Shown one piece after another: positions 1 through 59,741 of a DNA stretch of 59,741 bases (within the stretch, counting starts at the first letter, position 1; each line of letters starts with the position of its first letter). Under the pieces are notes generated by a model, which saw only the letters and a program-made list of their open reading frames with translations, ran no database searches and was not told the DNA's origin. The position numbers were made by a program, and so were the translations under genes. The stretch comes from Acidaminococcales bacterium (GTDB taxonomy: Bacteria; Bacillota; Negativicutes; Acidaminococcales; JAISLQ01), in contig JAISLQ010000046.1 of the NCBI GenBank assembly GCA_031290885.1, forward strand, positions 1-59,741, in the 5' to 3' direction.

Positions 1-813
1 GCGGTAAAAGGCGGCGTTACCTGCGAAGTGTTCGGGTTGCGCGGATTCATTCCGGCCTCGCATCTCGGGCTGGAACGGGTAGACGATCTTTCTGTTTTCG
101 TGGGGCAAAGAATCCCGGCGCAAGTAATAGAACTTAATCTGGACGGTCCGCGCAAAAAAATAATTTTGTCGCGGCGCGAATTGCTAAAGCAAGACAGGAC
201 GGCGAAAGAGGCGGAGTTTTACGCCCGGATCAAAGCCGGCGAAAAATACACCGGCATCGTGTCGCGGCTTACCGATTTTGGCGCTTTTATCGATTTGGGG
301 GGAGTGGACGGGCTTTTGCACGTTTCCGAAATGTCCTGGCAAAAAGTCAAACATCCGGCGGACGTTCTCTCCGTAAACGAAGAAATTGAGGTCATGGTAA
401 AAAAAGTCGATGCCGAAAACAAGAAAATATCTTTAAGCCGGCGCGAATTGCTGGAAGACCCCTGGCTTTCAAATGTGAGCGGCTTTAAAGAAGGGCAGAT
501 TGTCAGCGGCAGAGTTACCCAGATGACCAAATTCGGCGCGTTTGTGCTTTTGGGCGAAGCGGTGGAAGGGCTTGTCCATGTTTCGGAAATTGCCGAAGAA
601 CATATCGAAAGCCCCGAATCCGTCCTGAAGGCCGGCGAGGAAGTAAAAGCTAAAATACTCAAAATCGACAAAAAAAACAAAAAGGTTTCCCTGAGCATAG
701 CGAAAGCGAAAAAAGAAGAAGGCCGGCTGGAAATGAAAGAATTTATCGGCGACAATTCCGAATTCAAAACGTCCATCGGCAGCAAGTTCAACCTCAACAA
801 GATTTTTGACTGA
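1..813 (+). CDS. rpsA: 30S ribosomal protein S1 (C-terminal part, 5' end outside window)
   Basis: The frame is open from base 1, so the gene begins upstream of the window. About 270 residues remain. They show the end of one S1 RNA-binding repeat (GLRGFIPASHLGLE), then two complete repeats with the usual DFGAF...GLLHVSEMSW and KFGAF...GLVHVSEIA cores, each followed by KKISLSRREL or KKVSLSIAKA. Multiple S1 repeats in tandem identify ribosomal protein S1, which binds mRNA on the 30S subunit. In Negativicutes and clostridia S1 is often fused behind IspH; the following isoprenoid gene fits that context, but the fusion cannot be seen here. Confidence 0.9.
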   Translation, partial: AVKGGVTCEVFGLRGFIPASHLGLERVDDLSVFVGQRIPAQVIELNLDGPRKKIILSRRELLKQDRTAKEAEFYARIKAGEKYTGIVSRLTDFGAFIDLGGVDGLLHVSEMSWQKVKHPADVLSVNEEIEVMVKKVDAENKKISLSRRELLEDPWLSNVSGFKEGQIVSGRVTQMTKFGAFVLLGEAVEGLVHVSEIAEEHIESPESVLKAGEEVKAKILKIDKKNKKVSLSIAKAKKEEGRLEMKEFIGDNSEFKTSIGSKFNLNKIFD

Positions 814-831
814 CCGCCCGGGGAGGCTTGC

Positions 832-1881
832 ATGTTAAGACAGTCCCGCAAACTGGAACACATAGAATATTTTTTGCGGACGGCCGGCGAGCGGGCGGAT
901 AACGGGTTCGCCGACATAAATGTCCTGCATGACTGTTTGTCGGGGCATGCGCTCTCGGATGTTTGCCTGAAAACAAATTTGCTGGACATCCGGCTTGAAC
1001 ATCCGATCATCATCGATGCCCTGACCGGCGGCGACGAACGGGTGATAGAGATCAACCGCGCCCTTTCCCTGGCGGCTAAGGCATCCGGCTGCGCTCTGGC
1101 GGTCGGCTCGCAGTACGCGGCCATCAAAAACCCGGCGGCGCGCGCGAGCTACGAGATAGTGCGCAAAGAAAACCCGGACGGCGTCATCTTTGCCAACATC
1201 GGCGCTTACGCTTCCCCCGCCGAAGCAAAGGAAGCGGTTGACATGCTGTCGGCCCAGGCGCTGGAAATACATCTTAACGTAGCGCAGGAACTTTTCATGG
1301 CGGAAGGCGACCGCGCTTTCTGCGGCTACTTAAGCAACATAGAAAAAATAGCCGCCCTTTTGCCGGTTCCCGTCATCGTCAAGGAAACTGGCTGCGGAAT
1401 GTCCATGGAAGCGGCTGCCCGGCTGCTCGGCGCCGGCGTCAAAATCCTCAATGTCGCCGGGGCGGGCGGCAGCAACTTTATCGCGATCGAAACGGCGCGC
1501 GCCGATAAAACATTGGACGGCGCCTTGCGCGGGTGGGGGATCAATACCGCCGTGAGTACGCTTGAAGTGGCGCACATAACCGATGGGCGCGCCGATATAA
1601 TCGTTTCCGGGGGAATAAGGACGGCTTTGGACATTATAAAAGCGCTGGCCTGCGGCGGCCGCGCCGTGGGCATTGCCGGAATGTTCCTGAAAATACTGGC
1701 CGAGCAGGGCGTAGATGGACTGTGCGCCAAAATAGAAAATCTCCTGGACGAATGTAGAAAGTTGCTTTTGCTTACAGGCTGCGCCTCTGTTGACGCGCTG
1801 CGGAAAAAACCGCTGGTTGTTACGGGCTTTGCCCGGCAATGGATTGACGCCAGGGGCATTGACCCGCTCAAAGGGCGCTGA
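832..1881 (+). CDS. fni: Type 2 isopentenyl-diphosphate delta-isomerase
   Basis: A 349-residue FMN-dependent enzyme that interconverts isopentenyl and dimethylallyl diphosphate in the cytosol. The TIM-barrel pattern is clear: IIDALTGGDE near the N-terminus, LAVGSQ, HLNVAQELFMAEGDR, PVIVKETGCGMS, NVAGAGGSNFIAIE and the late IIVSGGIRTALDIIKALACGG that holds the FMN phosphate. The ATG has a GGGAGG ribosome site nine bases upstream. It lies 18 bp behind rpsA and is probably co-transcribed with it. Length matches the family. Confidence 0.9.
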   Translation: MLRQSRKLEHIEYFLRTAGERADNGFADINVLHDCLSGHALSDVCLKTNLLDIRLEHPIIIDALTGGDERVIEINRALSLAAKASGCALAVGSQYAAIKNPAARASYEIVRKENPDGVIFANIGAYASPAEAKEAVDMLSAQALEIHLNVAQELFMAEGDRAFCGYLSNIEKIAALLPVPVIVKETGCGMSMEAAARLLGAGVKILNVAGAGGSNFIAIETARADKTLDGALRGWGINTAVSTLEVAHITDGRADIIVSGGIRTALDIIKALACGGRAVGIAGMFLKILAEQGVDGLCAKIENLLDECRKLLLLTGCASVDALRKKPLVVTGFARQWIDARGIDPLKGR

Positions 1882-2089
1882 ATTTGGAAAGTATTTCGAT
1901 TGGGATGTGTAAGATTAACTATGGCAGCGGCATTAAGATAGTAGGACAACGGGTGGGCAACTTTTCAAGGAGGATCTGGGGACAAAACTGCCAACGATAT
2001 TTACAGGGCAGCTTTAGTGTAAGCAGATAAAACTATCGTGGGCAATTAAACTTGCATTTTCGATGCCATGTCATCTTTCATAAAGTGTA

Positions 2090-2118
2090 TTGACATTGCC
2101 GAAATTTAGCATTACAAT
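2090..2118 (+). promoter_or_regulatory. Sigma-70-type promoter
   Basis: A perfect TTGACA (2090-2095), a 17-bp spacer and TACAAT (2113-2118). It stands at the end of a 270-bp gap after fni, in which no other gene was recognised, and about 40 bp before the unknown gene at 2160. It marks the start of an AT-richer transcription unit. Confidence 0.7.
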
Positions 2119-2159
2119 TAAACATAGCTATAGCTAAATAAACTCAGAGGTTGATCTGC

Positions 2160-2969
2160 GTGATTAATGCCGTGAGCTTACAGCGAAACATTGGCCTTTT
2201 GTACAATGCGCAAAGACCGCCGAGCGATATTTCGGCCAAGGTTGGGGGGACGTTTGCGTGCAAGCGCGACAGCTTCGTAAAATCGGCAGGATTTTCCTTG
2301 TTGCCGGAAAATTATACAGGCAAAAAAATTAATAATATTGAGCCTACGAAAGTTGATGTAACGGAAAATCCTGCAAATACAAGTGAATTGCAGCAGGCTA
2401 ACGCGCCAGAAAGGCTTTCAAATGTGAGCCATCTGTTGGATGCTTACGCTAACGAGGGAGTTGCGGCGAGTATTTCAAATGGCCCGGTCGGAGTGTCGGA
2501 AGAACCATTAAACCTTACACAAGAACAAATAGATTTTTACTTTAGTATCATGAGGGATTTTCCCGTTGGCGATAGTGAATATGATGTTTACCTTCCCCTG
2601 ATACACGCATCGGATGATGTTAAAAAAGCTTGGATAGAAACGATAGATGAATTGGCCGCCCAAGAAATAAAACCTAACTATTATAAGGTTGCTAACGCTA
2701 AGGACGCAGTAGCGGCCGGATATGGCTTTTTTACCAACCTTAGCACGGAGCAGCTTATCAACTTTGATAAAGCTGGTATAAACAAGCAGTTTGGCGATTT
2801 TAAATCCATGATCGAAAGCGCGATAGATTATTTAAATGATCTGTATCGTCAATATTTGGCTGACCCAGCTTCGTTTGGGGATTTTACGATAGGCTATAAG
2901 GCAGAAGCCGATTATTACCAAGTCGTGCTGGACATGTTTGAGAAAAACCATGACAAATACAAAAAATAG
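2160..2969 (+). CDS. Protein of unknown function
   Basis: A 269-residue protein I do not recognise. The GTG at 2160 is preferred over the TTG at 2151 because AGAGG at 2146-2150 is correctly spaced only for the GTG. The first 100 residues are low-complexity and polar (Pro, Asn, Glu, Val rich). The last 160 look like a compact helical domain with aromatic and acidic residues (LTQEQIDFYFSIMRDF, IDYLNDLYRQYLADP). No signal peptide or membrane segment is visible. Base composition is visibly more AT-rich than the flanking housekeeping genes, and the gene has its own promoter, which suggests acquired DNA. It could belong with the secreted protein that follows 35 bp downstream. Confidence 0.6.
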   Translation: MINAVSLQRNIGLLYNAQRPPSDISAKVGGTFACKRDSFVKSAGFSLLPENYTGKKINNIEPTKVDVTENPANTSELQQANAPERLSNVSHLLDAYANEGVAASISNGPVGVSEEPLNLTQEQIDFYFSIMRDFPVGDSEYDVYLPLIHASDDVKKAWIETIDELAAQEIKPNYYKVANAKDAVAAGYGFFTNLSTEQLINFDKAGINKQFGDFKSMIESAIDYLNDLYRQYLADPASFGDFTIGYKAEADYYQVVLDMFEKNHDKYKK

Positions 2970-3004
2970 AAATAAACAAGCAGACATAAGGGCAAATAGT
3001 ATGA

Positions 3005-3496
3005 ATGAAGAAAATTTTTGCAGTAATTTGTTTGTGTCTGAGTTTGTTTTTAGGAAATTTCTTGCTTGTCGATGCCCCAGGCGCGGAAGCTGCTACTACT
3101 ATTTTTATTACCCAAGTGTCCCCTGAATGGATTTCTACTACTACCACTTCTGCCGATTATATACCTGTTCAAGGCAATTCTCTCCCAACTGGTAGATATT
3201 TAGCTGGCGACGTATTGCGGTTTCAGGTAAAATTTACTGACTTGACCCCCAACCCGACATTTACGCTTTTTGGCAGCAACGTGCCGAGTTCACAGGTGAC
3301 TGAAATCTCCAGTAGTGTTTCGGGAAATGTAACGACAAAGACTTATCAAATATCTGGCATGGTTAATCGGGCTAATTTGACTCAGAATCCCGCCGTAGAT
3401 AACAGTTTTGGACTTGGCGTTTGGCAATGGTCAGGTGCTACTAAAATAGCACATACAATTACTATTAGATATAGACGCTATATTGACTGGCCGTAA
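3005..3496 (+). CDS. Small secreted protein of unknown function
   Basis: A 163-residue protein with a classical signal peptide: KK, then about 17 hydrophobic residues (AVICLCLSLFLGNFLLV), and a probable cleavage site after GAEA near residue 29. The mature part is rich in Thr, Ser, Val and Asn and alternates polar and hydrophobic residues, as in beta-strand-rich exported proteins. It ends in RYRRYIDWP. I recognise no family. The ATG at 3005 has no strong ribosome site, so it may be coupled to the upstream gene. A strong terminator follows 17 bp after the stop. Confidence 0.6.
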   Translation: MKKIFAVICLCLSLFLGNFLLVDAPGAEAATTIFITQVSPEWISTTTTSADYIPVQGNSLPTGRYLAGDVLRFQVKFTDLTPNPTFTLFGSNVPSSQVTEISSSVSGNVTTKTYQISGMVNRANLTQNPAVDNSFGLGVWQWSGATKIAHTITIRYRRYIDWP

Positions 3497-3512
3497 TAAG
3501 TATTTGTCCGTA

Positions 3513-3557
3513 AAAGGAAAGAAGGCCCAAAACAAGTCTTCTTTCCTTTAATTTTTT
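3513..3557 (+). terminator. Rho-independent terminator
   Basis: A perfect 12-bp stem, AAAGGAAAGAAG (3513-3524) with CTTCTTTCCTTT (3538-3549), a 13-base loop, then a six-T run at 3552-3557. It closes the two-gene unit that starts at the 2090 promoter and separates it from the secretin remnant. Confidence 0.85.
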
Positions 3558-3569
3558 GTATTGAAATAA

Positions 3570-4415
3570 GATATCATTGTAGTTCGTCCTGATAAGGAAA
3601 AATTGTTTTGAATTCTTTGTGGGCTTCTTGTGTCTGGTACGCAAGACACATTAAAGAGAATTGGAATTGTTATTGATCAATTTGACAAACGTTTGCCAAG
3701 TATAAAAGTCGAATTTAAAGTTTTGGAAGTGAATAAAAGCAAAGAAAGAAGATTTGGCATTTCTTGGCAGGATGGTGAAGGCACTTATTCATATAATAAA
3801 CAAATCGGCGATATAAAGATTATGAGCCAAAGCGGCATATCAAAAATATTTACCGCCGGAATAGTGGCTACCGCCCAGGAAACTCAAGGTTGGGGCAAAA
3901 TACTCGCAAGACCTTACCTAATTACAACCAACGCTACCGAGGCACATCTTTCCACCGGCGATGAAATACCTATATTTTCCAAAGATTATAATGGTAATCC
4001 TACAGTAGAATACAAAAAAGTTGGAATAGAGCTGTATGCTACCCCGATACTGCTCGAAGGCGATTTGCTTAATGTCAAGGCAAAAACCATTGTAAACATA
4101 ATAAGTGGACAGGAGACGCAGCAAGGACTTACTGTGCCTAAAATAAGTTCGCGCGAAGCTGAAACCATTATGCAGATAAAAAGCGGGGAGACAATAGTCA
4201 TAGGAGGATTAATCAAGCAGGAAGAAATAAAGAGCGTTGTGCGGGTGCCGGTTTTTGGTAAAAAACCGATAGTCGGCAGTTTATTCAAAAGTTCACATAA
4301 AAGCAAAGCCGAATCGGAAATTTTGATATTTATAACGCCAACGCTTATATATCCCAATTCCGACGTGGAAAATGCCACGGATGAAAACACAAGCATGGTT
4401 GCCAGCACAAAATAA
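3570..4415 (+). pseudogene. Secretin (GspD/PilQ family) C-terminal remnant
   Basis: The part from 3630 (GTG) reads cleanly for 261 residues as the end of the N1 domain (SGTQDTLKRIGIVIDQFD) and the secretin barrel domain: PYLITTNATEAHLSTGDEIP, KVGIELYATPILLEGD, SGETIVIGGLI and VPVFGKKPIVGSLF. Full secretins are over 400 residues with a signal peptide; both signal peptide and N0/N1 domains are missing. Upstream, in the same frame, the codons at 3570-3608 spell DIIVVRPDKEKLF and are closed by TGA at 3609 and TAA at 3567. Such a strand normally precedes the SGTQDT motif, so I read this as the decayed 5' part of the gene. No other secretion or pilus gene is nearby. A shortened functional protein from the GTG is possible but would lack an export signal. 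Confidence 0.7.
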
Positions 4416-4522
4416 TCATGCTCTATAAAAAATAGTCCCCCAAAGCGGCTTTAATTTAAACGGCAGTTCATTTTTTTATTGTTAGCCGTACCAACCTTGC
4501 CATAAAGTTTACAATTTTTATG

Positions 4523-4569
4523 TTTTGAAAAAATCCACTTGCTGGACTTTTTCAAAATATAAATTTTTT
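4523..4569 (+). terminator. Probable rho-independent terminator after the secretin remnant
   Basis: A 15-bp inverted repeat with one mismatch: TTTTGAAAAAATCCA (4523-4537) pairs with TGGACTTTTTCAAAA (4543-4557) around a five-base loop, followed by a six-T run at 4564-4569. A second strong hairpin (AAACTCCC...GGGAGTTT, 4588-4612) follows before the next gene and lies in its leader. Confidence 0.65.
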
Positions 4570-4660
4570 CGTTGTATCTTTCTTGGAAAACTCCCCGCGC
4601 TGGCGGGAGTTTGCGGCAACATTTCGCGTCTTGGCGGTACGCGTCAAACATGGTGCATTT

Positions 4661-5968
4661 ATGCTGAAAAACAAAACGATCGCGGCCGTAAAGCCCGGCA
4701 GTTTGGCCGCTTGCGCCGGCGTTTTGCCGGGCGACGTCCTTTTGTCGGTAAACGGCTGTGAATTCAAAGACCTCATCGACCTTGGCTATTTGCTGGCCGA
4801 TGAAGAACTTGAGTTAAAAATACTCTCCGCCGACGGGCGGGAACGGTTCGTTACAATAGAAAAAACGATTGACGAAAACATCGGCCTGGAATTTCATGCC
4901 GCCGTTTTTGACGGAATAAAAACCTGCCGCAACAACTGCGTTTTTTGCTTTGTCGCGCAAATGCCGCCGAACATGCGCGGCAGTTTGTATATAAAAGACG
5001 ACGACTACAGGCTTTCTTTTTTGTCCGGCAATTTTATCACCTTGACCAATTTGACAGAAGAAGATAAAAACCGCATAATTAATTTAAAGCTGTCGCCGCT
5101 TTATCTTTCGGTACACGCGACCGATGCGGCTGTCCGCCGGACGCTGTTTGGCAGCCCGGCCGCCGCCGGCGCGCTTGGCCTCATAGAAGAGCTGGCGGGG
5201 GCCGGCATAAAGTTTCACGCGCAGGTCGTGCTGTGCCCCGGTTTAAACGATGGGGAAATATTCGCCGCGACCTACCGCGACCTTTTGCGTTTGCATGGCG
5301 GCATCCTGTCGGTGGCGGCGGTGCCGGTCGGCCTGACTAAGTTCCGCCCTCCGTCCGCCGCCAAGCTGCGCCCCTTTACCGGCAGGGAGGCGCAGGGGAC
5401 AATAGAGCGGATAGTTCGCTGGCAAAAAGAATGTCGGCAAAATATCGGCCGAAACTTTATATATCCGTCCGACGAATTTTTTGTCCTGGCAGGGCAGCCC
5501 TTCCCGCCGGCCGAATGTTACGACGGTTTCGCGCAATATGAAAACGGCGTGGGCATAGGCCGCGTGTTTCTCGACGAATGGCGCGCGGTGAAGATAAATG
5601 CCGGCGCTGCGCCGGAGGAGGCCTGCGTCGTCTGCGGCAAATCGGCGCGGGCGGCCTTGGCGGAAGTTATGGCGGAAATAGAAACCGCGTTTATGGTCAG
5701 GCATCGGCTGCTGGCCGTCGAAAATGATTTTTTCGGTGATACGGTTACTGTAACAGGGCTGCTTACGGGGCAGGACATCCTGCGGAGCATAAACAAACTT
5801 GTCGTAAAGCCTGGGCGCGTTGTCTTGCCGGGCGTTGCCCTGAAAAGCGAAACCGAAAAAGTCTTTCTTGACGATATGGCCTTGAACGAAATGGAACGCG
5901 CGCTTTCGGGCATCCGGGTGGAAGTCGCTTGGAACGCGTCCGAACTGAAAAATCTGCTTTGCGGATAA
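4661..5968 (+). CDS. PDZ-like/radical SAM protein of the DUF512 family
   Basis: A 435-residue cytoplasmic iron-sulphur protein. It starts with a PDZ-like segment (IAAVKPGSLAACAGVLPGD, LLSVNG), followed by a radical SAM cluster motif CRNNCVFC at about residues 88-95 (CxxxCxxC), the PPNMRGSLYIKDDDYRLSF signature typical of this family, and a C-terminal DUF512 part with a CVVC pair and a TGLLTGQDI motif. Substrate is unknown. The family commonly sits directly upstream of der in Firmicutes, as here. ATG 4661 is chosen because the PDZ part begins there; a TTG at 4583 would add a non-conserved stretch overlapping a hairpin. Confidence 0.85.
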   Translation: MLKNKTIAAVKPGSLAACAGVLPGDVLLSVNGCEFKDLIDLGYLLADEELELKILSADGRERFVTIEKTIDENIGLEFHAAVFDGIKTCRNNCVFCFVAQMPPNMRGSLYIKDDDYRLSFLSGNFITLTNLTEEDKNRIINLKLSPLYLSVHATDAAVRRTLFGSPAAAGALGLIEELAGAGIKFHAQVVLCPGLNDGEIFAATYRDLLRLHGGILSVAAVPVGLTKFRPPSAAKLRPFTGREAQGTIERIVRWQKECRQNIGRNFIYPSDEFFVLAGQPFPPAECYDGFAQYENGVGIGRVFLDEWRAVKINAGAAPEEACVVCGKSARAALAEVMAEIETAFMVRHRLLAVENDFFGDTVTVTGLLTGQDILRSINKLVVKPGRVVLPGVALKSETEKVFLDDMALNEMERALSGIRVEVAWNASELKNLLCG

Positions 5969-5977
5969 GAGGTGGCA

Positions 5978-6511
5978 ATGTTGGGAAAAAAACAGGGCAT
6001 GCTGCAAATCTATACCGGCAACGGCAAAGGGAAAACCACCGCCAGCCTTGGGCTGGCCTTGCGGGCCGCCGGGCATGGGTTCAAGACATTGATGATCCAA
6101 TTTTTAAAAGGCGACCCGGAATACGGCGAAGTCAAAGCGGCCGGGTTTTTGCCGGGATTTGAAATAAAACAAGCAGGGCGCGATTGTTTCGTCAATTTCG
6201 CGGCGCCTGACCCTGTCGATGTAAAAATGGCGGCCGAGGGCTGGGAAATGGCAAAAGCAGCCATACTTTCGCAAAAATACGACATGATTATTTTGGATGA
6301 AATAAATATAGCTATGGGAACAAAATTGCTGCCGGCCGCAGAAGTCGCCGGTTTCTTGCGCGAAGTTTTTCCGCAGCCGGCGGAAATAATTCTGACAGGC
6401 AGGATGGCGCCGGCGGAAGTAGTCGAGTTAGCCGACCTTGTGACGGAAATGCAAGAAACACGCCATTATTTTGGCAAAGGCGTTCATTCGCGCAACGGGA
6501 TTGATCATTGA
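5978..6511 (+). CDS. cobO: Cob(I)yrinic acid a,c-diamide adenosyltransferase
   Basis: A 177-residue BtuR/CobO/CobA-type enzyme that transfers the adenosyl group from ATP to the reduced cobalt of corrinoids. The P-loop variant TGNGKGKTTASLGLA is at residues 14-28, followed by MIQFLKGD, DMIILDEINIA and LTGRMAP. AAGAGGTGG just upstream favours ATG 5978 over GTG 5972. It lies 9 bp behind the radical SAM gene and 12 bp before der, apart from the main cobamide cluster 33 kb away, so it is transcribed with the housekeeping block. Confidence 0.92.
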   Translation: MLGKKQGMLQIYTGNGKGKTTASLGLALRAAGHGFKTLMIQFLKGDPEYGEVKAAGFLPGFEIKQAGRDCFVNFAAPDPVDVKMAAEGWEMAKAAILSQKYDMIILDEINIAMGTKLLPAAEVAGFLREVFPQPAEIILTGRMAPAEVVELADLVTEMQETRHYFGKGVHSRNGIDH

Positions 6512-6523
6512 GAGTGAGGATGC

Positions 6524-7855
6524 ATGATGCCACGACCGATCGTAGCAATAGTAGGCAGGCCGAATGTCGGCAAATCTACGCTGTTTAACCTGATCGCGAA
6601 CAAAAAAATCTCCATTGTCGAAGACAATCCGGGCGTTACCCGCGACCGCCTGTACGCGCCCGCCCAATGGCTGGACAAAGACTTCATGCTGGTCGATACC
6701 GGCGGGATAGAAAGCGACAGCAAAGATGAAATGTTCGCGCATATAAGGGCGCAGGCCGAAATTGCCATCAAAGAAGCGGACGTTATCGTTTTTCTGGTTG
6801 ATGCCCGCGACGGCCTTTTGCAGCAGGACGAGGCAGTGTGCGCTATCTTGCGCAGCGCGAAAAAATCCGTGATACTGGCCGTGAACAAAACCGATTCACC
6901 CAAACAGGAAGCCTTGGTCTATGATTTTTACAGCCTGGGGCTGGGCGATCCGATACCGATATCTTCCGCCAACAAATTGAACATCGGCGACCTCCTGGAC
7001 GCGATCGTCGCTAAATTTCCCGCAGAAGAAAGCGGCGAGGACGAGCGGGACGAAGATGTCATTCGCGTTGCGATCATCGGCCGGCCTAACGTGGGCAAGT
7101 CGTCCATTTTCAACGCGCTCGTCGGCAGCGAACGCTCCATCGTCAGCGATGTGGCCGGGACTACCCGCGATGCCATAGACACGACGGTGCAGCGCAACGG
7201 CATGAAGTTTTTGTTTATTGATACGGCGGGGATGCGGAAAAAAAGCAAAGTGGACGAACCTGTGGAAAAATACAGCGTTATAAGGTCGCTGCGCTCGGTT
7301 GACCGCGCCGATGTTACGCTGATGGTGCTGGACGCGGCGGAGGGCGTTACGGAACAGGACAAAAAAATTGCCGGCTACGCCCACGATGAGGGGAAAGGCG
7401 TAGTGATCGTGGTGAACAAATGGGACTTGACGGTGAAAGACACCTCGACCCACCTTCGCTACACGGAAAATTTGCGCAAAGAAATTATTTTTCTGCAATA
7501 TGCCCCCATTGTGTACGTTTCCGCCAAAAACAACCAGCGGATCGGCCGCCTGCCGGAACTTATCCATTACGTCGCCGAGCAGCACTCCATGCGTGTCGCC
7601 ACCGGCGTGTTGAACCAAGTGATCGGGGATGCCGTTTCCACCAATCCGCCGCCTTCCGAGCGCGGCGTGAAACTTAAAATACTTTACGCGACGCAGGTCA
7701 AAACCAAGCCGCCGACCTTTGTTTTTTTTGTCAACGATCCCGCTATCATGCACTTTTCCTACCAGCGTTTTTTGGAAAACAAGCTGCGCGACGCTTTTGG
7801 CTTTGAAGGGACGCCTATCCATATAATAATCCGCGGACGAGACGAAAATAAATAG
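6524..7855 (+). CDS. der: Ribosome-assembly GTPase Der (EngA)
   Basis: A 443-residue protein with two consecutive GTPase domains, the hallmark of Der: GRPNVGKSTLFN with DTGGIE and NKTD in the first, GRPNVGKSSIFN with DTAGMRKK and NKWD in the second, then a C-terminal KH-like domain. It acts in maturation of the 50S subunit. A GTGAGGA ribosome site precedes ATG 6524. The order DUF512-der-plsY-gpsA is a conserved Firmicutes arrangement. The 326 bp up to plsY hold two copies of a dispersed repeat. Confidence 0.95.
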   Translation: MMPRPIVAIVGRPNVGKSTLFNLIANKKISIVEDNPGVTRDRLYAPAQWLDKDFMLVDTGGIESDSKDEMFAHIRAQAEIAIKEADVIVFLVDARDGLLQQDEAVCAILRSAKKSVILAVNKTDSPKQEALVYDFYSLGLGDPIPISSANKLNIGDLLDAIVAKFPAEESGEDERDEDVIRVAIIGRPNVGKSSIFNALVGSERSIVSDVAGTTRDAIDTTVQRNGMKFLFIDTAGMRKKSKVDEPVEKYSVIRSLRSVDRADVTLMVLDAAEGVTEQDKKIAGYAHDEGKGVVIVVNKWDLTVKDTSTHLRYTENLRKEIIFLQYAPIVYVSAKNNQRIGRLPELIHYVAEQHSMRVATGVLNQVIGDAVSTNPPPSERGVKLKILYATQVKTKPPTFVFFVNDPAIMHFSYQRFLENKLRDAFGFEGTPIHIIIRGRDENK

Positions 7856-7858
7856 GGC

Positions 7859-8006
7859 CTGTTAACGCTGCCCCGCGAAATGTTCGGATTTGGAGCGAAT
7901 TTTTCGCCAGGCGCGGCACAAAACGCGGGCTAACCCCTATCGGCTTTAGGGCAAAGCATGGCGGATAATTTGCCAAAAGATGGGCGTTGAACGGCAGTGT
8001 CAACAG
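7859..8006. repeat. Dispersed intergenic repeat, copy 1
   Basis: The ends form an inverted repeat: CTGTTAACGCTGCC (7859-7872) against GGCAGTGTCAACAG (7993-8006), 12 of 14 paired. The interior shares blocks with the copy at 30174-30310, including GCGCGGCRCAAAACGC, GGCGGWWAATTKGCC and AACGGCAGT. It starts four bases after the der stop codon. Confidence 0.6.
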
Positions 8007-8013
8007 TATCTGA

Positions 8014-8170
8014 TACTTTTCCCGCTTAAAACATGGCTGAGTTTTGCGGGCTGGTTTGCCGCCGTGCGCGGCGCAAAAAGGCAAACGGGCAAAACGTCCG
8101 GCGAGAGTTTTGCGCAAAGCGGCACGGCAAAATTCGCAAAGGCGCCGCGTTTTTGGCCGGGGGACGCATA
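8014..8170. repeat. Dispersed intergenic repeat, copy 2 (diverged)
   Basis: It begins eight bases after copy 1 with TACTTTTCCCGCTTAAAACA, which resembles the left end of the 30174 copy (TGCTGTTCCCATATTAAAAC). The interior has GTGCGCGGCGCAAAAA and CGGCGAGAGTTTTGCGCAAAGC, matching the same family. The right end near 8150-8170 is poorly conserved. Its end touches the plsY leader. Confidence 0.5.
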
Positions 8171-8181
8171 AGGGGATTTTT

Positions 8182-8805
8182 ATGCAATATTTGGCAGCGG
8201 CCTTACTTGGCTATCTTTTGGGGTCTATACCGAGCGGCCTTTTGGTCGGCCGTTATTTGCGCGGCATTGACATAAGGAAATACGGCAGCAAAAATCTTGG
8301 CGCCACCAACATGTTTCGCGTACTTGGCCCTAAACCGGCGCTGGCCGTGCTGCTGGCGGACATGGGCAAAGGCGCGCTGGCCGCGCTGTCGGCTCTTTAT
8401 TTTGCGAGCGACGAGACGGCCTCCGTAATCGGCGGCGTAATGGCGATAATCGGGCACAGCTACCCGCTCTTTTCCGATTTTAAAGGCGGCAAGGGCGTGG
8501 CTACCGGGCTTGGCGTCATCTTGGCTTTGATGCCTGAACTTACTTTGATGGTGTTCGCCGTCTGGGCGGCGATCGTTTTTTTCACAAGATATGTTTCTTT
8601 GGCTTCGGTGGGCGCGGCGGCGCTGGTGCCGGCTTTTGCCTGGTATCTGGAATACCCTTGGCGGCTTTTTGTTTTCAGCTTGCTTGCCGCGCTTTTTGTC
8701 ATTGCCAGGCACAAAGAGAATATGAAAAGGCTTCTGCGGGGACAGGAAACGAAGATAACTCCCGGCAGCTTGGAAAAATTTAAAAGCGCGAAAGGCAAGC
8801 GATGA
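8182..8805 (+). CDS. plsY: Acyl-phosphate:glycerol-3-phosphate acyltransferase
   Basis: A 207-residue polytopic inner-membrane enzyme that acylates glycerol-3-phosphate at position 1 using acyl phosphate, the first step of phospholipid synthesis. Three family motifs are present: GSIPSGLLVGR, GSKNLGATNMFR (phosphate-binding loop) and FKGGKGVATGLG. About five hydrophobic segments are visible. ATG 8182 follows AAGGGGA; upstream codons in frame belong to the repeat and are not conserved. It overlaps gpsA by ATGA, so the two are translationally coupled, and their products act on the same substrate pool. Confidence 0.93.
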   Translation: MQYLAAALLGYLLGSIPSGLLVGRYLRGIDIRKYGSKNLGATNMFRVLGPKPALAVLLADMGKGALAALSALYFASDETASVIGGVMAIIGHSYPLFSDFKGGKGVATGLGVILALMPELTLMVFAVWAAIVFFTRYVSLASVGAAALVPAFAWYLEYPWRLFVFSLLAALFVIARHKENMKRLLRGQETKITPGSLEKFKSAKGKR

Positions 8806-9797
8806 TAAAAACAGTCGCGGTATTGGGCGCGGGCAGTTGGGGCACGGCCCTGGCAAAACTTTTGGCGGAAAAACCTGCTCTCGCGGTTAAACTCTGGGCG
8901 CGCAGCGCCGAACTGGCAAAGGACATAAACGCTGGGAAGCAAAACCCCCGTTACCTGCAAGGCGTTGTTTTGCCCGGCAACCTTGAGGCGACTGCGGATC
9001 TTTGCGCCGTCCTGCCGGCAGACCTGATAATCTGCGCCCTGCCCTCGCAAGCGTTGCGCCCTATGGCGCGGCGGCTTTCCCAGGAAATGTCGCCGGGGCA
9101 AATGATCGTCTCCTGCGCCAAAGGACTGGAAGACGGCACTTTTTGCCGCATGTCGCAAATCATCGGTTCCGAGTGCCCGCTGGCAGCCGTGGCCGCCTTG
9201 TCCGGCCCCAACCACGCCAATGAAGTGGCCGCCCGGCAGCCGACCGCTACGGTCGTAGCCTGTGCGGACGAAAACATTGCGAAGCAAATTCAAGCGGCGG
9301 TATCGATGCCTTATTTTCGCGCTTATACCAATAAAGACATAACGGGCGTCGAACTGGGCGGCGCTTTAAAAAACATCATAGCGATCGCGCTCGGGCTTTT
9401 AAACGGCCTCGGCTACCAAGACAATATAAAAGCCGCCGCCATGACGCGGGGGCTTGCGGAAATATCGCGCCTGGGCGTTGCGCTGGGGGCGAACCCCGCC
9501 ACCTTTCTCGGCCTGGCCGGGATGGGCGATCTCATTTCGACCTGCACCAGCAAACACAGCCGCAACCGCTGGGCGGGCGAGCAGCTTGCCAAGGGGCGCA
9601 AAGTAGAGGACATTTTGGCCGGGACCAATATGGTAGTGGAAGGGATAAAGGCGATAAGCTCCGCCTATGCCCTGTCCGCCGAATTGTCTGTGGAAATGCC
9701 GATTACAAAAGAACTGTACCACGTTATCTATGAAGGCAAAGACATTTCTGCGGCCGTAGCGGACTTGATGAACCGCGGCAGCAAATCGGAAGGATGA
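8802..9797 (+). CDS. gpsA: Glycerol-3-phosphate dehydrogenase [NAD(P)+]
   Basis: A 331-residue soluble enzyme that reduces dihydroxyacetone phosphate to sn-glycerol-3-phosphate, the substrate of PlsY encoded just upstream. The Rossmann motif GAGSWGTALA is at residues 8-17. The catalytic-domain motifs are LSGPNHANEVA, ELGGALKNIIAIA (with the catalytic Lys) and GLAGMGDLISTCTS. Length is typical. The start overlaps the plsY stop (ATGA). Confidence 0.95.
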   Translation: MIKTVAVLGAGSWGTALAKLLAEKPALAVKLWARSAELAKDINAGKQNPRYLQGVVLPGNLEATADLCAVLPADLIICALPSQALRPMARRLSQEMSPGQMIVSCAKGLEDGTFCRMSQIIGSECPLAAVAALSGPNHANEVAARQPTATVVACADENIAKQIQAAVSMPYFRAYTNKDITGVELGGALKNIIAIALGLLNGLGYQDNIKAAAMTRGLAEISRLGVALGANPATFLGLAGMGDLISTCTSKHSRNRWAGEQLAKGRKVEDILAGTNMVVEGIKAISSAYALSAELSVEMPITKELYHVIYEGKDISAAVADLMNRGSKSEG

Positions 9798-9799
9798 GC

Positions 9800-9851
9800 G
9801 CGCCGGCGGATGCCGCAAACGACAACGGCAGGGAAAACCGGCGCTGTTTTT
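9800..9851 (+). terminator. Possible terminator after gpsA
   Basis: GCGCCGG (9800-9806) pairs with CCGGCGC (9838-9844), with an inner TGCCG/CGGCA hairpin, followed by a TGTTTTT run. The composite stem and a new promoter downstream support an operon end here. Confidence 0.5.
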
Positions 9852-9886
9852 CGTGAAACAAATAGCCAGGAGCATTTGTTTTTTTC

Positions 9887-9916
9887 TTGCGTTAATATAA
9901 ACATAAATGCTATAAT
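9887..9916 (+). promoter_or_regulatory. Extended -10 promoter
   Basis: TTGCGT (9887-9892), an 18-bp spacer ending in TGC, and TATAAT (9911-9916). It would drive the ACT-domain gene, hom and thrB. Confidence 0.65.
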
Positions 9917-9969
9917 GTCTTTCGGGGGAAGAAAAAGATACTTTTGCCATGAACGGGGAGGCGGCGCGG

Positions 9970-10413
9970 GTGCAGGGGCAGGAAAAATTCTATTTAGTGA
10001 AGGAAACGATACTTCCCGAGGCGATCAAGAAAACCATCAAAATTAAGGAACTGTTGCTGGCCGGCGGCGCGAAAACGATCAACGAAGCGGCGGACAAGAT
10101 AAAGCTAAGCCGGAGCGCCTATTACAAATATAAAGATTGCGTGCTTCCGTTTTTTGACGCCAGCCGGGAGAAGATCGTCAGCCTTTCCATCCTGCTTGAA
10201 CACAAGCCGGGAGCCCTGTCCGGCGTTTTAAACGCCGTGGCGGCCGATTTGGGCAGCGTCATAACGATAAACCAAAGCATTCCCTCGCACGGCGTGGCGA
10301 ACATCAACCTTACTATGGAAACGGCCAATTTAAAATTGGAGCTGGAAGCCCTGCTGGACAAAATCAGGACGCTCGATGGCGTAAAAAAGCTGGAAGTGCT
10401 CGGATACATATAA
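9970..10413 (+). CDS. UPF0735 family ACT-domain protein (PheB-like)
   Basis: A 147-residue protein with an N-terminal helical, HTH-like part (KTINEAADKIKLSRSAYYKYK) and a C-terminal ACT domain (SLSILLEHKPGALSGVLNAV) of the kind that binds amino acids. Family members precede amino-acid genes in Firmicutes and are presumed regulators; the true role is not established. The GTG at 9970 is chosen over ATG 9949 because GGGGAGG lies at the correct distance only from the GTG. It heads the threonine-branch genes hom and thrB, so sensing of an aspartate-family amino acid is a reasonable inference. Confidence 0.85.
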   Translation: MQGQEKFYLVKETILPEAIKKTIKIKELLLAGGAKTINEAADKIKLSRSAYYKYKDCVLPFFDASREKIVSLSILLEHKPGALSGVLNAVAADLGSVITINQSIPSHGVANINLTMETANLKLELEALLDKIRTLDGVKKLEVLGYI

Positions 10414-10458
10414 ATATAAGGATGCCGATTGATTTCTTGGGGGAAACGGAGTGAAAAA

Positions 10459-11775
10459 ATGTATAAAAAGCGCATAGACACAACAATCAACGTGGGACTA
10501 CTGGGAGCGGGCACCATAGGGCGCGGGGTGATCGGCCTTTTGCGGGAAAACGCGCTGGCGATAGCGCAAAAAGCCGGGACGCGCATCAAATTGAAAACCG
10601 TTCTGGAAAAAGATCCGGCGCTGGCTGAAGAACTGGCGGAAGAAGGCTACATTGTAACGCAGGAAATAAACGACATCGTCAACGACCCGGAAATATCAAT
10701 AGTCGTTGAGCTGATTGGCCGCGTTGAGCCGGCTAGGTCGTTTATGGCCAAAGCGATTGAAAACGGCAAGCACGTGGTTACCGCCAACAAAGACGTCATT
10801 GCGTCCCACGGCCGCGAACTTTTGGAGCTGGCGGAGAAAAAACGCGTCGATATGATGTTTGAGGCATCGGTCGGCGGCGGCATACCTATCATCCGGCCGC
10901 TCAAGCAATGCTTGGCCGCTAATGGCATCCATTCGGTAATGGGCATAGTCAACGGCACGACCAACTACATGCTGGGCAAAATGATCGATGAAAACCTTGA
11001 TTATGACGCCGCCCTTAAAGAAAGCCAGGAAAAAGGTTACGCGGAAAAGGATCCGGCCGCCGACGTGGGCGGGCTGGATGCCGCGCGCAAAATTGCCATA
11101 CTCGCCTCGATCGCCTTTAACACGAAAGTCGCTTTGGATGACGTATTCGTTGAAGGGATACAATCGGTGGATCTGCGGGACATAAAATACGCCGCCGAAC
11201 TCGGCTATGCGGTCAAACTTCTGGCGATCGCCAAATATCTGCCCGAACATGGGATAGATGTGCGGGTGCATCCGGCCTTTTTGCCGAAAGAACATCCCCT
11301 GGCCAATGTGAAGGGCGTGTTCAACGCCATTTTCGTAACGGGCGATTACGTGGGGGACGTAATGTTCTACGGCCAAGGGGCGGGGCGCAGGGCGACCGCC
11401 AGCGCCGTCTGCGGCGATATAATAGACATCGCCCGTGACATAGCAAGTGGCAGCGCCGGCCGGATACTTTGCACATGTTTTGACGAAAAGCCCGTATGCT
11501 CGCAAGACATCGTGGCAACCCCCTTTTATACCCGTATGCTCGTAACCGACAAGCCGGGCGTGCTGGCGGCCATAGCGGCGGCCTTCGGCCATAACGACGT
11601 AAGCTTGCGCACGGTCCTGCAAAAATCCACTATCGGCGCCTGCGCCGAACTTGTCGTAATAACTCACAAAGTGTGCTACAAAAATCTTTCCCTCGCTCTG
11701 CAATCCCTGAAAGCATTGCCGTCTGTCGATAAAATATGCGCGGCCATCCGGGTGGAGGACAATGAATTCGCGTGA
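10459..11775 (+). CDS. hom: Homoserine dehydrogenase with C-terminal ACT domain
   Basis: A 438-residue enzyme reducing aspartate semialdehyde to homoserine. It has the Rossmann motif GLLGAGTIGRGV at residues 9-20, the catalytic stretch VNGTTNYMLGKM, GYAEKDPAADVGGLDAARK, and a C-terminal ACT domain (RMLVTDKPGVLAAIAAAFG) that usually mediates threonine feedback. ATG 10459 follows a GGAG site; the in-frame TTG 30 bases upstream lacks one. The stop overlaps the region of the thrB start, so hom and thrB are coupled. Confidence 0.94.
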   Translation: MYKKRIDTTINVGLLGAGTIGRGVIGLLRENALAIAQKAGTRIKLKTVLEKDPALAEELAEEGYIVTQEINDIVNDPEISIVVELIGRVEPARSFMAKAIENGKHVVTANKDVIASHGRELLELAEKKRVDMMFEASVGGGIPIIRPLKQCLAANGIHSVMGIVNGTTNYMLGKMIDENLDYDAALKESQEKGYAEKDPAADVGGLDAARKIAILASIAFNTKVALDDVFVEGIQSVDLRDIKYAAELGYAVKLLAIAKYLPEHGIDVRVHPAFLPKEHPLANVKGVFNAIFVTGDYVGDVMFYGQGAGRRATASAVCGDIIDIARDIASGSAGRILCTCFDEKPVCSQDIVATPFYTRMLVTDKPGVLAAIAAAFGHNDVSLRTVLQKSTIGACAELVVITHKVCYKNLSLALQSLKALPSVDKICAAIRVEDNEFA

Positions 11776-11789
11776 CAAGAGGAATGGGG

Positions 11790-12701
11790 ATGCCTGATAC
11801 AGTAACGGTAAAAGTTCCGGCTACAAGTGCCAATTGCGGCCCAGGTTTTGACTCTATCGGCCTGGCGTGCGCCATTTACAATACCCTTACCCTTTCCTGC
11901 GGCGGCCTTCCCGGAATCAGGCTTGCCGTTACCGGGCAGGGGGAGGAATTTCTAAAACCGAGCGAAAAAAATTTCGCGGTCATGGCCATCAGGCGCGTAT
12001 TGCGGGAAGCGGACTGGAACCGGCCCGGGCTTGACATAAAAATGCACAACGGCATACCCATGTCGCGGGGCTTGGGCAGCAGCGCCGCAGCTATCGTCGG
12101 CGGCATGGCGGCCGCTAACGCCCTTGCGGGGGGGAAGCTTTCGCGCGAGAGGATATTTGAGCTTGCGACGGAAATGGAAGGGCATCCGGACAACGTGGCG
12201 CCAGCCATATACGGCGGCTTTACCATAAGTTTTATGGAAAACGGCAAACCGCGTTGTATGCGGCTGGATCCGCCTGACGGCATACGGATGGTCGCGGCGG
12301 TGCCTGATTTTCCCCTGCCGACCAAACTGGCCAGGGACGCCCTGCCGGAGAAAGCCGCCTATCGGGACGCGGTCTTTAACATTGGCCGGGCCGCGCTTTT
12401 GGCCGCTTCCATCGCCAAAGGCGATGTCTCCTTCTTGCGCTTTGCTTTAAAAGACAAGCTCCATCAGCCCTATCGCGGCAAATTTATCCCCGGCATGGAA
12501 AATGTCTTTGCGGCGGCCGAAAAAGCCGGCGCGTTGGGCAGTTTCATCAGCGGCTCGGGTTCGGCTCTGATGTCCTTTGTGCCCAAAGAAGCTGACGCCG
12601 AAATGATTGGGGAAAAAATGTGCGCCGAATTTGCCCGGTTCGGCAAAACGGCTGTCTGGCACATACTCGGCTTTGACTTAGGGGGCGCTTATGTTGTTTG
12701 A
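11790..12701 (+). CDS. thrB: Homoserine kinase
   Basis: A 303-residue GHMP-family kinase that phosphorylates homoserine ahead of threonine synthase. Motif 1 is VPATSANCGPGFDSIGLA near the start, motif 2 is the ATP loop PMSRGLGSSAAAIVGG, and motif 3 is GALGSFISGSGSALMSF. ATG 11790 is preferred because AGAGGA lies six to seven bases upstream; GTG 11772 and ATG 11784 are in the same frame. No thrC is present in the window. Confidence 0.93.
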   Translation: MPDTVTVKVPATSANCGPGFDSIGLACAIYNTLTLSCGGLPGIRLAVTGQGEEFLKPSEKNFAVMAIRRVLREADWNRPGLDIKMHNGIPMSRGLGSSAAAIVGGMAAANALAGGKLSRERIFELATEMEGHPDNVAPAIYGGFTISFMENGKPRCMRLDPPDGIRMVAAVPDFPLPTKLARDALPEKAAYRDAVFNIGRAALLAASIAKGDVSFLRFALKDKLHQPYRGKFIPGMENVFAAAEKAGALGSFISGSGSALMSFVPKEADAEMIGEKMCAEFARFGKTAVWHILGFDLGGAYVV

Positions 12702-12748
12702 ATTTCTTGACAGCGGGGCGGAAAAAAGTTAAAATAAACCTTGTTAAT

Positions 12749-12825
12749 CGGGGCGTGGCTCAGTTTGGTAGAGCGCTACCTTGGGGTGGTAGAGGCCGTG
12801 GGTTCAAATCCCGCCGCTCCGACCA
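12749..12825 (+). tRNA. tRNA-Pro (anticodon GGG)
   Basis: A 77-base cloverleaf with the CCA end encoded. Acceptor CGGGGCG pairs with CGCTCCG (one G-U pair), the anticodon stem CTACC/GGTAG encloses TTGGGGT with anticodon GGG at 12783-12785, and the T arm contains GGTTCAAATCC. It lies 47 bp after thrB and is followed by its own terminator. Confidence 0.95.
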
Positions 12826-12835
12826 GAAAAAATGC

Positions 12836-12866
12836 GGCTTCCGACTTTGGCCGGAAGCCTTTTTTA
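12836..12866 (+). terminator. Rho-independent terminator after tRNA-Pro
   Basis: A perfect 8-bp stem GGCTTCCG (12836-12843) with CGGAAGCC (12852-12859), an 8-base loop, and TTTTTT at 12860 onwards. Confidence 0.85.
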
Positions 12867-12869
12867 TTT

Positions 12870-13369
12870 GTATTTGTGTTTGCAAGCGGCGCGAAGCCCC
12901 GCCCGAAAGAGGCGGCCGCAGACGGCCAAATCCCTGCCGCCGCCCAAGGAAACGAACCAGCCGAACTTTCTTATTTTGCCGCTATATGTTTACGCTATCA
13001 TAATATATAAATTGCGCCGTATTGTCAAATAAAAACACCTCGCCCGTTCACCGTGCGGGAGAAAGAAAAACCCCCTGCCCGCGCAGTTCCCGCTATCGGC
13101 CAGGCGGAGGGAGGCGCAAATCTTTGCCGTGCCGTTGCCAAAGAAAAAGGACTGACAGGCCCGCAAGCTTTTCGCGGACGGCTTCGCCCCCAGCGCGTTT
13201 ATTGCCCATCGAACCGCCATTTTGTTTGCCGCCGCCACCATTAACAAGGCTCGCGCAACAGTTTGCGTGGCCGACCCAAGGGACTTTTTGCCAAACTATG
13301 CCGCCGGCCGAAATTGCCAATGCCGATTTTCCCGCCGGCAAGGGCGGATTGGCGCGGAGCGTTTGCTTT
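12870..13369. other. Intergenic stretch without a recognisable gene
   Basis: About 500 bp between the tRNA terminator and the 3' end of the convergent sensor-kinase gene. I see no supported gene. It has GC-rich segments, a short AT-rich patch (12990-13030), and on the minus strand a glycine-rich reading stretch near 13200 that I could not tie to a family. Confidence 0.5.
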
Positions 13370-14971
13370 TCAGGCGCGCGGGCGGTGGCCGTCCCGGGGA
13401 ATAAAACAAGTTATGCGCGTCCCTTCGTTTTCGACGCTGTCAATATCGATTTTGCCCTGGTGCGCTTCCGCAATATGTTTTACTATGGCAAGGCCGAGCC
13501 CGGCGCCGCCGGTCTTTTTGGAGCGGGATTTATCCGCCCGGTAGAAACGCTCGAATATGTGGCCGATGTGCCGCGCCGGTATGCCGATGCCGGTGTCGGC
13601 AACGGTTATCAGGCAAAATTCGTTCTCATCCGACAATTCTATGTCCACCCGGCCGCCTTCCCGGTTGTATTTGACGGCGTTATCGATCAGATTGTAAAAA
13701 AGCCGGTCAAGCATGTTCCGGTTGGCCGCTATGTAAAAAGGCGGGCCGTCTTTTATGTTTATGGACACGCTGCGCCCGGCGGCCTTTTCTTTCAGGCCGG
13801 CGGCCGCTTCTTCCGCGACCGCGCGAAGATCGAAAGCGGCGCATTCGCCTGTCGCCGCCCCTTCGTCAAATTCCGCGATCATTATTATGTCTTCGATGAT
13901 GTTTATGAGCCTTTTGGCCTGGGCATGGATTTTTTGCGCGAAAACCCGCGCGTCCTCCTCTTTGGCCGTCCGGTCGGCAATCATTTCCGCGAGGGCGCTA
14001 ATGGTGGTAAGCGGGGTTTTCAGTTCGTGCGACACATTGGCGGAAAACTCTTTGCGCTGCTCTTGCGCCGCGTGCCATTCGGTCGTATCGATGAACAAAA
14101 CGGCCGCGCCGCCCTTGTTTTCCCCTTCGCGGATCGGGTTACAGAAAACGCTGTATGTTTTGCGGCCGCGGCGCAGGACGGTTTGGGTCTCCTGCCCGGC
14201 CAGGCAGGTTTTCAGCCTCTCGAGGAATCCGGTGTCGCGGCAAAGCTGTATGATGTTTTTCCCGGGGGGGCAAGGATCGCCGAAAAGGCCGGCAACGCTT
14301 TTGTTGGCCATGACGACCGTTGATTTTCTGTCGACGATCAACAGGCCTTCCCGCATGTTGTCGGTAACCGTCCGCAAAATGGCTGTTTTGGTCTCCAGCG
14401 CCGCAAAGTGTTCCGCTATTTCTTTTTTCTGGGCGGCGATTTTTCGCAAAAAAGGCAAAAATTCATCGTAAGTGTCCGTTTCTTCGGCTTCTATGTCGAT
14501 GCGGTCTATTTTGCCGACGATTTTGCCGGTGAGCCAGCGGGACAGGACGAAAGAAACAAAAACGGCTGGCAGCAGGCAGCCGACAAGCGCGGGGAAAAAG
14601 CTCCAGGCCATTTTGTCGATAAGGTCGGCCGTAACCGCCAAGCGCAGTATGTTGCCGCCCGGAAGCGCCACGGCGTAATAATGCGTAACCTTGCCCAAGG
14701 TTTCGGAAAAGCGGCTGACGCTGCCTGTACCTTTTCGCGCGGCATCAATTATTTCCTCCCGGTCTTTATGGCTGTCAAGACTGCCGGGATCGGCAAAATT
14801 GTCAAATATTACTTTTCCCGTAGGATCAATGTAAGATAGGCGAAGGGTTTTCAAGCTTTCTTTAATTTGCGTTTCCAAGCGGCCGCTGAAAACCGCGCTT
14901 AAAGACACGGCGAAAAAGAGCAGCATAAAAACGGCGGAAAAAACCATGAAACAGAAGATGCGCTTTTGCAA
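13370..14971 (-). CDS. phoR: PhoR-type sensor histidine kinase
   Basis: A 533-residue membrane kinase. There are two membrane segments (residues about 8-30 and 125-145) enclosing a periplasmic sensor region. A linker and PAS domain (GLLIVDRKSTVVMANKSVAG) follow, then the H-box FSANVSHELKTPLTT with the phosphorylated His, the N-box FYNLIDNAVKYNREGG, and ATP-lid motifs DTGIGIP and GGAGLGLAIVKHIA. It is the last gene of the minus-strand pst-pho unit, 5 bp after the response regulator. That context, rather than sequence alone, supports phosphate sensing. Confidence 0.88.
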   Translation of the reverse strand: MQKRIFCFMVFSAVFMLLFFAVSLSAVFSGRLETQIKESLKTLRLSYIDPTGKVIFDNFADPGSLDSHKDREEIIDAARKGTGSVSRFSETLGKVTHYYAVALPGGNILRLAVTADLIDKMAWSFFPALVGCLLPAVFVSFVLSRWLTGKIVGKIDRIDIEAEETDTYDEFLPFLRKIAAQKKEIAEHFAALETKTAILRTVTDNMREGLLIVDRKSTVVMANKSVAGLFGDPCPPGKNIIQLCRDTGFLERLKTCLAGQETQTVLRRGRKTYSVFCNPIREGENKGGAAVLFIDTTEWHAAQEQRKEFSANVSHELKTPLTTISALAEMIADRTAKEEDARVFAQKIHAQAKRLINIIEDIIMIAEFDEGAATGECAAFDLRAVAEEAAAGLKEKAAGRSVSINIKDGPPFYIAANRNMLDRLFYNLIDNAVKYNREGGRVDIELSDENEFCLITVADTGIGIPARHIGHIFERFYRADKSRSKKTGGAGLGLAIVKHIAEAHQGKIDIDSVENEGTRITCFIPRDGHRPRA

Positions 14972-14976
14972 GGATT

Positions 14977-15663
14977 TTATTCTCCTATTTTATACCCAAC
15001 ATTGCGTACGGTCTTTATGTGTTTGCCGGCCGCGCCCATTTTTTGCCGCAGCGATTTGATATGCGCGTCGACCGTGCGGCTTTCGCCTTCAAATTCCTGC
15101 CCCCATACCATCTCCATGAGTTTGTCCCGGCTAAGGACAATGTCCGTGTTCAGCAGGAGGTATTGCAACAGTTCAAATTCCGTAAAGGTCAGCGAAATTT
15201 TGTGCCCGTCCACGGCGGTAAAGTGCCGCTTGCTGTCCAGCACAATGTTTTGGTAAACGAGCGGGCCGTCGTCTTTTTCGTGCGCGCCGGTTCGGCGCAG
15301 GACGGCGTTGACGCGTGCGACGAGTTCGGTTACGCCGAAGGGTTTGGCTATGTAGTCGTCCGCGCCGAGGTCAAGGCCCTTTACCTTGTCAAATTCGCTG
15401 CTTTTGGCGCTCAGCATGATGACCGGTACGGTACGGTAGCGGCTGTGCGCGCGCAGCTTTTTCAGTATGAGAAAACCGTCGCAGACCGGCAGCATAATGT
15501 CCAGTAAGATGATGTCAGGCAGGAGGGCGCTTTTTTCCAGCTCTCGGAAAAAAGGCTCCCCGCTCTCGAAGCCTTCGCACAAAAAGCCATGCGACTTCAA
15601 GGCATAAAGGACAAGATCGCGTATGTCTTCGTCGTCTTCAATGAAAACCGCTTTCGCCGGCAT
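14977..15663 (-). CDS. phoB: PhoB/PhoP-type response regulator (OmpR family)
   Basis: A 228-residue two-domain regulator. The receiver domain has the acidic pair EDDED, the phospho-acceptor Asp in LPDIILLDIMLP, MLSAK and DYIAKPF. A winged-helix DNA-binding domain follows (LTFTEFELLQYLL, RDKLMEMVWG, RTVDAHIKSLRQKMG, VRNVGYKI). It lies 13 bp behind phoU and immediately before the kinase gene, as in many Firmicutes where pst and phoBR are linked. Confidence 0.88.
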   Translation of the reverse strand: MPAKAVFIEDDEDIRDLVLYALKSHGFLCEGFESGEPFFRELEKSALLPDIILLDIMLPVCDGFLILKKLRAHSRYRTVPVIMLSAKSSEFDKVKGLDLGADDYIAKPFGVTELVARVNAVLRRTGAHEKDDGPLVYQNIVLDSKRHFTAVDGHKISLTFTEFELLQYLLLNTDIVLSRDKLMEMVWGQEFEGESRTVDAHIKSLRQKMGAAGKHIKTVRNVGYKIGE

Positions 15664-15676
15664 GGCGCACCGCCCC

Positions 15677-16342
15677 TTAGGTTGCCTTTTGCTCTTTTTG
15701 CCCGGCCGGGCCGCCTGTTATATAAAATATGATCCAGCCCGCGATGTTCACGGCGTGATCGCCGATTCTTTCCAGATACTTGGCGATCATGATCAAATTT
15801 ATCGCCTGTTCCGCCCCGCCGCCGTCTTTTCTGATCAACTCGATGAGGTTGAGCCTGGCTTTCGCGAACAGATCGTCCACCACGTCGTCATAGGCAATGA
15901 CCTGTTCGGCCAGCCGCGCGTCTTTGTGCACAAACGCGTCTATGCAGCCTGTAACCATTTTTTGGGCGGCCTCGCTCATGCGCAGCACATATTCAAGTTT
16001 GCCGCTGTAGGGCGGCTCGTTCAGGGCGGCGGCCAGTTCCGCGATGTTTACGGCCTGGTTGCCTATGCGCTTTAAGTCGGTGCTCATCTTGAGCACCGAG
16101 GATATGAGCCGCAAATCTGTGGCCACGGGTTGCTGATGCAACAGTAGCTTTAGGCACAGGCTCTCTATTTCCTTTGTTTTATTGTCGACGTCCTGGTCAA
16201 GGGCGATCGCCTGTCCGGCGAGCGCGGCGTCCGGTTTTTCCAGCGCTTCCGCGCTGGCGGCGATCGCCGTCTCCGCCAGCGCGCCCATTTCCGTAAGCAT
16301 GGCGCTTAAAATGGACAGTTGTTCTTCAAATTTTCCGCGCAT
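15677..16342 (-). CDS. phoU: Phosphate signalling protein PhoU
   Basis: A 221-residue, all-helical protein built from two similar three-helix halves (each carrying an E/DxxxD-type metal motif such as DQDVDNKTKEIE and YDDVVDDLFAKA). It links the Pst transporter to the PhoR kinase and represses the regulon when phosphate is ample. The start is the ATG at 16342, which shares bases with the pstB stop (TGATG) and follows GGGGAGG; upstream in-frame codons belong to pstB. Confidence 0.92.
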   Translation of the reverse strand: MRGKFEEQLSILSAMLTEMGALAETAIAASAEALEKPDAALAGQAIALDQDVDNKTKEIESLCLKLLLHQQPVATDLRLISSVLKMSTDLKRIGNQAVNIAELAAALNEPPYSGKLEYVLRMSEAAQKMVTGCIDAFVHKDARLAEQVIAYDDVVDDLFAKARLNLIELIRKDGGGAEQAINLIMIAKYLERIGDHAVNIAGWIIFYITGGPAGQKEQKAT

Positions 16343-17091
16343 CACCCAAACCTCCCCGTGATGTAGTCTTCGCACCTTTTGTCCTTGGGGACGGAAAATA
16401 CTCGTTCGGTAGCGCCGTATTCCACCAAAACGCCCAGGAGAAAAAAGGCCGTTTTGTCAGATATGCGGGCCGCCTGCTGCATGTTGTGGGTAACGATGAC
16501 GACGGTGTAATTTTTCTTTAAGTCCACCGCCAGATCTTCGATTTTGGCGGTGGATATGGGATCGAGGGCGGAGGTCGGCTCGTCCATCAAGATGACTTCC
16601 GGCGACACGGCCAGTGCCCGCGCGATGCACAGCCGCTGCTGCTGTCCCCCGGAGAGGCTGAGGGCAGTTTTGTGCAGTCGGTCTTTTACTTCGTCCCAAA
16701 TAGCCGCGTCCCGCAGGGCTTTTTCAATGACCTCGTCAAGTTTGCGCTTGGCCGTTATCCCGTGCGTGCGCGCCCCGAAAGCGATATAGTCATAAATGGT
16801 CATGGGGACGGGGTTGGGCTTTTGAAATACCATGCCGACCCTTTTGCGCAGGCGGTTGACGTCAGGGTCTTTGTAAATGTCTTTGCCGTCAAGCCTTATG
16901 CTGCCGCTGATTTTGCAGCCGTCCACTAAGTCGTTGAGGCGGTTGAGGCTTTTGAGCAGGGTGGATTTGCCGCAGCCGGACGGGCCGATGAAGGCCGTAA
17001 CTTCGTTTTCTGCGATGTCCATGGAAATGTTGTGCAATGCTTTAAAATTATTGTACCACAACTGCACGTTGCTTAAATTAAATTTGTCCAT
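16342..17091 (-). CDS. pstB: Phosphate ABC transporter ATP-binding protein
   Basis: A 249-residue ATPase that powers phosphate import. It has Walker [20 protein letters not shown], the PstB-typical [20 protein letters not shown], signature [16 protein letters not shown], Walker [12 protein letters not shown] and the switch His in [10 protein letters not shown]. It sits between pstA (5 bp upstream) and phoU (overlapping). Confidence 0.95.
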
Positions 17092-17096
17092 GCGGT

Positions 17097-17918
17097 TCAG
17101 TCCTTTTTGATCTGTTTTGTCATTATTGCCGCCAGAAAGTTCAGCAAAATCACCGTCAGCAGGAGTATGACCGCCGTGGCGTAGGCCTGGCCGCTGTAGA
17201 GCCCTTCGCTGGAGAGGGCGTACATGTGTACGGACAATGTCCGGCCGGACGAAAAAAGATTTTGCGGTATTTGCGCCACCGTCCCCGCCGTGTAGATAAG
17301 CGCGGCGGTTTCGCCCGCGATCCTGCCGATGGCCAAAATCACGCCCGCGAGTATGCCGGGCGCGGCCGACGGCAGCACGACTTTAAACACCGTGCGCAGC
17401 TTGCCCGCGCCCAGCCCGAAAGCGCCTTCCCGGTAGATGTCGGGCGTGGCTTTGAGGCTTTCTTCGGTTGTCCGCACCAACAAAGGCAAAATCATTATGG
17501 AAACCGTAAATGTCCCGGCCAGCAAGGAAAACCCCCAACCCAGCCAGATGACGAAAAAAAGCATCCCGAACAGGCCGTAGACGATTGAGGGTATGCCGGC
17601 CAAGGTCTCCATCGTTACGCGGATGACGCGCACGAGCCGGTTGCCCCGCTTGGCGTACTCGACCAAGTAAATGGCGGTAAATATGCCTATCGGCGCGCTT
17701 ACGGCGAGCGAAAGGATTATCATGAAAATGGTGGTCAAAAGCGCGGGGAAAAGCGACACGTTTTCCGTATTATAAGAAAACGCGAACAAAGACGGCGTTA
17801 TGTAAGCCGCGCCGTTTATCGCGACATAGCCGATCAGGAAAAACAGGGCGGCAAAAGTAAAAAAGGCGGACAGGCAAGAGAGGGTGAAATAAAACAAGTC
17901 CCATGGTTTTTTTGTCAT
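17097..17918 (-). CDS. pstA: Phosphate ABC transporter permease PstA
   Basis: A 273-residue inner-membrane permease with six hydrophobic segments. The ABC-permease EAA-like loop is visible as [30 protein letters not shown], and [17 protein letters not shown] is typical of Pst permeases. Its start overlaps the pstC stop by four bases. Confidence 0.93.
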
Positions 17919-18772
17919 TTTTGCCCTCCGGTTTGCAAAGAAGAAAACAAAAGGTTGATAATGAGTATAAAGACAAACAGCACGACGCCCGTTCCGATCA
18001 GCGCCCCCCTGTGCAGGTCGGCCGCGTAGCCCATTTCAAGGACTATGTTGGCGGTGAGGGTGCGCGCGCCCCGCAGTATCCCCACCGGCGCGCGCGCTTG
18101 GTTGCCCGCGACCATGATCACCGCCATAGTCTCCCCGACGGCTCGGCCGATTCCAAGCACAATGGCCGCCAGCACCCCCGATTTCGCGGCCGGCAGCAGC
18201 ACGGCGAAAATTATTCGCTCCCGGCTCGCGCCAAGCGCCGCCGCCCCATCGTACAATTCGGGCGCCAGAGCGTTCAGGGCGCTTTCCGTAATGCAGATGA
18301 TGGTCGGCAGGATCATTAGCGCCAACAGGATGGACGCGGTCAGTATGCTGCTGCCGCTGCCGCCAAAAAAGAACCTGATCAGCGGCGCTATCGTAACAAT
18401 GCCGAAGAAACCGTAAACGATCGAGGGAATGCCGGCCAACAGTTCCACCAGCGGCTGCAGAAAGCGGCAAAGCCCTTTTGGGCACAGCTTGGACATGAAT
18501 ACCGCCGTCAGCACGCCGATGGGCGCTCCCAGCAAAACAGCGCCGCCGGTGATGTAAACGCTGCCGAGGATCATGGGGTAGATGCCGAAAGACGGCGGCA
18601 CATCGTTAGGCGCCCACTCTTCGCCGAACAAGAAGTTGCCCAGCCCTATTTCCCAGATCGCCGGCAAGCCGTTGGCAAACAAAAACAGGCAGATCAGCGC
18701 GACCGCTAAAACAGAGGTCAGCGCTGAACAAATGAAAACTGCCCGCATAAAGTGTTCTTTACGGTTATTCAC
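17915..18772 (-). CDS. pstC: Phosphate ABC transporter permease PstC
   Basis: A permease of 285 residues from GTG 18772. This start overlaps the end of pstS and has GGAG eight bases upstream. An internal ATG at 18748 and an upstream ATG at 18811 are alternatives with poorer sites. Six membrane segments are visible, with [20 protein letters not shown] and the EAA-type stretch DGAAALGASRERIIFAVLLPAAKSG split across the cytoplasmic loop. It forms the channel with PstA. Confidence 0.92.
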   Translation of the reverse strand: MNNRKEHFMRAVFICSALTSVLAVALICLFLFANGLPAIWEIGLGNFLFGEEWAPNDVPPSFGIYPMILGSVYITGGAVLLGAPIGVLTAVFMSKLCPKGLCRFLQPLVELLAGIPSIVYGFFGIVTIAPLIRFFFGGSGSSILTASILLALMILPTIICITESALNALAPELYDGAAALGASRERIIFAVLLPAAKSGVLAAIVLGIGRAVGETMAVIMVAGNQARAPVGILRGARTLTANIVLEMGYAADLHRGALIGTGVVLFVFILIINLLFSSLQTGGQK

Positions 18773-19640
18773 CGATCTGGCTCCAATATTCGAGCGCGCC
18801 GGTGAAAACATCTTTGATCTGGCGGCTGGTCATGCCGCTGACGGGATTTTCCCGGTTGACGATCACGGCTATGCCGTCAAGGGCGATGGGGATGGCTTTA
18901 AGCCGCTCCAATTCGCTGCTTTTAAGATCGCGGCTCGCCATGCCTATGTCGCAGGAACCATTTATCGCTGCCAGCATCCCGGACGTGGAGTCGCTCATCT
19001 GAATTTCGATGGCAGCGGCGGGATTTAAGGCGATATAGGCTTCTTTGAGTTTTTCCATGATCGGCGTTACGGAAGAAGAACCGGCGACCGTTATTTTGCC
19101 GGACGGCCTTGAGCCTTTGTAGGCGGCGGCCGCGCTGTTTACGGGGATGTAGCCGTTCGAGACGACCTTTTGGCCTTCGGCGGAGAGGATGAACCCGATG
19201 AAATCACCGGCCAGGGCGCTTAGGTTGCTGCCGGTCGCCAGCATGAAAGGGCGCGAAATCTTGTACGAGCCGTTTTTCACGTTGCCGGTGGTAGCCGCCA
19301 CGCCGTCGACGATCAAGGCTTTGACGCTGCTGTTTAGCGATCCGAGCGAGATATAGCCGATAGCGTAAGGGGCGTTGGCCACATTGGAAATCATTACGTC
19401 GGTTTTATTGGCGATGATCGCCTCTTTGGTGGTCATGTCCTTGCGCGCGCCGTCCGGCGTCCTGGCCTCGATCCCCAATAGCTCAATAAAAGCCCCCCTG
19501 GTGCCGCTGCCGCTCTCGCGGGAAACCACCGTTATGCTTTTGCCCCTTTCAAAGGCCGCTTGCGCCTTCCCCCGGGAAAATGCCGCGAACAACGTGAACA
19601 GCGCCAGCAATAAAATACCTGCTTTTAGTAACCTGTGCAT
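18765..19640 (-). CDS. pstS: Phosphate-binding periplasmic protein PstS
   Basis: A 291-residue substrate-binding protein. The signal peptide (LLKAGILLLALFTLFAAF, cleavage near GKAQA-A) has no lipobox cysteine, so the mature protein is probably soluble in a periplasm, consistent with a two-membrane cell. Phosphate-binding motifs are ESGSGTRGAF at about residues 42-51 and AGSSSVTP in the C-terminal half. The domain order looks circularly permuted relative to E. coli PstS, with ESGSGTR first and the AGSSSVTP loop later; that pattern occurs in related PBPs but is worth noting. It heads the minus-strand operon. No clear Pho box was found upstream. Confidence 0.88.
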   Translation of the reverse strand: MHRLLKAGILLLALFTLFAAFSRGKAQAAFERGKSITVVSRESGSGTRGAFIELLGIEARTPDGARKDMTTKEAIIANKTDVMISNVANAPYAIGYISLGSLNSSVKALIVDGVAATTGNVKNGSYKISRPFMLATGSNLSALAGDFIGFILSAEGQKVVSNGYIPVNSAAAAYKGSRPSGKITVAGSSSVTPIMEKLKEAYIALNPAAAIEIQMSDSTSGMLAAINGSCDIGMASRDLKSSELERLKAIPIALDGIAVIVNRENPVSGMTSRQIKDVFTGALEYWSQIGE

Positions 19641-19787
19641 AATTACCCCTTCTTTCCCTGTTTATTCCGGGCGGACAGTTCCGCCCCGGCATATTCAAAG
19701 TATATTCGCCCGATGTAAAAAGCAAACGCGGGGTTTTGTGAAAAACAGGTAAAATATCGTTCGGTGGAAAAGGCGTCCGAAAACATA

Positions 19788-19830
19788 AAGAACCATCCCC
19801 GGCCGGCATTGCCGGCCGGGGATGGTTCTT
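19788..19830 (-). terminator. Perfect 21-bp hairpin terminator of the RND operon
   Basis: The 21-base arms 19788-19808 and 19810-19830 are perfectly complementary around a single central base (in practice a three-base loop) and are followed, on the minus strand, by a T-rich stretch. It lies 26 bases after the RND pump stop codon and insulates it from pstS. Confidence 0.85.
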
Positions 19831-19856
19831 AGGGCAAAAAGCGGGCGCCGCGCGGC

Positions 19857-22800
19857 TTAGTCCGCCCGGGGCGGCGGATTATGCTCGGGGGCGCCGCCTG
19901 TTTTATTGCGCAGCCCGAGCCTTTCCGTGATCCATTCCACGATGACAAAAAGCACTGGTATGATGAAAATGCCCAAAGAGGTGGCGATCGTCATGCCGCC
20001 CACGACCGCCGTGCCCATGGCGTTTCTCGCCCCCGCCCCGGCGCCGCTGGCGGCTATCAGCGGTATACAGCCGATGATAAAGGCGAGCGAAGTCATAAGA
20101 ATGGGGCGCAGCCTGAGCTTTGAAGCCTCAATGGCGGCTATGAGCGGCGGCATGCCGTTATCTACTCTTACCTTCGCGAACTCGACGATGAGTATGGCGT
20201 TTTTTGCGGCCAGGCCGATCAGGGCGATGACGCCGATTTGCATATAAACGCTGTTTTCCAGGCCGGCGGCGTATTGCGACAAAAACGCGCCGAAGATGGC
20301 GGTGGGGACGGACAAAAGAACGGCGTAAGGGACGGACCAGCTTTCATAAAGCGCCGCCAGGCACAGAAACACAAAGACCAGTGCCAGGGCCATTATTTGT
20401 TCGGCGGCGGCGCCGGCTTTTTTCTCTTCGCGGCTTTGCCCGGACCATTCCACGGCAAAACCGGGCGGCAGTTCAGCCGCGGCTAAAGACTCCATGGCCG
20501 CTATGGCCTGGCCGGAACTGTAGCCGGGCGCGACCGAACCGTTTACCGGCAGGCTGCGGGCGGCGTTGAAACGGGAGATGTTGGACGGCGCGGTGGTTAT
20601 CTTTGGCGTAACGAGCGTATTGAGCGGAATCATGGCGCCATTGGCCGAACGGACGTAAATGAAGCGCAAAGCCTCCGTTTCGCCGCGGTAAGGGGAGGCG
20701 GCCTGTATGGATACCCTGTAGGCGCGGCCGAAGAGATTGAAGTCGTTAATTTCCGCGCCGCCGAAATTGACCTGCATGGCATCGAATATGTCTTTTAGCG
20801 GCACGCCCAGCGCCTTTGCTTTTTCGCGGTCGACTTCAAACTCTATGGCCGGCGCTTTGGCGCTGTAGGTGGTATAGACGCCGGTTACGCCGGCGGTGCG
20901 GGTGTTGGCGGCCAAAAGCAGCTTGTCGAGCGCGGCGGCGGTTTCTTCGTCGCCGTGGCCGACGATGTCCTGCAACACCATCGTAAAGCCCCCGACCATG
21001 CCAAGGCCGGGCAGGGACGGCGGGTTCATGGCGATTACGGACGCTTCGGGATAGTTGTGCGCTTTTTCCATTACACGGGCGATGATAGCGTTTATCCGCA
21101 TAGCGGCGCTTTTGCGCTCCGACCAGTCGGTAAGGCTGATGAACATGGTGCCGGCGCTGGTTTTGGCGCCATCGGATAAAACGTCAAACCCGGAAATCGC
21201 CATTACCTGCTTTACGCCGGGGATGGTTTGCACGTCCTTGCCGAAGCGGTCCATAAAGTCTATCGTCCTGTTCATGCTGGCTCCGTCCGGCAGGCTGGCG
21301 GACGCTATGACGAAAGCCTGATCTTCTTCCGGAATGAAAGTGGAGCGCACGGTTTTGACGAGCACGCCCGTAAAGGCGAATACGATCAGGAGGAATATGA
21401 CCACATATTTGGCGCATCCGATGAGTTTTTGCACGGTTTGACCGTAAGATTCGGTCATGCGCTCAAACCAGGCGTTGAACTTTGTGAAAAACCCGCCCAA
21501 AAATCCGCCCGCCTGTTCCTTGTGCGGCTTTAAAAGCGATGCGCACAGGGCGGGGGTCAGAGAAAGGGCGATGAAAGCCGAAAGCCCCACGGAAATGGCG
21601 ATGGTCAGGGCGAACTGGCGGTACAGAACGCCCAGCATGCCGCCCAGAAAAGCTACCGGTATGAATACCGACGAAAGGACAAAGGCGATGGCCACAACCG
21701 GCCCGGAAACTTCGGCCATGGCGCGGCGGGTGGCTTCGCGCGGGCTGAGGTTGTTTGCCCGCATGTGATGCTCGACCGCTTCAATCACGACGATCGCATC
21801 GTCAACTACCAGGCCGATGGCCAAGACCATGGCGAAAAGGGTCAAAGTGTTTATGGTAAAGCCCAGCGCCACGAAAGAGGCAAAAGTGCCGATGAGCGAA
21901 ACCGGCACCGCCAGTATGGGGATAAGCGTTGCCCGCCAGCTTTGCAGGAAGACGAACACTATGACGATTACCAGAAAAAGCGCTTCAAAAAAGGTCATGG
22001 CGACTTCTTCCAGAGATGACGATATATATTCGGTATTGTCAACTACTACGGCGTATTCCGCATCGGGAGGCAAATCGGCGGCCGCGCGCGCCAGCGTTTC
22101 TTTTACTTCGCCGATGGTCTTTAGGGCGTTGGCGTCGCTGGTAAGCTGCACGGCCAATCCAAGCGCGTTCTTTCCGTTGAGTTTGGAATCGAAGGTCAGT
22201 ACCCGGCCGGCGTTTTCGATATGGGCCAGGTCTTTCAAAAATATGAAGGAACCGTTGGGATTGGCCCTGACGATGATGTCGCCAAATTCCTCGATGCTTT
22301 CCAGCCGCCCTCTCGCTCGCCCGGTATACTGCACTTCCTGCTTGCTGTCCACGGGCATGCCGCCGATCGTGCCGGCCGCCGCCTGCATGTTTTGATCTTG
22401 TACGGCGGCGATTACATCGTTGACCGTAAGGTTAAGTTCCGCCAGCCGGTCGGGGTTAATCCAGATGCGCCTGGCCAGGTCGGAACCGAAGACCATGACG
22501 TCGCCGACGCCGTTGACCCGCTTTATCGCGTCAAGCACATATATTTTTACATAATTGTACAAAAAGGTACTGTCGTGCGTACCCTGCGGGGAATAGAAAG
22601 TAACGATCAGCGACATATCGGCGGCGGCTTTTTTGGTTACTATGCCGTATTCCCGGACTTCGGCAGGGAGGCTGGCGTTAGCCTGGGAAACATTGTTTTG
22701 CACTTTTACGGAGGCTATGTCGCCGTCCATCCCGAGTTCAAACACCACCGACAGGCTGTAGCGGCCGGCATCGTCTGACATGGACGACATGTAGTCCATG

Positions 22801-23021
22801 CCCTGCACGCCGTTTACCTGCTCTTCTATGACCTGGGCGACCGACTGGTTTACCGCGCCGGCATTGGCGCCTATGTAAGTCGTCTCTACAGAAACCGTTG
22901 GCGGCTGGATTTGCGGATACTGGGCAATCGGCAGGTTCAACCCGGCGATAGAGCCGCTGATCACGATGAGGACAGAAATGACTATCGCGAAAATCGGGCG
23001 GTCAATGAAAAATTTTGCCAC
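19857..23021 (-). CDS. RND multidrug efflux transporter (AcrB/MexB type)
   Basis: A 1054-residue inner-membrane pump of the hydrophobe/amphiphile efflux family. Twelve membrane segments flank two large periplasmic loops. The proton-relay Asp pair is in AIGLVVDDAIVVIEAVEHHM. The N-terminus FFIDRPIFAIVISVLIVISG and QDIVGHGDEE-type pore loops fit AcrB. It would export drugs or toxic organics with the membrane-fusion protein encoded 17 bp upstream and an outer-membrane TolC-like channel not present in this window. Its presence implies an outer membrane. Confidence 0.93.
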   Translation of the reverse strand: MAKFFIDRPIFAIVISVLIVISGSIAGLNLPIAQYPQIQPPTVSVETTYIGANAGAVNQSVAQVIEEQVNGVQGMDYMSSMSDDAGRYSLSVVFELGMDGDIASVKVQNNVSQANASLPAEVREYGIVTKKAAADMSLIVTFYSPQGTHDSTFLYNYVKIYVLDAIKRVNGVGDVMVFGSDLARRIWINPDRLAELNLTVNDVIAAVQDQNMQAAAGTIGGMPVDSKQEVQYTGRARGRLESIEEFGDIIVRANPNGSFIFLKDLAHIENAGRVLTFDSKLNGKNALGLAVQLTSDANALKTIGEVKETLARAAADLPPDAEYAVVVDNTEYISSSLEEVAMTFFEALFLVIVIVFVFLQSWRATLIPILAVPVSLIGTFASFVALGFTINTLTLFAMVLAIGLVVDDAIVVIEAVEHHMRANNLSPREATRRAMAEVSGPVVAIAFVLSSVFIPVAFLGGMLGVLYRQFALTIAISVGLSAFIALSLTPALCASLLKPHKEQAGGFLGGFFTKFNAWFERMTESYGQTVQKLIGCAKYVVIFLLIVFAFTGVLVKTVRSTFIPEEDQAFVIASASLPDGASMNRTIDFMDRFGKDVQTIPGVKQVMAISGFDVLSDGAKTSAGTMFISLTDWSERKSAAMRINAIIARVMEKAHNYPEASVIAMNPPSLPGLGMVGGFTMVLQDIVGHGDEETAAALDKLLLAANTRTAGVTGVYTTYSAKAPAIEFEVDREKAKALGVPLKDIFDAMQVNFGGAEINDFNLFGRAYRVSIQAASPYRGETEALRFIYVRSANGAMIPLNTLVTPKITTAPSNISRFNAARSLPVNGSVAPGYSSGQAIAAMESLAAAELPPGFAVEWSGQSREEKKAGAAAEQIMALALVFVFLCLAALYESWSVPYAVLLSVPTAIFGAFLSQYAAGLENSVYMQIGVIALIGLAAKNAILIVEFAKVRVDNGMPPLIAAIEASKLRLRPILMTSLAFIIGCIPLIAASGAGAGARNAMGTAVVGGMTIATSLGIFIIPVLFVIVEWITERLGLRNKTGGAPEHNPPPRAD

Positions 23022-23038
23022 TTTCCCTACCTCCTGGA

Positions 23039-24184
23039 TTACTCAAAAACAAGGTTTAAATCTTCCGGCCGCACAAGGGACGGCGTTACGACCTGGCCGT
23101 CCCTGACTTTGGCCAGCCCTTCCACGATGACGGCCTCGCCGGCGGACAGGCCGGTTTCCACTATCTGGAAACTGCCGGTTTTTCTGCCCAAGGTTATTTG
23201 CCTTGCCGCCACTTTGTTTTCGGCGGTCAAGGTCATAACATAGGACTTGTCAAGCACTTGCTGCACCGCGCGCTGCGGGGCCAGGACGGCGGCTTTGGCG
23301 GGCGCGCCCGCTATCCGCGCGCGGACGAACATGCCGGGGACAAGGGTTCCGCCGGGATTGGCGAAAGAAGCTTTTATTATAATAGTGCCGCTGTTGTTGT
23401 CGAGCGCGCGGTCTATCTGCGCGACTTGCCCGGGCAGCGGGTAAGTTTCGCCGTTTGACAAGGTTATGTCGACGCGCCCCCCCCAGCCCTCGGACAGGTC
23501 GCCGCCGTAGGCGCGGCTTAGGCCGAGATATTCTGTTTCGCTCATATTGAACACGGCAAATACCGGGTCTATGACGTCAACCGTTACCAGCGGCGCGCCG
23601 CCCGGCTGTACATAAGTGCCGACGCTGACATCGTCTACGCGCAGCCGCCCGTCAATGGGCGAGGCGATGAGCGTGTCGCTCAAGTCGTCGCGCGCCTTCT
23701 GCAAAATGGCCGCCTGCGCGTCCACTATCGCCTGTTGTTGGCGTTCGTTCGCCTCCTGCGCCGTCAGAGCCTGTTCGGCGATGGCGGACGCATTGTAAAG
23801 CTCGCGGTATCTTTGCGTGTCGATTTTTGTGTTGTTTAAAACCGCCTGCGCCTGGGCAAGCTGGGCTTGGGCCGACAAAAGGGCGCTGACATACGGGCGG
23901 CTGTCGATTTTAAAAAGCGGCTGGCCTTTTTTGACCGACTGCCCGCCGGCGATCAGCTTTTCCGTTACATGGCCGGATACCCTGGACTGAACGCGCACTT
24001 CGTTTTTCCCCTGTATTTGCCCGGCATATTCGTTGACGATGCTGACGTCTTTTTTGACGGCCGCCATTGTTTTTACCGGGACGGGCGGCGGCGCGGGCGG
24101 CGCGCTTCTGCCGCAGCCGGCCAAAACAAACAGCGCGGCTGCGATCGCCGGTACGCGCCGAAATTTTTTCATAGTAGAACTCAT
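23039..24184 (-). CDS. RND efflux membrane-fusion lipoprotein (AcrA type)
   Basis: A 381-residue periplasmic adaptor. ATG 24184 is fixed by AGGAGG six bases upstream; the frame stays open much further but those codons are not conserved. A lipobox LAGC near residue 24 predicts lipid anchoring. The order is typical: lipoyl half-motif (VQSRVSGHVTEKLI), alpha-hairpin (residues about 100-165, QAQLAQAQAVLNN), second lipoyl half (ASPIDGRLRVDD), then beta-barrel and membrane-proximal domains (GTLVPGMFVRARI). A run of eight G residues on the coding strand lies at 23477-23484. Confidence 0.92.
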   Translation of the reverse strand: MSSTMKKFRRVPAIAAALFVLAGCGRSAPPAPPPVPVKTMAAVKKDVSIVNEYAGQIQGKNEVRVQSRVSGHVTEKLIAGGQSVKKGQPLFKIDSRPYVSALLSAQAQLAQAQAVLNNTKIDTQRYRELYNASAIAEQALTAQEANERQQQAIVDAQAAILQKARDDLSDTLIASPIDGRLRVDDVSVGTYVQPGGAPLVTVDVIDPVFAVFNMSETEYLGLSRAYGGDLSEGWGGRVDITLSNGETYPLPGQVAQIDRALDNNSGTIIIKASFANPGGTLVPGMFVRARIAGAPAKAAVLAPQRAVQQVLDKSYVMTLTAENKVAARQITLGRKTGSFQIVETGLSAGEAVIVEGLAKVRDGQVVTPSLVRPEDLNLVFE

Positions 24185-24429
24185 TGCCTGATCCTCCTTA
24201 AAAACCGCAAATCTGCTAAAGAACGTGATTCCGTGAACCGCTCCGCGCGGGGGCGGCATTTGCCGCTTGCGGTCAGGGCGTTGATATATTATCCTAACAC
24301 AAAACAACGCAAAAGGAAAGAGGCGAAAATCGCCGCCGCGAAAGAAGCGCTGGGCAGTCAGTTTGCGGCCGTCCGGCCCCTTGCGGAAAAAACGCGGAAA
24401 AGCCGCTTTGGCAAGGGCCTTACAAAAAA

Positions 24430-24697
24430 CAATGACAACCTTTTGCTCCGGGCGGCCGACGTCTGCCTCAAAGAAAACCGCCGGGTGATAATCGTGCCGC
24501 GCGAGATGCCTTTGAGCCGGATACACCTGCGCAACATCAAAGAGGCCGCCGACAACGGCTGCGTTGTGTTCCCGCCCATGCGGACCTTTTATGGCGGCGT
24601 CAATTCCGTGGAAAAGCAAATACAGCATATAATCGGCAAGCTTTTTATGCAGTTGGGGATTGTTTGCGGGAAAATGGCCGTTTGGGAGGGACGTTGA
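24430..24697 (+). pseudogene. Flavin prenyltransferase UbiX, C-terminal remnant
   Basis: About 80 codons match the end of UbiX/Pad1: NLLLRAADVCLKENRRVIIV, PREMPLSRIHLRNI and VVFPPMRTFYGG. The FMN- and prenyl-binding N-terminal half (about 100 residues, including the GASG loop) is missing: the frame upstream, 24190-24420, carries no recognisable UbiX sequence. UbiX makes prenylated FMN for UbiD decarboxylases. No ubiD is present nearby. The 290 bp between the remnant and pepA hold no gene I can support. Confidence 0.7.
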
Positions 24698-24989
24698 AAA
24701 TGCTGAAAATTTTGCGGGTTGAAACAGGAGAAGGCGCGCATCAAAGTAGCCGCGGCCGCGCCTGAAAAAAGACGGCGGCATGTCGGCCAGCGCGTCCGTA
24801 TTGCGCGTAATGGGGCATAAAGACGATCTGCCGGCCCAGGCGGCGGCTTTGCGTCCGCTTGCGAAAATGCGGGCAGGGGGAAATTTTCCGTCCGCGGCAG
24901 GTTGAGCATTGGACAACGGCCATGTATTTAGGATAAAATAAATAGCGGACGATAACATTCAGAGAAAAAAATTGGAAAGCAGTGATTTT

Positions 24990-26465
24990 ATGAATATTCA
25001 GGTACAGGTATTGGGCGCTTTGCCGGACGGGCAGCGGGAATTGGCCGTGCTGGCGGGAAAAGTCGGAAAAAAGGCGGCGGTTTCTTCCCTTTTGCCCGGG
25101 GCTTTGAAGGCAAAAGTTCTGTCAATTTTAAAAGAAGAGCCGGAATTGACGGAATTTGGCCGGGAATGTTTTTTCTACGTGGACGGCCGGCCGGCAATCA
25201 AATTGCTGCTGGCCGGGGCCGGCGCCATAGAAGAATTTACTCAGGAGAAGTCGCGTACGCTGGGCGGCAATATAGCCCGTGCCTGCGCCGCCGGCAAACA
25301 GCGCTCGCCGGCCGTTTGTTTCCCGGACGCCCTGGCCGGCGATGGCGGCAGGATAGGCGCCTTTGCGGAAGGAGCCATTTTGGGCGGCTATGTATTCGAT
25401 CGGTATAAAACCGAAAAAAATTCGGAAACGCTGAACAAAGTCCTCTTGGCGGTTTCCGGCGCGGCGGGCATCGAAACGGCGGTTAAAGAAGCCGAATGTA
25501 TCGGCGCGAGCGTCAACCTGGCCCGCGATTTGATCAACAGCCCGGCCAACGTGATCTACCCGGAAAGCTTGGCGCGGGAAGCGGAAAAAATGGCCGCCGA
25601 GGCGGGAGTGGCCTTAAAAATACTCGAAGAACAGGATATGGAAAAGTTAGGGATGGGAGCTTTGCTCAGCGTGTCCAAAGGTTCCGCGCAGCCACCCAAA
25701 CTTTTGGTGCTCGAATACGTGGGCAAGGGCAAAGGCGGAGAAAAAATCGCCTTTGTGGGCAAGGGCGTTACTTTTGATTCCGGCGGCATTTCCATCAAAC
25801 CGGCGGCGGGCATGGGCGACATGAAGAACGACATGGGCGGCGCGGCCGTTGTCTTGGCTGCGGTTTGCGCGATCGCCCGGCTGAAATTGCCGATAAACAT
25901 CGTCGGCGTCATTCCCTGCGTAGAGAATATGCCGTCAGGGACTGCTTCGCGGCCCGGCGATATAGTAACGTCCGCCTCCGGCAAGACGATTGAAATAATA
26001 TCGACCGACTGCGAAGGGCGAATGATTTTGGCGGACGCGGTCTGGTACGCGGGGGCGAAACTGTCCGCAGCGAAGATAATCGACATAGCCACTTTGACCG
26101 GCGCGGCATCCATCGCGCTCGGCGATTTCGTCGCCGGCGTGGTGGCCAGCAACCAGGAATTGTGCGACAGGGTAGTTGCCGCCGGCAGGATAAGCGGGGA
26201 AAGATGTTGGCAGATGCCGAGCTTTGATGAATTTAAAGAATACAATAAAAGCGACGTCGCCGACATCAAAAACAGCGGCGGCCGCAATGGCGGGATGATT
26301 ACGGGCGGCATGTTTATCGGTGAATTTACCGATAAGCCTTGGGTACATATTGACATAGGCAATACCGACATGGCGAAAAAAACTGTCGGCTACGCCGTAA
26401 AAGGCGCCAGCGGTTTCGGCGTCAGGCTGCTTATCCAAACGGCCAGGCAGGTGCTGGCGTGTTAG
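24990..26465 (+). CDS. pepA: Leucyl aminopeptidase (M17 family)
   Basis: A 491-residue cytosolic di-metal aminopeptidase. The catalytic domain shows LARDLINSPANVIYPE, GKGVTFDSGGISIKPAAGM (metal Lys and Asp), MKNDMGGAAVVL, and the metal signature TDCEGRMILADAV with ATLTGA behind it. ATG 24990 is preferred over TTG 24972. It overlaps the next gene by seven bases. Confidence 0.93.
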   Translation: MNIQVQVLGALPDGQRELAVLAGKVGKKAAVSSLLPGALKAKVLSILKEEPELTEFGRECFFYVDGRPAIKLLLAGAGAIEEFTQEKSRTLGGNIARACAAGKQRSPAVCFPDALAGDGGRIGAFAEGAILGGYVFDRYKTEKNSETLNKVLLAVSGAAGIETAVKEAECIGASVNLARDLINSPANVIYPESLAREAEKMAAEAGVALKILEEQDMEKLGMGALLSVSKGSAQPPKLLVLEYVGKGKGGEKIAFVGKGVTFDSGGISIKPAAGMGDMKNDMGGAAVVLAAVCAIARLKLPINIVGVIPCVENMPSGTASRPGDIVTSASGKTIEIISTDCEGRMILADAVWYAGAKLSAAKIIDIATLTGAASIALGDFVAGVVASNQELCDRVVAAGRISGERCWQMPSFDEFKEYNKSDVADIKNSGGRNGGMITGGMFIGEFTDKPWVHIDIGNTDMAKKTVGYAVKGASGFGVRLLIQTARQVLAC

Positions 26466-27271
26466 TCGATTTTCACTGCCATACGACAATTTCCGACGGC
26501 GTATATTCGCCGTCGGAAATTGTCCGTATGGCGGGCGCGGCCAAAATAGCCGCGCTGGCGATAACCGACCATGACGCCGTGAGCGGCTGCCGGGAAGCCG
26601 CAGATACAATAAAACGGGAAAAAATACCTTTGTCGCTGGTAAACGGAGTGGAGTTTTCCATTGAAGCCGGCGCAGACGAAGTGCATATGCTGGCCTTGGC
26701 CATAGATGATCAGGAGCCGCGGCTTTTGGAGCGGTTGCGCGCTTTCGACGCCGACCGCGAAAGCCGGGTGCATAAAATTTTGGCCAAACTGGAAAAGCTT
26801 GGCTACAACCTCACGCCAAAGGAGGTTTTCGCGGCGGCGGGCGATGGCGCAAAAGCTCTCGGGCGGCCGCATGTCGCCGCCGCGCTGGTACAAAGGGGCT
26901 ATTTCCGTTACGTGCACGAAGCTTTCGACAAATTGCTTTATAATAACGGGCCGGCGTATGTTGCGCATTTAAAGCCGTCGCTTGAGGAAGCGATTGCGCT
27001 GGCGCATGCCGCCAAAGGCCTGGCGGTTATGGCGCATCCTTACGGGATAAAAGATCAGGGCGTGCTGGAGGAAGCCGCGCGGCTCGGCGTAGACGCGATA
27101 GAGGCTTATTATCCGCAGCATACGCCGGAACAGGTAAAGCATTACAAAGCGTTCGCGCGGCTTCATGGGTTAAAAATAAGCGGCGGCTCGGATTTTCATG
27201 GCATAAAAAACAAATATCCCCATAAACTTGGCGTTTACGCAATATCCGCAGAATTATTGAATTTGTGGTGA
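26459..27271 (+). CDS. PHP-domain phosphoesterase (nucleoside 3',5'-bisphosphatase type)
   Basis: A 270-residue PHP metallo-phosphoesterase. Metal ligands appear in order: FHCHTTISDG, ITDHDAVSG, NGVEFS, a late MAHPYG and GSDFHG. Relatives (E. coli RnmA/YciV) hydrolyse 3',5'-nucleoside bisphosphates and trim short 5'-RNA; that function is inferred. The GTG at 26459 overlaps the pepA stop, so translation is likely coupled. Codons 8-24 form a long inverted repeat, described separately. Confidence 0.88.
   Translation: MLVDFHCHTTISDGVYSPSEIVRMAGAAKIAALAITDHDAVSGCREAADTIKREKIPLSLVNGVEFSIEAGADEVHMLALAIDDQEPRLLERLRAFDADRESRVHKILAKLEKLGYNLTPKEVFAAAGDGAKALGRPHVAAALVQRGYFRYVHEAFDKLLYNNGPAYVAHLKPSLEEAIALAHAAKGLAVMAHPYGIKDQGVLEEAARLGVDAIEAYYPQHTPEQVKHYKAFARLHGLKISGGSDFHGIKNKYPHKLGVYAISAELLNLW
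26480..26530. repeat. Long inverted repeat inside the PHP coding sequence
   Basis: The left arm 26480-26501 (22 bases) and right arm 26508-26530 (23 bases) are complementary at all 22 positions with one unpaired base, around a six-base loop. It lies 21 bases after the GTG start and encodes the conserved TTISDGVY and SPSEIVRM segments. In mRNA it would be a very stable hairpin at the beginning of the gene. Confidence 0.9.
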
Positions 27272-27333
27272 AAATACGCAATATATGATAATATTAGAAG
27301 AAAGACAATCTTGACCGCAGGAAAGGCGTTGGC

Positions 27334-28158
27334 GTGGAAGTAGTGGCGTTTGTCGGCCCGGCCGGAACAGGCAAAAGTTATAAAGCGCAAAAGATCGCCC
27401 GCGATGAAGGCGCCGATGCGATTATTGACGATGGGCTGCTTATCCGTGAAGGGAAAATATGGGCGGGGATTTCCGCCAAAAACGAGCAAAATCGTATAAT
27501 GGCCGTGAAAAGGGCTATTTTTAATGATGACGCTCACGTTAAAGCCGTGCGCGAAGCCGTAATGCGGGCAAAGCCGGAAAAAATACTGATCCTTGGGACA
27601 TCCGAGGCCATGGTTAGGCGCATTGCCGGAAAGCTTGGCATGCCGGAGCCGAATAAATTCATCGACATAGAGGACGTATCGACCAAACGCGAAATTGCCC
27701 GCGCCAAAGACAGCCGTTACAAAGAAGGCAAACATGTCGTGCCCGTCCCGGCGGTGGAATTAAAGCCGCATTACTCGGGCTACTTTATAGATCCTTTTCG
27801 CGGCTTTTTTTCCCAAAGCCGCCATACGCACGACTATGCCGCAAAGTCAATAGTCCGGCCGACTTTCAGCATGTACGGGAAAATGCTGATAGCCGATTCG
27901 GCGATTGAGGACATAGTCAAGTTGTCGGCGGCTGAGATAAAGGAAATTAAAGGCGTGCTCAGCGTAAACATAAGAAAATCGGAAAAGGAAAACAACGGCG
28001 GCATTTTCATTAACGTGGAGACCGTTTTGCTCTACGGGACGGTTATCAACGAAGTGGCCGCCGTGGCGCGGCGCTTAATCAAGCAGCAGGTGGAATTGAT
28101 GACCTTGATTGACGTGATTGCCGTAAACGTGTTCGTCCGCCGTCTGGCAGTCAGGTGA
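27334..28158 (+). CDS. P-loop ATPase/Asp23-Gls24-like two-domain protein
   Basis: A 274-residue protein. The N-terminus has a Walker A motif GPAGTGKSYKAQ at residues 8-19 and a short nucleotide-kinase-like region; the C-terminal 90 residues (KSIVRPTFSMYGKMLIADSA, NVETVLLYG) resemble the Asp23/Gls24 (DUF322) fold seen in envelope-stress proteins. Function is not known to me. The GTG at 27334 follows GGAAAGG. It is followed at about 50 bp by a DUF3870 gene, a pairing I recall from Firmicutes. Confidence 0.7.
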   Translation: MEVVAFVGPAGTGKSYKAQKIARDEGADAIIDDGLLIREGKIWAGISAKNEQNRIMAVKRAIFNDDAHVKAVREAVMRAKPEKILILGTSEAMVRRIAGKLGMPEPNKFIDIEDVSTKREIARAKDSRYKEGKHVVPVPAVELKPHYSGYFIDPFRGFFSQSRHTHDYAAKSIVRPTFSMYGKMLIADSAIEDIVKLSAAEIKEIKGVLSVNIRKSEKENNGGIFINVETVLLYGTVINEVAAVARRLIKQQVELMTLIDVIAVNVFVRRLAVR

Positions 28159-28211
28159 TTTTTCAGGCGTGAGGCCGGCTTTTTTGAGAATTTTCAGGAA
28201 GGAGATGCGTC

Positions 28212-28565
28212 ATGTACAATCCGCGCGACAATTTGGTGCTGTTTTCCGGCTATGCCAAACTTCCCACAGGCATTACCGCCAGCGAAATGTATAAGCTTAT
28301 CGGCATTGTCGTCTTGGTGGACATCAGTACCGGCGTGGTAGTGGAGGCCGATTGCACGCTGGCTACGGAACTGGCCAGGCGGCATGTTTCAAAATCCATC
28401 GCGGGTTATGATTTGAACCGAGGCAACGAGCCTTTGCAGCAGATGCTCGACAAAGTATATCAAGGCAGCGCGAAAAAAGCGGTAACGACTGTTATCAGAA
28501 TCATTTATGACAAGTACCGCAGTTACAAACAGGAAATGGCGCAAGACGCCAAAGACGAGACTTGA
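28212..28565 (+). CDS. DUF3870 domain protein
   Basis: A 117-residue protein matching the DUF3870 pattern: LFSGYAKLPTGITASEMY, VVLVDISTGVVVEADCTLA and VSKSIAGYDL. No signal peptide. Members are short, conserved Firmicutes proteins without known function. The ATG follows GGAAGGAGATG. Confidence 0.8.
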   Translation: MYNPRDNLVLFSGYAKLPTGITASEMYKLIGIVVLVDISTGVVVEADCTLATELARRHVSKSIAGYDLNRGNEPLQQMLDKVYQGSAKKAVTTVIRIIYDKYRSYKQEMAQDAKDET

Positions 28566-28613
28566 CAGCGAAACGGGGCGGTTGCGGCGCTGGGCGAGCG
28601 GGGGGAGGATGTT

Positions 28614-29702
28614 ATGCCGGTACAAGGCGATAAATCACTGGAATGGCTGAAGCGCTTTTCGGAAGCCAAAGGGGTAACAGGGTTTGAAAAAAGAATAAAA
28701 GCATTGCTGACAGAGCGCGTACAAGGCCTGGGGGATATTTCTTCCGACGGCCTCGGCAGCGTTGCCATAACGCACAAAGGCGCGGGCGGCGACGGGCCGC
28801 GGGTGATGATTGCGGCGCACATGGACGAAGTTGGGTTCATGGTAAAACATATAACCAAAGAAGGGTTTTTGAAATTCGTCCCTTTAGGCGGCTGGTGGGA
28901 GCAGGTGATGCTTGGGCAGAGGGTTACGGTTCACGCGGAAAAAGGCGACATCGTCGGTATCATCGGCAGCAAGCCGCCGCACATACTGACGGCGGAGGAA
29001 CGCAAAAAAATAGTCGATAAAAAAGATATGTTCATAGACGTCGGGGCGGACGACGGCCAGGAAGTTACCGAAATCCTGGGCGTCAGGCCGGGCGATTTTG
29101 TTACGCCGGAATGTAGTTTTGCCGTTATGGGCAATAAAAACTACCTTTTGGGCAAGGCTTGGGACAACCGCGCCGGCTGCGCGATCATGGCGGAAGCGCT
29201 GGAGCGGCTTGTCGGCGAAGGCCATCCCAATACAATCTGCGCGGTGGGGACGGTTCAGGAAGAAGTCGGCTTGCGGGGCGCCATAACCTCCGCCAATATG
29301 TTGCGGCCAGATGTGGCCCTGGTGGTAGATACAGCCATCGCCGGCGGCACGCCGGGGATAAGCGACGATATAGCGTCGGCAAAACTGGGCGGCGGCATCG
29401 CCGTTACTATTTATGACGCTTCACTTGTCCCTAACACCGCTTTGCGCGATTTGACCATAGAAACGGCGCAAAAAGAAAAAATAAAATATCAGTTCGCTTT
29501 TTCCGAGGGCGGCGGAACCGACGGCGGCAAAATTCACCTTCAGGGGTCGGGCGTGCCGACTTTGACGTTAAGTCTGCCCACCCGTTATATCCACAGCCAT
29601 CAAAGCATTATTCACTACCAGGATTACCAGGCGGCGGTCAGGCTTTTGACGGCGCTGGTCAAACGTTTGGACAAAAAGCTCTGCGAAGCTCTGCGCAGTT
29701 GA
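28614..29702 (+). CDS. M42 family metallo-aminopeptidase
   Basis: A 362-residue tetrahedral-type aminopeptidase. Metal and catalytic motifs are in the usual order: [27 protein letters not shown] (bridging Asp), [12 protein letters not shown] (catalytic Glu pair), [12 protein letters not shown] and [15 protein letters not shown]. Relatives are annotated as glutamyl aminopeptidase or, wrongly, as endoglucanase; cytosolic peptide degradation is the likely role. ATG 28614 follows GGGAGGATGTT. Confidence 0.9.
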
Positions 29703-29745
29703 CGCGCCGGGAGCAAAACGGCCGGGATTTAAGGAGGGTAAGATT

Positions 29746-30159
29746 GTGCAACGAACTTATGTAATGGTGAAACCCGACGGGGTACGGAAAAATCTTATTG
29801 GCGAAGTGATCGCGCGTTTTGAGCGCCGCAGTTTAAAAATAATCGGGCTGAAAATGATCAAGATGAGCGAGGCGCAAGCGAAAAGACACTACGGCGAACA
29901 CGCCGGCAAGCCCTTTTTCGATGAATTGGTGGAATTTATCACGTCAGGGCCGGTCGCGGCAATGGTGGTGGAGGGGGAAAACGCCATAAAAGCCGTGCGT
30001 TCCATGATGGGCGCCACCAATCCGCTTGACGCCGTCCCGGGCTCTATCCGCGGCGATTTTGCCCTGACCGTGTCCCAGAACATAGTGCACGGCTCGGACG
30101 GCGAAGAGAGCGCCGCAAGGGAAATAGCCAACTTCTTTGCCATAGGCGAAATATATTGA
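29746..30159 (+). CDS. ndk: Nucleoside diphosphate kinase
   Basis: A 137-residue enzyme that balances nucleoside triphosphate pools. It has the N-terminal [17 protein letters not shown], active-site region [15 protein letters not shown] and the phospho-His in [15 protein letters not shown] 29746 is preceded by AAGGAGGG. Length is normal. A dispersed repeat begins 15 bp after the stop. Confidence 0.95.
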
Positions 30160-30173
30160 TTGTCGCTTCAATG

Positions 30174-30310
30174 CTGTTCCCATATTAAAACGCCCCTTAA
30201 AGGCTGCGCGGCGCAAAACGCAGGCGGATCCCGTGGGCTCGGCGAGGCTTTGGAACACGGCAGGGCGGTAAATTGGCCGTAACGGCAGTATGATTTTAAT
30301 CTGGGAACAG
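30174..30310. repeat. Dispersed intergenic repeat, copy 3 (best conserved)
   Basis: Terminal inverted repeat CTGTTCCCATATTAAAAC (30174-30191) against GATTTTAATCTGGGAACAG (30292-30310). The interior has CTGCGCGGCGCAAAACGC and GGCGGTAAATTGGCC. The right end, TGATTTTAATCTGGG, recurs at 50229-50242. The element fills the ndk to EF-G-like gap. Confidence 0.7.
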
Positions 30311-30376
30311 TAAGTAATATAGGGAAAACAAACCATACGTAACAAGGATTTTATTTGATTGCTGGAGGGATTTACT

Positions 30377-32449
30377 TTGAAAGATTACAAAGGCGACAAA
30401 ATCCGCAACGTAGCAATAATCGCGCATGGCGGGGCCGGCAAGACTTCGGTCGCGGAGGCGCTGCTTTATCGTTCCGGCGCTATAACCAGGATGGGGCGCA
30501 TTGAAGACGGCAATGCCACCACCGACTTTGAGGCGGAGGAAACAAAGCGCAAAAGCAGTATCGGCATGGCGCTCGCTCCTGTCGAATGGCGCGGGCAGAA
30601 AATAAATTTTCTTGACACCCCCGGCTACGCTGATTTCGTTGGCGAAGTAAAAAGCGCGCTCAGGGCGGCTGAAAGCGCTTTGGTAGTTGTATGCGCGGCT
30701 TCGGGGGTTGAAGTTGAAACGGAAAAAGTATGGCGTTACGCCAATGAGCTTAAATTGCCGCGCGTAATAATGATCAACAAAATGGATCGCGAAAACGCCG
30801 ATTTTAGCAATGTAGTAGAAGAATTGCGCGTCAAGATGGGGGCGGGCATTTTGCCGGTGCAGATGCCGATCGGCGCGGAAGCGGGATTTAAAGGCATTAT
30901 TGATCTTTTGAAAATGAAAGCGTATTTCCAGCAGGGCAATAGTTCGGTTGAGCAGGAAATACCGGCGGAATTTATGGATGCCGCCGGCAAGGCGTATGAA
31001 GCGATGGTGGAAGCGGCTGCGGAAACAGACGACGAGATGATCGCGAAATTTTTGGAAGGCGAGAAACTCACGGAAGAAGAGATCATGCGCGGCATTGTCA
31101 ATGGGATAAGAAACGCCAAAATATATCCGGTAGTGGTTGGTTCGGCTTTAAAGAGCATAGGCATGGGGCGGGTCATGGATGCGATAGTCGATTACATGCC
31201 GGCGGCGGTGGAAAAAGAGTTTGCCGTAACCGACAAAAAGTCCGGGGAGGAAGTTTTGCGCAAAGCCGACGATTTATTGAACGCCCTGGTATTTAAAACG
31301 ACTACCGATCCTTTCGTGGGGCGGCTAAGTTATGTAAAAGTTTTCTCCGGCGTTTTAAAAGGCGACGGCGCCATTTATAACGTGAGCAAGGACAAAACGG
31401 AAAGGGTCGGCAATCTTTTCACCCTGCGCGGCAAGAACCAGATACCCCTTAAAGAGATTGTCGCGGGCGACATCGGCGTCATCGCCAAATTGCAGGACAC
31501 CGCTACCGGCGACAGCATCGGCGACAAGGACAGGCCAATGCTTTTTCCGCCGATCGATTTCCCCAAACCGATGTACACTTTATGCATCGAGGCCAAAAAT
31601 AAAGCCGATGAGGACAAGATTGGGCAGGCGCTTTCGCGGCTGATGGACGAAGACCAGACTTTCCTCTTGGACAAAAATTCCGAAACGAAGGAAAAGCTGG
31701 TCAGCGGCATAGGCGATCAGCATCTTGATGTCATAATGGAAAAACTGAAACGCAAATTCAGCGTGGAAGCCATACTCAAACCCCAGACCGTCGCCTACCG
31801 GGAGACCGTCCGGGGAAAGGCGCGGGTGGAAGGGAAACACAAAAAACAAAGCGGCGGGCATGGGCAATACGGGCATGTGGTCGTTGAGCTGGAACCGCTT
31901 GCGCCCGGCGAGGGATTCCAGTTTGTCGATTCGATTTTCGGCGGCGCGGTGCCGCGCCAATACATACCGGCGGTGGAAAAAGGGATGCGCGAGGCCATAC
32001 AGGGCGGCGTCCTGGCGGGGTATCCGGTTGTCGATATAAAAATAAATTTAGTTGACGGTTCTTACCATACGGTCGACTCTTCCGAAATGGCTTTCAAAAT
32101 CGCCAGCCACCAGGCTTTCAAAAAAGCCGCTATCCAAGCGAAGCCGGTTTTGCTTGAACCTGTTTACAACGTGCAGGTGATCGTGCCGGAAGGCAACATG
32201 GGCGACATAATCGGGGATTTTAACAGCAAACGCGGGCGCATAATCGGCATGGAGCCGATCGGCGACGGGCTTGGCTGCGTCAAGGCGCAGGTCCCTTATT
32301 CGGAACTTTTGAAATACGCGGTCGATTTGCGTTCCATGACCCAAGGCAGAGGCAGTTTTGACATGGCTTTTTCACATTATGACGAAGTGCCGCAAAAAAT
32401 AGCGGAAGAAATAATCGCCAAAGCCGGCGTTAAAAATTCCGAGGATTGA
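30377..32449 (+). CDS. Elongation factor G-like protein (EF-G paralogue)
   Basis: A 690-residue translational GTPase with EF-G domain order. The P-loop is HGGAGKTS where canonical EF-G has HIDAGKTT; this variant marks the EF-G-like subgroup. Switch motifs are FLDTPGYADFVGEV and INKMD. Domains IV-V carry KKQSGGHGQYGHVVVE and GNMGDIIGDFNSKRGRI. Paralogues of this group may act in ribosome recycling or have a reduced role in translocation; no assignment is possible here. TTG 30377 is chosen because GGAGGG is seven bases upstream. Confidence 0.88.
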   Translation: MKDYKGDKIRNVAIIAHGGAGKTSVAEALLYRSGAITRMGRIEDGNATTDFEAEETKRKSSIGMALAPVEWRGQKINFLDTPGYADFVGEVKSALRAAESALVVVCAASGVEVETEKVWRYANELKLPRVIMINKMDRENADFSNVVEELRVKMGAGILPVQMPIGAEAGFKGIIDLLKMKAYFQQGNSSVEQEIPAEFMDAAGKAYEAMVEAAAETDDEMIAKFLEGEKLTEEEIMRGIVNGIRNAKIYPVVVGSALKSIGMGRVMDAIVDYMPAAVEKEFAVTDKKSGEEVLRKADDLLNALVFKTTTDPFVGRLSYVKVFSGVLKGDGAIYNVSKDKTERVGNLFTLRGKNQIPLKEIVAGDIGVIAKLQDTATGDSIGDKDRPMLFPPIDFPKPMYTLCIEAKNKADEDKIGQALSRLMDEDQTFLLDKNSETKEKLVSGIGDQHLDVIMEKLKRKFSVEAILKPQTVAYRETVRGKARVEGKHKKQSGGHGQYGHVVVELEPLAPGEGFQFVDSIFGGAVPRQYIPAVEKGMREAIQGGVLAGYPVVDIKINLVDGSYHTVDSSEMAFKIASHQAFKKAAIQAKPVLLEPVYNVQVIVPEGNMGDIIGDFNSKRGRIIGMEPIGDGLGCVKAQVPYSELLKYAVDLRSMTQGRGSFDMAFSHYDEVPQKIAEEIIAKAGVKNSED

Positions 32450-32550
32450 CGGCGGCTTTGGCGCGCCGCTCCCCGGTGGGGCGCAATAAGGGCAGGATCC
32501 GCCGAACGTTGAGGCGGGGCTTGCCGCCATATAATATGGAGGTTTGCAAA

Positions 32551-34542
32551 ATGGAACCTATCGACCGTAAGGCCATCACCGCTTTGCGCACTTTGTCCAT
32601 AGACGCGATTGAGGCGGCAAGTTCCGGGCATCCCGGTTTTCCGCTGGGGGCCGCGCCGTTAATGTACGCCATATGGAAGGAATTTTTAAACTATGACCCC
32701 GCCTGTCCCCGCTGGGAAGGCCGCGATCGGTTCGTTTTATCGGCGGGACACGGTTCCGCGCTTTATTACGCCATGCTTCATTTGAGCGGGTTTGACCTTT
32801 CCATGGAGGAACTTAAAAAATTCCGCCAATGGAACTCAAAAACGCCGGGGCATCCCGAATACGGCCATACCGCAGGAGTTGAGGCGACTACCGGCCCGCT
32901 TGGGCACGGATTTGCCACCGGCATCGGCATGGCGATCGCCGAGAAGATGCTTGCCGCCCAATACAACCGGCCGGGATTTGAGATTGTCAGCCATTATGTT
33001 TACGGCATAGTCTCCGACGGCGACATGATGGAAGGGGTGGCGGCCGAGGCGGCTTCGCTGGCCGGCGCCCTGGGGTTGGGCAAGGTGATTTATTTATACG
33101 ATGACAACAAGATAACGATCGAAGGCTCGACGGAAATCGTCTTTACGGAAGATGTGCGGGCGCGTTTTGAGGCTTACGGCTGGGACGTCAGGCAGGTCGG
33201 GGACGCGGAAGACATAGGCGCCCTGGCTTTGGCGATCCGTAAAGCCAGGGAAACAGCCGACAAACCGTCTTTGATCATGGTTCGTACGCACATTGGTTTT
33301 GCCAGCCCCAAACAAGACACCCCGGCTGCCCACGGCGAGCCGCTGGGAGCGGAAAACGCGGCCAGAACCAAAGAAAAGCTGGGCGTTCCCGGAGAGCGGC
33401 CGTTTACGGCGCCGGCAGAAGTAAAGGAGTATTTTGCGGAAAAAAGCAAGGTTATGGCCAGAAAGCGGGCGCAATGGGAAGCGCTTTTTTCCGCCTATGA
33501 AAAAGAGTACGGCGCTTTGGCGAAAGAGTTGGCCGAACGCTGGAAAAGCGGCTTCAGAGTGGAAAGCGGCGATCTGTCCGGCATTTTTGCCGACATTAAG
33601 CAGACGTCCACGCGCGAGGCATCCGGGCTCATACTGCAAAAGCTGTCCGCGTTGGTTCCTTCTTTGTGCGGCGGTTCCGCTGACCTTGCTCCTTCCAACA
33701 AGACCTATGTAAACGGCGCGGGCGATTTTTCCCGCGCTGACCCTGCCGGGCGGAACATACATTTCGGCGTGCGCGAGCAGGCGATGGCGGCCATTGCCAA
33801 CGGCATGGCTCTGCACGGCGGGTTTGTGCCTTATTGCGCGACTTTTCTGGTATTTGCCGATTTTATGCGGCCGGCGGTCAGGTTGGCGGCGCTGATGGGC
33901 GTACATGTGATATTTGTGTTTACTCACGACAGCATAGCGGTCGGCGAGGACGGGCCGACCCATCAGCCGGTTGAGCAGACCATGAGCCTTAGAATCATTC
34001 CCGGTTTGCTTGTCCTGCGCCCGGCGGACGCGCTGGAGACAGCCGAGGCGTGGCGGGTGGCAATAAATGGCCGAAAGCCGGCGGCGCTTGTCCTTACTAG
34101 GCAAAAAGTGCCGGTGTTGGGCGCTTTTTCCGATGCAATCAAGGCCGGGGCGGAAAAGGGCGGATATGTAATCAGCGCGGAATCGGCCTCCCCTCTGGAC
34201 ATAACTCTGGTGGCGGCCGGCTCGGAAGTGGCGCTGGTCCTGGCGGCGCAAAAAGAACTTGCCGGGCTGGGGATAAACGCGCGCGTGGTTTCCCTGTGCA
34301 GCTGGGAGCTATTTGACAGCCAAAGCGAAGAATATCGGGCGCGGACTATACCGAAAAGCGCGCCGGCGCTGGCGGTTGAGGCGGGCGTACCGCACGGCTG
34401 GGAAAAATACGCCGTCCGCCCGGAAAACATACTTGCCCTTGATCGTTTCGGGCAATCGGCGCCGGGAGGCGAAGTATATGAAAAACTTGGCTTCAGCGTG
34501 GCCAATGTCGTAGACAAAGCCCGCCGGATCATTGGCGCGTGA
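32551..34542 (+). CDS. tkt: Transketolase
   Basis: A 663-residue thiamine-diphosphate enzyme of the pentose phosphate pathway, in one polypeptide. Features are SSGHPGFPLGAAPLMYA, GPLGHGFATGIGMAIAEK, the ThDP site SDGDMMEG, then FGVREQAMAAIANGMAL and FTHDSIAVGEDGPTHQPVEQ in the pyrimidine domain. ATG 32551 follows GGAGG; the open frame extends upstream without conservation. It overlaps aroK and is therefore probably co-transcribed, supplying erythrose-4-phosphate for the shikimate pathway. Confidence 0.94.
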   Translation: MEPIDRKAITALRTLSIDAIEAASSGHPGFPLGAAPLMYAIWKEFLNYDPACPRWEGRDRFVLSAGHGSALYYAMLHLSGFDLSMEELKKFRQWNSKTPGHPEYGHTAGVEATTGPLGHGFATGIGMAIAEKMLAAQYNRPGFEIVSHYVYGIVSDGDMMEGVAAEAASLAGALGLGKVIYLYDDNKITIEGSTEIVFTEDVRARFEAYGWDVRQVGDAEDIGALALAIRKARETADKPSLIMVRTHIGFASPKQDTPAAHGEPLGAENAARTKEKLGVPGERPFTAPAEVKEYFAEKSKVMARKRAQWEALFSAYEKEYGALAKELAERWKSGFRVESGDLSGIFADIKQTSTREASGLILQKLSALVPSLCGGSADLAPSNKTYVNGAGDFSRADPAGRNIHFGVREQAMAAIANGMALHGGFVPYCATFLVFADFMRPAVRLAALMGVHVIFVFTHDSIAVGEDGPTHQPVEQTMSLRIIPGLLVLRPADALETAEAWRVAINGRKPAALVLTRQKVPVLGAFSDAIKAGAEKGGYVISAESASPLDITLVAAGSEVALVLAAQKELAGLGINARVVSLCSWELFDSQSEEYRARTIPKSAPALAVEAGVPHGWEKYAVRPENILALDRFGQSAPGGEVYEKLGFSVANVVDKARRIIGA

Positions 34543-35087
34543 TGCCCGGCAAAGGCAATATCGCGCTGGTAGGCTTTATGGGCACAGGCAAGACAACGGT
34601 CGGGCGCCTGCTTGCGGAAAAACTGGGCATGGCGTTTGTCGATACGGATGAGGAGATTGAGAAAGCGCAGGGGAAACCCATTCCCGAGATATTCGCGCAA
34701 AACGGGGAGGAATTTTTCCGCGAAACGGAAAGCAGGGCGCTGAAAGTTGTCGCCGCCCGAAACGGGCAGGTTATAGCCACCGGCGGCGGCGCGATTGTGC
34801 GCGAGGATAATTTCTCCGAACTGTCGAGGCGGGCGCATATCATCTGCCTCCGGGCGTCCCCCGCCGTTATACTGCGGCGTACGGCAGCCGATGCCGGCCG
34901 GCCGCTTTTGCAGGGCGGCGAGCGGATAGAGAGGATAGCCTCTTTGCTTAAAGCGCGCGAGCCGCATTACGCCAAGGCGGAATGTGCCGTGGACACGGAC
35001 GGCAGAAGCTTTTCGGAGATAATCGGGGAAATCAGGCTGTTTTTGCTGAAAACAGGGTTTATCCCGCAAAACGCGGATTTTCAATGA
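34542..35087 (+). CDS. aroK: Shikimate kinase
   Basis: A 181-residue kinase of aromatic amino acid synthesis. It has Walker A GFMGTGKTTVGRLLAEKLG at residues 9-27, shikimate-binding DTDEEIEK, FFRETESRALK and ATGGGAIVRE, and the lid region RPLLQGGERIERI. It starts within the transketolase stop (TGATG) and ends overlapping larB (ATGA), so the three genes are coupled. Confidence 0.93.
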   Translation: MPGKGNIALVGFMGTGKTTVGRLLAEKLGMAFVDTDEEIEKAQGKPIPEIFAQNGEEFFRETESRALKVVAARNGQVIATGGGAIVREDNFSELSRRAHIICLRASPAVILRRTAADAGRPLLQGGERIERIASLLKAREPHYAKAECAVDTDGRSFSEIIGEIRLFLLKTGFIPQNADFQ

Positions 35088-35854
35088 GAGACGAAATGGA
35101 CGGGGAATTGAAAGATATTTCTTTTATATTGCGTCAATACAAAACAGGCCGCCTCAGCCACGAAGAGGCGATGCGGGAGTTGAGCGCGGGCTGCGTCGAA
35201 GATCTCGGTTTTGCCAAGATTGACCATGCGCGCATGAAGCGGCAGGGTTTTCCCGAAGTGGTGTATTGTGAGGGAAAGGGCGCGGAACAGGTAACGGCCA
35301 TAGTAAAAAGCCTTGCCGCGAAGGGGCGGAACGTTTTGGCCAGCAGGGCGGGGCCGGAATTTTTCGCGCAAGTAAAAAAAGCCCTGCCGGACGCTTTTTA
35401 TAATGAACAGGCCCGCATGATCGTGGTCATGAACGAAAAGCCCGTAGTGGACCAGCAGCGCTACATCGCCGTAATAACTGCCGGAACGAGCGATGCGCCG
35501 GTGGCGGAAGAAGCGGCGCTGACGGCGGAGGTGATGGGCAATAAAGTCGAGCGGGTCTTTGATGTCGGCGTGGCCGGGATACACCGTCTGTTCGCCAACC
35601 TCGATCTCATCCGCAAAGCTAATGTATGCGTGGTCGCGGCCGGCATGGAAGGCGCGTTGGCCAGCGTAGTCGGCGGGCTTGTCGACAAACCGGTCATAGC
35701 GGTTCCCACCAGCGTTGGCTACGGGGCCAATTTTGGCGGGCTTTCGGCGCTTTTGTCCATGCTCAACAGTTGCGCCGCCGGTGTAGGCGTAGTCAACATA
35801 GACAATGGATTTGGCGCCGGGCGGTTGGCTGCTTTAATAAATAAAATGAGGTGA
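35084..35854 (+). CDS. larB: Nickel-pincer cofactor carboxylase LarB
   Basis: A 256-residue PurE-related protein. LarB carboxylates and hydrolyses nicotinic acid adenine dinucleotide, the first step toward the nickel-pincer nucleotide of lactate racemase. The N-terminal helical part (LRQYKTGRLSHEEAMRELS) and the C-terminal PurE-like part (VITAGTSDAPVAEEAA, GMEGALASVVGGLVDKPVIAVPTSVGYG) are clear. ATG 35084 overlaps the aroK stop. larC follows; larA and larE are not in the window. Confidence 0.9.
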   Translation: MRDEMDGELKDISFILRQYKTGRLSHEEAMRELSAGCVEDLGFAKIDHARMKRQGFPEVVYCEGKGAEQVTAIVKSLAAKGRNVLASRAGPEFFAQVKKALPDAFYNEQARMIVVMNEKPVVDQQRYIAVITAGTSDAPVAEEAALTAEVMGNKVERVFDVGVAGIHRLFANLDLIRKANVCVVAAGMEGALASVVGGLVDKPVIAVPTSVGYGANFGGLSALLSMLNSCAAGVGVVNIDNGFGAGRLAALINKMR

Positions 35855-35860
35855 ATTGAA

Positions 35861-37054
35861 ATGCGGGCTTTGTATGTGGATGCTTTTAGCGGAATCAGTG
35901 GAAATATGTTTATGGGGGCGCTGCTTGATTTAGGCGTTCCCGAAGAACATTTGCGCGAGCGGCTGGGCATGCTGAACTTGCCAGGCTACGAACTGTCCAT
36001 ACGTAAAGTGATGAAATGCGGCATTGCCTCAACTTACGCAGAGGTCAACATTAAAGACGCGCATGAGGGCGGGGCGCACGGGCATCGCGGCCTCAGCGGA
36101 ATAGTGTCTTTGATCGACAAGTCTTTGCTCGACTTGAAAACCAAACAGAAAGCTATTGACATCTTCGTCTTTTTGGCGCGGGCGGAGGCCAAGGTTCATG
36201 GCATAGCCGTCGAAGACGTTCACTTTCACGAAGTGGGGGCGGCCGATGCGATTGTCGATATAGTGAGCGCCGCCGTTTGCCTGGATTGGCTAAGCATTGA
36301 ATCGGTGTTTGTTTCGAGAGTGAGGACGGGTTTTGGTTTCACGCAGTGCGGCCACGGGCGTATGCCTGTTCCCGCGCCGGCAACTGTGGAATTGCTGCGA
36401 AGCATTCCCTTTTATGAAGGCGATATTGAAAAAGAACTGGCGACGCCTACCGGAGCGGCGATACTTGCCGCAGTCGCCCAGGTCAGCCAAAGCGTCCCGG
36501 ACGGATTTGTCAGCGAGCGCATAGGATACGGCGCCGGCAGCTACGATCTGGACATTCCGAACGCGCTGAGGGTCATAAAGGGAGAAATAGCGCCAAAAGA
36601 AAACAGGAAAAAAATGCTTGTCATGGAAACAAATATTGATGACATGAATCCGCAGATTTACAGCCATGTTATCAATAAACTTTTCGCCGCAGGCGCATCG
36701 GACGCCTGGGTAACCCCGATCATTATGAAGAAAGGCCGCCCGGCGTGCCTATTGTCGGTGCTTTTGCAGGATTTTCTGCTTGACGATATCGCAAAGATAG
36801 TTTTTTCCGAAACAAGCACTTTAGGCGTGCGCTATTATAGCGTGGGACGCAACGTGCTGGAAAGGTACACCGAAAAGATAAAACTGCCGTTATATGGCGA
36901 CATGCATATCAAATACGGCAAGCTTGACGGCAAGATCATAAACATGGCGCCGGAATTTGAAGATTGCAGCAATCTTTCCGCCCTGACCGGCCGCCCGATA
37001 AAAGAAATCTGGCAGGCGGCCATGCGGTTCGCGGCGCAAAAAGAAAGCGAGTGA
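35861..37054 (+). CDS. larC: Nickel insertion protein LarC
   Basis: A 397-residue CTP-dependent cyclometallase that inserts nickel into the pincer nucleotide. It is one uninterrupted frame, unlike the frameshifted larC of Lactobacillus plantarum. Motifs are DAFSGISGNMFMGALLDLG, VHFHEVGAADAIVDIV, a His-containing stretch (HEGGAHGHRG, a possible metal-binding segment) and METNIDDMNPQIYSHV with GASDAWVTPIIMKKGRPA in the C-terminal domain. It lies 6 bp after larB. Confidence 0.92.
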   Translation: MRALYVDAFSGISGNMFMGALLDLGVPEEHLRERLGMLNLPGYELSIRKVMKCGIASTYAEVNIKDAHEGGAHGHRGLSGIVSLIDKSLLDLKTKQKAIDIFVFLARAEAKVHGIAVEDVHFHEVGAADAIVDIVSAAVCLDWLSIESVFVSRVRTGFGFTQCGHGRMPVPAPATVELLRSIPFYEGDIEKELATPTGAAILAAVAQVSQSVPDGFVSERIGYGAGSYDLDIPNALRVIKGEIAPKENRKKMLVMETNIDDMNPQIYSHVINKLFAAGASDAWVTPIIMKKGRPACLLSVLLQDFLLDDIAKIVFSETSTLGVRYYSVGRNVLERYTEKIKLPLYGDMHIKYGKLDGKIINMAPEFEDCSNLSALTGRPIKEIWQAAMRFAAQKESE

Positions 37055-37073
37055 GGGCGAAGGGTTCGGCGAT

Positions 37074-37427
37074 TCAGCAATCGAAAAGATCCCGGCCGTT
37101 TTCCGCGCTAAGCGTCAAGGCCGGGCTCGGATAGTAAAATTGGCAGTATTGCGGATGAAAGGCTTCGGCGGCAAATCTGGTCAATAGCAGCGCCGACACG
37201 CTATCTTCAAACTGCAGGAAATTAGCGTTGTTTATGTCGGCATCGTCGACAATTACCAAAAGAAACGGCGGCGCATCCGGCGCGTCCGGCGGCAGTTGGC
37301 CGCGCTCAAGCGGCATTCCCGGCACTACGCGCAGGAACCCTTTGACCGAGCCGTCGCCGCTTTTTACGGCGCAGCGGTAAATATTGTGATAAAGCGTTTT
37401 GGCAAGCGTAAGAGACAAATTGCCCAT
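37074..37427 (-). CDS. Protein of unknown function
   Basis: A 117-residue soluble protein convergent with larC and divergent from the TAXI receptor gene. It has no recognised domain, signal peptide or membrane segment. Visible features are a central acidic stretch (LLVIVDDADINNANFLQFED) and an aromatic C-terminal part (FHPQYCQFYYPSPALT). AAAGGAG nine bases before the ATG supports it as a real gene. Confidence 0.6.
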   Translation of the reverse strand: MGNLSLTLAKTLYHNIYRCAVKSGDGSVKGFLRVVPGMPLERGQLPPDAPDAPPFLLVIVDDADINNANFLQFEDSVSALLLTRFAAEAFHPQYCQFYYPSPALTLSAENGRDLFDC

Positions 37428-37529
37428 AGTTCAAACCGCTCCTTTGTTTTCAATAATTAAAACAATTATAACTGAAAAAAACCTTGCTTTGCAAAAGCAC
37501 TTTATTTTTTCTTTGCCGTCGGAGGGCCT

Positions 37530-38486
37530 ATGCGAAAAAAAACCTGCTTCTTTATTTTTTTGCTGCTTGCGGCTTTGCTCGCGGGTTGCGGCAACGCGCA
37601 AAGAAGAAGCGCCGTCGTGCCGGTAAAACAGCAATTTATCAGCATGGCGTCCGGCGGCGCGGCTGATATGCCCCTTCGGTTCAGCGGCGTTTTGGCGGAT
37701 ATACTCAACAGGGACATACCCGGAATGAATGTATCGGTGGAATCAACCGAAGGTTCGGCTGCCGGAATTGCGCTTTTGGCGGGCGGCAAAGCCGATCTGG
37801 CCATCGCGCAAAGTGATGTTGCGCATTATGCCGTAAACGGGACGGAGATGTTTCAGGGCGGAAAGGTCGGCATTTTGCGCGGGATATGCGCCCTTTATCC
37901 AGTAACCCTGCATATCGCCGCGTTGGAGCGTTCCGGCATAAAGAAGGCCGGCGACATAAGGGGAAGGCGCGTGGCCGCCGTTACGGACGCCGGAGTGGCC
38001 GCGCTTGACGTACTTGCCGCTTGCGGCGTTCCGGAAAAAAGCGTAAAAATGCAATATCTCGACTATAACGGCGCGGTGAAGGCCCTGACAGAGGGCAAGG
38101 CCGACGTTATGTTTTTTAACGCCGCCTGTCCATCGGCACTGCTGAAAGAAACCGCGCTGAAAGAACGAATTGTATTTATACCGCTTGACGACGGGGAAAT
38201 CTCCGGGCTGCTGAATAAACACCCTTTTTATAAACGGCAGGTCATCCCCGCCGGGACATACGCCGCCCAGACGAGGCCGGTAACCGCCTTGTCGGTTGTG
38301 TCGGTGCTGCTGGCAAGCGACAGAATAAGCGACGAAATGGGCTATAAAATAGTGAAAGCGATGTACGGCGACCTGCAAAAACTGCGCGGCGTACATCCGG
38401 CGGCCAACGGCATCAGCAAAGCCAACGCCTTTGCGGGCGTGGCGGCGCCTTTCAACGCGGGCGCGGAAAAGTTTTTGAAAGAATAA
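37530..38486 (+). CDS. TAXI family TRAP-type solute-binding lipoprotein
   Basis: A 318-residue extracytoplasmic receptor. A lipobox LLAGC near residue 20 predicts a lipoprotein. TAXI hallmarks are QFISMASGGAADMPLRFSGV, STEGSAAGIALLAGGKADLA and AQSDVAHYAVNGTEMF, followed by the second lobe. TAXI receptors normally deliver substrate to a fused TRAP permease (DctQM); none is encoded next to it, so it must work with a permease elsewhere or act in sensing. Substrate is unknown. GGAGGG precedes the ATG. Confidence 0.85.
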   Translation: MRKKTCFFIFLLLAALLAGCGNAQRRSAVVPVKQQFISMASGGAADMPLRFSGVLADILNRDIPGMNVSVESTEGSAAGIALLAGGKADLAIAQSDVAHYAVNGTEMFQGGKVGILRGICALYPVTLHIAALERSGIKKAGDIRGRRVAAVTDAGVAALDVLAACGVPEKSVKMQYLDYNGAVKALTEGKADVMFFNAACPSALLKETALKERIVFIPLDDGEISGLLNKHPFYKRQVIPAGTYAAQTRPVTALSVVSVLLASDRISDEMGYKIVKAMYGDLQKLRGVHPAANGISKANAFAGVAAPFNAGAEKFLKE

Positions 38487-38625
38487 ATCCGCCGTCAGGC
38501 AGGATCGTTTGTATGTGTTGCGAAATTCTAAAGCCATGTCTATGGGGGGTTTCCTGGCCTTAAAAGCGATGGGGAGGGGTTGGCGCGAGCGTCGGTTTTC
38601 CTTCCCGGCGGGGGAGGTTTTTTGT

Positions 38626-39216
38626 TTGCATAGTAACTTGCGCCCTGAAGGGACAATTGTTTTGATTACAGGCGGTTCGCGCAGCGGCAAGAGTGAATTT
38701 GCCGAGAAACTGGTGAAAGTTCTTGGCGAAAGTTGCGCGTATATAGCTACGGCGAAAATATTGGACGAGGAAATGCGGGCGCGGGTCCAGAGGCATCAGG
38801 AAAGGCGGCGCGGCAGCTTTTGGACAAATTACGAAGCGCCCTTTGACGCACATGAAGTTATACGCGAAGTTTCCGGCGCGGACAGCATTTTGTTTGACTG
38901 CCTGACCCTTTACGCCGCCAATCTCGTTTACGGCGGGGAGGATGCGGCGGCCAAGCGCGAAAAGGTTCTCGGGCAGATCGACCTTTTGGTGGCGGCGGCG
39001 AAACAAAGCGGCAGAAATGTTGTTTTTGTTGCTAACGAAGTCGGCAGCGGCATAATACCTGACAATCTTCTCGCCCGGGAGTTTTCCGACCTTGCCGGAC
39101 AGGTCAACCAAGTCGTAGCGGCGGCGGCGGACAAAGTATACTTAGTGGTAAGCGGCATAGCGGTTGACCTGAAAAAAATCGCGGTGAATTTGGAGAAAAA
39201 AGAGGTTTTCTTGTGA
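38626..39216 (+). CDS. cobU: Adenosylcobinamide kinase / guanylyltransferase
   Basis: A 196-residue bifunctional enzyme that phosphorylates adenosylcobinamide and activates it with GTP. It has P-loop ITGGSRSGKSEFAEKL, HQERRRGSFW, LFDCLTLYAANLV and NEVGSGIIPDN, the full CobU set. TTG 38626 is chosen because GGGGAGG (38610-38617) is eight bases upstream; the open frame further 5' is not conserved. No cobalamin riboswitch consensus is visible in front. It opens the cobamide operon and overlaps cobQ (GTGA). Confidence 0.9.
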   Translation: MHSNLRPEGTIVLITGGSRSGKSEFAEKLVKVLGESCAYIATAKILDEEMRARVQRHQERRRGSFWTNYEAPFDAHEVIREVSGADSILFDCLTLYAANLVYGGEDAAAKREKVLGQIDLLVAAAKQSGRNVVFVANEVGSGIIPDNLLAREFSDLAGQVNQVVAAAADKVYLVVSGIAVDLKKIAVNLEKKEVFL

Positions 39217-40727
39217 CCAAATACATAATGCTCCAGGGCACCGGCTCCAATGTCGGAAAAAGCGTCTTAACGGCCGCTCTCTGCCGCATACTGAAACAGG
39301 ACGGGCGCCATGTCGCGCCTTTTAAGGCGCAGAACATGGCGCTTAATTCCTTTGTTACCAAAGACGGGCGCGAGATGGGGCGGGCGCAGGCCGTACAAGC
39401 CGAAGCCGCCATGATTGAGCCGCGCGTGGAAATGAACCCGATTCTATTGAAACCATCAGGCAGCGCCAGCAGCCAGGTCATTGTTATGGGGCGCCCCGTC
39501 GGCACGATGAGCGCCGCCGCCTACCACAATGATTATGCGGCGCGGGCTTTCCGGTTTGTTCAAGAGGCGCTTTCCCTGCTGGCCGGCGAATATGAGGTTT
39601 TAGTGATTGAAGGCGCGGGCAGCCCGGCGGAGATAAACCTGAAGGCGAACGACATCGCGAACATGCGCGTGGCCAAATATTTGCGCGCCCCGGTGCTGAT
39701 AGTCGCCGACATTGACCGGGGCGGCGCGATCGCTTCCTTGGTCGGGACGCTGGCGCTTTTGGACGAGGAAGAACGTTCTTTGGTAAAAGGTTTTATCATC
39801 AATAAATTTCGCGGCGATATAAATATTTTGCGGCCGGCGCTGGACTTTTTGCAGGACAAAACAGGCCTGCCGGTTTTGGGCGTGCTTGATTACATGGAAA
39901 AACTTGATATTGACGATGAGGATTCCGTGGCCCTGGACGGCAGGAAAAGCCAAGCCGGCGGCATACGGATAGCGGTGATCAGGCTGCCGCGGATCTCCAA
40001 CTTTACCGATTTTGCCGTCCTGGAAGCGGAAGAAGACGTGCAGGTCGCCTATGTGCGGGATGCGGCAGAACTGGGCGCGCCTGATCTCATTGTCGTGCCG
40101 GGCAGCAAAAATACTACGGAAGACCTTTTGTTTTTAAAAAAATCGGGGCTGGAAAGCCAAATCATCAGTCTAAACAAAAAAGGCGTCCCTGTCATCGGGA
40201 TTTGCGGCGGCTACCAAATGCTTGGCGAGCAATTGAAAGACCCGGAGCATACCGAGTCGGAAATAGGCCAATTGGCTGGGATGGCGCTTTTGCCGGTCAT
40301 AACCACTTTCGCCGCCGACAAAGTAACCCGCCAAGTAACCGCCTGCGCCCGGGGCAACAATTTCCTGCGGATGGATTTTTCCGCCGACGGTCTTGCCGGC
40401 TATGAAATACACATGGGCAGGAGCGAATATACAAAAGCTGCGCCGAGCGCTTTTTGGCTTGACCGGGGCGAAGGGGAGACGGCCGCCGACGGGGCTGTGC
40501 GGGCGGACGGGCTGGTTATGGGGACATATCTGCACGGCCTTTTTGATAACGATCCGTTCCGGCACGCGCTTATTGACAAATTGCGCGCAAACAAAGGACT
40601 GTCGGCCGTACAGGGACGCCTCAGCGCGGCGGAGCGCAAAGAACGCGCTTACGGGCGGCTGGCTGACGCGGCGCGCGCGCGGCTTGACCTTGAAAGGATA
40701 TACGCGCTGATGGGGTTGTCCGAATGA
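39213..40727 (+). CDS. cobQ: Cobyric acid synthase
   Basis: A 504-residue glutamine amidotransferase that amidates adenosylcobyrinic a,c-diamide at b, d, e and g. The N-terminal synthetase domain has QGTGSNVGKSVLTAALCR and PFKAQNMALNSFV. The C-terminal class I amidotransferase-like domain has GICGGYQMLGEQL with the nucleophile Cys and YLHGLFDND with the His. The GTG start overlaps cobU and the stop overlaps cbiB (ATGA). Confidence 0.95.
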   Translation: MTKYIMLQGTGSNVGKSVLTAALCRILKQDGRHVAPFKAQNMALNSFVTKDGREMGRAQAVQAEAAMIEPRVEMNPILLKPSGSASSQVIVMGRPVGTMSAAAYHNDYAARAFRFVQEALSLLAGEYEVLVIEGAGSPAEINLKANDIANMRVAKYLRAPVLIVADIDRGGAIASLVGTLALLDEEERSLVKGFIINKFRGDINILRPALDFLQDKTGLPVLGVLDYMEKLDIDDEDSVALDGRKSQAGGIRIAVIRLPRISNFTDFAVLEAEEDVQVAYVRDAAELGAPDLIVVPGSKNTTEDLLFLKKSGLESQIISLNKKGVPVIGICGGYQMLGEQLKDPEHTESEIGQLAGMALLPVITTFAADKVTRQVTACARGNNFLRMDFSADGLAGYEIHMGRSEYTKAAPSAFWLDRGEGETAADGAVRADGLVMGTYLHGLFDNDPFRHALIDKLRANKGLSAVQGRLSAAERKERAYGRLADAARARLDLERIYALMGLSE

Positions 40728-41677
40728 GCGGCCTTAATTTTCTGTTCGCGGGCGCGCTTTTATTTGATTTGCTGCTGGGCGACCCGCGTGGCGGCTGGCA
40801 TCCGGTCGTATTGATCGGGAAATTAATCACGTTCATGGAACAGCGCCTCTTGAAAAAGGAATGTGGCCGGCTGCGCAAAAAGGCGGCCGGCCTGCTCTTG
40901 TTGGTTTCTGTTGCCGGTTTGGTATATTTAACTTGTTATCTACTGACAAAAATTATTTTTTTAGCGGGAGAACGGGCGGGCGCGGTCGGCAGCGCGCTCA
41001 TCCTGTCTTTTGCCATTTCGCCGCGCGCCTTGCGCCAGGCGGCGCAAGAGATATACAATCTGCTTTTGGCCGGCGATATCGCAAAGGCGCGCCAAAAGAC
41101 CGGCCTGATCGTTGGGCGCGATACCGGAAAGCTTGACGCGGCGGAAATAACCAGGGCCACAGTTGAAACTGTCGCGGAAAATATTACCGACGGCGTAATC
41201 TCCCCCTTGTTTTTCGCCGCTATTGGCGGCGCGCCGCTGGCTTTCGCCTATCGGGCGGTCAATACCCTTGACTCGATGGTGGGCTATAAAAATGACCGTT
41301 ATTTGGACTTTGGCTGGGCATCGGCCCGTTTTGACGATATATGCAATTACATACCGGCGCGGATAAGCGCGTGCCTTATCGTCGCCGCTGCGGCCGCCTT
41401 GCCGGGCTGCGATCCCAAAGGGGCCTTTTGCGTTTTGTGCCGCGATGCCGGCAAACACCCGAGCCCTAACAGCGGTTTGGCCGAAGCGGCGGTGGCGGGC
41501 GCTTTAGGCATCCGCTTGGGCGGTTGCAACTATTATGCCGGCCGTCCTTCTTGGCGGGGGCACATGGGGGACGCGCGGCATGGGCTGATGCCCGCGCATA
41601 TTGAAAAAACCGTCCGCATCATGTACTTTGCGGCGGTTGCTTTTGCCGTCGTCTTGACGGCCATTGGCCTGTGGTAA
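40724..41677 (+). CDS. cbiB: Adenosylcobinamide-phosphate synthase
   Basis: A 317-residue membrane protein that attaches aminopropanol (or its phosphate) to cobyric acid. Motifs are LLGDPRGGWHPVVLIGK, ENITDGVISPLFFAAIGG, YKNDRYLDFGWASARFDD and PSPNSGLAEAAVAGALG written in shorter form HPSPNSGLAEA. Several hydrophobic segments are visible. Its substrate arm is made by PduX and CobD encoded 6 kb downstream. Confidence 0.94.
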   Translation: MSGLNFLFAGALLFDLLLGDPRGGWHPVVLIGKLITFMEQRLLKKECGRLRKKAAGLLLLVSVAGLVYLTCYLLTKIIFLAGERAGAVGSALILSFAISPRALRQAAQEIYNLLLAGDIAKARQKTGLIVGRDTGKLDAAEITRATVETVAENITDGVISPLFFAAIGGAPLAFAYRAVNTLDSMVGYKNDRYLDFGWASARFDDICNYIPARISACLIVAAAAALPGCDPKGAFCVLCRDAGKHPSPNSGLAEAAVAGALGIRLGGCNYYAGRPSWRGHMGDARHGLMPAHIEKTVRIMYFAAVAFAVVLTAIGLW

Positions 41678-41694
41678 ATCGCTTTGGAGGTAAA

Positions 41695-42720
41695 ATGGAA
41701 AAATTCCTTGCGTCGATAAAAATTCCCGCGCTCGATGAAAAGGCGCGGCAGGCGGTGCGGCGGCGCTGGTCGAAATTGAGCCAGTATGAGCGCGGGCTGG
41801 GCAAACTGGAGGACATGGCGGCGTCTATTGGCGCCATGACCGGCCGTGAACCGAGAATATTAAAAAAGGCCATGATACTTACGGCCGGCGACCACGGCAT
41901 CGCGCGTTATGGCGTCAGCAACTTCCCCCAGGAAGTTACCGTCCAGATGATTAAAGGATATTTGCGTTACGCGGCGGGGGCAAACGTGCTGGCAAGGCAC
42001 GCCGGGATACGGAACCAGGATCTGTTTGTGGTCGATATCGGCGTCAACGCCGATCTTTTGCCGCATCCGCAGCTCATAAACAAAAAAGTAGCTTACGGAA
42101 CCGCAGACTTTACCAAAGGGCCGGCCATGACGGACGAGCAGGCCTTTTTGTCGCTCAAGGCCGGTTTTGACGTGGCCAGCAAATGTATCGACGCGGGTTA
42201 TGAAATGTTGGTACTGTCGGAGATGGGCATCGGCAATACCACGGCCAGCGCCGCCATAGCTTCCGTATTTACCGGCTTGCCGCCCGAGCGGACGGTCGGG
42301 CGCGGCACTGGCATAGGCGATCGGCGCATGGCGATAAAGCGTCAGGTCGTTGAAGAGGCGCTAAGAGTAAACAAGCCTCAAAAGGGCGAGCCCTTGAAAG
42401 TTCTGGCGAAAGTGGGCGGCTACGAACTTGGCGGCTTGGCGGGGGTGCTGATCGCCGGAGCGGCCAGAAGGGCGCCGGTGTTCATCGACGGTTTGAACGC
42501 GACGGCGGCGGCGCTGATCGCGCACGGCCTTTTCCCGGCGGCACGCGGCTATATGCTGGCATCGCATTTGTCGGCGGAAATAGCGCATAAGGCTATGCTG
42601 GACATCTTGCGCCTGGAACCTGTACTGACCGCCGGCATGCGGCTGGGCGAAGGTACGGGGGCGGCGGTAGTTGTCTCGCTTTTGGACGCCGCGATTGCGG
42701 TACTTAACAAAGCGGCGTAA
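41695..42720 (+). CDS. cobT: Nicotinate-nucleotide:base phosphoribosyltransferase (CobT; possible ArsA-type subunit)
   Basis: A 341-residue enzyme that makes the alpha-ribotide of the lower cobamide ligand. It retains TAGDHGIARYGVSNFPQEVT, the catalytic-Glu motif SEMGIGNTTASAA and the second catalytic Glu in RLGEGTGA. ATG 41695 follows TTGGAGG; a GTG at 41671 overlaps cbiB. A second, divergent homologue lies two genes downstream. In Sporomusa ovata two CobT homologues (ArsA and ArsB) form a heterodimer that activates phenol and p-cresol, so this protein might be the ArsA-like partner; as a sole enzyme it could equally use benzimidazoles. Confidence 0.88.
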   Translation: MEKFLASIKIPALDEKARQAVRRRWSKLSQYERGLGKLEDMAASIGAMTGREPRILKKAMILTAGDHGIARYGVSNFPQEVTVQMIKGYLRYAAGANVLARHAGIRNQDLFVVDIGVNADLLPHPQLINKKVAYGTADFTKGPAMTDEQAFLSLKAGFDVASKCIDAGYEMLVLSEMGIGNTTASAAIASVFTGLPPERTVGRGTGIGDRRMAIKRQVVEEALRVNKPQKGEPLKVLAKVGGYELGGLAGVLIAGAARRAPVFIDGLNATAAALIAHGLFPAARGYMLASHLSAEIAHKAMLDILRLEPVLTAGMRLGEGTGAAVVVSLLDAAIAVLNKAA

Positions 42721-42739
42721 ATTCACGAATCGCTGCTTG

Positions 42740-42898
42740 TACTGTTTTCGGAATAAAATCATCCTGTCTTTGCGGCCGGTTCGTTGCCCCGCTTTGCGCT
42801 AAAGGCGCGCCGAAACTACGGGTCGCCTGTGTCTTGCGCCGCGCAACGCGGCAAATTATAGAGCAAATATCAAGGAGTGTTTTAAACTGCGAACAGTA
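42740..42898. repeat. Dispersed intergenic repeat, copy 4 (inverted orientation)
   Basis: Ends TACTGTTTTCGGAATAAAAT (from 42740) and GTTTTAAACTGCGAACAGTA (to 42898) are imperfectly inverted. The reverse complement of the interior contains GCGCGGCGCAAGACACAGGC and TTTCGGCGCGCCTTTAGC, matching the core of the 30174 copy. It fills the cobT-cobS gap. Confidence 0.6.
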
Positions 42899-42918
42899 TT
42901 AGGGGCTGCTTAGAGGTT

Positions 42919-43677
42919 ATGAATAATTTTATCACGGCTTTACAATTTTTTACCCGCATACGGTTGCGCCGCCAGCAAGAATGGGCGGACGATGCCTTTT
43001 CGCGCAGCGTCCCTTGGTTTACGCCGGTGGGGGCGGTCATTGGCCTTTTGCTTTCCTGTTTGTCCATGCTGCTTGCGCCCTTTAATTCCTTGCTGCGCGC
43101 CGCCGTTTTGTTGGCGGCGGAAATATTCATAACCGGCGCCACCTTGAACGACGGCTTGCTTGACACGGCGGACGGCGTGTTTGCCGGGCGCGGGCGCGCC
43201 CGCGCGCTGGAAATAATGAAAGACAGCCGCGTCGGCGCTAACGGCGTGATTGCTTTTGTAACAGTGGCGCTTTTAAAAGTAGCGGTCTATAACGCCCTGG
43301 CGGAGGAACTTCTGCCTTGTGCTGTGTTTGCCATGCCGATTGTAACAAGGCTGGCCATAGCATTTGCCGTAACGCACTTTGCGTCCGCGCGGCCGGACGG
43401 CATAGGCGTGCTTTTTGCCAAATACGCGCAAAAAAGCTGCGCCCTTAAAGCCGCCCTGTTCGCCGTTTTGCTGCTGATTCCCGTTTTCTCCTGGCAACTG
43501 GCCGCAGCGTCTGCCATCTGCCTTGCCTATTCCTTTTTTGCCGCCCGCCGCCTGAACAAAATGCTGGGCGGGCTTACGGGCGACACTTACGGCTTTATAG
43601 CCGAAACCGGAAGCGTTGTCTTTTTATTTTCAACTTATTTGGCTTCGCTTTTACAAATAAAAATGGCCTGGAGTTAA
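42919..43677 (+). CDS. cobS: Adenosylcobinamide-GDP ribazoletransferase (cobalamin synthase)
   Basis: A 252-residue polytopic membrane enzyme that joins adenosylcobinamide-GDP to the alpha-ribotide to finish the cobamide. It has LQFFTRIRL near the start, the acidic catalytic stretch LNDGLLDTADGVFAGRGRAR, MKDSRVGANG, and five to six hydrophobic segments. ATG 42919 follows AGAGG. It is sandwiched between the two cobT homologues. Confidence 0.94.
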   Translation: MNNFITALQFFTRIRLRRQQEWADDAFSRSVPWFTPVGAVIGLLLSCLSMLLAPFNSLLRAAVLLAAEIFITGATLNDGLLDTADGVFAGRGRARALEIMKDSRVGANGVIAFVTVALLKVAVYNALAEELLPCAVFAMPIVTRLAIAFAVTHFASARPDGIGVLFAKYAQKSCALKAALFAVLLLIPVFSWQLAAASAICLAYSFFAARRLNKMLGGLTGDTYGFIAETGSVVFLFSTYLASLLQIKMAWS

Positions 43678-43680
43678 AAA

Positions 43681-44658
43681 ATGCAAATACCGAAAATATC
43701 GCCGATCGATAAGTCAGTTTGGCAAAACGCGCAAAGCCGGTTCGACCGGCTGATAAAACCGGTCGGTTCCTTGGCGCGGCTGGAAGAAATTACTTGCCTT
43801 TACGCGGCGGCGAGGAAAACAGGCGAAATAACCGAGCCGGGCAAAGCGCTGCTTGTTTTTCTCAGCGACCACGGCGCGGCGGCGGACGACCGGGAAGAAA
43901 AAAACGCGACGGCGGCTTTTCGCGAAAGTATTTTAGCCGGAAAGCACGCCCTCAATGTATTGGCCAATACGGTTGGCGCCTCTATTGTCGAGGTTTTCCC
44001 CGGCGGGGAAGGAACGAAAAGGAGCGGCGACATCCGCCGCCGGCCGGCGTTGAGCGAAAGTGATTTTACGGCGGCTTTTCAGGCGGGGCGAGCGGCCGCG
44101 CAGTCGGCGGGAGCGGCGGGGGCGGGCGTGATCGGGCTCGGCCATTACGGAGGCGGCGCCGCGCTCAGCCAAGCGGCGCTAATGTCGATGTTTTTCGGCG
44201 AGCGTTTTGCCCAAACGCTTGCCCTTGACGAGCGGGAACTGCTTGCGCAGGTTTTTTCCTTTCACGGCGCTTTGGACAAAAACGATTTGCCGGGATTGGT
44301 TCGGCGACTCGGCGGCTGGGAAATGCCCGCCATGATAGGAAGCATATTGCAAGCGGCCAGCATGGGCATGCCGGTGTTCTTGGACGGCCTGGCGACTTTT
44401 GTCGCGGCTTTTGTTGCGGCCGGCCTGCGCCCGCCGGTTGGCGATTACCTGATTGCCGTTTCCAGCTTGGAGGATGCCGGGCAAAACATTTTGTTGACGC
44501 AGTTGGGATTGTCGATTATGCTTGATTTAAAGCTCCATTCGCCGGCGGGCGAAGCAAGTCTTTTGGGTTTTCAAATCCTGAGCGCGGGCATAAAGGCGTT
44601 CAACGAGATGGATTCCTTTGGACGCGATACAGTGCATCATCCCTTAGGGGACATTTGA
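43681..44658 (+). CDS. Divergent CobT homologue (possible ArsB-type subunit)
   Basis: A 325-residue protein of the CobT fold: KPVGSLARLEEI at residues 22-33 (CobT-type KPxGSLG), a SDHGAA segment in place of GDHG, MPAMIGSILQAASMGMPVFLDG and SPAGEASLLGF. Compared with the neighbouring CobT the E-M-G-I-G-N-T-T motif is replaced by GLGHYGGG, so the first catalytic Glu is lost, while a Glu in AGEASLLG may stand for the second. This suggests an obligate partner subunit rather than an independent enzyme. It follows cobS by three bases. The Sporomusa ArsAB precedent makes ArsB the best analogy; a decaying paralogue is the alternative. Confidence 0.75.
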   Translation: MQIPKISPIDKSVWQNAQSRFDRLIKPVGSLARLEEITCLYAAARKTGEITEPGKALLVFLSDHGAAADDREEKNATAAFRESILAGKHALNVLANTVGASIVEVFPGGEGTKRSGDIRRRPALSESDFTAAFQAGRAAAQSAGAAGAGVIGLGHYGGGAALSQAALMSMFFGERFAQTLALDERELLAQVFSFHGALDKNDLPGLVRRLGGWEMPAMIGSILQAASMGMPVFLDGLATFVAAFVAAGLRPPVGDYLIAVSSLEDAGQNILLTQLGLSIMLDLKLHSPAGEASLLGFQILSAGIKAFNEMDSFGRDTVHHPLGDI

Positions 44659-44697
44659 ATACCTTTCCCCGGGCAGTCCGGTTTTCCGTTTGGAGGC

Positions 44698-44812
44698 GTT
44701 AATCGCGGCAGGATATATGGCAAGCATTGCAGTTTTGAGGTGGCAACATGGCGAACATTTTACGGAAGCGGCAGGGTGATTGGGAAATAGTCTGGAAAGT
44801 TAACAAAAATGA
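44698..44812 (+). repeat. Direct repeat, first copy (promoter region plus 5' end of kinase-like gene)
   Basis: The 115 bases from 44698 to 44812 match 45865-45979 with only two substitutions seen (44724, 44774 region). The repeat covers about 50 bp upstream and the first 21 codons; similarity resumes past the G tract to about 44867 and then falls to ordinary paralogue level. Confidence 0.85.
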
Positions 44813-45546
44813 GGGGGGGGGGGGGTAATTATCCGGAAATTTTGCAAATATTTAAAGACGGCGGCAATTATCACAAACTGATTTATGCCAATTACGAATT
44901 GGGGCGATATATCTATCTAATAGAAACCGCCGGGCGCAGATTTGCTATCAAACACATTAAACAGGACAAAGAACGTTTTGAAAAGATTTGTTATCAAAAA
45001 ATCATCGGTTGCGCATATTATCCAAGAATACTCCGTTTAACGGCCAAGGCCATTGACAAGGGCTGTGTTGCGGCGCAGGACATTTTTTTAGTGGCGGAAA
45101 GAAAAATCAGTTTTACAGCAAAGGAGATATTCATTATCGCTGAGTATGTTGAAGGCAGGCCGCTGGGACGTGATTATGCCCGACAAGAGTATCGGCGGCC
45201 TATAGTCAATCTTTTGCAGCAATTGCACCTTTATGGATTGGCCGTATGCGATTTTCAGCCTGGCAACATAATAGTAACTCCTGAAAACAAGCTCAAGGCG
45301 ATTGACATCTCCATCAATTCTCTTATATCATATTGCCAAGCGAAGGATGTTTTGTGTTTTTATAAATATTTTAATTTTGTTCCGGTTGAAGAACTGAATT
45401 TTTCAATTAAATTGAAATCATTATTCTGGTTTATTTTTTATAGAGATAAAATCAGGTGTTTTGTCAGGCAAATTAGGCAGAAATTAAATATATTTACAGA
45501 TCATTCCCTTAAAAATGAAGATGAAACACTGGATGAAAAGGACTAA
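44748..45546 (+). CDS. LPS-kinase-like protein, phase-variable, OFF in this sequence
   Basis: From ATG 44748 the first 26 codons match the intact neighbour at 45915, then a run of 13 G puts TAA (44826) in frame. The rest of the gene is intact in the +1 frame to 45546. With 12 G (or 15) the product would be about 265 residues, the same as the neighbour. The protein resembles RfaY/InaA-type lipopolysaccharide kinases: the ATP Lys in RFAIKHIK, EYVEGRPLG, and a catalytic loop reading YGLAVCDFQPGNIIV with Asp and Asn, then KAIDIS. A short form from ATG 44809 lacks a ribosome site. It would phosphorylate a surface glycan or LPS core sugar; the substrate is unknown. Confidence 0.75.
44813..44825 (+). 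repeat. Homopolymeric G13 tract
   Basis: Thirteen consecutive G after GA at 44811-44812. The corresponding place in the paralogue is broken up as GGGAGAAGGGGG, so only this copy is prone to slippage. Loss of one G, or gain of two, restores the frame. Confidence 0.9.
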
Positions 45547-45864
45547 GCCTTGTTTAAGAACAATTCATTTAAGCAAAACGGCGATAGCGCAACGGCAAGG
45601 GTAAAGTCCTATCGGCTTGCCGTTGCGGGTTACAATACGGCGGAACTACTTGATTTTTCGGAAAAGCATTCGGCCAAATGGCGCTCCGCGTAAATATGCT
45701 TGTCGCAATCCCACAGTTGGTTCACATTGGACTGCGGTGGAATTGCGTACCGTCCGCCGCTTGCAGTAATGGAATCACGAACCGCATTGGCCTAATAAGC
45801 TTTGTTGCCCATGGCATACTACAAAATTTTGTTTTTAAGCAAGGCATGATCGCGTTCTTTTGTT
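45547..45864. other. Spacer between the tandem kinase genes
   Basis: About 320 bp without a supported gene. It holds a perfect 12-bp hairpin, CGCAACGGCAAG (45588-45599) with CTTGCCGTTGCG (45616-45627), around a 16-base loop. It has no T run and may be a transcript-end or processing structure for the first kinase gene. Confidence 0.5.
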
Positions 45865-45979
45865 GTTAATCGCGGCAGGATATATGGCAAACATTGCAGT
45901 TTTGAGGTGGCAACATGGCGAACATTTTACGGAAGCGGCAAGGTGATTGGGAAATAGTCTGGAAAGTTAACAAAAATGA
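45865..45979 (+). repeat. Direct repeat, second copy
   Basis: Second copy of the 115-bp direct repeat, offset from the first by exactly 1167 bp. It carries the upstream region and first 21 codons of the intact kinase-like gene. Confidence 0.85.
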
Positions 45980-46718
45980 GGGAGAAGGGGGTAATTATCC
46001 AGAAATTTTGCAAACATTTAAAGACGGCGGCTACGCTGCAACGCCGCTTTACCTGAACCATGCACTTGGCCGGTATATCTATATTATTGAAACAGGCGGA
46101 CGCAAATTTGCCGTCAAACATATTTTGCGGCACAAAGAAACTTTTGAAAAAAGTTGTTATGAGATTTTTGCCGGCTATTCGCATTATCAAAGAAACTTTC
46201 ATTTGACGGCCAAGGCGATTGAGCAAGGTTGCGCTGTAGTGCAGGATATTTTTTTGGTGGCGGAAAGAAAGACAGGGTTTTGCACGAAAGAAATATTTGT
46301 CATTGCCGAATATGTCGAGGGAAATATTCTCAATCATGATTTTTGCGGTGAACATGAAAGACATTGGTTGCCGGCAATTCGCCTTTTAAGTGAATTGCAT
46401 TCTTACGGATTGGCAGCTTGCGACTTTAGGTATAAGAATGTAATAATTACGCCGGAAAACAAACACAAGATAATTGACCTTTCCATTTCGGCCCATACGC
46501 CGATAGCAATTTGTCAGGCTAAGGATATGGTGAGAATAAAAGAGTTGTTTAATGTCAATCCTTTTGAAGAAATGCGGGTGCGTTCCCTAAAAGCAAAAAT
46601 TTTTTTCTGGTTTGTTTTTTACAGATACCAGGCAAAGGACTTTGTCCGCAAAACCAAATCTAAATTAAAGGCGGCGGCAGGTTATTGCCTTGAAAGCGAA
46701 GACGAAAGCGTTCAATAA
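45915..46718 (+). CDS. LPS-kinase-like protein (RfaY/InaA type), intact paralogue
   Basis: A 267-residue protein paralogous to the gene just upstream. Kinase-like features are GGRKFAVKHIL (Lys), FVIAEYVEGNIL (hinge), YGLAACDFRYKNVII (catalytic Asp and Asn) and KIIDLSI (metal Asp). The C-terminus is basic and aromatic (FFWFVFYRYQAKDFVRK), possibly a membrane-surface helix. Similarity to eukaryotic-like kinases that phosphorylate LPS core heptose or Kdo is by motif only. The location inside a cobamide cluster looks like an insertion, since pduX follows 88 bp later. Confidence 0.7.
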   Translation: MANILRKRQGDWEIVWKVNKNEGEGGNYPEILQTFKDGGYAATPLYLNHALGRYIYIIETGGRKFAVKHILRHKETFEKSCYEIFAGYSHYQRNFHLTAKAIEQGCAVVQDIFLVAERKTGFCTKEIFVIAEYVEGNILNHDFCGEHERHWLPAIRLLSELHSYGLAACDFRYKNVIITPENKHKIIDLSISAHTPIAICQAKDMVRIKELFNVNPFEEMRVRSLKAKIFFWFVFYRYQAKDFVRKTKSKLKAAAGYCLESEDESVQ

Positions 46719-46806
46719 AGATACCTAGGCGCGCCTTTCGCGTTCAAGGCGCTAAACTGCGGCGGCACAAAAAAACTCATTCGTCAGCGGTACAGGATGG
46801 CTTAAT

Positions 46807-47655
46807 ATGGCAAAAGTTCCGGGTTCGTGCGGGGAGTTGGCGCAGGGCTTTATAGATGGCGGCGATTTGCTCGTAACCTGCCCCATATCGTGGCACAGCG
46901 AAGTCAATATCAGTTTTGCCGCCGATGTCGCCGACGAGACGAAAGACTGCAAAGCATACGCGGCCGTGCGCCAATTTTTGCAAAACAATGGTTGCGGCCG
47001 CCCGTTTGCTTTGACGGTCATATCAAAATTGCCGCGCGGCAAAGGCATGGCTTCCAGCAGCGCGGACATAGCGGCGGCTTGCGCGGCGGCGGCGCGCGCT
47101 TTGGATCTGCCCGTGACGCCGGAGGAGATAAAAAAAATCGCCTTAGCCATTGAGCCGACAGACGGGGTGTTTTTCCCGGGCATCGTCGCTTTTGACCATA
47201 TTCGCGGCGAACGGCTGATAAACCTCGGTGCCCCGCCGCCGATAAAGCTGGCGATTTTTGATTTCGGCGGGGAAATCGATACAATCGCTTTTAACAAAAG
47301 AAACGACCTTAGGGCGCTGCGCTTGGAAAAGCAGGAAGAATTCGCGCAAGCTTACGCGCTTGTCCGGGAAGGGATAGCGGACGGCAATCCCGTGCTGGTC
47401 GGTAAAGGCGCGACTATCAGTGCCTTGGCCAACCAAAAAATATTGCACAAACCGTACCTGGAAAAAATGATCGTCATCGGCAACAATTGCGGCGCGCTCG
47501 GCGTAAATGCCGCGCATAGCGGCGCGGTGGCCGGCGTTTTGTTTGACGGGGCACGCGGCGGGGAATTGGGCAAATGCGTCCGGGACATCCTTGCCGCTTG
47601 CCCGGGGCTGAAATACTTAGGGAGCGCCGACCTGGTGGGCGGCGGAATATTTTGA
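46807..47655 (+). CDS. pduX: L-threonine kinase PduX-like (GHMP family)
   Basis: A 282-residue GHMP kinase that makes L-threonine O-3-phosphate for the aminopropanol arm of cobamides. It has VPGSCGELAQGFIDGGD near the start (PduX-typical), the ATP loop LPRGKGMASSSADIAA and IEPTDGVFFPGIVAFDH. The product is the substrate of the CobD encoded next. It ends one base before the cobD ATG. Confidence 0.88.
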   Translation: MAKVPGSCGELAQGFIDGGDLLVTCPISWHSEVNISFAADVADETKDCKAYAAVRQFLQNNGCGRPFALTVISKLPRGKGMASSSADIAAACAAAARALDLPVTPEEIKKIALAIEPTDGVFFPGIVAFDHIRGERLINLGAPPPIKLAIFDFGGEIDTIAFNKRNDLRALRLEKQEEFAQAYALVREGIADGNPVLVGKGATISALANQKILHKPYLEKMIVIGNNCGALGVNAAHSGAVAGVLFDGARGGELGKCVRDILAACPGLKYLGSADLVGGGIF

Positions 47656-47656
47656 T

Positions 47657-48742
47657 ATGGACGATGGCAAGTTTGAACACGGGGGAAATATTTATCAGGC
47701 GGCGCGGTTGACCGGCAAAACGCCGGAATTGGATTTTAGCGCCAATATCAATCCGCTTGGCCTGTCGGATAAAGTTCGGCGGGCGATCGCGGACAATATC
47801 GCCCAAGTCGTCCATTATCCCGACCCGGCGGCTTTTGAACTTAGGGAAGCTATATCCCTGCATTACGGCGTGCGGCCTGACGCGCTGGCGCTGGGCAACG
47901 GGGCCGCCGAACTCATCTATCTTTTGTGCCATGTTTTGCGGCCGGCGCGGGTGTTTCTGCCTGTGCCGTCTTTCAGCGAATATGAACGTGCGGCCTTGGC
48001 CGTGGGCGCCCGCGTGGAATACTTTTATCTGGAGGCCGGCGATTGTTTCAAAATCAACTTGGAAAAATTGGCTTGCGCCTTGCCGCCCGGCGCGCTGGCA
48101 TTCATAGGCAATCCGGACAATCCGGCCGGCAACTTGCTGGCGCAAAGCGGCCTGCGTGATTTTCTGGCGTTGGCGCGGGCAAAGGGCTGTTTCATAGCAA
48201 TTGACGAATCTTTTATAGATTTTTTGCCGCAGCCGGACGAAAGTACGCTCCGGCACTTTTGCGCGGAATACGACAATATGGCGGTTATTCACTCCCTGAC
48301 CAAGTTTTTCGCCATACCGGGGCTGCGGCTGGGATTTGGCGTATTTTCGTCCGCGCTGGCCTTGCGGCTTCAAGGCGCGGCCGACCGCTGGAACGTGAAC
48401 AGCTTGGCGCAGGCGGCGGGCAAAGCCGCGCTGTCGGACAAAGCTTATATAACTGAAAGCCGGGCGCTTGTTGCGCGGCTGCGGGAAAATTTGACGGCCG
48501 CGCTGTCCGCTTTTCCCGCGATAAAGGTATTTCCTTCGTCCGCGAACTTTTTGCTGCTTGACATAAGAAATACCGGCCTGACGGCAAAGCGATTGAGCGA
48601 AAGATTGGCCGGGCGCGGCGTCCTTGTCCGGGACTGCGGCAATTATCCGGGACTTGATGGCGGCTATGTTCGCATTGCCGTGCGCGGACAGGAGGAAAAC
48701 GAAAAGCTCATAACGATATTGGGCGAATTTATCGGACGTTAG
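47657..48742 (+). CDS. cobD: Threonine-phosphate decarboxylase CobD
   Basis: A 361-residue PLP enzyme of the histidinol-phosphate aminotransferase fold that decarboxylates threonine phosphate to aminopropanol phosphate. It starts with FEHGGNIYQAARLTGK and LDFSANINPLG, a CobD-specific opening, then YPDPAAFELREAI, GNGAAELIYLL, GNPDNPAGNLL and the PLP-Lys motif HSLTKFFAIPGLRLGF. It acts between PduX and CbiB. Confidence 0.9.
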   Translation: MDDGKFEHGGNIYQAARLTGKTPELDFSANINPLGLSDKVRRAIADNIAQVVHYPDPAAFELREAISLHYGVRPDALALGNGAAELIYLLCHVLRPARVFLPVPSFSEYERAALAVGARVEYFYLEAGDCFKINLEKLACALPPGALAFIGNPDNPAGNLLAQSGLRDFLALARAKGCFIAIDESFIDFLPQPDESTLRHFCAEYDNMAVIHSLTKFFAIPGLRLGFGVFSSALALRLQGAADRWNVNSLAQAAGKAALSDKAYITESRALVARLRENLTAALSAFPAIKVFPSSANFLLLDIRNTGLTAKRLSERLAGRGVLVRDCGNYPGLDGGYVRIAVRGQEENEKLITILGEFIGR

Positions 48743-48812
48743 GGCATATGTTGCCATTCACCGCGTGTCTCGACTGAACGAAAGATAAAATTGATTTTGA
48801 GGTAATCCATAC

Positions 48813-49424
48813 ATGAGAAACATTTATCTGATCAGGCATGGGGAAACAAACTGGAACAGCGCCAGACGGCTTCAAGGCGCTACCGACGTCGAGCTTTCCG
48901 AAAAAGGCCTGCGCCAGGCGCAAAAATTGGCGCAGCGGCTGGCCGGCAATAAGTTCGCGGCCATTTACGCCAGCGATCTTAAACGCGCGGCGGTTACCGC
49001 CGGCCTCATCGCGGAAAAACACAACCTGGCCGTGGTATTGGAACCGCTTTTCCGGGAAATGGCCTTTGGGGAATGGGAAGGGCTTGACATTGACGCCATT
49101 AATGAAAAATGGCCCGGACAGCTTAAAAACCTGTTTGAAAACACCAACGGTTTCAAAATACCGGGCGGGGAAGGATTTGACAACCTGCGGCGGCGCGTTG
49201 CCACTGCTTTTCAGGCGTTGGCGGATCGGCACGCCGATCCTGAGGAAAACATCGCGGTGGTGGCGCACGGCGGTACCATCCGGGCGATCCTCGGCAATGC
49301 GCTTGACATACAGGCGGCCGGCGTGTGGCGGTTTCAGCTCGACAATGCCGGGATCAGCATATTGTCGGCCTTTGGCGGCCGGTTTTCCATATCGCTGCTC
49401 AATGACACAAACCATCTATGTTGA
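48813..49424 (+). CDS. cobC: Histidine phosphatase, probable alpha-ribazole phosphatase
   Basis: A 203-residue phosphoglycerate-mutase-like phosphatase with YLIRHGETNWNSARRLQG (catalytic His), LKRAAVTAGLIAEKH, FREMAFGEWEGLDI and VVAHGGTIRAILG (second His). Family members include CobC, which removes the lower-ligand phosphate at the end of cobamide assembly; the position after cobD supports that role. A general phosphatase cannot be excluded. TGAGGT precedes the ATG at about 12 bases. Confidence 0.82.
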   Translation: MRNIYLIRHGETNWNSARRLQGATDVELSEKGLRQAQKLAQRLAGNKFAAIYASDLKRAAVTAGLIAEKHNLAVVLEPLFREMAFGEWEGLDIDAINEKWPGQLKNLFENTNGFKIPGGEGFDNLRRRVATAFQALADRHADPEENIAVVAHGGTIRAILGNALDIQAAGVWRFQLDNAGISILSAFGGRFSISLLNDTNHLC

Positions 49425-49432
49425 TTGAGGGC

Positions 49433-49457
49433 TCATTTTGCGCTTTGCGCAAAATGA
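49433..49457. terminator. Perfect inverted repeat after cobC
   Basis: TCATTTTGCGC (49433-49443) and GCGCAAAATGA (49447-49457) with a three-base loop, followed 8 bases later by six T. Likely the terminator of the pduX-cobD-cobC unit. Confidence 0.55.
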
Positions 49458-49571
49458 TTGCCGTGATTTTTTGTGTAACCCTTATTTGTCCGCTTTTGCG
49501 TTGGTTTATGGCAAAATTGCCGGGACGGTGTTTTGCGCGAAAAAATGTTTTCGTTAAATTTTCAAATTTTC

Positions 49572-49600
49572 TTGACTTTGCCAATAATTATAAATATAAT
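49572..49600 (+). promoter_or_regulatory. Strong sigma-70-type promoter of the zinc-ribbon gene
   Basis: TTGACT (49572-49577), a 17-bp AT-rich spacer and TATAAT (49595-49600). Transcription would begin near 49607 and produce a leader of about 130 bases. Confidence 0.8.
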
Positions 49601-49606
49601 TTAGAC

Positions 49607-49735
49607 ATACCAACTATCCAATGGACCTACAGTAAGACTGAGACCTTCTCCCATCCAAACCAATGGCGGAGAGAAAGCTAAGGGGACTCTGTGGACGCCT
49701 AAATGGGTATGGAAGAGTAGAAGGAGTGTTAAAAA
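49607..49735 (+). ncRNA. Candidate structured 5' leader RNA
   Basis: CATACC (49606-49611) can pair with GGTATG (49706-49711) to close the leader. Inside, GGCG...CGCC with GAGAG/CTCT forms one helix, and TCTCC/GGAGA forms a competing one. CCAATGG occurs twice. The leader precedes a zinc-ribbon gene and ends at an AAGGAG ribosome site. I recognise no known riboswitch class. Rfam-type comparison would be needed to call it. Confidence 0.4.
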
Positions 49736-50020
49736 ATGAAAGAAGACAAAACCTTAGTATGCCGCGATTGCGGCGCGGAGTTTGTATTTTCCGCATCGGA
49801 GCAGGAGTTTTACGAATCAAAAGGGTTCGCCAACGAACCCGGGCGTTGTCCCGCGTGCCGTTCGGCCCGCAAACAGCGCAACGGCGGCGAGCGCGCTCCC
49901 CGTCAGATGTATCCGGCGGTCTGCGCCGAGTGTGGAGTGGAAACGGAAGTTCCTTTCCGCCCGTCCATGGAACGGCCGGTTTATTGCCGCGCTTGTTTCA
50001 GCGCCAGGAACGGCAAGTAA
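49736..50020 (+). CDS. Small double zinc-ribbon protein
   Basis: A 94-residue protein with four Cys pairs: CRDC (residues 9-12), CPAC (38-41), CAEC (63-66) and CRAC (84-87), forming two treble-clef or ribbon zinc sites. It is Arg-rich between them (RSARKQRNGGERAPRQ), suggesting nucleic acid binding. Related Firmicutes zinc-ribbon proteins are of unknown function and highly expressed; the strong promoter and AAGGAG site fit that. A terminator follows 61 bp after the stop. Confidence 0.8.
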   Translation: MKEDKTLVCRDCGAEFVFSASEQEFYESKGFANEPGRCPACRSARKQRNGGERAPRQMYPAVCAECGVETEVPFRPSMERPVYCRACFSARNGK

Positions 50021-50081
50021 CCTCGTTGCTTAGCTAAACCGCGCTTTCGTGCCGCTTGTGCTGGAATGATTGTGCAATGAT

Positions 50082-50114
50082 ATATCGTCTGTGTGCGCAC
50101 AGACGATATTTTTA
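50082..50114 (+). terminator. Rho-independent terminator of the zinc-ribbon gene
   Basis: A perfect 12-bp stem, ATATCGTCTGTG (50082-50093) with CACAGACGATAT (50098-50109), loop TGCG, then TTTTT. Confidence 0.9.
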
Positions 50115-50125
50115 TTGCCATAAAG

Positions 50126-50152
50126 GTTAACCATAATAAATATATGGTTGAC
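50126..50152. promoter_or_regulatory. BirA operator (biotin repressor site)
   Basis: GTTAAC (50126-50131), 15 bases, GTTGAC (50147-50152). This matches the Firmicutes BirA palindrome (GTTAAC-N14-16-GTTAAC) with one mismatch, and the spacing is exact. The right half overlaps the -35 hexamer of the bioY promoter, so biotin-loaded BirA would block transcription. Confidence 0.75.
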
Positions 50153-50176
50153 TAAAAAGGCGCCGCAGTTTATACT
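50148..50176 (+). promoter_or_regulatory. Promoter of the bioY operon
   Basis: TTGACT (50148-50153), a 17-bp spacer and TATACT (50171-50176). It overlaps the BirA operator and lies just before the short repeat at 50179. Confidence 0.75.
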
Positions 50177-50178
50177 GA

Positions 50179-50250
50179 TACTGTTCTCAGATTTAAACAT
50201 GCCTCAATATTGGCTGCAACGATAGCGTGATTTTAATCTGGGGGCAGTAT
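50179..50250. repeat. Short (72-bp) member of the dispersed repeat family
   Basis: ATACTGTTCTCAGATTTAAA (from 50179) and TTTTAATCTGGGGGCAGTAT (50231-50250) are inverted ends nearly identical to those of the 30174 copy, but the GC-rich core is missing. In the bioY transcript it would form a stable hairpin in the leader. Confidence 0.65.
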
Positions 50251-50321
50251 GATGGCGCAAAAACGAGAAAACAGCGCGCATGGCCGCCGCAGAAGGGCTG
50301 TGCGCCAAGGGGGGGCGCATC

Positions 50322-50873
50322 ATGTATGCTGCTGGCAAACTGAAAGACTTTATTTACGCGGCGCTTTTTGCCGCGCTGACCATCAGCCTGGGATTTGTGT
50401 CCATTCCCGTGCCGTTCAGCCCGGTGCCCATCTCGGGCATCAGCCTGGGCGTTATGCTGTCCGGCAGTATACTTAGCGTGCGGCAGGCAGTCAATAGCGT
50501 ATTGGCGATTATCCTCATGGGCGCGGCCGGGCTGCCGGTATTTTCCGGGTTCGCCGGTGGGCTGGGCATTCTTTTCGGCCCGCGCGGCGGATATTATTTA
50601 GGTTTTATGGCGGGAGCCGGCCTTATCGCTTTCCTGCGCGGCAGCAGCGCAGGGCCAGTCAGGTTTTTCTTTGCCAACGTATTGGGCGGCATATTTATCG
50701 TGTACCTGTTTGCCGTCCCATGGCTGGCCTTTGTTTCCGGCATGGATTTTTACCAGGCCTTGGCCGCCGGCGCCCTGCCTTTTGTCATCGGCGACTTGCT
50801 GAAAGCGGGGATAGCCAGCATGCTGGCGGTGGCCGTGCATAAACACGCCGGCAGGTTCCAGGCGGCCGAATGA
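50322..50873 (+). CDS. bioY: Biotin transporter BioY
   Basis: A 183-residue membrane substrate-binding (S) component of the biotin ECF transporter. About six hydrophobic segments; signature features are FVSIPVPFSPVPISGISLGV and the glycine-rich FSGFAGGLGILFGPRGGYYLGF. ATG 50322 is chosen because a G-rich AGGGGGGG site precedes it; upstream in-frame ATGs at 50249 (other frame) and 50280 lack conservation. ECF energising subunits are not in the window. It is controlled by the BirA site upstream and overlaps the thiolase gene (ATGA). Confidence 0.9.
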   Translation: MYAAGKLKDFIYAALFAALTISLGFVSIPVPFSPVPISGISLGVMLSGSILSVRQAVNSVLAIILMGAAGLPVFSGFAGGLGILFGPRGGYYLGFMAGAGLIAFLRGSSAGPVRFFFANVLGGIFIVYLFAVPWLAFVSGMDFYQALAAGALPFVIGDLLKAGIASMLAVAVHKHAGRFQAAE

Positions 50874-52021
50874 ACAAAGTATATATTGTGGGCGGCGTCC
50901 GCACCCCGATCGGGAAAACCGGCGGCGCGCTGCGCCTGTTTTTGCCGGAAGAATTAGCCGCCTGCGTACTTAACGAAATATTGTCGCGTTTTGGCCTTGC
51001 GCCGGGACACGTCGATCATGTGGTACTGGGCAACGCGGCGGGGACCGGCGGCAACTTGGCGCGGGTGGCTGTTTTGCAGGCAGGCTGGCCTTACGGCGTT
51101 CCGGCGATGACGGTGGACGCCCAGTGCGCCTCCGGGCTGGCCGGCGTAAGCGCGGCTTGGGCTTTGGTTGCCGCAGGCGCGGCCGAACTCGTGGTGGCCG
51201 GAGGGATGGAATCCACCAGCATGGCGCCGGCCCGCCGTTTTCATATAAACGACCCGCGGTTTACCGGGCACGATGACTTTTATGAACAAGCGCCTTTTTC
51301 GCCTTTGGCAATTGGCGATCCTGATACGGTGGCGGCGGCGGAAACGCTTGCCGGCGAAATGGACATTTCCCGCCGCGAAATGGACGCCTTGGCGCTGGAA
51401 AGCCATCGCAAGGCCTGCGCGGCCAAACGCGGCGGCATCCTGGACGATATAATACTGCCGCTTGCGCGGGGCGGCCTGATCAAAGACGACGAATGTCCGC
51501 GCGAGAACATGAATATGCGCCTTTTGTCCAGATTAAAAGGCATTGTTGCACGTGAGGGGCGCATCACGGCCGGCAACGCCTGCCTAAAGCACGACGGCGC
51601 GGCGGCGGTGCTCCTGGCCTCGCCGGAAGCTTTGCGCAGACACGCGCTGAAACCGGCAGCCGAGTTGCGGCGCGCCGCAAGCGCGGGATGCGATCCAAAC
51701 TATTTTCCCTTGGGGCCGGTTTGCGCGATAAACTCCTTGCTGCGTTGCTGTTCGCTCGGCCTTGAGGAAATCGACGCCGTTGAAATCAACGAAGCCTTTG
51801 CCGTAAAGATACTGGCTTGCTGCCGGAAATTGGGCTTGCCGCCGGAAAAAGTCAATAAATTGGGCGGCGCTTTGGCCTACGGGCATCCTTACGGCGCATC
51901 GGGCGCTATAATATTGCTGCATTTATTAAAAACGCTGGAAAAAACAAAAGGCCGTTTCGGAATCGCCGCGATCGGCGCGGTGGGAGGGTTGGGCGCGGCC
52001 GTATTGGCGGAAAAAATTTAA
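50870..52021 (+). CDS. yhfS: Thiolase-family acyltransferase, YhfS-like
   Basis: A 383-residue thiolase. The nucleophile Cys is in DAQCASGLAGVSAA (Cys86); NEAFAVKIL and the His in GGALAYGHPYGASG (about residue 339) are present. The usual second Cys (CxG near the C-terminus) is absent: the aligned region reads IAAIGAVGGLG. It may therefore catalyse transfer or decarboxylation differently from biosynthetic thiolases. The order bioY-thiolase-acyl-CoA ligase recalls the BirA-regulated yhfUTS operon of Bacillus subtilis, whose role near biotin is unproven. Confidence 0.82.
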   Translation: MNKVYIVGGVRTPIGKTGGALRLFLPEELAACVLNEILSRFGLAPGHVDHVVLGNAAGTGGNLARVAVLQAGWPYGVPAMTVDAQCASGLAGVSAAWALVAAGAAELVVAGGMESTSMAPARRFHINDPRFTGHDDFYEQAPFSPLAIGDPDTVAAAETLAGEMDISRREMDALALESHRKACAAKRGGILDDIILPLARGGLIKDDECPRENMNMRLLSRLKGIVAREGRITAGNACLKHDGAAAVLLASPEALRRHALKPAAELRRAASAGCDPNYFPLGPVCAINSLLRCCSLGLEEIDAVEINEAFAVKILACCRKLGLPPEKVNKLGGALAYGHPYGASGAIILLHLLKTLEKTKGRFGIAAIGAVGGLGAAVLAEKI

Positions 52022-52023
52022 CC

Positions 52024-53352
52024 ATGCTGATACAACAATTGATAGAAAAGCACCCGGCCGACAAAACCTGCCTGATTTGCGGCAAGCGCCGCCTGACCTA
52101 CGGCCGGCTGCGCCGGCAGGCCGACGAAACGGCGCGCTCATTGGCATCTGTTGTACAAAAAGGCGACAAGGTACTCTTGCGCCTGTCCGACCCGGCCGAG
52201 CAGCTTTTGGCCTTTTTTGCCATAATAAAAGCCGGCGGCGTCTGCGTCTTTGCCGGCGCGGAATTTTCCGGGCGAAGCTGCCGGGAACTTTTGTCGGCCT
52301 ATAACATAAAACATGAAATTGCCGATGGATTTGTCGGCGGCGGCAGGCCGGCGGGGGAATTGCCCGCAGTCGCCGAGAGCGACATTTTCCTCGGCGCTTT
52401 AAGTTCCGGCACGACCGGCGCGCCCAAAGCCCTCTGGCGCGACCATGCCAGCTGGATGGCGGCTTTCCCCGAACAAAGCAAAATTTTCGGCATAAACGGC
52501 GATGACCGGCTCTACATAGCCGGGCCGCTTTCTTACACGGCAAACCTCAACGCGTGCCTGCACATTTTTTTTGCCGGCGGCGCGGCTGTCATAGCCGACA
52601 GGAAGCTGCCGCGCGGGTGGCTGAAAGAAATGGCGGAACATGAGGTAAGCGCCGTGTTCATGGTGCCGGCCAATTACCGCGTGCTGCTCCGGGCGATGAA
52701 AGCGCCGGCGGAAAACGTCCGGTCGGCAGTGAGCGGCGGCGCCAAAATGGACAAACCTACGGCGGAGAAACTGCTGGAATATTTTCCCCGCGCCCGGATA
52801 GTGGAATATTACGGCGCAAGCGAACTCGGGCACGTCAGCTATGCCGGGGCGCGGGACATCCTGGCGCGGCCAGCCTCGGTCGGCCGCCTTTTCCCCGGCG
52901 TCAGCGCGCGGATCAAAGACGGCCTTGTCTATGTAAGAAGCCCTTATATAGTCCCCGCACTGCGCCCGGAAGCGACCGCCGGCGACATCGGCGAACTGGA
53001 CGGGGAAGGTTTCCTGACCCTTTACGGGCGGGCGGCGGGCACGATAAACGTGGCCGGGGTTAAAATTGTGCCCGAACGGGTAGAAGAGGCGCTGAAAAAA
53101 TGCCCGGCGATTGGCGATGCCGCAGTAACAGGGATCGGGGACGCGACAAAAGGGGAAAAAATCTGCGCTTTTGTCGTTCGGCGCGGCGCTGGCGTCACTA
53201 AACAGGAGATCGCGCGATTTTGCCGGGAAAATATGGATAGGCACAGTTGCCCGCAGAAAATAATCTTTATCGACGCCCTGCCGCTGAACGGCAGCGGCAA
53301 GGTCGATCGGGCGGCGCTTAAGCTGTTGCCGGAGGGCGGCGCAAATGGATAA
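52024..53352 (+). CDS. yhfT: AMP-dependent acyl-CoA synthetase/ligase, YhfT-like
   Basis: A 442-residue adenylate-forming enzyme, slightly short for the family. Core motifs are SSGTTGAPKALW (P-loop), VEYYGASELG, GDIGELDGEGFLTLYGRAAG and a C-terminal catalytic Lys in LNGSGKVDRAALK. It activates a carboxylic acid with ATP and likely loads CoA. In the yhf-type biotin operon the substrate might be a dicarboxylic or fatty acid tied to pimelate, but that is inference. It overlaps the next gene by eight bases. Confidence 0.85.
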   Translation: MLIQQLIEKHPADKTCLICGKRRLTYGRLRRQADETARSLASVVQKGDKVLLRLSDPAEQLLAFFAIIKAGGVCVFAGAEFSGRSCRELLSAYNIKHEIADGFVGGGRPAGELPAVAESDIFLGALSSGTTGAPKALWRDHASWMAAFPEQSKIFGINGDDRLYIAGPLSYTANLNACLHIFFAGGAAVIADRKLPRGWLKEMAEHEVSAVFMVPANYRVLLRAMKAPAENVRSAVSGGAKMDKPTAEKLLEYFPRARIVEYYGASELGHVSYAGARDILARPASVGRLFPGVSARIKDGLVYVRSPYIVPALRPEATAGDIGELDGEGFLTLYGRAAGTINVAGVKIVPERVEEALKKCPAIGDAAVTGIGDATKGEKICAFVVRRGAGVTKQEIARFCRENMDRHSCPQKIIFIDALPLNGSGKVDRAALKLLPEGGANG

Positions 53353-53761
53353 CATCAAAGACCTATTGCCGCAAAGGGAGCCTTTCTTGTTTGCGGACGC
53401 GATATTGGCGGCGGAAATTGAACTTATTTCCGCCGTGAAAATTTACGGCGGCGACTTTATTTTTGCCCAATGTGCGCCGGATGGGCAAAAATATGTGCCA
53501 ACGGCCGTAATCATCGAATCTTTGGTACAGTGCGGCGGGGCGGGGATGAAAAAAATGGGCTTGGGCGGCGGCGTGTTCGTCCTGGCGTCCATAAATAAAG
53601 TCAGGGTGCGCGGCTTTGCCGAACTGCCCGCCGTCGTTGACATGGAAATACGGACAATTAAAGCCAAAGGCAAGATCCTGCGGCAAACGGGCGAAGCGCG
53701 TTGCGGCGGCAAGTTTATCCTGAGCGCCCGTTGGAACTGCGTGTTTTTAGATCACTGCTGA
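53345..53761 (+). CDS. FabZ-like hotdog-fold protein lacking the catalytic His
   Basis: A 138-residue protein of the FabZ/FabA dehydratase fold: IKDLLPQREPFLFADAIL opening, PTAVIIESLVQCGG central helix, and the C-terminal strands. FabZ has GHFPGxPIMPGV with the catalytic His; here the position reads AQCAPDGQKYVPTAV, so the His is missing while the Glu-bearing helix (IIESL) is kept. It may bind an acyl chain without dehydrating it. It is the last gene of the bioY operon. Confidence 0.75.
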   Translation: MDNIKDLLPQREPFLFADAILAAEIELISAVKIYGGDFIFAQCAPDGQKYVPTAVIIESLVQCGGAGMKKMGLGGGVFVLASINKVRVRGFAELPAVVDMEIRTIKAKGKILRQTGEARCGGKFILSARWNCVFLDHC

Positions 53762-53826
53762 TTAATTGCCGGCCTTCCCGCAAAATGGCATGATGCAAAA
53801 ATCAGAAAGGGAAGCGGGCGCAAAAG

Positions 53827-53913
53827 ATGAAGCAGCGAACTTTCTCCGACATAGAATGCTCGAATCGCAAGCGGCAAGCCAAACGGGGCGATTTCCTGGA
53901 AATTATGGACGAA
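53827..53913 (+). mobile_element. IS5-type transposase N-terminal fragment
   Basis: ATG 53827 begins MKQRTFSDIECSNRKR and, after a few residues, RGDFLEIMDE, a pattern I know from the N-terminus of IS5-family transposases. The similarity ends after 29 codons. No catalytic domain or terminal repeat is visible, so it is a remnant, lying at the edge of the deleted hsdR. Confidence 0.5.
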
Positions 53914-53962
53914 AGCGGAATGGGTTGCGACAATCAAGCCGTTTTGCTTCGGCAATGCTGCC

Positions 53963-54218
53963 CTTGGCGAAAAACGTCTTGGCGAAATCCACGATGTCGT
54001 CGATGCGCTTATTGTTCGCGTCCGCCCAGCATGAGGCAAACTCAAAGCGGCCGCTCGTTTTCTTGCTCTTGCGGCGTTCGTTAGTTCCCTGATCTTTGAT
54101 ATGGGCGTTGCGGGCGGCGTTGTTGCAATGCTTGGTTTCCGCGCCGTTGGAAATTACGAAAATCTGAACGTGCTCGAACAGATACGGCCGCTTCAAGCGG
54201 CGTGTTCACTTGGCTCAT
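53963..54218 (-). pseudogene. Type I restriction endonuclease HsdR remnant
   Basis: An ATG at 54218 overlaps the hsdS stop (TGATG) and reads [11 protein letters not shown], a plausible HsdR start. After these codons the sequence jumps, in another frame, to an internal HsdR segment: RPYLFEHVQIFVISNGAETK, then KTSGRFEFASCWAD and KRIDDIVDFAKTFFAK. The nuclease motif, helicase domains and C-terminus are all missing. Restriction by this locus is therefore impossible without a second hsdR. Confidence 0.7.
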
Positions 54219-54781
54219 CAAGCGCACTCCTTAAAGGCCAATAGTTTGTCGCGGTAATATTCGTACTGCCGCTTCCTTGCCGCGATTTCGGCGGGCAAGC
54301 CCTGCGTTAGATTTGTGGTCAGTTCCTCGAATTGGTCAAGGATAGCGACTATGCGCTCCTGCTCGTCAAGGGACGGGATCGGCATTCGGTACTTTTTCAG
54401 CCGCTCCATATCCACGCTTGGAAAGCTTGACACATTCACGTTTTCTTTGCACCATTCGCCGATTATAAAGAAATAGTAAAAGGCGTATTTCATATTCAAT
54501 TTTATGTCAGGGCGATTAACATTTTGGGTAAAAAATGTGAATTGCTGATTCGCCAGCGAATCAGCAATTAGCAACGCGTGTTCGCCGATTGTTGCCGTCG
54601 TTGCCATTATAATTGAGTTTGCGGGGAACAATTTCCCCTTTACTGCCTGCGGTGTTATGTGCTGTATGCTGTCCGCAAGTATACGCCCATTTTCGCGTAT
54701 ATCCTCCATTCTGAACCACGGTAGAGTCCCGCCTGTCCAGTATTCCGTGTTCGCTTTTGACGGCGTGTAACCGTTACGCAT
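54218..54781 (-). CDS. HsdS specificity subunit, second half (TRD2)
   Basis: A 187-residue target-recognition half: [32 protein letters not shown], a region containing [17 protein letters not shown], and a C-terminal conserved helix ([18 protein letters not shown]). In the +1 frame before its ATG the sequence reads [18 protein letters not shown], which is the natural start of a TRD, so the half belongs to one gene with the upstream TRD1 and is separated from it by the GTTT repeat frame. The ATG at 54781 overlaps the TRD1 stop, which could allow reinitiation. Confidence 0.82.
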
Positions 54782-55508
54782 TGTAAATATCTCGCCCAGC
54801 TTCAGCCAGACTGTTTGTTTGTTTGTTTGTTTGTTTGTTTGTTTGTTTGTTTGTTTGTTTGTTTGTTTGTTTGTTTGTCAACAGCGTTTCACGGTTTTCG
54901 TCAAATGTCAAGAGGTAATTTCTGTAATATTCATATTGCTTTTTCCGGGCTGCAAGCTCCGCTGCAAGCTCCGCTGCAAGCTCCGTAAAATTGTCGAGTA
55001 TCTCGACAATTTTACGCTGCACGGGCAGCGGCGGGAGGGGGATACGAATAGCTTGCAACGCCGGTATGTTTGAATGAACGACCTTGCTTTTTACCCGTCC
55101 TTTACTCTTTTGCTCTTGCGCCATTATTGTGGAAAGAGCATAAGACATATACTTCGGGTCTTGGTTATGCTTCATAACGACAATATCGCCGCCAGCGTAA
55201 CAGGTTTCGTGACCGATGTAAACGGTTGACTTCGCAATTTCCTCAACGCTCTCGCCTGTTATGGCAAACAAAACGTCACCGTGTCCGAACGTCTTAATGC
55301 CTGTTTGCGTGCGAGAAACGCACTCGTCAAACCAAATGCCGTAAGTAGTGTAGATTTCACCATATCGAACACAAGGCGTACCCGTTGCGGTCACTTCTTC
55401 ACGCTTAATGCCCGAACCGCGATACATATCGGTCGCTATCTCCCCAAGTTTGGCGTACCTCACCCCGTTCGGGCAATGTTCTTTGATCAGCGCGTCCATT
55501 CTGCCCAT
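54774..55508 (-). CDS. hsdS: HsdS specificity subunit, first half (TRD1) with frame-breaking repeat
   Basis: A 244-residue product. ATG 55508 follows GGAGGGG. TRD1 covers residues 1-160 ([34 protein letters not shown]), then the conserved spacer helix ([20 protein letters not shown]) with three AAEL-type repeats, and [13 protein letters not shown]. The C-terminal 22 codons inside the GTTT tract read as repeated TNKQ, after which a stop at 54774 cuts off TRD2. A half-HsdS may dimerise to recognise a palindromic site. hsdM is not in the window. Confidence 0.82.
54813..54878. repeat. Tetranucleotide (GTTT)16.5 tract in hsdS
   Basis: Sixty-six bases of perfect GTTT units on the plus strand (AAAC on the coding strand). 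Loss of one unit, or gain of two, brings TRD1 and TRD2 into one frame. Confidence 0.95.
54949..54984. repeat. Three 12-bp repeats in the HsdS spacer
   Basis: GCTGCAAGCTCC occurs three times in tandem (54949-54960, 54961-54972, 54973-54984), encoding repeated AAEL. In EcoR124I/EcoDXXI a 12-bp repeat at the same place (TAEL, two or three copies) changes the spacing between the two half-sites. Confidence 0.85.
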
Positions 55509-55816
55509 ATTTCTTCCCCTCCCGCGTCTTTTGGCGCAAGTTCCACGCGTTCGCAAATCACCTCGGCGGCGGTGCGCTTATGGGCGGCGCAGCGCATTTT
55601 GTTCTGCGCCGCAGCGAAAAACTACCGCGCAATCTCGGCTTTCGGGTTGCAGTCGATTGCCGTGGCGTAGATGTCCGTCACCTGCCGATAGAGGTTGCGC
55701 TCGCTGCTGCGAAGGTCGCGGATGCCTTGCGGCAGTTCGCGCAAGTAACGCCCGCCGCCGTTTTTCGGTCGCTCGTCGTCCATAGTGAACCCTTTGCGGA
55801 TATATTCGTTCAGCCG
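55487..55816 (-). pseudogene. RhuM-family protein remnant with in-frame stop
   Basis: The codons read RLNEYIRKGFTMDDERPKN, then RDLRSSERNLYRQVTDIYAT and AEIAR, then TAG (55622-55624), and continue in the same frame as [20 protein letters not shown] to a TGA at 55487. This is the middle of RhuM proteins (about 330 residues), which often sit between hsdM and hsdS. The N-terminal third is lost, and a nonsense codon interrupts the rest. The end overlaps the hsdS start. Confidence 0.7.
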
Positions 55817-55905
55817 CCAACTCTCCCCTTGCCGCAGAGTATCTGGACGCGCCGCCCGCTTATTCCCCAAAGTTCCGATGTTTCCTTAACGGTCATCCAG
55901 TCCAC
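55810..55905 (-). pseudogene. Small helix-turn-helix protein, truncated
   Basis: GTG 55905 with a GAGG site reads VDWMTVKETSELWGISGRRV and ends in CGKGRVGG followed by TGA at 55810. The pattern is that of small MerR-like HTH proteins common in clostridial accessory DNA (ETAELWGISxRRV...CxxGRIPGA), which continue for about 50 further residues. It has been joined to the RhuM remnant at about 55815, in a different frame. Confidence 0.55.
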
Positions 55906-55920
55906 AATCTAACCTCGCCA

Positions 55921-56467
55921 CGTTTTATATTGGTTACATTATACATCGAAAGAACGAATAATTCACGAGGCATTTTCCAAAATCCAACGAATGTATGTAC
56001 AAATTGTAAATCTTTGTTCGAGGATAAACCTTTGTTGCAAAACCACCTTGGCAAAACGCACTTTAGTGCTTAGGCTTTATCAGATAAAGCGTGGCGAAAC
56101 ATCTGATTGAAATCTTAAACATGCTAAAATATGCGAAAAGAGAGTTGCTTTATTTTACACATTTTTCTTAATATAAGCATTTACTTGTCATTTGTTTTGG
56201 TATATAATATGCCTACAATGGCAATAAATTGCATAAATTTGTTATAATAATTACATTATGTAGTATGCCCGGCAAGTAATAACATCTATATATAGTTAAG
56301 TATGCGGCGCGGTATTTTGCAAACATATAAAGTTGCCCCCATCGCTTAATTAACCGGACCTGAGGCGCGGCAGCGGGAGGATTGCTTCGGGCGGGTATCC
56401 GACTGACGTTCGGCGGGCGCGTAATCTGCCGCTGAAGGCAGTTTAGTTTGGCAAAAAGGGGAAAAAC
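55921..56467 (+). promoter_or_regulatory. AT-rich intergenic region with promoter for the Pel-like operon
   Basis: About 550 bp without a supported gene. TTTACT (56180-56185), a 17-bp spacer and TATAAT (56203-56208) form a good promoter, giving a leader of about 250 bases. The leader turns GC-rich after 56350 and ends with a CTGCC/GGCAG hairpin (about 56430-56445) before the AAAAGGGG ribosome site. I found no match to known c-di-GMP riboswitch consensus. Short palindromes GCACT/AGTGC and CTTTATC/GATAAAG lie near 56060-56090. Confidence 0.6.
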
Positions 56468-58624
56468 ATGAATGTGTTAATTACCGGTGGGTATGGTTTT
56501 ATCGGATCCGCCACCGCGGAGCGCTTGTCCAAGGAAGGCTGCAATATATTTATCGTCGATAATTTGTCTTCTAACGCAGTAAATAATCTGAAAATAAAAC
56601 ATACTTTTTATCAGATCAATGCCGGCGGCGCGCAATGCGAAGACGTTTTCCGCATAAATAACATAGATGTGGTCGTACACCTGGCGGTTGCGGAGGTAAC
56701 CGACATTGAGGGGCTCAAAGCAAATCAACTTGGATTGACCAATGTTTTGGCCATGGCGCAAAAATACGAGGCCAAGCAGGTCATTTGCGCTTTTTCCGCG
56801 TTCTTTTCCCCTGACGCAAAATTGCTCGCTCACGATGGCCGGCCGATGGAATTGCCTGTTTCCCCGGAAAAGGCCTGGCATACGACAGCGGTTAATTATT
56901 GCCTTGGTTATCGCCGACTTTACGGCATGAACGTTGCCGCGCTTTTTCTTTCCAACGTCTACGGCCCGAGGCAAAAGAAAGGCGTTTTAAGCGAATTTGT
57001 CGAAAGGGTTTTTCATTATCGCCCGCTCGTTGTTTACGGCGATGGCCGCCAGACGAGGGACTTCATCCACGTGGACGACGTTGCCGACGCCATATACCGG
57101 ATGATTTCAAGAAACTATCAAGGCGAGCGCCTTACGGTTTCGTCAAATTCCGAAACGGCCGTCAACGATTGCCTTGAAATATTCAAGGAACTTACCGATC
57201 TTAAAGTCGAGCGCGCCAAAGCCCGTCCGGGCGATATCGTCCGCATGTCGGCCGACAGTTCCGCCTGCCGGGAGGAATTGGGCTGGCGGATTAAGTATGA
57301 CATAAAAAAGGGCATTATCGCTACTTGCTATTGGTATAAAAACAACCTTCCGGCCGATACGGAAGATGCCGCTAAAGCTGGAAAAGGCGCCCTGTGGAAA
57401 AATATGCGCCCTTATGTCGAAAACTTGGCGTTTTTTGGCGTCATGGTCCTTCTGTCCGTGTTTGTGTACGACAATTCGATTGTCGATCCCAATATAAACC
57501 TTGACTATAATTTTGTTTACATTTTGACCATGGGAGTATTGTACGGCAAGAAACAATCCATCCCGGCCACGGCGTTGTCCGCTATTTTGCTTTCCTACAA
57601 CATAATAACTAAATATGACGACTTTGTTTCCATGATTTATAAAACCGAATATATTGTCCATTTTTCCGCCTATTTCTTTTTCGGCATATTAAGCGGATAT
57701 ATAACCGACAACCGAGAAAGGCTGCGCAGTTTCTTGGAAAGAGACGTGGCGCAGATCAAGGAGCGGTATAAGTTCCTTGAGCGTATCTATTTGGAAAACG
57801 TAAACGCCAAGAACCGCCTGTACAAACAAATAGTTAATTCTGAAGATACGCTGGGCAGCACCTACCGGATTATCAAAAAGCTTGACAATGTCAACGTGGA
57901 GGGCATTTTTACCGTTGCCGGCGAAGTGTTGTCGGAAATAACGGGAACCGAGCACTTGGCGGTTTATTCTTTTGGCAGCAACAATAAATATTATTTGCGG
58001 CAAAAGATACGGCTCGGCTATAAGACAGTTGACCTGCCAAAGTCCTTGAAAGTGGAAGCATACGAATACTTGCGCAATATGCTGGCAGATCGGCAATTGT
58101 TCGTCAACAAGATGTTGACCCCCGGCTTGCCCGACATGGCCGCGCCGGTGCTGCGCGACGGTGAAGTTATCGCCGTTATTCAGCTTTATGATCTGTCCTT
58201 TGAAGATCTTAACCTTTACAAGCAAGACCTTTTGCAGGTTACCACCAGGCTGATTTCCGATGCGCTGAACAGGGCCTATTTGTACGAAGCGCAGGCACAA
58301 GACAAAAAATATCTGCCCGACACCCGCATACTTATCGCCGACGAGTTTGCTAAAATACAGAGGGAAATTTATAAAAACCGCTTGGATCGCTATGATTACG
58401 TTTCGGCTTTTACCCTCAAAATAATTACGCAGGAAGAGAATATGCGCGAAATCAGCGACAAGATGCTGAACGTGCTGCGCGAGGAAGATTTCATCGGACT
58501 TGACGAAGAAGGCAAAATAAATGTTATTTTATGGAATATTGATGAAGATATGATTCCGATGGTACAAAAACGCATAAAGAACATTGGCTTTGATTGTGTG
58601 CGTGTCTCGGAACATGAACAATGA
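56468..58624 (+). CDS. pelD: Epimerase-like domain fused to PelD-type c-di-GMP receptor
   Basis: A 718-residue protein. Residues 1-300 form an extended SDR epimerase fold (VLITGGYGFIGSATAERLSK, LFLSNVYGPRQKKG, YGDGRQTRDFIHVDDVADA). Where active epimerases have SPYGASK, this has SPEKAWH, so the catalytic Tyr and Lys are Glu and His. Residues 315-410 hold about four membrane helices, followed by a coiled-coil linker, a GAF domain (about 450-600) and a degenerate GGDEF domain that keeps an I-site RxxD (REED, residues 671-674) but has LDEEG in place of GGDEF. This C-terminal layout is that of PelD, the inner-membrane c-di-GMP receptor of Pel export. The next gene, pelE, overlaps by ATGA. Confidence 0.8.
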   Translation: MNVLITGGYGFIGSATAERLSKEGCNIFIVDNLSSNAVNNLKIKHTFYQINAGGAQCEDVFRINNIDVVVHLAVAEVTDIEGLKANQLGLTNVLAMAQKYEAKQVICAFSAFFSPDAKLLAHDGRPMELPVSPEKAWHTTAVNYCLGYRRLYGMNVAALFLSNVYGPRQKKGVLSEFVERVFHYRPLVVYGDGRQTRDFIHVDDVADAIYRMISRNYQGERLTVSSNSETAVNDCLEIFKELTDLKVERAKARPGDIVRMSADSSACREELGWRIKYDIKKGIIATCYWYKNNLPADTEDAAKAGKGALWKNMRPYVENLAFFGVMVLLSVFVYDNSIVDPNINLDYNFVYILTMGVLYGKKQSIPATALSAILLSYNIITKYDDFVSMIYKTEYIVHFSAYFFFGILSGYITDNRERLRSFLERDVAQIKERYKFLERIYLENVNAKNRLYKQIVNSEDTLGSTYRIIKKLDNVNVEGIFTVAGEVLSEITGTEHLAVYSFGSNNKYYLRQKIRLGYKTVDLPKSLKVEAYEYLRNMLADRQLFVNKMLTPGLPDMAAPVLRDGEVIAVIQLYDLSFEDLNLYKQDLLQVTTRLISDALNRAYLYEAQAQDKKYLPDTRILIADEFAKIQREIYKNRLDRYDYVSAFTLKIITQEENMREISDKMLNVLREEDFIGLDEEGKINVILWNIDEDMIPMVQKRIKNIGFDCVRVSEHEQ

Positions 58625-59526
58625 AATTTGATTTTGCGGCGTTGGCCGCCGTCCATCTTTTGGTTTGTTTTGCGTATTATGTTTTTGCCAGAATAAAAGT
58701 AGGCAACAACACGCAGTCTTTTAGCGAAGGCGTCATTGCGTTGGCCATGCCGGTTTTTGGCGTAATCTTCCTTTTGGGCGTGCGTTTGGCGCAGTCGTTC
58801 GCCAATTCGGATGAGCGCATGACTGTCGACGTATATAACAAGTCATCCCTCGGGCGGCTGATTATGGGCGAGCTTGAGAAATATGAGGATGATGTGATAT
58901 CATTAAACGACGTTTTGGCGATGGACGATGCCAAACAAAAGCGTATCCTGCTTACTAACGCCGTAAAGCAAAATGTTCTCAGCAACAAAGACGTTTTGCG
59001 CAAAGCCATTAAAGATGCAGACCGCGAAGTATCCCATTACGCTGTTTCAATGGTTACTACCATGGTTGAGGAAATTGAGAAAAAATTATTTGATTTGAAC
59101 AAAAAGCTGCAAGAGCGGCCTGACGATAAAAATTTGTTGACGGAATACGTAAAAAACATGGACGAATATTTGAAAGTATGTTATCTTGATGACGTATCGC
59201 GCCGAAAAAGCGAAGAAGCCTATAACAACGCGCTGGAACGCCTTATTGAATATGATCCCGACGACCCGGGCCTATATGAAACGAAGATAAACTATGAACT
59301 TAATTTCGGCAATTTAAAAAAGGCGGAAACCTACTGCCAAAAATTCGCGCAAAAGTATCCTTTGTCGGAAGTGCCTTTTCTTTCTTATATGAAGCTTTAC
59401 AAGCAGATGCGCGATTTCAATAAATTCTACGCGAAAATGCAAGAGATGAAAAGCTGCCCCATTCAGCTTACTCCCCGCGCCTTGGGCATAATAAGGTTTT
59501 GGAACAGGGAGTCGCGCAATGGTTAA
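58621..59526 (+). CDS. pelE: PelE-like membrane TPR protein
   Basis: A 301-residue protein. Two membrane helices lie at residues 5-25 and 37-58, followed by a soluble helical region with TPR-like pairs (EAYNNALERLIEYDPDDPGL, LKKAETYCQKFAQKYP). This matches PelE, which links PelD to the Pel synthase complex at the inner membrane. It overlaps the PelD fusion (ATGA) and the next gene by eight bases, so the operon is tightly coupled. Confidence 0.75.
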   Translation: MKFDFAALAAVHLLVCFAYYVFARIKVGNNTQSFSEGVIALAMPVFGVIFLLGVRLAQSFANSDERMTVDVYNKSSLGRLIMGELEKYEDDVISLNDVLAMDDAKQKRILLTNAVKQNVLSNKDVLRKAIKDADREVSHYAVSMVTTMVEEIEKKLFDLNKKLQERPDDKNLLTEYVKNMDEYLKVCYLDDVSRRKSEEAYNNALERLIEYDPDDPGLYETKINYELNFGNLKKAETYCQKFAQKYPLSEVPFLSYMKLYKQMRDFNKFYAKMQEMKSCPIQLTPRALGIIRFWNRESRNG

Positions 59527-59741
59527 AAAAAACATTTTCTTCGTTTTGGCGCTTGTTCTTCCGATGGCGCTGTTTTCGCAGTACACCCGCACGAGCGGTT
59601 TTTTGCGCTTTCCGAAAAATGCAAACGCGTTTTCTTTTGACCGCCCGCAAGAGGCCGGAAGCGGCAAGACGTTCGCGCCGGCGCCGGCCGGCGCCCGCGA
59701 CCATTTCCTGATCGTTTATGAAGGCACTGCCTTGCGCACGG
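59519..59741 (+). CDS. Start of an exported protein, probably next Pel gene (3' end outside window)
   Basis: The first 74 codons are visible. A signal peptide (KKNIFFVLALVLPMALF, cleavage near FSQ) is followed by a Pro/Ala-rich stretch and HFLIVYEGTALRT. In Pel operons the gene after pelD/pelE commonly encodes PelA, the large periplasmic hydrolase-deacetylase; this start would fit but cannot prove it. Confidence 0.5.
   Translation, partial: MVKKNIFFVLALVLPMALFSQYTRTSGFLRFPKNANAFSFDRPQEAGSGKTFAPAPAGARDHFLIVYEGTALRT

Follow-up and report, generated by a model that had tools for sequence, protein, structure and literature searches.

The window is 59,741 nucleotides long and corresponds to contig C46 of a metagenome-type assembly that totals 2.13 Mb across 85 contigs. 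It contains two tandem WaaY-like kinase genes, copy A and copy B, flanked by a cobT-like gene and a GHMP kinase gene within a cobalamin operon. Early in copy A, at codons 22–26 counted from the ATG at position 44748 (ATG 44748), the plus strand carries a run of 13 G. This was the only run of G or C longer than eight in the window, and its length was not reached in any of 100 dinucleotide shuffles of the window sequence. From ATG 44748, which is preceded by a Shine-Dalgarno-like motif, the frame at 13 G comprises 26 codons and then ends at a TAA, as a preliminary description of this DNA had claimed. The same description held that the run is interrupted in the paralogue, and copy B indeed reads GGGAGAAGGGGG at the equivalent site, where it aligns as 12 bases against the G tract of copy A.

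We computed the reading frames of copy A for tracts of 10–15 G. From ATG 44748, 12 G gave a WaaY-like kinase of 265 residues, bearing out the earlier proposal that removal of one G joins the start to a full-length kinase-like frame, and 15 G gave a kinase of 266 residues; with 11, 13, or 14 G, the frame stopped after 26–44 codons. The two long products are nearly as long as intact copy B, to which the preliminary description had equated the repaired frame, although they are not identical to it in length. At 13 or 10 G, an internal ATG directly 5′ of the tract opens a frame that spans the entire kinase domain and would specify a product of 245 residues, which begins MRGGGGNYPE, is without ~20 N-terminal residues of the long form, and retains the match to WaaY profiles. 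The ribosome-binding site of this ATG (GGAAAG, nine bases upstream) appears weak by eye. Because the internal ATG is in frame at 13 G, this state of copy A may correspond to an N-truncated, "short or low" protein rather than to OFF, which weakens the case for a clean OFF state at 13 G; 11 and 14 G are the predicted clean OFF states.

Features of the kinase gene pair and the hsdS-like locus in the window.
Feature	Position	Strand	Basis
168-bp leader and 5′ coding block of copy A	44698–44865	+	Alignment with copy B
GAGGTGG, Shine-Dalgarno-like, before ATG 44748	44737–44743	+	Sequence
Copy A, a WaaY-like kinase gene; G13 shifts the frame from ATG 44748	44748–45546	+	Profile match, frame computation
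Internal ATG directly 5′ of the G tract	44809–44811	+	Frame computation
G13 homopolymer, proposed slippage tract	44813–44825	+	Run scan, shuffles
TAA closing the ATG 44748 frame at 13 G	44826–44828	+	Sequence, frame computation
167-bp block of copy B matching the copy A block, tract interrupted (GGGAGAAGGGGG)	45865–46031	+	Alignment with copy A
Copy B, intact WaaY-like paralogue, 267 aa	45915–46718	+	Profile match, alignment
Split hsdS-like gene (type I specificity), halves of 260 and 187 aa	54218–55556	−	PF01420, frames
Perfect (AACA)16 repeat within the hsdS-like gene	54812–54878	−	Repeat scan, frames

Both copies matched the Pfam WaaY family (PF06176) above its curated cut-off of 20.3 bits, copy A at 55.4 bits (E = 8.6e-15) and copy B at 45.8 bits (E = 7.3e-12). 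Like enterobacterial WaaY/RfaY, the LPS core heptose(II) kinase, they have kinase catalytic motifs and match the NCBIfam RfaY model NF007684 over nearly its full length (E = 1e-25 for copy A and 1e-20 for copy B). Unlike the enterobacterial enzyme, they occur as two tandem copies, score below the NF007684 equivalog cut-off of 248 bits (90.6 bits for copy A and 74.2 bits for copy B), and lie outside a waa locus; when membership in a waa/LPS core locus was tested, neither copy belonged to one. By score, the predicted proteins are thus WaaY-like, and assignment as RfaY heptose(II) kinases proper is unsupported. The characterization of copy A as an LPS-kinase-like gene is therefore upheld by the WaaY match but not by the RfaY equivalog score or by the gene's location. 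With two sequences as input, AlphaFold produced an unusable model (pLDDT 35). Elsewhere in the genome, contig C38 carries profile matches to gmhA (phosphoheptose isomerase), hldE, hldD, and heptosyltransferase-like genes. Judged from these genes alone, the host can produce LPS-core heptose, so that a heptose kinase would have a substrate. The lineage (Negativicutes, Acidaminococcales) and this locus support the earlier placement of this DNA in a Firmicutes lineage with an outer membrane.

Copies A and B share 54% protein identity, and yet a block of 168 bp extending from the leader to codon 39 differs between them by only four substitutions outside the tract and has sharp edges. So near-identical and sharply bounded a block suggests recent gene conversion or 5′ exchange between the copies, by which the tract and its interrupted, locked counterpart could be swapped from one copy to the other. 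The two genes have 38–41% GC as against 57–58% for their neighbors, and full-length WaaY-like genes were found in this genome only, with none elsewhere among 380 genomes of the class. Other matches to the WaaY family in the class were partial, fell mostly in frames of ~540–560 residues, and look like UbiB/ABC1 kinases. A scan of genome contigs with copies A and B as queries found no relatives, and a plasmid search returned a single weak Escherichia coli match within a 4.9-Mb record. Because the genes are AT-rich and full-length WaaY-like genes were absent from the other genomes of the class that were searched, copies A and B were probably acquired. The nearest relative examined was Acidaminococcales bacterium MAG JAISPA010000200.1, whose neighboring GHMP kinase protein is 84% identical. 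In the sister species, represented by one genome, a contig begins inside a homologue, the C-terminal end of which occupies the corresponding site ahead of the GHMP kinase gene; a search there for the cobT-like gene that marks the 5′ side of the locus did not find it. The shared position of the homologue end indicates that the acquisition would be older than the split of the two species.

The hsdS-like gene is probably a second phase-variable locus in the window. Both of its halves match PF01420 (Methylase_S), and the (AACA)16 repeat falls between the two specificity domains. With 16 units, the gene encodes a half protein of 260 residues, and 15 or 18 units would fuse the halves into a full-length HsdS of 444 or 448 residues, respectively. 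This repeat pattern was present in none of 60 relatives. In NgoAV hsdS of Neisseria gonorrhoeae, a G(n) simple sequence repeat (SSR) switches between a full-length and a shortened specificity protein (PMC7394358), an arrangement predicted here as well. The gonococcal repeat is G(n) and the one here is (AACA)16, and here the flanking restriction-modification genes look decayed. When hsdM and hsdR partners were sought nearby in the window, the only candidates were a RhuM fragment (55625–55870) and a short open reading frame (53906–54196) that resembles HsdR by eye and has no Pfam match.

Long G runs recur in the genus. Runs of at least 11 G numbered eight, on six contigs, in this genome. The sister species had four, and of 59 further genomes from the order, 50 lacked them. 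Markov models predicted 0.2–3 such runs compared with the eight tracts seen; for A or T runs of at least 10, the models predicted 79–358 and one was seen in this genome. On contig C256 of the sister species, glycosyltransferase, FkbM methyltransferase, manC-like, and APH-like kinase genes lie together as a single glycan locus. The APH-like kinase gene (104–841, minus strand), beside manC, carries G11 at codons 23–26, and 10 or 12 G would stop its frame after 46 or 64 residues; the FkbM gene, across manC from the kinase, ends at its 3′ side in a pentanucleotide repeat of 9.6 units (2386–2433). This kinase aligns with copies A and B over no more than 19 residues, which surround the catalytic motifs. 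It is thus not a close relative of the pair, and its G tract arose separately from that of copy A. Taken together, the additional SSR loci of the window and of the sister species point to a likely phasome across the genus. For the order, a study of termite guts refers to a single MAG (PMC9137090).

Several of the other runs are of a different character. On four of the six contigs of this genome that carry G runs, the run lies within ~150 bp of a contig end, a position at which the assembly may create artefacts, and those at the ends of C57, C14, and C49 are plausibly poly-G sequencing artefacts. At the end of C57 (L043 1–45), C11 and C30 runs occur ~200 bp upstream of a flagellin gene and are possibly a promoter-type switch or an assembly artefact. 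The interior runs of this genome are G13 of copy A and a G12 run on C37 (L041 2964–2975), which is upstream of a nucleoside-hydrolase-like gene and keeps the phase of an extended reading frame. Among contigs of the sister species, C96 has G11 in frame inside a gene named by eye as folP, which encodes dihydropteroate synthase (L105 2821–2831), an odd place for an unstable tract, and contigs C135 and C184 (L106 and L107) have G16 and G12 in an intergenic repeated element common to both.

These runs bear on the idea that the genus simply tends to grow G runs and that the run in copy A is unstable and unshaped by selection. Such neutral growth is a serious rival for the existence of the tract, although not for its instability. 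Both species are enriched in long G runs, and the runs in intergenic repeats, beside tRNA genes, and in frame inside the sister folP do not look selected, but two of the genic tracts lie close to the 5′ end of a kinase-like gene, and hsdS and the glycan methyltransferase gene, which belong to classical phase-variable classes of gene, carry tetra- and pentanucleotide repeats rather than G runs. A tract of 13 G would switch copy A regardless. We consider purely neutral expansion an unlikely account of the locus.

Because its flanks match copy B on both sides, the tract of copy A is no poly-G artefact, and the sequencing error that the preliminary description offered as an alternative is weak as an explanation for the tract itself, although it could shift the length by one. 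A true tract fixed at 12 G or shorter would make copy A an ordinary intact gene. Even 12 G would be far above chance and within the unstable range, and independent SSR loci are present in the genus; we therefore regard this explanation as very improbable, despite the fragmented metagenome-type assembly, in which a 13-base homopolymer may carry a one-base length error, and the alignment of copy B with 12 bases at the site. Scarcely any weight falls on a recent pseudogene, in which the frameshift would be fixed and copy A would decay while copy B works. A paralogue does exist and the ATG 44748 frame is broken in the assembly, but the kinase frame of copy A is open over 245 codons with no second stop or frameshift, the kinase-fold motifs are kept (a VAIK-type lysine, CDFQPGN, and IDIS), and dN/dS between copies A and B is low (~0.17, a value that is indicative only, as dS is saturated). 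The open frame, intact catalytic motifs, and low dN/dS also make long-standing decay of copy A unlikely.

We think it probable that copy A is a translational contingency gene, phase-variable through slippage at the G tract. Two features that define such loci are present: a tract beyond chance and a change in tract length that moves the start into or out of an intact frame. In the meningococcus, homopolymers of at least eight were mostly variable in single-colony reads (PMC5084427), and on this basis instability of the copy A tract is expected. Slipped-strand mispairing in vivo would lengthen or shorten the tract one G at a time. Translation from the strong start at 44748 would yield the complete WaaY-like kinase at 12 or 15 G and would end early at 11, 13, or 14 G; with 13 or 10 G, the weaker internal start could still yield the short form. 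Copy A would then alternate among a long form, a possible short form, and no product, and copy B, with its interrupted tract, would be expressed constantly. The copy A product most likely would phosphorylate heptose or a related sugar on a surface glycan. Cells in which copy A switches would thereby differ at their surface, for example towards phage, with a putative selective benefit. The position of the pair in a cobalamin operon rather than in a glycan locus counts against a glycan switch. We offer only tentatively, as a fuller picture that is less likely than not, a genus phasome in which repeats of one, four, and five nucleotides act as independent switches for glycan kinases, for a methyltransferase of a glycan locus, and for the specificity of DNA methylation, with copy A having three states by virtue of its overlapping start and being resettable by gene conversion from copy B.

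Most known SSR contingency loci belong to host-adapted members of the Proteobacteria and Campylobacterota and to Mycoplasma. Copy A shares with the homopolymeric LOS and capsule loci of Neisseria and Campylobacter a poly-G tract in the 5′ part of the coding sequence, switching of translation by slippage of ±1, and a modification of surface sugars that for copy A is predicted from sequence. Unlike those loci, it resides in the Negativicutes, encodes a WaaY-like kinase, and has an internal ATG that may rescue an off-frame. Slippage-type switching of glycan biosynthesis genes also occurs in the phase-variable O-antigen genes of Vibrio cholerae O1, where it is relevant because the O antigen serves as a phage receptor (PMC3441752); copy A is a different gene in a different lineage. 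A literature search found neither phase variation of WaaY or another heptose kinase nor SSR switching in Negativicutes in the library searched. The mechanism is a known one, and for this lineage and gene family the search of that library turned up no earlier report. If our reading is correct, a diderm Firmicute with SSR loci in surface-glycan and hsdS genes would mean that a further lineage with an outer membrane evolved this strategy, perhaps in response to phage or to a host. Switchable and locked paralogues of the same kinase, side by side, would moreover provide a test within one genome.

At the far end of the window (56468–59526, plus strand), a protein of 718 residues, in which an NAD-epimerase domain precedes a DUF4118 region, is encoded ahead of a further membrane-type protein, and these genes may resemble those of Pel polysaccharide operons (PelD/PelE-like).
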